From IMG/VR virus record IMGVR_UViG_3300012988_000130, positions 1-22,767 of that record: a stretch of DNA of 22,767 bases. One strand, written 5' to 3'. How positions within the stretch are numbered: position 1 is the first letter of the stretch; every line of letters starts with the position of its first letter. A program made the position numbers and the translations under genes. Below are positions 1-22,767 of this stretch, piece by piece. Source of the DNA: a virus. Below the pieces are notes generated by a model. It saw nothing but the letters and a program-made list of their open reading frames with translations, ran no database searches and had not been told where the DNA came from.

Positions 1-421
1 CAAGGGTACATATCCTCATCACACCGTCATCGACATCATGATGGACATCGACTATGAGGGTGCCGGTGAACAGAACTACTGGGCCCTCATGGCAGAGCTG
101 AAGGACATGGCCCGTGAACAAGAGACGGCTATTACTGTCGTGCACCATACAAGTGAAAGTGCAAAGGGTGGATCACCTCCCCCCCGGTCGGCGATCATGG
201 GGAAAGCGAACCAGCTGCCGACGCTCATTCTCACCCTCTGGGGTGACTCGCACGCTGGAACTCTGGATGTGGCCAGGGTGAAGAACCGCTTCGGACCACA
301 GGATGCAATGGGTAGAGACTACTTCACGATGAAGGCTGACCCGGCTACTTGCTTCATCGACGAGAAGGAAGAGCAGGCCATGATCTTCGACTCAACCAAG
401 CAGGAAGATGAGGACTGGTGA
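1..421 (+). CDS. RecA-fold replicative helicase/ATPase (RepA/DnaB-like), C-terminal part
   Basis: The reading frame is open from the left edge (first full codon at 2) to the TGA at 419-421, so the N-terminus, including any Walker A, lies outside the window. The visible part begins with a hydrophobic strand ending in acidic residues (TVIDIMMDID), which looks like Walker B. It continues with a helix, a strand ending in VVHHTSE, and then a GKANQLPTLILTLW stretch. This order matches the RecA-like core of the AAA_25/RepA and DnaB-type helicases, where a His/Gln sensor follows the VxxH strand. The C-terminus is acidic (KQEDEDW). The primase genes downstream support a replication role, probably unwinding DNA at the phage fork. 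A recombination ATPase is the main alternative. The family is an inference from the motif pattern; the truncation is seen directly. Confidence 0.62.
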   Translation, partial: KGTYPHHTVIDIMMDIDYEGAGEQNYWALMAELKDMAREQETAITVVHHTSESAKGGSPPPRSAIMGKANQLPTLILTLWGDSHAGTLDVARVKNRFGPQDAMGRDYFTMKADPATCFIDEKEEQAMIFDSTKQEDEDW

Positions 422-564
422 TGTACGCAAGCTACGATATTACTGCCGTGATCGAAGGTCTCCCGGAAGGATTGGATGCCGATGACATCGACATGATCCT
501 GTACAAGAACCTCAAGCACTCCCAGATCTCGATCAGCATCGTTGAAGCGGAAGAGGAAGAGTGA
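421..564 (+). CDS. Small acidic protein, 47 aa, unknown
   Basis: The ATG at 421 overlaps the helicase stop (TGATG), with a purine-rich Shine-Dalgarno (SD)-like stretch upstream, so translation is probably coupled. The product is strongly acidic and ends in EAEEEE. It contains an ADDIDMILYKNL helix-like segment and no cysteines, unlike the next genes. No family is recognised. It could be a small regulator or partner of the helicase, but nothing in the sequence shows this. Confidence 0.55.
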   Translation: MYASYDITAVIEGLPEGLDADDIDMILYKNLKHSQISISIVEAEEEE

Positions 565-656
565 TGTGTTGCGACAAGCCATGCCTCGTACAGGCATGGC
601 GGAACGGCAAGTACGGGCTGGAGTGCATCAACTGCGCTACGTTTACGGAGACGTGA
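564..656 (+). CDS. Cys-rich micro-protein, 30 aa, zinc-knuckle-like
   Basis: The ATG at 564 overlaps the previous stop (TGATG) and follows a GAGGAAG ribosome-binding sequence. Cysteines lie at residues 2, 3, 7, 21 and 24. The C21-x2-C24 pair, with an upstream CC/C group, resembles a minimal zinc ribbon. It ends where the next ATG begins (TGATGA). It is the first of a chain of tiny Cys/His proteins. No function is recognised; metal binding is an inference from Cys spacing. Confidence 0.5.
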   Translation: MCCDKPCLVQAWRNGKYGLECINCATFTET

Positions 657-748
657 TGAACTGTCATCATCACTGGAAGCCGGTATGGTGGGGCAATAGG
701 CGTGGATGGCTCTGCGTCTACTGTGATCACTTCATCGAGGAGTCGTAG
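656..748 (+). CDS. Cys/His-rich micro-protein, 30 aa
   Basis: The ATG at 656 overlaps the upstream stop and has a CGGAGA SD. An in-frame ATG at 542 would make 68 aa, but it would run through two upstream genes, so 656 is chosen. The protein starts MNCHHHW, is Trp-rich (four Trp) and carries C20-x2-C23 followed by DH, which gives a likely four-ligand metal site. No family is recognised. Confidence 0.5.
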   Translation: MNCHHHWKPVWWGNRRGWLCVYCDHFIEES

Positions 749-886
749 ATGTACGAGATCTGTGAGGAGTTCGGTTGCCGCTTTGAGAGCCGAGCCTCAT
801 GGCCGTCAGGCCCCAACATGACGACCGTACTGCGAGTCTGCGTGGACTGCGAGAGTGAGTACGAGATGGAGGTAGAGGATCAGTGA
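749..886 (+). CDS. Zinc-ribbon-like small protein, 45 aa
   Basis: The ATG follows directly after the upstream TAG, with a GAGGAG SD inside the upstream gene's end. Cysteines at 5, 10, 31 and 34 form two paired knuckles (C-x4-C and C-x2-C) typical of a compact zinc ribbon. The C-terminus is acidic (YEMEVEDQ). The stop overlaps the GTG of the next gene. The function is unknown. Such proteins may bind nucleic acid or a host protein, but that is inference. Confidence 0.55.
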   Translation: MYEICEEFGCRFESRASWPSGPNMTTVLRVCVDCESEYEMEVEDQ

Positions 887-975
887 CACACTGCGGAGAG
901 CCCATGGTCATGGCCTGGGAGTTAGGTCGAGTCGTCTATCAGTGTTCCAAATGCGGAGCGAAGGTGAGCTTGTGA
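883..975 (+). CDS. Zinc-knuckle micro-protein, 30 aa
   Basis: The GTG start at 883 overlaps the preceding stop (GTGA), which suggests coupled translation. The product has THCGEP near its start and a QCSKCGAKV knuckle (C21-x2-C24) near its end, so a Cys4- or Cys3His-type site is possible. It ends in a TGATG overlap with the next gene. No family is recognised. Confidence 0.5.
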   Translation: MTHCGEPMVMAWELGRVVYQCSKCGAKVSL

Positions 976-1127
976 TGGCGCAGCGAATCTGTACAGGATG
1001 TGGCGGGGATGGGCAGACCAGCTATCCTCACGCTGCCTACGATGGGCACGGGAATCCGATCATCGAGCACGTCATCGAGACGTGCACCGTGTGCAATGGA
1101 AATGGGATGGTGGACGATGGAAGCTAA
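975..1127 (+). CDS. DnaJ-type cysteine-rich (CxxCxGxG) small protein, 50 aa
   Basis: The ATG at 975 overlaps the previous stop. An in-frame start at 942 exists but would overlap more. The protein carries CTGCGGDG near residues 6-13 and CTVCNGNG near residues 37-44. These are two CxxCxGxG motifs, the signature of the DnaJ central zinc finger; here they stand alone without a J domain. Free-standing versions are common in phages and are presumed to be folding or RNA/DNA-binding accessories. The motif is seen directly; the role is unknown. Confidence 0.65.
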   Translation: MAQRICTGCGGDGQTSYPHAAYDGHGNPIIEHVIETCTVCNGNGMVDDGS

Positions 1128-1179
1128 CTGCTGGTGCGGTAGGGAGTATCCCTGCCTGGAGCACGGGAGTAGCAAGTGA
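1117..1179 (+). CDS. Putative 20-aa Cys/His micro-protein
   Basis: A short ORF starts inside the end of the previous gene. It encodes MEANCWCGREYPCLEH and ends in a stop that overlaps the next GTG. C5, C7, C13 and H16 could bind one metal. The SD (GGGATGG) is only fair and the length is extreme. It is reported because it fills the exact gap between two coupled genes and repeats the Cys-rich theme of its neighbours. Confidence 0.35.
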   Translation: MEANCWCGREYPCLEHGSSK

Positions 1180-1316
1180 AGCGCATCTCTATCCTCATCA
1201 CTGAACACCCGGACCACTGGGCCACAGAAGATGTTGAGGATGCAATCAACTCCGCACTCTCTAGCTACTTCAGGGAGTGGGACTACGTGATCACGGTGCA
1301 GGATGTCAACGAATAA
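1176..1316 (+). CDS. Small acidic hypothetical protein, 46 aa
   Basis: The GTG start at 1176 has a good GGGAG SD and overlaps the upstream stop. The sequence begins with a beta-strand-like KRISILITEH, then an acidic amphipathic helix (ATEDVEDAINSALSSYF) and a second strand (YVITVQDV), a plausible beta-alpha-beta mini-fold. No cysteines. The last 14 bases overlap the HNH gene in another frame. The function is unknown. Confidence 0.55.
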   Translation: MKRISILITEHPDHWATEDVEDAINSALSSYFREWDYVITVQDVNE

Positions 1317-1716
1317 GCCGTGCAAGGACTGTGGGAGCGTCACCCGAAAGGTGACGCCCCCCGGGCCTCGGTGTGCTACCTGTCATCGAGAGCTCAAGGA
1401 GGCCCGCAAAGAGGCCGCTCACGAGCTGTACGTACTCAGGACGTACGGACTTAAGGCTGGCCAGTACGGGGCTCTCTATGAGGCGCAGGGCGGCGTCTGC
1501 TACATCTGCCGACGAGCTACCGGGAAGGCCCGGAAGCTGGCGGTAGACCATGACCACAGCAGCGGATTTGTTCGAGGCCTGCTGTGCAAGCCCTGCAACT
1601 CGGTACTGGCTCACCTTCGAGACGATCAGGATGCCGTAGCCAGAATGGCCGCGTACCTTAATATCCCCCCAGCGTGGGGTGTAGTTGGAAGGGTGAAGCC
1701 CAATGGATCTGACTGA
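1303..1716 (+). CDS. HNH nuclease, recombination endonuclease VII-like
   Basis: The 137-aa product has the endonuclease VII hallmark near the C-terminal half: YGLKAGQYGALYEAQGGVCYIC, then LAVDHDH, then VRGLLCKPCN. C66/C69 and C95/C98 form the structural zinc site, and the DHDH at 82-85 is the catalytic metal-binding segment. An extra N-terminal C7/C10 and C24/C27 pair makes a second zinc ribbon, separated from the nuclease by a charged helix (CHRELKEARKEAAHEL). The family cleaves branched DNA such as Holliday junctions, so a role in resolving replication intermediates before packaging is likely; a homing or nicking role is the alternative. The ATG at 1303 lies within the end of the preceding gene. 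Confidence 0.85.
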   Translation: MSTNKPCKDCGSVTRKVTPPGPRCATCHRELKEARKEAAHELYVLRTYGLKAGQYGALYEAQGGVCYICRRATGKARKLAVDHDHSSGFVRGLLCKPCNSVLAHLRDDQDAVARMAAYLNIPPAWGVVGRVKPNGSD

Positions 1717-1903
1717 CGACGAGCTGAACGAGCTGCATAGCGTACTGTCGGACAAGGTCTATTACGGAGACGATCACATCGTCTACGGTGATAGTCCTGA
1801 AGCCGTCAATCTTCGGTCTGCTCTCGACAAGATACTCGACGAGTGCATTCGTCGCGGCTTCTGGTGGGCTATTCGACCCAACATCAGTACGGGTGACAAG
1901 TGA
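1703..1903 (+). CDS. Hypothetical protein, 66 aa
   Basis: The ATG overlaps the end of the HNH gene by 14 bases and has a GGAAGGG SD. The product is acidic at the start (MDLTDDELNELHSVL), with a central YYGDDHIVYGDSPEAVNLRSAL segment and a C-terminal RRGFWWAIRP. It looks mainly helical and soluble. Its stop overlaps the GTG of the primase zinc-domain gene. No family is recognised. Confidence 0.6.
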   Translation: MDLTDDELNELHSVLSDKVYYGDDHIVYGDSPEAVNLRSALDKILDECIRRGFWWAIRPNISTGDK

Positions 1904-2295
1904 GACGGGACGGAGGCAAGCTGCCTCAGTACCCGGAGTATCTGATCCCGGTGCTGGTGAAGTACGAGTTCGAGGACGGCATCACCGAGGATCTGGGGCC
2001 GCGCCCCATTAGGTGCGCGTTCCATGGCGACAAGACACCTTCGGCTACTGTCAACACTGCCGATGGATGGTTTAGGTGCCACACGCACACCGACTGCCCG
2101 GCAGGCAACGCCATTCAGATCGTCATGAAGATGGAGAATCTAGAGTATGGCGCAGCTCTCGAAAGAGCAGAGGCAATCGCTGCTGAATACGGCGTCACAG
2201 TACGCCGAGCATCTACCCGAAGCAGCCGAATGGCTGGCGGGTCGCGGAATCGAAATGGATCACGCAAGGTTCGAAGGACTTGGGGTAGTTCGTAA
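1900..2295 (+). CDS. Primase zinc-binding (CHC2-like) protein
   Basis: The GTG start overlaps the previous stop (GTGA). Residues about 37-75 carry the CHC2 pattern of DnaG-type primases: RCAFHGDKTPSATVN, then FRCHTHTDCPAGNAIQIV. C39, H42 and C60 are clear ligands; the fourth is either H63 or C66, because the usual C-x2-C is stretched to C-x5-C. The YGAALERAEAIAAEYGV helix that follows is also typical of phage primases. The domain reads template and positions the catalytic TOPRIM domain. The last about 30 residues are Arg/Ser-rich and lie in the 149-nt region shared with the TOPRIM gene in another frame. Normally both domains are one polypeptide, so this is a split primase, a frameshifted gene or a sequencing error. 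Confidence 0.75.
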   Translation: MRRDGGKLPQYPEYLIPVLVKYEFEDGITEDLGPRPIRCAFHGDKTPSATVNTADGWFRCHTHTDCPAGNAIQIVMKMENLEYGAALERAEAIAAEYGVTVRRASTRSSRMAGGSRNRNGSRKVRRTWGSS

Positions 2296-2785
2296 TCCCC
2301 CTGCCATCCATGAGCAGTACGAGGGTCGCCTTGCGATCCCGTACATCACGGACTTTGGGCCTGTGGCCATGTCCTTCAGATGCCTGCAAGACCATGACTG
2401 CAAGGAAGCTGGGCACGGAAAGTACCTCAAGCCCAAGGGGCAGCACACCACGCTCTATGGGGTCAGGTCGTTCGACGATGCCATCGACTGGATCGGTGTC
2501 ACCGAAGGCGAGCTGGACTCTCTTGTCCTCCGCCAGATCGGCATTCCCGCTGTCGCCATTCCAGGCGCCAGCAACTGGGAAGACCACTGGTGCAACGTGT
2601 TCGAAGACCTGTCGCGCATCTATGTGTTTGCCGACGCTGATGATGCAGGCCACAAGCTGTACGAGCGCCTGCGTGATAAGCTGTCAATGCCGGTCCTCAA
2701 GGTCCGGTTGCCCCATGGTGAGGACGTGAACTCTACGTACCTCAAGTATGGGTCACAGGCAATCATTGACAGGATCAAGAAGTAG
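2147..2785 (+). CDS. DNA primase TOPRIM subunit
   Basis: The 212-aa product begins at an ATG with a GGAG sequence about 10 nt upstream, inside the zinc-domain gene. Residues 20-35 give the EAAEWLAGRGI helix that in fused phage primases follows the zinc domain. A core starts with YEGRLAIPYI, and the TOPRIM domain spans about 112-190. Its catalytic Glu is E120 (VTEGELDS) and its metal-binding DxD is D163/D165 (FADADDAG). HGEDVNSTYLKYG closes the domain. It should make RNA primers for the phage fork together with the zinc-domain protein and the upstream helicase. No C-terminal helicase-binding domain is present. The stop directly abuts the next ATG. Confidence 0.85.
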   Translation: MAQLSKEQRQSLLNTASQYAEHLPEAAEWLAGRGIEMDHARFEGLGVVRNPPAIHEQYEGRLAIPYITDFGPVAMSFRCLQDHDCKEAGHGKYLKPKGQHTTLYGVRSFDDAIDWIGVTEGELDSLVLRQIGIPAVAIPGASNWEDHWCNVFEDLSRIYVFADADDAGHKLYERLRDKLSMPVLKVRLPHGEDVNSTYLKYGSQAIIDRIKK

Positions 2786-3130
2786 ATGAGCAAGACCTGG
2801 AGGGCGGACCCCAATGCGGGTCCGCTCCTTCGCAAGCCTCAGTACATTCCGACCATCGAAGAGGAACTGGAAGAGATGAACCCCGAAGAGATCTACATCG
2901 TCGTCTCCGAGTGGAAGCCGGTCGACTCTCCGTATGAGCTTGAGGAGACTGTCGGGTATCACCGCACCGAAGCGGGAGCCATGGCCACTCTTCGCAACAT
3001 CGCAGAGGGTCAGGGCTGCGATCCTCGGGAACTTGGCACTGGCAATGACACCGAGTTCCACATCGAGAACCCCAATCCTCGCACTGAGTACAACTCGTGG
3101 TACATCACGACTGGAATCCTGGAGGACTGA
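2786..3130 (+). CDS. Hypothetical acidic protein, 114 aa
   Basis: The ATG follows the primase stop with no gap, so it is part of the same operon. The N-terminus is basic (KTWRADPNAG), followed by an acidic helix (EEELEEMNPEEI), a strand (YIVVSEWKPV), a helix with TEAGAMATLRNIAEGQG, and a final strand (NSWYITTGIL). This alpha/beta order resembles a small single-domain fold, but I recognise no family. Context suggests an accessory of replication or early takeover. Confidence 0.6.
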   Translation: MSKTWRADPNAGPLLRKPQYIPTIEEELEEMNPEEIYIVVSEWKPVDSPYELEETVGYHRTEAGAMATLRNIAEGQGCDPRELGTGNDTEFHIENPNPRTEYNSWYITTGILED

Positions 3131-3131
3131 G

Positions 3132-3278
3132 ATGAAGTGGAATGACATTCCGTTCGACGAGAACGCCTCGGGCGAAGTGAAGGGCCTTGAGTTCGACCTT
3201 CAGTACGAGGAGAATCGTCAGAGCGCTGAGCGTCCCCCAGAGCCGACTGGCCAGACCAGTTACGGAGAGAGTGAGTAG
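3132..3278 (+). CDS. Small acidic hypothetical protein, 48 aa
   Basis: The ATG at 3132 lies one base after the previous stop, with the GGAGG of the upstream gene's end as SD. An in-frame start at 2934 would lie deep inside that gene and is rejected. The product is acidic and low in complexity at its C-terminus (ENRQSAERPPEPTG), so probably largely disordered. No family is recognised. Confidence 0.55.
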   Translation: MKWNDIPFDENASGEVKGLEFDLQYEENRQSAERPPEPTGQTSYGESE

Positions 3279-3280
3279 TC

Positions 3281-3562
3281 ATGGCTAGGTCCATGCAGGA
3301 TGTCACCACCATCTACCGGTTCAAGGTGACCACCACTGGTGTGCACAACCACGACAACTACCCCAATCTCAAGGGTAAGTCGTTCGAGGACGTAGAGTTG
3401 ATCGGCCCGTATACCAAGAAGATGCCGTTCCGGGGCTGGGTCGACGCCAACTATGACGTGAAGGTGGAGTGCCAGCAGCTGGCGGTTGTCGGATATCTCG
3501 GCGAACTGGGCTGGAACACCATCGAAGTTAGTTATTACGAGAAGGAAAGCGACGGTGTCTGA
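3281..3562 (+). CDS. Hypothetical protein, 93 aa
   Basis: The ATG at 3281 is two bases after the previous stop, with a GGAGAGAG SD. The sequence alternates strands: TIYRFKVTTTGVH, SFEDVELIGPY, WVDANYDVKVECQQLAVVGY and WNTIEVSYYEK. This points to a small all-beta domain with one internal Cys. The function is unknown. Its end overlaps the GTG of the next small gene by eight bases. Confidence 0.6.
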   Translation: MARSMQDVTTIYRFKVTTTGVHNHDNYPNLKGKSFEDVELIGPYTKKMPFRGWVDANYDVKVECQQLAVVGYLGELGWNTIEVSYYEKESDGV

Positions 3563-3677
3563 GCACAACTGCACCAATCCTCCGCACTTCCCTCCGCACT
3601 GCGGCTGCCCGATAGGATGTCATGAACGTACAGACAACAGCCAAGATCCTCAGCTTCCTGAAGCTGAGGGACGTTAA
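3555..3677 (+). CDS. Cys/His-rich micro-protein, 40 aa
   Basis: The GTG at 3555 sits inside the end of the preceding gene. The N-terminal half is dense in potential metal ligands and prolines (EHNCTNPPHFPPHCGCPIGCHE): four Cys and four His. The rest (SQDPQLPEAEGR) lies in the 56-nt overlap with the next gene and may carry little information. It repeats the Cys-rich theme seen at 564-1179. No family is recognised. Confidence 0.45.
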   Translation: MSEHNCTNPPHFPPHCGCPIGCHERTDNSQDPQLPEAEGR

Positions 3678-3840
3678 GGCAGAAGACATCTACCATGTCG
3701 ACATAGACTTTCAGACCGAAAGTCTGGACATCATCTACGTCTCAAGTGAGGGTACTCATCGCGCTCAGGAGCTGATGAGCCGCGAGGAGATCGAAGAGTT
3801 CCTGGAGTTCCTGGCCAACGATTTCAGGGAGATCAAGTGA
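3622..3840 (+). CDS. Hypothetical protein, 72 aa
   Basis: The ATG at 3622 has an AGGA SD a few bases upstream. The product has a basic helix (TAKILSFLKLRDVKAED), two strands (IYHVDIDFQTESLDIIYVSS) and a final acidic helix (SREEIEEFLEFLANDF), a compact alpha-beta-beta-alpha fold. Its stop overlaps the GTG of the DUF1599-like gene. No family is recognised. Confidence 0.6.
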   Translation: MNVQTTAKILSFLKLRDVKAEDIYHVDIDFQTESLDIIYVSSEGTHRAQELMSREEIEEFLEFLANDFREIK

Positions 3841-4190
3841 GCAAGGATCCGAACAGCTACATCCAGGCCAGCGCTGAGACGCTGGCTGAGACGCTGCTCT
3901 CGAAGAACAGTGACTACGCTCCGACTGGAGAGTTCAGTAACTTCGAGAGGGCTGCGGAGTTCTCTGGTGCTCGCACTCTGGGTGTCATGCTCGCTCAGAT
4001 CGGCATCAAGTTCACTCGCATCGAGACCCTGTCTCGCGACGTATACAACCCGAGTCCTCAGCACGAGTCCCTGAAGGACTCGCTCCTGGATCTGGCGGGG
4101 TATGCAGTCATCGCGCACGCCTACCTCTCCGCCAACGAGGAGCCGGATCATAAGTACGTAGACCCCAGCTGGCTGGTGCAGGATGACTGA
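3837..4190 (+). CDS. DUF1599-like nucleotide-modification-associated protein
   Basis: The GTG start overlaps the previous stop by four bases. The 117-aa helical protein has the pattern of the DUF1599 / nucleotide modification associated family: LLSKNSDYAPTGEFSNFERA, then a conserved GIKFTRIETL helix, then ESLKDSLLDLAGYAVIAHAYL. The family is small, all-helical and common in phages. It has been linked by genome context to modified-base or nucleotide metabolism, resembling MazG-type folds, but its biochemistry is not settled. No base-modifying enzyme is visible in this window. Confidence 0.7.
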   Translation: MSKDPNSYIQASAETLAETLLSKNSDYAPTGEFSNFERAAEFSGARTLGVMLAQIGIKFTRIETLSRDVYNPSPQHESLKDSLLDLAGYAVIAHAYLSANEEPDHKYVDPSWLVQDD

Positions 4191-4284
4191 GTTCCTGGAC
4201 GCATGGGTGCACCACTTCGGGTGGCTGTGGATGCTGATCGGTCTGCTTGGATTCGTCGTAATCGTGGCGGTGTCCGATGACTGA
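4183..4284 (+). CDS. Small single-pass membrane peptide, 33 aa
   Basis: The ATG at 4183 lies in the end of the previous gene. After an amphipathic start (TEFLDAWVHHF) comes one clear hydrophobic helix (GWLWMLIGLLGFVVIVAV) ending in SDD, so a cytoplasmic or peripheral acidic end is expected. It could be a small membrane effector of takeover or lysis timing, but only the membrane helix is supported. It overlaps the next ATG by eight bases. Confidence 0.5.
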   Translation: MTEFLDAWVHHFGWLWMLIGLLGFVVIVAVSDD

Positions 4285-4363
4285 GAAGATCTGCATCCCC
4301 TGCGGTGCAACGAACCCCAAGGGCTACAACATCTGTATCGGTTGTGGAAGGAATCTGCCGTGA
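4277..4363 (+). CDS. Zinc-ribbon micro-protein, 28 aa
   Basis: The ATG at 4277 overlaps the preceding stop region. The product is a near-minimal zinc ribbon: KICIPCGATN, then YNICIGCGRNLP, with two C-x2-C knuckles (C6/C9 and C20/C23). The second half is encoded by DNA that recurs 272 bp downstream. Its stop overlaps the next GTG, and its GGAAGG-containing end acts as the ribosome-binding site for that gene. Confidence 0.6.
   Translation: MTEKICIPCGATNPKGYNICIGCGRNLP
4312..4363 (+). repeat. 52-nt direct repeat, copy 1
   Basis: This segment encodes the second zinc knuckle and stop of the 28-aa ribbon peptide and the start of the next gene. It matches 4584-4635 with four differences, all at codon third positions in the ribbon frame. 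Confidence 0.9.
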
Positions 4364-4584
4364 ACTTCGAACAAGAAAACCCCGGCTTCCGTCCGGTCAC
4401 CATCACCCTGGAGACGGAGGATGAAGCAAAGATTGTCGCCGCCGCCATGGCTCATGCCATCGACGACTCCGACTATGAGGATGGAGACCTCCTGTACAGA
4501 ATCTACAGGGGCCTGCTCGGCGTCGTTCCCAAGTGGAATGAGGCCTATGCCTGCAATGGTGATGTGACCATCACCAAGCGCTAG
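4360..4584 (+). CDS. Hypothetical protein, 74 aa
   Basis: The GTG at 4360 overlaps the zinc-ribbon stop (GTGA) and has a GGAAGG SD. An upstream in-frame ATG at 4342 is less likely because it gives no coupling. The product has a strand (FRPVTITLETEDEA), a helix (KIVAAAMAHAIDD) and acidic turns (SDYEDGDLLYRIYRGLLG). No family is recognised. The TAG stop is followed in frame by 16 codons repeating the zinc-ribbon half, then a TGA. Confidence 0.6.
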   Translation: MNFEQENPGFRPVTITLETEDEAKIVAAAMAHAIDDSDYEDGDLLYRIYRGLLGVVPKWNEAYACNGDVTITKR

Positions 4585-4635
4585 AACCCCAAGGGCTACA
4601 ACATCTGCATCGGCTGCGGAAGGAATCTACCGTGA
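4584..4635 (+). repeat. 52-nt direct repeat, copy 2 (zinc-ribbon remnant)
   Basis: This segment is in the same frame as the 74-aa gene upstream and follows directly after its TAG. It has no start codon of its own and lacks the first CxxC knuckle, so it looks like the remnant of a duplicated ribbon gene. Its GGAAGG and terminal GTGA now supply the ribosome-binding site and start for the next gene, exactly as copy 1 does. Confidence 0.85.
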
Positions 4636-4763
4636 GTAGTCACTGCTGGCACTGGCTGTCCGAAGAGGATGGCGTGACCGTAGCTGACGAGTGCTGTCTC
4701 TGCGGCATAGTCTCAAAGTCTGGCGAAGACATCGAAACCCCCTGCTGGACCTTCGACGATTAG
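4632..4763 (+). CDS. Cys-rich small protein, 43 aa
   Basis: The GTG at 4632 is the last element of the repeat and has a GGAAGG SD. Ligand candidates are spread as SHCWHW near the start, ECCLCG in the middle and TPCW near the end, giving five Cys and two His, enough for one zinc site. It is the last gene of the rightward block, ending a few bases before the terminator. No family is recognised. Confidence 0.55.
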   Translation: MSSHCWHWLSEEDGVTVADECCLCGIVSKSGEDIETPCWTFDD

Positions 4764-4771
4764 TCCTGAAA

Positions 4772-4817
4772 CGCCAAAAAGGCCCGGCCCCTCCTGGGGG
4801 CCGGGCTCTTGGTTTTA
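4772..4817. terminator. Bidirectional Rho-independent terminator between converging operons
   Basis: A perfect 10-bp GC-only stem (4782-4791 with 4797-4806, loop TCCTG) is flanked by an A-run on the left (CCAAAAA) and a T-run on the right (CTTGGTTTT). It therefore works for rightward and leftward transcription. It sits between the stops of the convergent genes at 4763 and 4815. Confidence 0.9.
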
Positions 4818-5027
4818 CTTGGGCACCTTGAAGTACTTGTTAAGCAGCTCGTTGATTGCCGGAACCTGATGCAGCCGAGTGATCGCAGCAGCAACTACGA
4901 CTATCGTCGCACCAAAGCCCGCACTCGTCTTCACGCCCAGTGCGGGCAACATGACAGGGATGACAGCCGCCACAGCAATAAGAGACTGCACTGTGGTTCG
5001 GACAGTTCTCGTCGTTGATTCCTTCAT
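4815..5027 (-). CDS. Holin (two membrane helices), 70 aa
   Basis: The ATG at 5027 has a GGAGGG SD. A basic N-terminus (KESTTRTVRTT) is followed by helix 1 (about residues 14-32, SLIAVAAVIPVMLPALGV), a short polar turn and helix 2 (about 37-53, FGATIVVVAAAI). The C-terminus is basic (LLNKYFKVPK). Size and two-helix form fit small phage holins, which open the inner membrane at lysis. It is the last gene of the late operon, next to a peptidoglycan-binding protein and a TM/coiled-coil protein, so this is the lysis cassette. Assignment is by topology and context. Confidence 0.7.
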   Translation of the reverse strand: MKESTTRTVRTTVQSLIAVAAVIPVMLPALGVKTSAGFGATIVVVAAAITRLHQVPAINELLNKYFKVPK

Positions 5028-5030
5028 CCA

Positions 5031-5270
5031 TCATCCCTCCACCGATCCGTACTCACGGAGTCGTTCGACTTGCTCTGCTGTCTCCAGATCCAGGATGCCT
5101 GTTACCTGGAGTCCGAACAGGCTCTGAAGCCCACGGAGATGGCTTCTTGTGCCCTCGTCCATCTCGCCCGTCTCTGCCCACCCCAGAGCCTTTTGGACGT
5201 GGAGCACCACGTCCCGCTCCTTCTGGTTGGTTACTACCATTATGGGCCGTCTGATCCATGTTGGCGTCAT
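5031..5270 (-). CDS. Free-standing peptidoglycan-binding protein, 79 aa
   Basis: The protein has one PG_binding_1-like unit: VLHVQKALG, then ETGEMDEGTRSHLRGLQSLF, then GLQVTGILDLETAEQV. This is the helical repeat that binds cell-wall peptidoglycan in many lysins. The N-terminal 15 residues are basic, without a clear signal peptide, and there is no catalytic domain. The ATG overlaps the stop of the upstream gene (ATGA), and its own stop overlaps the holin leader. It sits where an endolysin gene would be expected. It may be the wall-targeting subunit of a multi-part lysin, or the remains of one. Confidence 0.7.
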   Translation of the reverse strand: MTPTWIRRPIMVVTNQKERDVVLHVQKALGWAETGEMDEGTRSHLRGLQSLFGLQVTGILDLETAEQVERLREYGSVEG

Positions 5271-5536
5271 GCTCCTACCCTATCAGCGATGCGCTCCACG
5301 ATCTGCTTGACCTCTTCCACCGCAGCTCTCTGAGTCACCAGGTTCTCAAGGACGTCAACGCGTGCCCTCAGCCCCCGAAGCTCTTCCGTCTTGGATTCAT
5401 TCTCTTCCGTGATGGTCTCGATGCGTATGCGGAGAAGGTCTATCGTCTGCCTGGACAGTCCACGTCTGCCCACACTCCAACCAGATGCAATGGCCACCAG
5501 AGGGATGGCCAGTTGCACGATGGTGTCCGAGTCCAT
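5267..5536 (-). CDS. TM plus coiled-coil lysis-cassette protein, 89 aa
   Basis: The ATG at 5536 has an AGGGGG SD. One N-terminal membrane helix (residues about 6-22, IVQLAIPLVAIASGW) is followed by a long heptad-like coiled coil (about 33-85, IDLLRIRIETITEENESKTEEL onward in two parts). This layout is common for actinophage lysis-cassette membrane proteins annotated as second holins or DUF2746-like proteins; a spanin-like or antiholin role is possible. It overlaps the next gene by ATGA. The exact role is unknown. Confidence 0.6.
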   Translation of the reverse strand: MDSDTIVQLAIPLVAIASGWSVGRRGLSRQTIDLLRIRIETITEENESKTEELRGLRARVDVLENLVTQRAAVEEVKQIVERIADRVGA

Positions 5537-5544
5537 TTTACCCC

Positions 5545-7467
5545 CTAGGTGCTCTCGGCTACCGTGCGCATAACGACGGTAAGGTATCCACCGATCGGAC
5601 CATCAGGTCCCGGAGGGCCTGTCTGCTGGAACTCGAAGTCATCAATAACCACCTGGGTCACTAGTTGGGAAGCAAGCTCTTGGAACAGGACGACGTCACC
5701 GGCTCGGGCAATCGCTTCGAACTTCGACAGTCGCTCCTGGCAGTAGCCGTCGTAGCCGATTACCTGTCCGCCCCTGTCGGTCTCCTCGTCGAAGAGCAGG
5801 AACGGATGGGTGATGATGCGCTGGCGGATGGAACCAGGCAGGGCCTTGACCTGCCAGCCATTCATGATTGCTCCGATGCTGGAGTTCGAGACTCCACGGA
5901 ACAGAGTGAACCGCAGGGCTATCCAGTTCTGAGGGCCGGTAGGCTGAGAGATCCCGATGTCCTTGGTCCCACCTCCTTGGGTGGGACCGTAGGTGACAGT
6001 AGGAATGACGCCTCCACCTTCAGTAAGGATGGAGGCTGCAAGATTGCCGTCGAGTGGACTGGGCACCCGGACACTGAAGAACTTGTAGAGCTTGGGCTCT
6101 TCGGTGTTGAACCTGATGCGACCAGTGTCCAGTGTTCCCTGTGGCAGCAGCTCTGTCGCCTGCTCTCTGACGGAACCGAACTGGTTGATGGCGAACACCT
6201 TGCGGTCCGAGTTGCCGAACATGGTCAGTGAGACCACTCGACCCGGCTCTCCCTGAAGGTAGATGTCACGGGCGTAGGCGTACCGTACAGCCCTTGTCGT
6301 CTGCTCCTGGATCTGGTTACCCAGGTCGACCCTGTAAAGCCCGGAGGAGCCATCGTGCTGGGCTGTAGACCCAGTCCACATGAACCTGTCGTTGCCGACA
6401 ATGGCAGTGCATCCTCCGCTCACCTCAATGGTGAGCGGGCCGTAGGTGATGTCACCATTCGAGTCGATCTCTCCGACCCTGAAGCCCTTGTTGGTGGCGA
6501 TGCCTACAAAGGATCCGACGTAGGTGTAGATCGTATTGATCAGCTCACCAGCAGGCATGGTTGCGGTGACGCCCTGCCATTCCAGGATAGGAAGGTTGCC
6601 CGAGTCCAGCGTCGGAGAGAACTTGTGGATCTGGCTGGTGGTGCCTGAGTCGCCTGCAATGTAGATCGAGGTAGGCCCGTCAGTGATGCTCCGCCATCTC
6701 CAATCAGGATCCTGCATGGTGTACGTGACAGCAGGCAGTGCAGCCGGAGGGCTGGCAGGGGAGAGCAGGAGCTGATAGACAAGGTTGTTCTTGCAGTAGA
6801 TCAGCCGGTCCTTCACGAACTCGATGATGGCATTCGTGGTGGAGTCGGTGTAGATGGTCGTTGGTGCTCCGCCATCCACGCCCTTCACGATGCCAGTCGA
6901 CTTGGCCACAATGTAGGTAGCACCAGTCGACGTAAGATCAAGCAGATCTTCAGCAGCTCCAGAGATGATCGCACTGGTGACAGTCGCAGTCTTCTTGTCC
7001 AGGTTGTGCTGATCCATCTGCCAGTAGGCATTGTTGCCAGCGTTGGTCACGTAGCCCTGTACGACATTGTTGGGCAGCGCCGTAGCCCCATTGGCTACGG
7101 AGTTCCTGAGAAGCTTGAGCTGGCCACTGGTCCAGCAGTCGATGCCCAGTGAAGTGGCGAACCGGTAGTTGAACTGATTGTCGTTGTCGGGGTCCTGATA
7201 AAGAACCCCTGCGCCACCATTGAACGTCGACTGCGACCGGAGCCACCAGCCTTCGAGGGACTGCTCGCCAGGCTCTGCAAAGTTGTCGAACTGTTCCTTG
7301 CGAATGGGTGCCATGCGGTTGGTGTGCGGACGATTGTCCGTGATGGCGGAGAGGAAAGGCAGGCCCGCAATGGCGTAGTCGTAGATGTTGTCCTGTGGAA
7401 TGTACTGGCCGGAGCCAGCAGAACCCAGACCGGAAAGCTGATCGGGGATCTTGCGTACGACCTCCAT
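5545..7467 (-). CDS. Tail nozzle (tubular protein B-like) structural protein, 640 aa
   Basis: The ATG at 7467 has an AAAGGGG SD. The product is almost entirely short beta strands and turns, with repeated blade-like units (for example ITDGPTSIYIAGDSG, VGNDRFMWTGS, GSFVGIATNKGFRVGEID, NSDRKVFAINQFGS). These suggest a beta-propeller, as in the nozzle proteins of short-tailed phages. It lies in the same operon as the adaptor and fibre genes, the order expected for tail parts. The end has a short collagen-like stretch (TGPPGPDGPIGG) before a final strand. No enzymatic motif is visible. A large minor tail or receptor-binding protein is the alternative. Confidence 0.5.
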   Translation of the reverse strand: MEVVRKIPDQLSGLGSAGSGQYIPQDNIYDYAIAGLPFLSAITDNRPHTNRMAPIRKEQFDNFAEPGEQSLEGWWLRSQSTFNGGAGVLYQDPDNDNQFNYRFATSLGIDCWTSGQLKLLRNSVANGATALPNNVVQGYVTNAGNNAYWQMDQHNLDKKTATVTSAIISGAAEDLLDLTSTGATYIVAKSTGIVKGVDGGAPTTIYTDSTTNAIIEFVKDRLIYCKNNLVYQLLLSPASPPAALPAVTYTMQDPDWRWRSITDGPTSIYIAGDSGTTSQIHKFSPTLDSGNLPILEWQGVTATMPAGELINTIYTYVGSFVGIATNKGFRVGEIDSNGDITYGPLTIEVSGGCTAIVGNDRFMWTGSTAQHDGSSGLYRVDLGNQIQEQTTRAVRYAYARDIYLQGEPGRVVSLTMFGNSDRKVFAINQFGSVREQATELLPQGTLDTGRIRFNTEEPKLYKFFSVRVPSPLDGNLAASILTEGGGVIPTVTYGPTQGGGTKDIGISQPTGPQNWIALRFTLFRGVSNSSIGAIMNGWQVKALPGSIRQRIITHPFLLFDEETDRGGQVIGYDGYCQERLSKFEAIARAGDVVLFQELASQLVTQVVIDDFEFQQTGPPGPDGPIGGYLTVVMRTVAEST

Positions 7468-7481
7468 TGCGGACCCCTTTC

Positions 7482-7679
7482 TTAGAAGTCGGTACTAGTG
7501 ATGCTGTAGAACTTGAACGACTTGTACTCCGTAGACAGGGAGTTGACGTAGTCCTTCACTGCCTGCTTGAGGCCAGCATTGAAGGTCGGGTCATTATCAA
7601 CGTCGAGATAGAAGACCAGATCATTCAGCGGAGAGGTTCCAGTGATCCGTGCGTTGACCCTGTAGCCGGGGTAGTCCAT
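7482..7679 (-). CDS. Small tail-region protein, 65 aa
   Basis: The ATG at 7679 is chosen because it follows an AAGGAG SD. An in-frame ATG at 7757 would overlap the fibre gene and adds an unlikely Cys/His/Arg-rich leader. The sequence is DYPGYRVNARITG, then NDLVFYLDVDNDPTF, then a helix (GLKQAVKDYVNSLSTEY) and a final strand. It lies between fibre and nozzle genes, so it is probably a minor virion part or fibre-assembly protein. No family is recognised. Confidence 0.6.
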   Translation of the reverse strand: MDYPGYRVNARITGTSPLNDLVFYLDVDNDPTFNAGLKQAVKDYVNSLSTEYKSFKFYSITSTDF

Positions 7680-7687
7680 ATTGCTCC

Positions 7688-9034
7688 TTACGAGGGATAC
7701 GTAAACGTGAACCGGTAGGTTCCCGTGGTGTTGTCGATCGGGACACCGGCAGTCCATGCGACAAAATCGGCAGTTCCGTCAGTGTTCAGTCGCACGGTAC
7801 CGTTTGAGCCAGCGTTGCTGATCGAGCCCATGAGTGCCTGGCTGACCAGAGCGTTGGGCCTGTGCAGAGATGCGACAGTGCCGATCTGAACGTCTGGAGA
7901 CAGGTTGCCGGAAGGGCTGTCCGGCGTGATGGTGCCACCGCTTCGAGTAACTGCGATGACGATAGTGGTCATGCCCGCCACCTGCACTGACAGTGCGCTG
8001 GACGTGGTCCACCCGCTGGCTGCCGTGAAGACCGGAGAGCCGGAAGACAGCGTAGGCGTGAAGGTTGTAGGGCCGGTGACCGTCAGCGCACCCAGGTTGG
8101 CGTTCGGCGCACTGACGGTGCCCGCTGCCGTGATGCTGGCAATCGTGGTGGACCCACTGTCCAGGATCCTGAGAGGGCTGCCGGTCTGTCCGGCAGCCAT
8201 CTTGATGTCAAGGATGGCGTTGGTGGGGCTGGAACAGTTCAGGTCCATGGTGCCATTGGTGTAGATGGCTGCCCTCAGAGCCGACGCTGCCGAGTTGATG
8301 AAGAATCCCTGGCGGGTTACATCGTCCAGCGAAGCAGTCAGTCCGTATCCATCCGCTCCGTTGTTCAGGGTCGCAGTCACTGAGCCACCGGAGAGCACTG
8401 CGAAGATGTCAGTGCCACCAGACTTGACCACTCGGATCCTGTACTGGTTGTTGATCGGGTCGATAGCCACTGCATTGACCACCCGGACCTGGCCGTTGTT
8501 CAGAACTCTGAACACCACAGGAGACAGCGTGTCGGGCTGAACGGTGATAGCCGAATCGGTAGGGTTGGCAGGATCTCCGACGACCTTCAGGGCGTTGTTG
8601 CCCACGTTGTTGACGGTGATGTTCGACAGGGAACCAGTGGCATTGATGAAGGTCTTGTTGCTCAGGGTCTGCACCTTGTCGGTGCCTACCAGATCCTCAC
8701 CTGGAGCCAGCCCGTGAACTCCGTTTGCGGAGTTCTCGTGGTTCCTTGAATCAGCAAAGTCGCGAGCACTGGACACGTGACGCACCCTGGCGCCTGCATT
8801 GTGAGAAGCCGCTGAGGTGCCGTCCACGGCCCTGGTAACAGTCAGGGTAGTGCCTGCTGCACCGTTGACCTGAACAAGCTCCTCAGTGGCTCCCTCGTAG
8901 TCCAGAGCCAGGGTGTAGGGGGTGTTGGTCGGGAAGCCCGTAACCGAACCGACCTGAATGGACGTGGATGCGTTGGTGATGCCAGCAGAGAGGGTAGTCT
9001 CTGGCGCCACGGAGCTGTAGAAGCGGACTACCAT
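7688..9034 (-). CDS. Tail fibre / minor tail protein, 448 aa
   Basis: The N-terminal 100 residues (TTLSAGITNASTSIQVGS, then YTLALDYEGATEELVQV, then HNAGARVRHVSSARDFADS) match the attachment domain often seen in actinophage minor tail proteins. A VHGLAPGEDLVG plus TQTLSNKTF-like segment (VQTLSNKTFINATG) leads into a long repetitive beta region, as in trimeric fibres. The C-terminus (TVRLNTDGTADFVAW, then TYRFTFTYPS) looks like a compact head domain for receptor contact. The role is attachment to the host surface. Assignment rests on these recurring motifs and on the neighbours. Confidence 0.65.
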   Translation of the reverse strand: MVVRFYSSVAPETTLSAGITNASTSIQVGSVTGFPTNTPYTLALDYEGATEELVQVNGAAGTTLTVTRAVDGTSAASHNAGARVRHVSSARDFADSRNHENSANGVHGLAPGEDLVGTDKVQTLSNKTFINATGSLSNITVNNVGNNALKVVGDPANPTDSAITVQPDTLSPVVFRVLNNGQVRVVNAVAIDPINNQYRIRVVKSGGTDIFAVLSGGSVTATLNNGADGYGLTASLDDVTRQGFFINSAASALRAAIYTNGTMDLNCSSPTNAILDIKMAAGQTGSPLRILDSGSTTIASITAAGTVSAPNANLGALTVTGPTTFTPTLSSGSPVFTAASGWTTSSALSVQVAGMTTIVIAVTRSGGTITPDSPSGNLSPDVQIGTVASLHRPNALVSQALMGSISNAGSNGTVRLNTDGTADFVAWTAGVPIDNTTGTYRFTFTYPS

Positions 9035-9042
9035 GGTCTCTC

Positions 9043-9972
9043 CTAGCTGTTGAAGGTCTGGAAGTTCTCGTAGAGGCGGAACAGTCGGTCCCGCTCCTCG
9101 TCAAGCCGTCGCTGATACAGACCAAGGAAGTACTTGGACGCATCAGAAGCTGCACCAGTCGGAACGAGTGGGGCTCGCTCCGTGGATTCAATGGACTGCT
9201 GCTGGAGTCGACCGGCTTCCCAGCCGGGCAGCAGGCGCCAGCAGGCGCCGTAGGTAATCATGTCGATCATCCGGTCAGGCAGTCCGGTAGTCAGCTCGAA
9301 GTCATCGTTGCCATTGACCAGGACGTTGGGCTTCTTGGTGTAGGTCACCCGGATGTCCCGTCCAGGGACAATGCCGCCATCGAGGATCTGAATGGTCTTG
9401 CCTGTGGGCGGAGGCGTGGGCTTCACCTGAGAACCAGTGGATGCCTGGGGATTGAACCTGTAGGTCCTGGCCGGACGCCAGATGGCGGACGGGCCAATGG
9501 TGTTCCAGGTCACCTTGTAGACATCTTCTGCCTCCGCCGGGATCGGATACTCGTAACGAGCTGCCACGTAAGGGAACTCGAACTCTCCGAATATCCAGAT
9601 GTCGGGATAGATAGCCCTGATGGTGTCGTTGATGGCTTCCTTGATGCGGACCCGAGGATAGCGAGGGTCAGCAATCGTGATGGCATCAGTCAGGTGAGGG
9701 GCTGGATCGGTGCCTTCGGCCCCTCTGCCGTTCAGGTTGGCCAGTACGCTGACAAGTCCGGTGGACCTGTCGACCTTCTTGACCAGAAGCATTTCATCAT
9801 CGATCTCTACGATGCCCCGGGACATGTTGGTAGACGTCTCCGGATCACACTGGAATATGACGTCAGTAGCAGTCATGTCCTGGGACAGGTAGGAGATGGA
9901 CTCTTGCACTCGGGTGTAGCCAAGCAATTGCTGCTTCACCCGCTGCGTGATCAGATCGAATGTAGCAGCCAT
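9043..9972 (-). CDS. Head-to-tail adaptor (tail tubular A-like), 309 aa
   Basis: The true start is the ATG at 9972 with an AAGGAG SD; the longer frame from 10296 runs through the preceding gene. The protein opens with a helix (TFDLITQRVKQQLLGY), then beta-rich segments (EIDDEMLLVKKVD). It then has the typical adaptor stretch RVRIKEAINDTIRAIYPDIW, and a C-terminal helical end rich in Arg (YQRRLDEERDRLFRLYENF). This helix/strand order resembles the T7 gp11 class and actinophage head-to-tail adaptors, which form the ring under the portal. The portal itself is not in the window. Confidence 0.6.
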   Translation of the reverse strand: MAATFDLITQRVKQQLLGYTRVQESISYLSQDMTATDVIFQCDPETSTNMSRGIVEIDDEMLLVKKVDRSTGLVSVLANLNGRGAEGTDPAPHLTDAITIADPRYPRVRIKEAINDTIRAIYPDIWIFGEFEFPYVAARYEYPIPAEAEDVYKVTWNTIGPSAIWRPARTYRFNPQASTGSQVKPTPPPTGKTIQILDGGIVPGRDIRVTYTKKPNVLVNGNDDFELTTGLPDRMIDMITYGACWRLLPGWEAGRLQQQSIESTERAPLVPTGAASDASKYFLGLYQRRLDEERDRLFRLYENFQTFNS

Positions 9973-9980
9973 GTTGCTCC

Positions 9981-10361
9981 TTAGAAGTCGGACACTTCGC
10001 CGTGGGCAACGGCGATGGTTACGGTGCTGGAAGGCGAGTTCAGTCTGAGCAGCACGGAGTTGCCAGGAGGCGCCTGAAGGGCTATGCCAACCTGACAGAC
10101 TGACTGGTTGGAAGTGACTCCGAGGAGCGACAGAAGACCAACGGCAGGCGTCGAGAGAGATACCGCAGCCATTACCGATCCGTTGACCGGATCGGAGTTG
10201 GTTCCCTGGATTGTCACTGTCGGGGTTGCCTGCTGCGCACCTACATTGATACCGGCGGAGAGTGAAGAGGAGATCGAGATGCTGCCCCTCCACCACTTGC
10301 CAGCAGGAATAGTGATGATGGTTCCCTGGTCCGTCGTAGAGGATCCAGAAAGAATGCTCAC
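9981..10361 (-). CDS. Beta-rich virion protein, 126 aa
   Basis: The GTG at 10361 directly follows the stop of the preceding gene, with GGGAGG as SD. The sequence is dominated by Ser/Thr/Val strands (TIITIPAGKWWRGSISISSS, TPTVTIQGTNSDPVNGSV) and ends in HGEVSDF, like small capsid-decorating or tail-side proteins. It pairs with the similar beta-rich protein upstream. No exact family is recognised. Confidence 0.6.
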   Translation of the reverse strand: MSILSGSSTTDQGTIITIPAGKWWRGSISISSSLSAGINVGAQQATPTVTIQGTNSDPVNGSVMAAVSLSTPAVGLLSLLGVTSNQSVCQVGIALQAPPGNSVLLRLNSPSSTVTIAVAHGEVSDF

Positions 10362-10955
10362 TTAGCCTCCCATGATGTCAGCGGTGATGGTTCCAGTTCC
10401 AGCCTGCGCAGTAAGAGTGACACGTGCATACCGCGCAGGACGTCCGATGCTGTACAGGGCAAGGTTGCCAGCAACCGTCACGTTGGCCGTGACGGTACTG
10501 GACACCCATACGGTGCCGTCGATGCTCAGCTCCAGAGTGACCGTGCCAGTGATGGTTCCAGTCGCCTGTACGACGCTGGTGAAGTTGGCCTTGGCCGACC
10601 CCATGTCAACCGTGGTGCCCGTGGTGTTGACGGCCACGGCGCTGAGGGTCTTGCCGGACACTTGAGTGCCCGTGCTCACCAGAAGGGCATTGCCCAGTCC
10701 CGAAGTGGTGATCGAGGAAGTGTCCGTGCCATCGGTAAGCTTGACGTTCCAGGAGTTTGCCAGCGTTGGGCTGGTGCCACCGTTGGCAGTGACAGTGCCA
10801 GAGACAGGCTGAGTTGCCGGGAAGTTCGACACCGACACGGAGCCTGCGACTGTCTGCGTTGCGGGGAAGTTGGTGACAGTAACGCTGCCTCCGCCTCCGC
10901 CGGAGCCGACAAGGCTCCCATCCGGATTGACTACTGCTACTAGCTGCTCTGCCAT
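10362..10955 (-). CDS. Head-fibre-like beta-repeat virion protein, 197 aa
   Basis: The ATG at 10955 has a GGGGAAG SD. After a poly-Gly hinge (about residues 17-24) come two NFPATQ units (VTVTNFPATQTV and VSVSNFPATQPV), a motif common in phage head or tail fibres that builds a slender repeated shaft. The C-terminal half is a beta domain with TLELSIDGTVWV and YSIGRPARYARVTL, resembling carbohydrate-binding or decoration domains. It probably projects from the particle surface. The exact role is not known. Confidence 0.6.
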   Translation of the reverse strand: MAEQLVAVVNPDGSLVGSGGGGGSVTVTNFPATQTVAGSVSVSNFPATQPVSGTVTANGGTSPTLANSWNVKLTDGTDTSSITTSGLGNALLVSTGTQVSGKTLSAVAVNTTGTTVDMGSAKANFTSVVQATGTITGTVTLELSIDGTVWVSSTVTANVTVAGNLALYSIGRPARYARVTLTAQAGTGTITADIMGG

Positions 10956-10964
10956 CTCTTCCCC

Positions 10965-11237
10965 TTATGCCTGATAGGCGACGCCTGTCGCGTCGCTGGA
11001 CTTCATCGCTTCATCAATCTGAGCCTGCTTGGTGCCACGAGGCTGGACGCCCTGGTTGACGGCCGACTCATAGTTGCCCAGCTCCTTGTCCCACGCCTTC
11101 TGCTTCTTGGCATAGTCACCGTTGACATGCGGGGAGAGCTGAAGGCTCTTGCTCCTCATGCACTCCCCGAATGTCCGGTGATCCTTGGTGGGACAGGCGG
11201 AGGAACAGCGTGCGCCCTTCTTGAACTTGCCTGCCAT
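10965..11237 (-). CDS. Small conserved actinophage protein, 90 aa
   Basis: The ATG at 11237 is chosen over a GTG at 11246 because its first base is shared with the stop of a 19-aa ORF (TGATG). The N-terminus is basic (AGKFKKGARC). It carries CSSACPTKDHRTFGECMRSK, a segment I recognise from small actinophage late proteins, with three Cys and one His that may bind zinc. The rest is a polar helical region (YAKKQKAWDKELGNYESAV) ending in a flexible tail. The function is not known. Late position suggests a virion or assembly role. Confidence 0.65.
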   Translation of the reverse strand: MAGKFKKGARCSSACPTKDHRTFGECMRSKSLQLSPHVNGDYAKKQKAWDKELGNYESAVNQGVQPRGTKQAQIDEAMKSSDATGVAYQA

Positions 11238-11296
11238 CAGGTACACCTACACTTCTCGAAGGGCTGCTTGCAGTCAGGGCAGCGTCCCTCAGCCAT
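11237..11296 (-). CDS. Putative 19-aa zinc-knuckle micro-protein
   Basis: This ORF (MAEGRCPDCKQPFEKCRCT) is nested between two genes. Its ATG lies in the last eight bases of the upstream gene, and its TGA overlaps the ATG of the downstream gene by one base. C6, C9, C16 and C18 form a complete four-Cys set. It is too short for routine gene calling. Exact tiling between neighbours and the Cys pattern argue it is real; proof would need peptides or conservation. Confidence 0.45.
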   Translation of the reverse strand: MAEGRCPDCKQPFEKCRCT

Positions 11297-11501
11297 TCGG
11301 GAGCCCAAGGACTTCGAGAGCACCCCACGGAATGAGGATCGTGTCGGTCTGCGGTGCAACCTGCGGATTGGCCGACAGCTTCAGGAAGCGGTCATCCATC
11401 CCCAGAACCTCATAGTTCTGGAGAGTGCGGCCACCAGTAACCAGGTGGACCAGATCGCCCACACTGAGAAGCGGCGCATCGATCTTCTTCTGAACTGCCA
11501 T
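11289..11501 (-). CDS. Small beta-rich late protein, 70 aa
   Basis: The ATG at 11501 overlaps the previous stop (TAATG). The sequence reads as strands with turns: GDLVHLVTGGRTLQNYEVLG, DDRFLKLSAN, DTILIPWGALEVL. This is similar in outline to small SH3-barrel or Hfq/Sm-type folds. No family is recognised. It is in the block of small proteins between the esterase and the beta-rich structural genes. Confidence 0.55.
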   Translation of the reverse strand: MAVQKKIDAPLLSVGDLVHLVTGGRTLQNYEVLGMDDRFLKLSANPQVAPQTDTILIPWGALEVLGLPNG

Positions 11502-11746
11502 TAGTCGTTGTCTCCTGCGCTGTTCGTCGTATAGATGCCCTGCTTGTGACTGTCATGGTCAGAGCCGAGCGGAGCCTGTTGGTGCATTGCAATGGTCTTG
11601 AAGAGGTTCGTTTCCAGGATCCCCTTCTCGTTGTTCTCAGTCAGAGTGTTATTGCCGCCCGGTCCACAGATGGCGCAGCAGCACTCATCGGGATGGAACA
11701 ACGGAGGACACGGCTCCTTGGCCGGGTCGTACAGGTAGTGGGCCAT
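11501..11746 (-). CDS. Cys-rich late protein, 81 aa
   Basis: The ATG at 11746 overlaps the stop of the basic-protein gene. The N-terminal third holds PCPPLFHPDECCCAICGPGG: five Cys and one His within about 17 residues, a dense metal-binding or disulfide cluster. The rest is polar, with NLFKTIAMHQQAPLGSDHDSH and a flexible end. The function is unknown. Such a cluster in a virion protein could cap a particle part or bind a metal, but nothing in the sequence decides this. Confidence 0.55.
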   Translation of the reverse strand: MAHYLYDPAKEPCPPLFHPDECCCAICGPGGNNTLTENNEKGILETNLFKTIAMHQQAPLGSDHDSHKQGIYTTNSAGDND

Positions 11747-11925
11747 TACTTCGCCTTCTTCCGTCCAGCCGCAGCCATCTTGGCCATCTTGGCGGCACCG
11801 TACTTCTTGCGACCAGCCGCAGCCGCAATGGCCTTACCCTTCTCGCCGCCGCCAGCGGCCTTGGCTACCGCTGCGAACCGTCCACCCTGACCAAGGGGTG
11901 CCTTCTTGTTGGGCTTCGCTGCCAT
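11746..11925 (-). CDS. Lys/Ala-rich histone-like basic protein, 59 aa
   Basis: The ATG at 11925 has a perfect TAGGAGG SD, and the stop overlaps the next ATG. The product is nearly all Lys, Arg, Ala and Gly (AAKPNKKAPLGQGGRFAAVA, then AAAAGRKKYGAAKMAKMAAA, then GRKKAK), with two AAAGRKK units and no acidic residue except one Glu. This composition matches histone-H1-type tails and small phage DNA-binding or core proteins. It may help condense DNA in the head or ride into the cell with it. The composition is seen directly; DNA binding is inference. Confidence 0.65.
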   Translation of the reverse strand: MAAKPNKKAPLGQGGRFAAVAKAAGGGEKGKAIAAAAGRKKYGAAKMAKMAAAGRKKAK

Positions 11926-11933
11926 GATTCCTC

Positions 11934-13172
11934 CTAGGACATCACGATCGGATTGATGATGCTTGAGATGTAGTCGTGGCCAGCATTGGACGGGTGCACG
12001 TTGTCCGTACCGGCAGGGCCTGGGGTATTCGCATTGCCCCAGTAGCCGAGGCCATTCCAGTAGGCCCAGGAGTTCCGGCCCAGTCCCCAGATGTTGACGT
12101 AGGCAGCACCGAAGGTGTCTGCCAGCCCCTTCATTCTGGTGCTGTAACCGGCGTAGATGCTGGGGTTCGTGAAGTGGCCGAAGTGCTGAGTGACAATCAT
12201 GATGTCAGTGTCACCAGTGGCGTCCTGGCCAAACGCTCCGTCTTTCACTGCAAGCAGGATGGTCGACATGTTCCTCATGAAGGTCTCACTGTCGACAGTT
12301 CCTGACGTCGCGTCGTTCGCTCCTAGATGCAGAATGAACAGGTCGCAGGGATTCGATGGACCACCATTCCACTGCTGGGTCAGCGCCGAAGCGCTGGACC
12401 AGTTGGCGGAGGTGGTGCCAGCCCTGCCAAGGTTGTCCACGATGCAGCCAGTTGAGTTCTCCCCAGCCACTCCAATGAGGCTCAGAGGCTCTGTGGGAGC
12501 TCCATTCCAGGAGATGACCACCGTGTGCTCAACAGGCGCTAGGCCGGTCACTGTGGTTACCTGAATGGATGTGGTGCCGATGGTCACCGTAACGGGCACT
12601 ATTGCTCCACCATCGATCTGGTAGGTGTAGTTGGCCCTCGGTGCTGCACCACTGATGTTGTAGATCTTCACGGTGCTGCCAGTCACCTTGTAGGTGGCAG
12701 TAGCTGCGGCCGTCGAGATCATGAAGCTGATGCCGGGCCCGAAGAACTGAGCGCCGGTAGTCCATGTGCCAGTCGTGGTTGCGAAGGAGCCGTTGCCTTC
12801 CCAGGTAGCCACGGCACCGGCCGTGGCGGACGAGATGACATCGGTTCTGGAGCTGGAGAACATCCCCGAGCCACCATCGCCATAGGTTCCCTGGACTGCT
12901 GTACGCATCTTGCCGACCCAGGAGTCGGTAATGGTGTTCTGTGCGTAGTAGCCCTCGGCTACAGAGGCACCGGCAACCATGATCTTGGATGCCTGAGTGC
13001 CTGAAGCATTGCGAGCCGGGCGCCAGAACTGTCCCCAGTCCGGTGGTACGTACACCTCCGCCTCGGGCTGTAGGTCTTCGAGCACGGTGATGCGCTGATC
13101 CTGACTGGTGAATGCGGCATTGACAGGCACATCCCAGTTTTCTGTGCCATGCGGAATTGGGGTATAGGTCAC
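11934..13172 (-). CDS. SGNH/GDSL-type esterase fused to fibre N-terminus, 412 aa
   Basis: The GTG at 13172 overlaps the previous stop (GTGA). Residues 1-35 (TYTPIPHGTENWDVPVNAAF) are the attachment start common to actinophage tail fibres. From about 62 the SGNH fold begins: block I KIMVAGASVAEG with nucleophile S70, block III HLGANDATSG around 284-287, and block V TDNVHPSNAGH with D390/H393. A beta insertion (about 140-225) sits between blocks I and III. The usual GDS is GAS, but Ser, Asn, Asp and His are kept. It should remove acetyl or similar groups from host surface polymers, opening the way for attachment or entry. Confidence 0.75.
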   Translation of the reverse strand: MTYTPIPHGTENWDVPVNAAFTSQDQRITVLEDLQPEAEVYVPPDWGQFWRPARNASGTQASKIMVAGASVAEGYYAQNTITDSWVGKMRTAVQGTYGDGGSGMFSSSRTDVISSATAGAVATWEGNGSFATTTGTWTTGAQFFGPGISFMISTAAATATYKVTGSTVKIYNISGAAPRANYTYQIDGGAIVPVTVTIGTTSIQVTTVTGLAPVEHTVVISWNGAPTEPLSLIGVAGENSTGCIVDNLGRAGTTSANWSSASALTQQWNGGPSNPCDLFILHLGANDATSGTVDSETFMRNMSTILLAVKDGAFGQDATGDTDIMIVTQHFGHFTNPSIYAGYSTRMKGLADTFGAAYVNIWGLGRNSWAYWNGLGYWGNANTPGPAGTDNVHPSNAGHDYISSIINPIVMS

Positions 13173-13552
13173 TCTCCGAAGCCTCCCTCACCGAAGCCGC
13201 CCTCACCGAATCCGGTCAGGGGCGTTGTTGATTCAAAGTTACTTTCATCGGCAACGCCTGAAGAGATCAGGCATGCCTTGGTTGCGTCATCTACTATGTG
13301 CTCGTATCCGCCCCTGAAGAAGTTCAGGCCCGCCGAAGGGGCGGGCCAGAAAGTGGTGTCCTGATTCGGATTGGTGGGGAGGTTGGCTGCCCCGAGTTCA
13401 TCCGTGTACGTGTAGTACCTGACTTCCTCGTACTGACAGGGTGCAACCTCCTGCACCGAGATTCCACGGTCCATCCGATAGCGGACCATGAGGTCGTTCC
13501 AGGCAAAGGGAGCCTCGGAAACCGTGCGAGTTGTGTATTTCCACGTAGCCAC
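13169..13552 (-). CDS. Gly-rich-tailed structural protein, 127 aa
   Basis: The protein starts MATWKYTTRTVSEAPFAW, with two short strands (YEEVRYYTYTDEL) and a central aromatic part (TFWPAPSAGLNFFRGG). The last about 14 residues are a GFGEGGFGEGGFGE repeat encoded by near-identical 15-bp units. It overlaps the esterase start by four bases, so the two are translated together and the proteins may act together on the particle. No family is recognised. Confidence 0.6.
   Translation of the reverse strand: MATWKYTTRTVSEAPFAWNDLMVRYRMDRGISVQEVAPCQYEEVRYYTYTDELGAANLPTNPNQDTTFWPAPSAGLNFFRGGYEHIVDDATKACLISSGVADESNFESTTPLTGFGEGGFGEGGFGE
13176..13214 (-). repeat. Tandem 15-bp repeat encoding GFGEG units
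   Basis: Two and a half copies of a 15-bp unit (CCGAAGCCGCCCTCA on the plus strand) encode the Gly-Phe-Gly-Glu tail of the 127-aa protein. Copies differ by single bases. Repeat-number change between relatives would be expected. Confidence 0.85.
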
Positions 13553-13571
13553 TTGGCTCCCTTTCTCCTAG

Positions 13572-13889
13572 TTACGTAAGGCCGACAGAGCTGGTCGTAA
13601 ACCAGTTGGTGCCATCAGAGATGAACTCGGCTCGACCGCTGGTTGCAGCCACCGTCTTAGTGGCCAGGCCATCGAGAGTGGCAGGAGCCACCGGAGTCAG
13701 AGTGATGGCGCCCGCAGCGGCATTGACTACCGAGTACTTGCGGCCAGGCTGAGTCTGAGAGACCAGCGGAAAGTTGACCGTCTTGGCGGCCGTGTTGGTG
13801 TATACAACGACGCTGTCATTGGGGGTGAGAGTGTCGGTTGTGCCGGTCGCCGTTCGAGTGGTGAACGACGTATTGTCGAAGCCAGACAT
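13572..13889 (-). CDS. Capsid-decoration-like beta protein, 105 aa
   Basis: The ATG at 13889 has a strong AGGAGG SD. The product is mostly beta (VVVYTNTAAKTVNFPLV, KYSVVNAAAGAITLTPV), ending with RAEFISDGTNWFTTSS, a closing segment I associate with small head-fibre/decoration or tail-side beta proteins. It is the first gene after the capsid gene, separated by a hairpin, which fits a decoration or head-completion role. Confidence 0.6.
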   Translation of the reverse strand: MSGFDNTSFTTRTATGTTDTLTPNDSVVVYTNTAAKTVNFPLVSQTQPGRKYSVVNAAAGAITLTPVAPATLDGLATKTVAATSGRAEFISDGTNWFTTSSVGLT

Positions 13890-13918
13890 TGAACCTCCTG
13901 TTGATTGTTTACTGAAAG

Positions 13919-13947
13919 GGGGACTTTACTGGTCGAGTAAAGTCCCC
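13919..13947 (-). terminator. Post-capsid hairpin (partial terminator or processing site)
   Basis: A perfect 12-bp stem (GGGGACTTTACT paired with AGTAAAGTCCCC, loop of five) follows the capsid stop by 14 bases in the leftward direction. Only a weak T stretch (CTTTC) follows, so it may trim or slow transcription, or protect the capsid mRNA end, rather than stop it fully. Confidence 0.75.
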
Positions 13948-13961
13948 ACATCAGGCAACTA

Positions 13962-14984
13962 CTACGCGGTCGGGCGCAGAGTCGAAGTCGTCTGAGCAAC
14001 GATCAGGGACTCCGGACGGTACAGCGACCAGCCAGCAACGCCGTACCAGCCGAGCGGCTGGAAGCGGGTCAGCTTGTCGACGACCGGACCACGGACGGTG
14101 TGGAAGTCCTCAGCCACAGCCTCAGCCAGAGCCTGCTGACCGGTGTAGTACGTGTTGTACACACGCGAAGCACCAGCCGGAGCCGAAGGGCCGGAGTACG
14201 CAGCGCCGGTCTGGGCACTCTGGGCACGAGGAGTCTCGATGTACGCAGCGCCCTCGTAGGACCCGATCTCACCGGCCCAGATGTTGTCAGCAGCCGAGTA
14301 GTTGTGCGGGTCACGCCAGGCCGCAGCGCCAGTTTCCTGACGCAGGTCGAAGGAGACCTGCGGGTGGATGTAGGCGGTGTACAGCGAGCCCTTGTTCGGG
14401 TGAACCTTGTTGGTCCGGAGCTGCACGGGGGCGGTCCGGGCGATGACAGAGTTCATGGCAGAGTTGCTGATGTTGACGTCAGCAGCGCCACCGATCTGGT
14501 TCAGGGCAACAGGGTTGGTCGGGGTGGTGCCGAAGCCGTAACCGACCGTGCCGGTACCAGAACGCCGAAGCGTCTGGGTGCCCGCAGCAAGAACGTTCTG
14601 AACGATGAGGTCGACAGAGTCGATCAGGTTCCATGCCACCTGGTTGACGAGACCGGCAGTCACGTCGGTGAAGCTGAACAGGTCCAGCTTGTTGGAGACG
14701 AGGATCGAGTTACCATACTCGTTCAGGGTCACCGAGACGGTGGTCGGGTTACCGGCCGCAACGGCGTCCGGGTCAACCAGCTCGTTCAGCGGCGTGATCT
14801 GCTGAGCAAGGTCCTGGTACAGAGAGAAGACGACCGAAGAACCAGGCATCGCCTGCTGGACAGGTCGCTTGTCGGCGACCTGTCGGAACATCGGCTGTGC
14901 ACGCAGAGCGAACTCAAGCGCGCGGTCATAAGCAGTCTGGACAAGGGCAGCCATTGCCCCAGTGCCGGTAAAGGCGTTAGCCAT
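13962..14984 (-). CDS. Major capsid protein, N4-gp56 family-like, 340 aa
   Basis: The ATG at 14984 has an AGGAG SD. The N-terminal helix region (LVQTAYDRALEFALRAQPMF), ADKRPVQQAMPGSSVVF, the TPLNELVDPDAVAAGNPTTV arm, and VTLNEYGNSILVSNKLDL are typical of N4-gp56-type HK97-fold capsid proteins. YTAYIHPQVSFDLR and the C-terminal WYGVAGWSLYRPESL are also consistent. It forms the capsid shell. It sits between the scaffold upstream and the decoration-like gene downstream, the standard head-gene order. The long + strand frame opposite it is a shadow. Confidence 0.85.
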   Translation of the reverse strand: MANAFTGTGAMAALVQTAYDRALEFALRAQPMFRQVADKRPVQQAMPGSSVVFSLYQDLAQQITPLNELVDPDAVAAGNPTTVSVTLNEYGNSILVSNKLDLFSFTDVTAGLVNQVAWNLIDSVDLIVQNVLAAGTQTLRRSGTGTVGYGFGTTPTNPVALNQIGGAADVNISNSAMNSVIARTAPVQLRTNKVHPNKGSLYTAYIHPQVSFDLRQETGAAAWRDPHNYSAADNIWAGEIGSYEGAAYIETPRAQSAQTGAAYSGPSAPAGASRVYNTYYTGQQALAEAVAEDFHTVRGPVVDKLTRFQPLGWYGVAGWSLYRPESLIVAQTTSTLRPTA

Positions 14985-15013
14985 GTGGGATCACTCCTAA
15001 GTGAGAAGGAGTC

Positions 15014-15505
15014 TTACTGGCCAGGATTCAAGTTGTTCGCCTGAGCCATGGCAGCAATAAGACTGTTGAGGTCATTAGCCTGCGAGATAGCAGCGCCAGC
15101 AGCCTCGAAGTTGCCGAGTGGCGTCCCACTCTGACCGGCTTCATTCATCTGCTGATACTGCTGCTGAACCTGCGCATCGAGCGCAGGGGCAGGCGGAGAA
15201 ACGGCAGCAGGGGTTCCCTGGTTGCCAGAGCCGAAGGCGGCTCGCATGGATTCAGCCCATGCACGGGCCTTCTCCGGGTCGGGCTCTCCCTGATACAGGC
15301 TCGCTGCATCCGGAACTCCCAGTTCGCTGAAGACGGACGAGAGCTTTTCCCTGGCACGCTCTGCCTTGATCTCCGCAAGCTCTGCGAGGATCGCGTCATT
15401 CTGTGCCTTCTGCGCCTTGTAAGCCTCCCGCAGCGCCTTGGGCCCATCGTTGTGGCCAGGCTCAGTCGACTCGGCGGTCTCGTCGTAACCCCATGCGTCG
15501 TTCAT
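15014..15505 (-). CDS. Capsid scaffolding protein, 163 aa
   Basis: The ATG at 15505 has a GGGAGA SD. A polar acidic N-terminus leads to a long charged helix (ALREAYKAQKAQNDAILAEL, then AEIKAERAREKLSSVF), typical of scaffold coiled coils. After GVPDAASLYQG comes a Pro/Gln-rich flexible part (PPAPALDAQVQQQYQQM) and a last helix (LNSLIAAMAQANNL) that may contact capsid protein. Position directly upstream of the capsid gene supports the role. No protease motif is visible. Confidence 0.75.
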   Translation of the reverse strand: MNDAWGYDETAESTEPGHNDGPKALREAYKAQKAQNDAILAELAEIKAERAREKLSSVFSELGVPDAASLYQGEPDPEKARAWAESMRAAFGSGNQGTPAAVSPPAPALDAQVQQQYQQMNEAGQSGTPLGNFEAAGAAISQANDLNSLIAAMAQANNLNPGQ

Positions 15506-15534
15506 TTGATCTCCCTAGGTTGTGGCGCCATACG

Positions 15535-15553
15535 CTCATCAGGGGATGATGAG
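15535..15553 (-). promoter_or_regulatory. Hairpin upstream of the scaffold gene
   Basis: A 7-bp perfect stem (CTCATCA with TGATGAG, loop of five) lies about 30 nt before the scaffold start. It is the second of two hairpins between the tRNA and the head genes. A role in mRNA processing or 5'-end protection after tRNA release is inference. Confidence 0.5.
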
Positions 15554-15591
15554 TTTCGCTCGCCTTCAATGTGATCCCGGACTGAAGTACA

Positions 15592-15618
15592 AATCAGGGG
15601 GCCGGTCGATCCCTGATT
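15592..15618 (-). promoter_or_regulatory. Hairpin just downstream of tRNA-Trp
   Basis: An 8-bp stem (AATCAGGG with CCCTGATT, loop about 11) starts about four bases after the tRNA discriminator. A short TTG stretch follows, not a full T-run, so it looks more like a processing or weak attenuation element than a strong terminator. Confidence 0.5.
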
Positions 15619-15621
15619 CGG

Positions 15622-15692
15622 CCCGGATGGGGAGAATCGAACTCCCGTGAACGGTTTTGGAGACCGCCGCTCTGCCACTGAGCTACATCCGA
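15622..15692 (-). tRNA. tRNA-Trp (CCA anticodon)
   Basis: The 71-nt RNA folds by hand into a full cloverleaf. The acceptor stem is TCGGATG with CATCCGG (first pair U-G). The D arm is GCTC/GAGC, the anticodon stem GCGGT/ACCGT with loop CTCCAAA, the variable loop four nt, and the T arm GGGAG/CTCCC with loop TTCGATT. The anticodon CCA reads UGG (Trp). The discriminator is G and the CCA tail is not encoded. It lies inside the late operon between a virion gene and the scaffold gene. Confidence 0.9.
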
Positions 15693-15731
15693 TTGGGCCC
15701 CGGTAGACGTCCTTATCTCATACGCCTTGTA

Positions 15732-15764
15732 ATGGATGCCCCCAGAGCGAGAGTGCGCATCCAT
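15732..15764 (-). promoter_or_regulatory. Inverted repeat upstream of tRNA-Trp
   Basis: An 8-bp inverted repeat (ATGGATGC and GCATCCAT, 17-nt spacer) lies between the stop of the 352-aa gene and the tRNA. There is no T-run. It may be a processing hairpin or an operator; I see no convincing promoter between it and the tRNA. Confidence 0.4.
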
Positions 15765-15770
15765 GCTTTA

Positions 15771-16829
15771 CTACCTTGCTCCGCCCCGCTGGCCAAAGCC
15801 AGCACGGGCACCACCAGCAGCGCCACTGAAGTTGGCACGCTCCTGAGATGCAAGGCCCTTTCTCTTGTTCACCGCCGAGGCATTACCCCGGAAGGTAGCC
15901 TCTTCAGCTTCTCGCTGCGTGTAGCTGGTGCCGTAGATGGATGCCAGATCCTTCATGGTTCCAGCCTCCTGGGCAATCTGCGAGTAGCCCTGAGCGGCCT
16001 GATCGGCAGTGATGCCAGAAGTTGCCAGAGACTCGGCATACGTCTGGTCGAATGCCAGGTTGTTCTGAAGGGCCTGAGCCCCGATGGCAGCCGTTGCGGC
16101 CGCCTTCTGAATATACGGAAGGGCCTTCTTCTGATCGAGGAAGTAGGAAGTCAGCTCCCCGTCCGAAATGCCCATGGCATTCAGAGCCTTCTTATAGTTC
16201 GGATTAGCGAGGATCGTAGCCTGAGTAGCCAGATCCACCCTCGTCTGAATCTCTGAGGGGCTGACGTTCTTCCCGATCCAGGAATTGAAGTCGCTAGGCT
16301 GGTCATAGAATCCAGACGGCAGTCCGGCTGACTCCATGATCTGTCGGTAGCTGGCTTCCGTAGCGAGGTATTCACCCGCAGACAGGACAGGCAGGCCTGC
16401 CTTCTTGCGAAGCTCGTTGCCTGCGAAGCGTTCCTTGTACTCCTTGGTGTCCTGCAAAAGGATTGAGATGGTGTCAGCGCTGTACCCGTTCTTGACGTAA
16501 TCGTAGATCTTGCCTGACAGGCTTCCCAGTCCGTAGCTATTGAACAGCGCCGAGACCGCCGCAAAGGCGTCTCGGTTGTCACCGCTCAGAAGCTTGTCGT
16601 ACTGGCCTGTCACCTTGTAGAGCTCGTTCTGATTGGCCACATTGGCCTTGGCCTGGTTGTCCATGGCCTTCTGCGTAGTAGCCAGCCGCTTGTTCAGGGC
16701 CGCTATCAGAGCCTTGGAGTTTCCCTTGCGCTTGAGCTGGGCCTTCAGCCCCTCTATCTGCGCTCGGTAGGCAGAGACTTTCGACTTGCCAACCTTCAGC
16801 TTGAACTCAAGGTCACCTTCTGTTGCCAT
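15771..16829 (-). CDS. Coiled-coil virion (ejection-type) protein, 352 aa
   Basis: The ATG at 16829 has a GGAGGG SD. The first about 70 residues are a charged coiled coil (LEFKLKVGKSKVSAYRAQIE, then GLKAQLKRKGNSKALIAALN). The middle has a helical unit (FNSYGLGSLSGKIYDYVKNG, ISILLQDTKEYKERFAGN) like those of actinophage internal virion proteins. Its outline also echoes the shared module of the two hydrolase proteins next door. The rest is helical and Ala-rich, and the C-terminus is a Gly/Arg tail (GGARAGFGQRGGAR). No catalytic motif is seen. It is probably an internal core or DNA-ejection protein. Confidence 0.55.
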   Translation of the reverse strand: MATEGDLEFKLKVGKSKVSAYRAQIEGLKAQLKRKGNSKALIAALNKRLATTQKAMDNQAKANVANQNELYKVTGQYDKLLSGDNRDAFAAVSALFNSYGLGSLSGKIYDYVKNGYSADTISILLQDTKEYKERFAGNELRKKAGLPVLSAGEYLATEASYRQIMESAGLPSGFYDQPSDFNSWIGKNVSPSEIQTRVDLATQATILANPNYKKALNAMGISDGELTSYFLDQKKALPYIQKAAATAAIGAQALQNNLAFDQTYAESLATSGITADQAAQGYSQIAQEAGTMKDLASIYGTSYTQREAEEATFRGNASAVNKRKGLASQERANFSGAAGGARAGFGQRGGAR

Positions 16830-16837
16830 CTACCCTC

Positions 16838-18109
16838 CTAGTTCTTGACACCGAAGTCCGCAAGGACCTGGTGGGCTACCTGCATGAGACTGTTCTGGGC
16901 ATTCTGGGTGCCCTTCCAACGGTTGTCGGATCTGAGGTCGTTCTCGAACTGCCAGAGAGGCTTGACCGCATTGGCTCCAGTCGTCTTGTCCTTGTTCTGA
17001 AGAGCCTTCCGGATGGTCGGATCGAACAGATTGACACTGCCTGCTGGCAGCTCAAGGATCTGAGACATGGACTGCATGTAAGGAGCCGCCAGGTCTGCCA
17101 CTGTCTGACCTGCATCGAGCTGCTTGGACCACTGACTGAAGACGCCCTTGGCTGCATGCCTGATCTCATCCTCGAAATCCTGCTGAGTAGCCATCCCGCG
17201 CACGATCAGACGTGCGCGGTCTGCGAACCACTTGCCATTGAAAGCGACACCCATCTGGTAGGCGTAGGTCTTCAGCTTCTCGATGGCCTCACCACCCTCG
17301 CCGCCCCAGTCGTCATCCCCGAAGGTGACGAACTTGCCCAGTTCATCCCGCATCTGGGCATCTGTCCAGCCGTTCAACATGGACTTCATGGTCCAGTCGT
17401 CCAGCTTCTTGGACAGCTTGGAGTTGACGGTAATGCCGAGCTGAGCAGCCATTTGCTTGATCTTCACGCGCTGCTGGGCAAGCTGCTGCTTGGCTGTGGC
17501 GGGGTCGCCGTACTGGAGGATGAGGAACTTCCTCGCAGACTCAGGCTTGGACTTCCACCACTTGGTGTCCCGAAGGCCTGCCTGGAATTTGGCTGCCGTC
17601 CATCCGCCCTTGACTGCCTTGTCGAACAGCTTCTTCAGTTCAGGCACTGAGTTGAACAGAGACTCTACAAAGCCATAGCTTTCAGCAGTCTCTGACCGGC
17701 TCATTGGTGCACTGCCTCCACCACCTCCGCCCGACGAGGCGGAGGAAGAGCCACCAGAGTTCTTGACTGTGGCACTGGAGCCACCGTAGTACTTCTGGTA
17801 GGCACCATTGCCGTAGGTGGACCAGGGCCCCCAGTTCTTGCCGCCGTTGCTCATCTTGTAGGCGACTCGGGCATTGGTCAGGGGATCGAACAGTGCGTCA
17901 TTGGAGCTGAGCCCATACTGCCGACGCCTCTCGGGCCCCATGCCTCCCAGCATGTTGATCTGGAAGAGGCCATAGGAGTTGTCGCCCGTACCAGCGTTGC
18001 CGTTGTGGGCCCTGGCATTGCCTCCGGACTCGGCCATCGCAATGGCGTAAGCCATCTTGAGACCGTCACCCTTGAAGCCAGCCTGCTTGAGAATGCTCAT
18101 GAGGTCCAT
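16838..18109 (-). CDS. Virion SLT/goose-lysozyme-like transglycosylase with ejection module, 423 aa
   Basis: The ATG at 18109 shares a base with the previous stop (TGATG). Residues 1-108 are an SLT/goose-lysozyme-like fold: LKMAYAIAMAESGGN with likely catalytic E27, then NSYGLFQINM, then FDPLTNARVAYKMSNGG and WSTYGNGAYQKYY. A Gly/Ser linker (109-140) leads to a helical module of about 280 residues (from AESYGFVESLFNSVPELKKL). This module is clearly paralogous to the C-terminal part of the NlpC/P60 protein upstream. The enzyme cuts glycan strands of the cell wall, presumably during DNA entry, as T7 gp16 does. There is no signal peptide, so it acts from the particle. Confidence 0.8.
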   Translation of the reverse strand: MDLMSILKQAGFKGDGLKMAYAIAMAESGGNARAHNGNAGTGDNSYGLFQINMLGGMGPERRRQYGLSSNDALFDPLTNARVAYKMSNGGKNWGPWSTYGNGAYQKYYGGSSATVKNSGGSSSASSGGGGGGSAPMSRSETAESYGFVESLFNSVPELKKLFDKAVKGGWTAAKFQAGLRDTKWWKSKPESARKFLILQYGDPATAKQQLAQQRVKIKQMAAQLGITVNSKLSKKLDDWTMKSMLNGWTDAQMRDELGKFVTFGDDDWGGEGGEAIEKLKTYAYQMGVAFNGKWFADRARLIVRGMATQQDFEDEIRHAAKGVFSQWSKQLDAGQTVADLAAPYMQSMSQILELPAGSVNLFDPTIRKALQNKDKTTGANAVKPLWQFENDLRSDNRWKGTQNAQNSLMQVAHQVLADFGVKN

Positions 18110-19410
18110 CAGCTACCGCCTCCGCTCATGAGTCCCATGTCCCGAAGGATCGAATGGCCTACGTTCATCACTTGGTCCTGCGCTCCCTGAGTGGAGCGCC
18201 ATCGAGGGTCATTCCTCAGCATGCTCTGGAAGTCCGGAAGGTTCATGCCTGAAGGCTTCCCGTCCTTGTCCAGTCCATTGAGTGCATTGCGGATGGTCGG
18301 GTCCATGAGGCCAAGGGGAGAGTCGGGAAGCTCCAGCTCCTTGGACATCAGTTGCTGATAGGGGTTAGCGATGTCCTTCATCGTCATGCCCGCATCTATC
18401 TGCTCGCTGTATCCAGGGAATGCAGACTTCGCCTGCTCTCTGATCTGGCTCTCGAAGTCCTGACTGGTGGCCATCTTCCGCACCACCAGCTGAGCCTGGT
18501 TCTTGATTGCCTGGTCACCGATCTCGACGCCCATTTGGGCGGCGTACTGCTTCATGGTGAACTCATGCATGCCAGCCTCACCCTTGAGCGTGCCATCCTT
18601 GGTGAATGTCACGTACTGACCAAGGGCATCCCGGATCTGACCTTCCTCCATGCCCGTCCGCATGACAGTGTCAACGACACTCTTCAGCTTGGACTGAGGA
18701 ATGGCCGCCCCCATCTGGGCGGCCAGCTGCTGGACCTGAGTAGTCACTGCAAGCTGCTGAGCCTGCCATGTGGCAGGGTCTGTCTTCTCCAGCACTTGAG
18801 CCTGCCTGGCGCTCTCTGAGGTCTTCTTCCACCATGAAGTGTCCCGGAGTCCGGCTTGGAACTTTTCGGCCGTCCAGGAGCCGTCTACGGCTTCCTTGAA
18901 CAGCTTCTTGAGTTCACTGTTGCCGTTCAGAAATCCATATGCCCAGCCGTACGAGGCAGCCAGCTCCTCGGGAGTCATTTTGACCTCAGCTTCAGTCGGA
19001 CCATCGGCCACCGAAGCACCAGAAGTCTTGACTCCATCGATGCGACGGCCACCCATGAACCTGTCCAGGTAGTAGCCGGAGGTCATGTCAACCACTTCGG
19101 CAGACTTGCCGGGGCGGGGAGTATGGAACATCTTCCCGTTGCCCATATAGATGCCGACATGGTCAGGTCCGGCTACATTCTTGTCGGTGTCGAAGAAGAC
19201 CAGATCGCCAGGGCGAAGGCCCTTCATTCCGATGGCCTGACCCTGGCCGATCTGGTCGTAGGTAACTCGGGGCAGCTTGATTCCGAAGTGAGCAAAGCCG
19301 TACTGCATCAGGCCGGAACAATCGAAGCCTCCAGGCTGGGCACCGCCCCAGACGTAAGGCGTACCCTTGAACTGCAACAGGTACTTGACGATGTCCTCAC
19401 CTGACGCCAT
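18109..19410 (-). CDS. Virion NlpC/P60 peptidase with ejection module, 433 aa
   Basis: The ATG at 19410 has a GGAGG SD. Residues 1-125 are a complete NlpC/P60 domain: GTPYVWGGAQPGGFDCSGLM with nucleophile C31, GLRPGDLVFFDTD, DHVGIYMGNGKMFHTP with H84 and third polar residue H96. A short linker (126-145) leads to a module of about 280 residues (SYGWAYGFLNGNSELKKLF, FQAGLRDTSWWKKTSESAR, MATSQDFESQIREQAK, DPTIRNALNG) shared with the transglycosylase protein. The domain cuts peptide cross-links or stems of peptidoglycan. Together the two proteins can open both bond types of the wall at entry. Confidence 0.85.
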   Translation of the reverse strand: MASGEDIVKYLLQFKGTPYVWGGAQPGGFDCSGLMQYGFAHFGIKLPRVTYDQIGQGQAIGMKGLRPGDLVFFDTDKNVAGPDHVGIYMGNGKMFHTPRPGKSAEVVDMTSGYYLDRFMGGRRIDGVKTSGASVADGPTEAEVKMTPEELAASYGWAYGFLNGNSELKKLFKEAVDGSWTAEKFQAGLRDTSWWKKTSESARQAQVLEKTDPATWQAQQLAVTTQVQQLAAQMGAAIPQSKLKSVVDTVMRTGMEEGQIRDALGQYVTFTKDGTLKGEAGMHEFTMKQYAAQMGVEIGDQAIKNQAQLVVRKMATSQDFESQIREQAKSAFPGYSEQIDAGMTMKDIANPYQQLMSKELELPDSPLGLMDPTIRNALNGLDKDGKPSGMNLPDFQSMLRNDPRWRSTQGAQDQVMNVGHSILRDMGLMSGGGS

Positions 19411-19412
19411 TG

Positions 19413-20342
19413 CTAACCTCCAGTAATCATCTGCATGAGAGCGTTGAAGTAAGTGGTACCAGCCTGGTACTTGCCGTACTCAGGCCCCTTCTTCGCTCCG
19501 CCTTCCACAATGGAACCCAGGGCAGCCTGGGAAGCACCACCCGTAGTGGTGCTGGACTGGGCTACCTCTTCCCCCATGTCATTGAGAGTGTGAGTAGTCG
19601 TAGTCATCTCAGGGTTTGCCCGCTCATAGCCATTGATGCTGGACCGGTACTTGGCCAGCTCTTCATCCGTAGGTGCACGGCCAAGCAGCTCCGTGAGCAT
19701 CTGAGTAGTCAGTGCCCTGACGTCCTCGGGGGACGACAGGTTGACGTTCTTGCTCGTGGTCGTCTTGGTCCGGGGTCCTACATACTTGACCTTATCGCCG
19801 GTCCTGGCGTCATAGAGCCAGTCACCCTTGCGGATGGTACCGAAGCCCTTGCCGTCATTGGCGTAGGAACCCATGACATCCCAGGGCGACCACTCGGCAC
19901 CTTCCTTGGAGAACGCCTGGGCGGACTTTACGAGTCCATCCCAGGCATCCATGATCTCAGGCATGCCCATGTTGTAGTCGAAGCCAGGCATCTTGTAGAG
20001 AATGCCCTTGGAGATGAAGTCCCGCTTCTGCTTCTCGTCCCAGTTAATGGGAGCCATGCGGGCATTCTCGTAGCTGTCGGTGTTCTTGCCCGAGAAGGCC
20101 CCAATCATGCCCACACCACCAGCCGCAAGGCCGGGGTTGAGGATCCCCTTGTTGGGTCCGAGATAGACTCGGCTGCCAGGAGTTCCAGGCTTTGAATTGA
20201 AGCCACTCAGATAAGCCCCGGCATCAAAGCCGGGGCCAGCAGACACCGTCGACCCACCAGACAGGCCGGAGCCAGTGGCCTGAAGGGCCGCAAGTCCCTG
20301 CTGCTGCTGAGCTTGGTCCAGAACATAAGGCCCATCGGCCAT
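19413..20342 (-). CDS. Virion-associated protein, 309 aa
   Basis: The ATG at 20342 has an AAGGAG SD. The N-terminus is Gln/Gly-rich and flexible, with a Gly/Ala-rich stretch (GLAAGGVGMIGAFSG) that might cross or touch a membrane. The middle has NWDEKQKRDFISKGILYKMP, and the C-terminal part has LLGRAPTDEELAKYRSSING, a helical segment found in actinophage internal virion proteins. Two Thr-rich patches (TKTTTSK, MTTTTHT) are present. It lies between the giant protein and the paired hydrolases, so it is probably part of the same ejection machinery. No enzymatic motif is seen. Confidence 0.55.
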   Translation of the reverse strand: MADGPYVLDQAQQQQGLAALQATGSGLSGGSTVSAGPGFDAGAYLSGFNSKPGTPGSRVYLGPNKGILNPGLAAGGVGMIGAFSGKNTDSYENARMAPINWDEKQKRDFISKGILYKMPGFDYNMGMPEIMDAWDGLVKSAQAFSKEGAEWSPWDVMGSYANDGKGFGTIRKGDWLYDARTGDKVKYVGPRTKTTTSKNVNLSSPEDVRALTTQMLTELLGRAPTDEELAKYRSSINGYERANPEMTTTTHTLNDMGEEVAQSSTTTGGASQAALGSIVEGGAKKGPEYGKYQAGTTYFNALMQMITGG

Positions 20343-20351
20343 GGCTACTCC

Positions 20352-22767
20352 TTACTGAAGGTCGTCGTTAGACAGGTACCTGTTCATGAGTTCGTTGAAT
20401 GCGATGTTGGAGTTGGCGAGCCCCATTCGGAACTGGCCCCACGCATATCCGATGTCGGCAGACTCTCCGATGGGAGTGATCCCATCAGCGGCGTAGGAAA
20501 CCTGACTAGCCCCTCGCTGCTTGAGCGCCTTCTTGAACATCGCACGCCCTGCCAGGTACTGCTGGAGTACCGGCATCTCCCGACGCATCGGGTCGTTCAT
20601 CAGCTTCTCGTCCTTGAGTGCAATCTCGAACGAGCGTATGCGGCTCTGAACCTTGCCACGATCGGTGACATTGAATGCCTCTCCCCATGCGGGGTACTGC
20701 TGAGACGTTCCATCCACCAGGTTTTTCCTGGCCTGGTTGAGCTGTTCGGCTCCCGATTCACTGTAGGACTTGAAGCCATTGCGAATGAGCAGATAGTCCA
20801 GATACATCTTCCCGGCCTTGTACTGATTCCAGCCGGTAGAGATCTGGTTCTGCTCAATGGCGTGCTCCGCAGGGATTTTCTCCCGAGCCTTCTCGGCTCC
20901 GAAGTTCTGCTCCATCTGCTTCGCATATACGGCGGAGGAGAAAGGACCTCCGTTGTAGACATCGCCCACCCAGAAGGCAGCCATGTCAGGGTCGGCAGAA
21001 ATCTCGTCCTTGTACTTCTCTGCCTGCTGGTCAGCGCTGATGGTGGCAGCAATTCCCATTGACTTGGACAGGGAGGCAGTGAAGCCCGAGTAGTCCGCCC
21101 CGAACTTGGCAAGGAACCTGTCATTGGCAGTCTCAGGATCAATCTTCTTGAGCTGAGAGAGCTGGTCGACAAAGAACTGGTACGGCGTTCCGGTGAGGGG
21201 AGTCTGCTGCGTCTGAGCAGGAGATCCCCACGCCTCCAGGAAGTCCAGGAAGAGGAACTGCTTGGCCTCTTGCTCGATCTCCTTGGGTGAGAACTTAGTG
21301 CCGTTCTCGTGGAACTCCATCTGCTTCTTGTTCCAGATTGCCAGGTAAGCCTTCTGGTATGCCTCGTTGTCCGGGTCATCACCCTGATACGCAGCCCAGA
21401 GGCTGCGCATGTACTTCGGAGTGATGGCCTCAGTCATTGAGCCAGAAGGTCCGTAGGGCAGGATCTTGGACCACTGAAGGAACTCTCCAGTCGAAGGCGC
21501 CGCCTTAGCGAGCGCCGTACCAGCCACCTGAACCATAGGTCCAGAGCCAGGGTTCCACCAAGGATCCCCAGGTAGGATGGTGTTCATGGCCTGAAGCTTG
21601 ATCGGAACAGTGCCGCTACCCTTCTCCGCCCATGGGGCTTTGAGATGAAGCGTCCTGTCCTGGATCGGAACGAACTTCCTGCCGATCACCTTAGCCGTCC
21701 CCGGAATAGGATGGCCCTTCTTGTCCAGCTTATACGTAGTCGGGTCTACAATGTCCGCATAGCCATCCTGGCCAACCAGGTTGCCCTGAGCATCGGTCAC
21801 CATGTTGGCTGCGACCGGGGCATTGTAGATCTGAGCAATCCTGCCGAGGGCCTGTGGCTTCTCAGCGATCAGCCCACCCCATCGGGCAAGGCCGTCAGCG
21901 TGAGCCGAGTAGAACGGAGCTATGAACCGAAGGGCCTCGGATGCCGAAGTCCTTGTAGGGTCATAGACGATCTGAGCCATATCCTTGCGAGCCATCTTGT
22001 CCGACTTCAGCATGAGCTGATTCAGCTCTTCCGGAGTCAGGTGATCCGTCTTGCCCTGAGACATACGGACTCGAAGCTCACCATCGATCAGCTCCTTCAT
22101 CCGCCCTTCCTGGAACTTGACGTACACAGGGTTCCGGGACATGACCGAAGAAGGAATGGCACCCAGCCTCTTGAAGCCGTTCTTAATGGCGGCATCGAGG
22201 ATGTTGCCAGGCTGGTGCTTGCCCCACAATGCAGTCTTGTCCAGAACTTCCTGGCCGTGAACAACCGGGAAGTCATTGGGCGGGATTGCCTTGTGGAGGT
22301 CGGCCTTGGTGAGGTCTTCACCGTCAAGCAGCTTCTGTCGCAGGCCAGTGTCCTCGGGAAGGTACTTGTCCAGAGTGAGCCTGATCTTTTTGATCAGTTC
22401 CTCGGGGTCCTTTCCCTGTCCGCCGATGTCCTTCAGATGCTGCTTGCCAGCAGGCGTTGCAAAGTACCTACGGGCGGCTTCGCCCGTAGAGTCCTGCATG
22501 ACCAGCCGGAAACCTTCATCCTGAGCGAACTGACGGTTGAGGGCATTGAGCCATTCAGCCATGTGCTGCGGCTGATCGGGAGTGATGTAGTCCCAGGAGC
22601 CGGAGCGGATAAGCCGCTCCTTGTCCACAGCCTCAGCCCTGGCGTAAATGGCGGACGCCGCAACGTCCCCCTCCGCGTCGAACTGAGAGCGGGCAATCGG
22701 GTTGGCCCACTCCTTGGAGAACGCCTGAGGCACCGTGTAGCCACGGTACTGAAAGGACTTCTCTCCG
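20352..22767 (-). CDS. Giant virion protein, C-terminal about 805 aa (N-terminus outside window)
   Basis: The frame is open to the right edge, continuing upstream of an internal GTG at 22733 as GEKSFQYRGYTV. That GTG has no good SD, so the true start lies outside. The visible part is mostly helical: HMAEWLNALNRQFAQDEGF, then EALRFIAPFYSAHADGLARW, GRIAQIYNAPVAANMV, a beta-turn insertion with PTTYKLDKKGHPIPG, and a long charged helical C-terminus ending in MNRYLSNDDLQ. The FIAPFYSAHADGLARW segment recurs in giant actinophage structural proteins. A role as a T7 gp16-like channel or ejection protein is inferred from size and neighbours. No catalytic motif is recognised here. Confidence 0.6.
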   Translation of the reverse strand, partial: GEKSFQYRGYTVPQAFSKEWANPIARSQFDAEGDVAASAIYARAEAVDKERLIRSGSWDYITPDQPQHMAEWLNALNRQFAQDEGFRLVMQDSTGEAARRYFATPAGKQHLKDIGGQGKDPEELIKKIRLTLDKYLPEDTGLRQKLLDGEDLTKADLHKAIPPNDFPVVHGQEVLDKTALWGKHQPGNILDAAIKNGFKRLGAIPSSVMSRNPVYVKFQEGRMKELIDGELRVRMSQGKTDHLTPEELNQLMLKSDKMARKDMAQIVYDPTRTSASEALRFIAPFYSAHADGLARWGGLIAEKPQALGRIAQIYNAPVAANMVTDAQGNLVGQDGYADIVDPTTYKLDKKGHPIPGTAKVIGRKFVPIQDRTLHLKAPWAEKGSGTVPIKLQAMNTILPGDPWWNPGSGPMVQVAGTALAKAAPSTGEFLQWSKILPYGPSGSMTEAITPKYMRSLWAAYQGDDPDNEAYQKAYLAIWNKKQMEFHENGTKFSPKEIEQEAKQFLFLDFLEAWGSPAQTQQTPLTGTPYQFFVDQLSQLKKIDPETANDRFLAKFGADYSGFTASLSKSMGIAATISADQQAEKYKDEISADPDMAAFWVGDVYNGGPFSSAVYAKQMEQNFGAEKAREKIPAEHAIEQNQISTGWNQYKAGKMYLDYLLIRNGFKSYSESGAEQLNQARKNLVDGTSQQYPAWGEAFNVTDRGKVQSRIRSFEIALKDEKLMNDPMRREMPVLQQYLAGRAMFKKALKQRGASQVSYAADGITPIGESADIGYAWGQFRMGLANSNIAFNELMNRYLSNDDLQ

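Follow-up and report, generated by a model that had tools for sequence, protein, structure and literature searches.

The window, a viral record of 22,767 bases, encodes two adjacent proteins in which different wall hydrolase domains, an NlpC/P60 peptidase and an SLT_3 lytic-transglycosylase-like domain, precede copies of one duplicated helical module (Table 1). A comparison with the pairs of about 80 related viruses indicates that the gp11-class (peptidase) heads evolve together with their module, whereas the gp12-class (glycosidase) head appears, from the sequences, to be a cassette that is repeatedly replaced or lost. We consider that the pair probably serves genome entry as a wall-drilling device whose two enzymes are split between two proteins and mounted by the duplicated modules. 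The system belongs to a kind already known, of which it is a clear variant that is undescribed in the literature as far as we searched it.

Table 1. Features of the window and of the records compared with it (positions refer to the window unless another record is named)
Feature	Position	Strand	Remarks
Large gp9-class protein (phrog_10618)	20352..22733	-	C-terminal ~790 aa; cut at window end
gp10-class protein, 309 aa (phrog_13037)	19413..20342	-	conserved neighbour
gp11-class protein, 433 aa	18109..19410	-	NlpC/P60 head, residues ~16-123; linker; helical module, ~144-430
Module copy of NlpC protein	18109..18981	-	about 285 aa
gp12-class protein, 423 aa	16838..18109	-	SLT_3 lytic-transglycosylase-like head; Gly/Ser linker; helical module, residues ~136-423
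Head of gp12-class protein	~17816-18088		residues ~8-98
Module copy of SLT protein	16838..17704	-	about 285 aa
gp13-class protein, 352 aa (phrog_8424)	15771..16829	-	conserved neighbour and candidate partner
tRNA-Trp	15620-15692	-	single
Scaffold-like protein (phrog_7813)	15014..15505	-	upstream of major capsid gene; gene-order landmark
Major capsid protein (phrog_1357)	13962..14984	-	gene-order landmark
PHROG tail protein with GDSL lipase/acylhydrolase domain	11934-13172	-	PF13472, C-terminal, residues 245-400
Protein with SU10-type adaptor domain	9043-10296	-	PF24175
640-aa protein	5545-7467	-	strong phrog_11667 match (E=5e-297); no Pfam match or known function
Single-module proteins without recognised wall hydrolase head	L135:6978-8306; L136-L145
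gp12 head split over two frames	L120:1196-2936 (also L121)
WheeHeim gene 26	L146:2956-3624
WheeHeim gene 31	L146:4272-4952
Toil gp23	L148:2842-3501
Toil gp26	L148:4300-4959
P-SCSP1u, 953-aa gp15-position protein	L149:4418-7279		SLT_3 at C-terminus

Both open reading frames are present where an earlier note on this DNA, made from its letters alone, had placed them, and they overlap by one base (18109). Pfam assigns a single wall hydrolase domain to each protein, above cut-off: PF18896 SLT_3 (E=2e-23, residues 8-98) in one and PF00877 NLPC_P60 (E=2e-29, residues 16-123) in the other. These are the glycan-cutting and peptide-cutting types that the note had called unrelated, and a BLASTP comparison of the two proteins gave no meaningful similarity between the heads. 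The same comparison found the C-terminal parts 44% identical over 308 residues (E=4e-77), and all of the identical blocks named in the note (SELKKLF/PELKKLF, KFQAGLRDT-x-WWK, DPAT, QDFE and DPTIR) were recovered; its module limits needed a slight correction, from starts at residues ~143 and ~152 and a length of ~280 residues to starts at ~136 (SLT protein) and ~144 (NlpC protein) and ~285 residues by HMM. In AlphaFold2 models the module is all-helical with an identical order of helices in both proteins; the confidence is high in the SLT protein, where most of the module has a pLDDT of 90-98, and moderate in the NlpC protein, where most of it has 70-90 (pTM 0.47). The E-value and the conserved helices rule out a chance or low-complexity similarity. 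The SLT head itself was poorly modelled (pLDDT ~50-70), and we therefore draw no conclusion from its model. A similar-looking motif (SYGL...GYSADTISILLQDT) raised the question whether gp13 might be a further, third module copy, which we rejected on an hhalign probability of 1%.

The window covers part of the genome of a virus related to the Beephvirinae, the Streptomyces podoviruses of cluster BF. In FlowerPower, Immanuel3, Abafar and Stella, the genes follow the order gp9 (~1,640 aa), gp10, gp11 (NlpC/P60), gp12 (glycosidase), gp13, tRNAs, scaffold-like protein and major capsid protein, and homologous proteins from gp9 to gp13, scaffold and major capsid stand in this order in the window. Between gp13 and the scaffold gene, the window has one tRNA as against 14-22 in the named members of the subfamily; as it does not carry the large tRNA array, we file it as a relative of the Beephvirinae and not as a member. 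Podoviral morphology has been reported for Abafar and other cluster BF phages; the SU10-type adaptor domain in one of the window's proteins fits a podovirus. Among the other genes of the window, the GDSL domain of a tail protein possibly has a surface polymer as its substrate.

The named Beephvirinae (FlowerPower, Immanuel3, Manuel, Abafar) have the same two proteins in the same order, with the NlpC/P60 head on gp11 and with modules that are orthologous to those of the window (52-57% identity). The gp12 proteins that we checked in them differ by another transglycosylase-type head ('TFEQFFSAISEQESGG...') in place of SLT_3. The module of the window's NlpC protein is 53-56% identical to that of gp11, and the module of its SLT protein 52-56% to that of gp12, whereas identities across the classes are 37-45%; the pair was thus inherited, and the duplication predates the split of these phages. 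In RefSeq, gp11 is labelled a 'peptidase' and gp12 a 'glycosylase'; the label in SEA-PHAGES records is 'minor tail protein' for both, and the annotations make no mention of a shared module. The suggestion that this was an undescribed system therefore has to be narrowed: the pair is standard and already annotated in the Beephvirinae, while our search of the open-access literature turned up no paper in which the duplicated module is described.

To follow the history of the two genes, we gathered loci by scanning IMG/VR with module queries and by a scan of bacterial genomes, obtaining 183 distinct complete module proteins; the bacterial scan contributed just one relative, which lies in an assembly of Streptomyces himalayensis on a contig of 44.9 kb. 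All 86 loci with at least 1.5 kb on both sides contain exactly two module genes. Where both genes are complete (78 loci), they are adjacent or overlapping, with gaps of at most 21 bases, and large apparent overlaps arise because the first possible start codon was taken. One branch of the module tree (SH-aLRT 99) separates 88 NlpC-headed, gp11-class proteins from 95 others, the gp12 class. Beyond the Streptomyces phages, a distant relative of the module was found in only one named phage, ct2KA10, which together with IMG/VR relatives (L136-L145) keeps the same gene order with one module protein: a gp9-sized protein, the single-module protein, gp13, scaffold and capsid. Profiles for NlpC, SLT_3 and the divergent SLT-like head that we name TGL detected no head on this protein. 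Four records of the single-module lineage gave no NLPC_P60 match above cut-off, and weak sub-threshold matches occurred in small separate open reading frames. The gene duplication proposed in the earlier note is thus borne out by the homology of the modules, the presence of both in every complete locus, their two classes on the tree and the distant lineage with one module in the same slot. When the tree is rooted with this lineage, gp11 forms a clade (100/99); the outgroup branch is very long, so that either paralogue may be the ancestral one.

The two classes differ sharply in what their modules carry. An NlpC/P60 head is present in 88/88 complete gp11-class proteins, each with the motif DCSG, and the catalytic Cys and His (C31 and H84) are invariant in a 42-row alignment. 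The 95 gp12-class proteins comprise 72 with TGL heads, nine with SLT_3, one with a classical SLT domain (L074), seven that are headless and six with a short extension in which no enzyme was recognised. Modules of the gp12 class thus occur with one of three transglycosylase types or with none. An E-S/T motif is found in 81 of the 82 glycosidase heads, with a broken frame in the remaining one, and the SLT_3 heads conserve the catalytic Glu motif ESGG / GDNSYGLFQIN. In L120 and L121 the gp12 head is split over two frames, by an assembly error or because the head is broken. Head swapping, as first suggested, is therefore upheld for the glycosidase protein, more strongly than could have been known from one sequence, but not for the peptidase, whose heads are all NlpC/P60.

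On the gp12 module tree, head type requires 14 changes, of which SLT_3 alone accounts for seven, at least six of them forced by well-supported branches. A careful 45-row tree again gave seven SLT_3 changes; placing SLT_3 in one clade costs 639 log-likelihood units, and an AU test, made after the first tree had been seen, rejects a single SLT_3 origin (p-AU 0.00012). Two motif variants inside the TGL heads add about 12 changes on the module tree. Across all pairs of proteins, the similarity of heads follows that of modules in gp11 (Spearman 0.72) and far less so in gp12 (0.24). The exchange can be seen at the DNA level in three contigs, L061, L062 and L065: the end of gp11 before the head is 86-93% identical, the module and downstream genes are mostly 75-96% identical, and the head region between them is only 37-65% identical, the transition falling cleanly, as in a cassette, where the module begins. 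L062 has an SLT_3 head and the other two have TGL heads, so that L062 compared with L061 or L065 gives a score ratio of 0.95 for the module and 0.05-0.08 for the head. Such unrelated heads on nearly identical modules, the rejection of a single SLT_3 origin and the continuing likeness of SLT_3 heads on distant modules make it extremely improbable that the gp12 heads all diverged from a common ancestral head, without any swap, even though all three types belong to the SLT/lysozyme-like set of Pfam families and hhalign aligned their catalytic motif (without significance).

As the headless relatives demonstrate, some lineages can do without the glycosidase half. We rejected the idea that the lost enzyme had moved elsewhere in these genomes: eight headless or short-headed records (~40-46 kb, contigs that may be incomplete) had no SLT, SLT_3 or TGL domain at another site by profiles, a search that covered these glycosidase families. 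It included a head profile because PF01464 alone overlooks some TGL heads (L090, for instance). The NlpC protein is kept in all four of the headless or short-headed genomes tested for it.

In the device that we favour, each protein would have its catalytic head at the N-terminus, joined by a flexible Gly/Ser linker to a helical module of ~285 residues that is soluble. The module, derived from a gene duplication, would mount its enzyme on the DNA-delivery apparatus of the virion, where its partners are probably gp9, gp10 and gp13, encoded alongside. During entry, the NlpC/P60 head would cut stem peptides and the SLT-type head glycan strands, and their joint cutting would breach the thick wall locally. 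Of the two heads, that of the peptidase would be a fixed part, and that of the glycosidase a cassette that may be replaced or dropped while the module is always kept. We infer the presence of both proteins in the virion, their use at entry, the docking role, the bonds cut and the joint cutting of peptide and glycan; a docking of both modules on one ring, as the note suggested, would be a conjecture. Gene position and analogy suggest that both are virion proteins. The conservation of the module and its survival without a head point to docking; that it always persists while the glycosidase head comes and goes suggests a structural role of its own, and as it has no hydrophobic segment, it is likely to be a protein-protein mount. 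A role in entry is suggested by the adjoining portal, scaffold and capsid genes, by the fusion to a conserved module, by a separate endolysin and holin in relatives and by the relatives of the SLT_3 head, of which the closest named one is gene 26 of the Streptomyces tectivirus WheeHeim (65% identical). This gene has been equated with the virion-associated transglycosylase of PRD1 (PMC6950372).

Both head types also occur in endolysins, and the pair could accordingly be read as lysis enzymes and not as virion proteins. We regard this as highly improbable, since relatives carry their endolysin gene (gp2) and holin elsewhere, both proteins are fused in every relative to a long conserved module amid conserved structural genes, and neither a signal anchor nor a transmembrane segment was detected in them. 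The same prediction, which extends to all of gp9-gp13 in having no hydrophobic or membrane-spanning segment, would suit proteins that form part of an external tail, in its knob or tip, as a fixed drill that is not ejected from the head. SEA-PHAGES annotators place gp11 and gp12 in the tail by their label, and a component of the phi29 tail-tip knob is known to hydrolyse peptidoglycan (PMC6116005). On the other hand, the genes lie between the portal and the scaffold and capsid genes, beside a protein of ~1,640 residues, with adaptor and tail-like genes beyond the capsid gene, an arrangement that is closer to ejection-protein clusters and that weighs weakly either way. A tail location seems to us possible, though rather unlikely.

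Several known systems resemble the proposed device in part. The tectiviruses Toil (gp23 with SLT_3, gp26 with NlpC/P60) and WheeHeim (gene 26 with SLT_3, gene 31 with M23) also combine a glycosidase with a peptidase, and the glycosidase of actinobacterial tectiviruses is regarded as an entry enzyme. The C-terminal membrane part is shared by the two WheeHeim proteins (E=2e-16) and likewise by the two Toil proteins (40% over 52 residues, E=7e-8), scores that come partly from hydrophobic residues. Tectiviruses are unrelated to the window, belonging to another realm. What their proteins share is a short part that spans the membrane, whereas the module of the window is long and soluble; a C-terminal membrane anchor of the PRD1/tectivirus type is absent from the window pair, with one hydrophobic segment in each tectivirus protein and none in either window protein. 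Even so, unrelated viruses of actinobacteria seem to have come separately to carry a peptidase and a glycosidase on similar mounts. As to annotation, WheeHeim gene 26 is recorded as a 'glycosyltransferase', and its domain is a lysozyme-like lytic transglycosylase (PF18896, PF01464).

Another podovirus of a Gram-positive host, phi29, has in its tail knob protein gp13 an enzyme that hydrolyses peptidoglycan at entry, as proposed for the pair. It has a lysozyme-like and an M23 domain, hence two enzymes in one polypeptide, whereas the window has two paralogous proteins with one enzyme each. The T7-type ejection proteins gp15 and gp16 likewise bring a wall hydrolase on an entry protein, and their mobile peptidoglycan-hydrolase domain moves between gp16 and gp15 homologues (PMC8954989). 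Unlike them, the window pair has two enzymes on two paralogues, and the solved T7-type proteins have no detectable sequence or fold match to the module. More generally, solved structures gave no significant match to the module, by sequence or by fold, and no significant relative of gp9 or gp13, solved ejection proteins included; likeness to known ejection proteins could therefore not be shown for gp9 and gp13. In the T7-like cyanophage P-SCSP1u, an SLT_3 domain lies at the C-terminus of the protein in the gp15 position.

Beyond the device itself, we would put forward, as a tentative idea that we hold possible and still doubtful, an entry machine of podoviruses in which two paralogous mounts assemble together, one bearing a peptidase arm that stays fixed and the other a glycosidase arm that can be exchanged. 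Phage populations would replace the glycosidase cassette to follow differences in the wall chemistry of their hosts, and tectiviruses would have invented the same design independently in their pairs.

Little is known of the way in which podoviruses of Gram-positive hosts cross the thick wall; the systems listed in a review of ejection proteins are mostly Gram-negative, and phi29-like phages are described there as being without such proteins (PMC8954989). The conserved gene set described here, found in cultivable Streptomyces phages, offers a natural series of states, namely a single module without a recognised enzyme, a peptidase only, and a peptidase with one of three glycosidase types. With this series, one can test directly whether each enzyme is needed, and the boundary between head and mount is a point at which nature has already tried out the fusion of wall-cutting enzymes.
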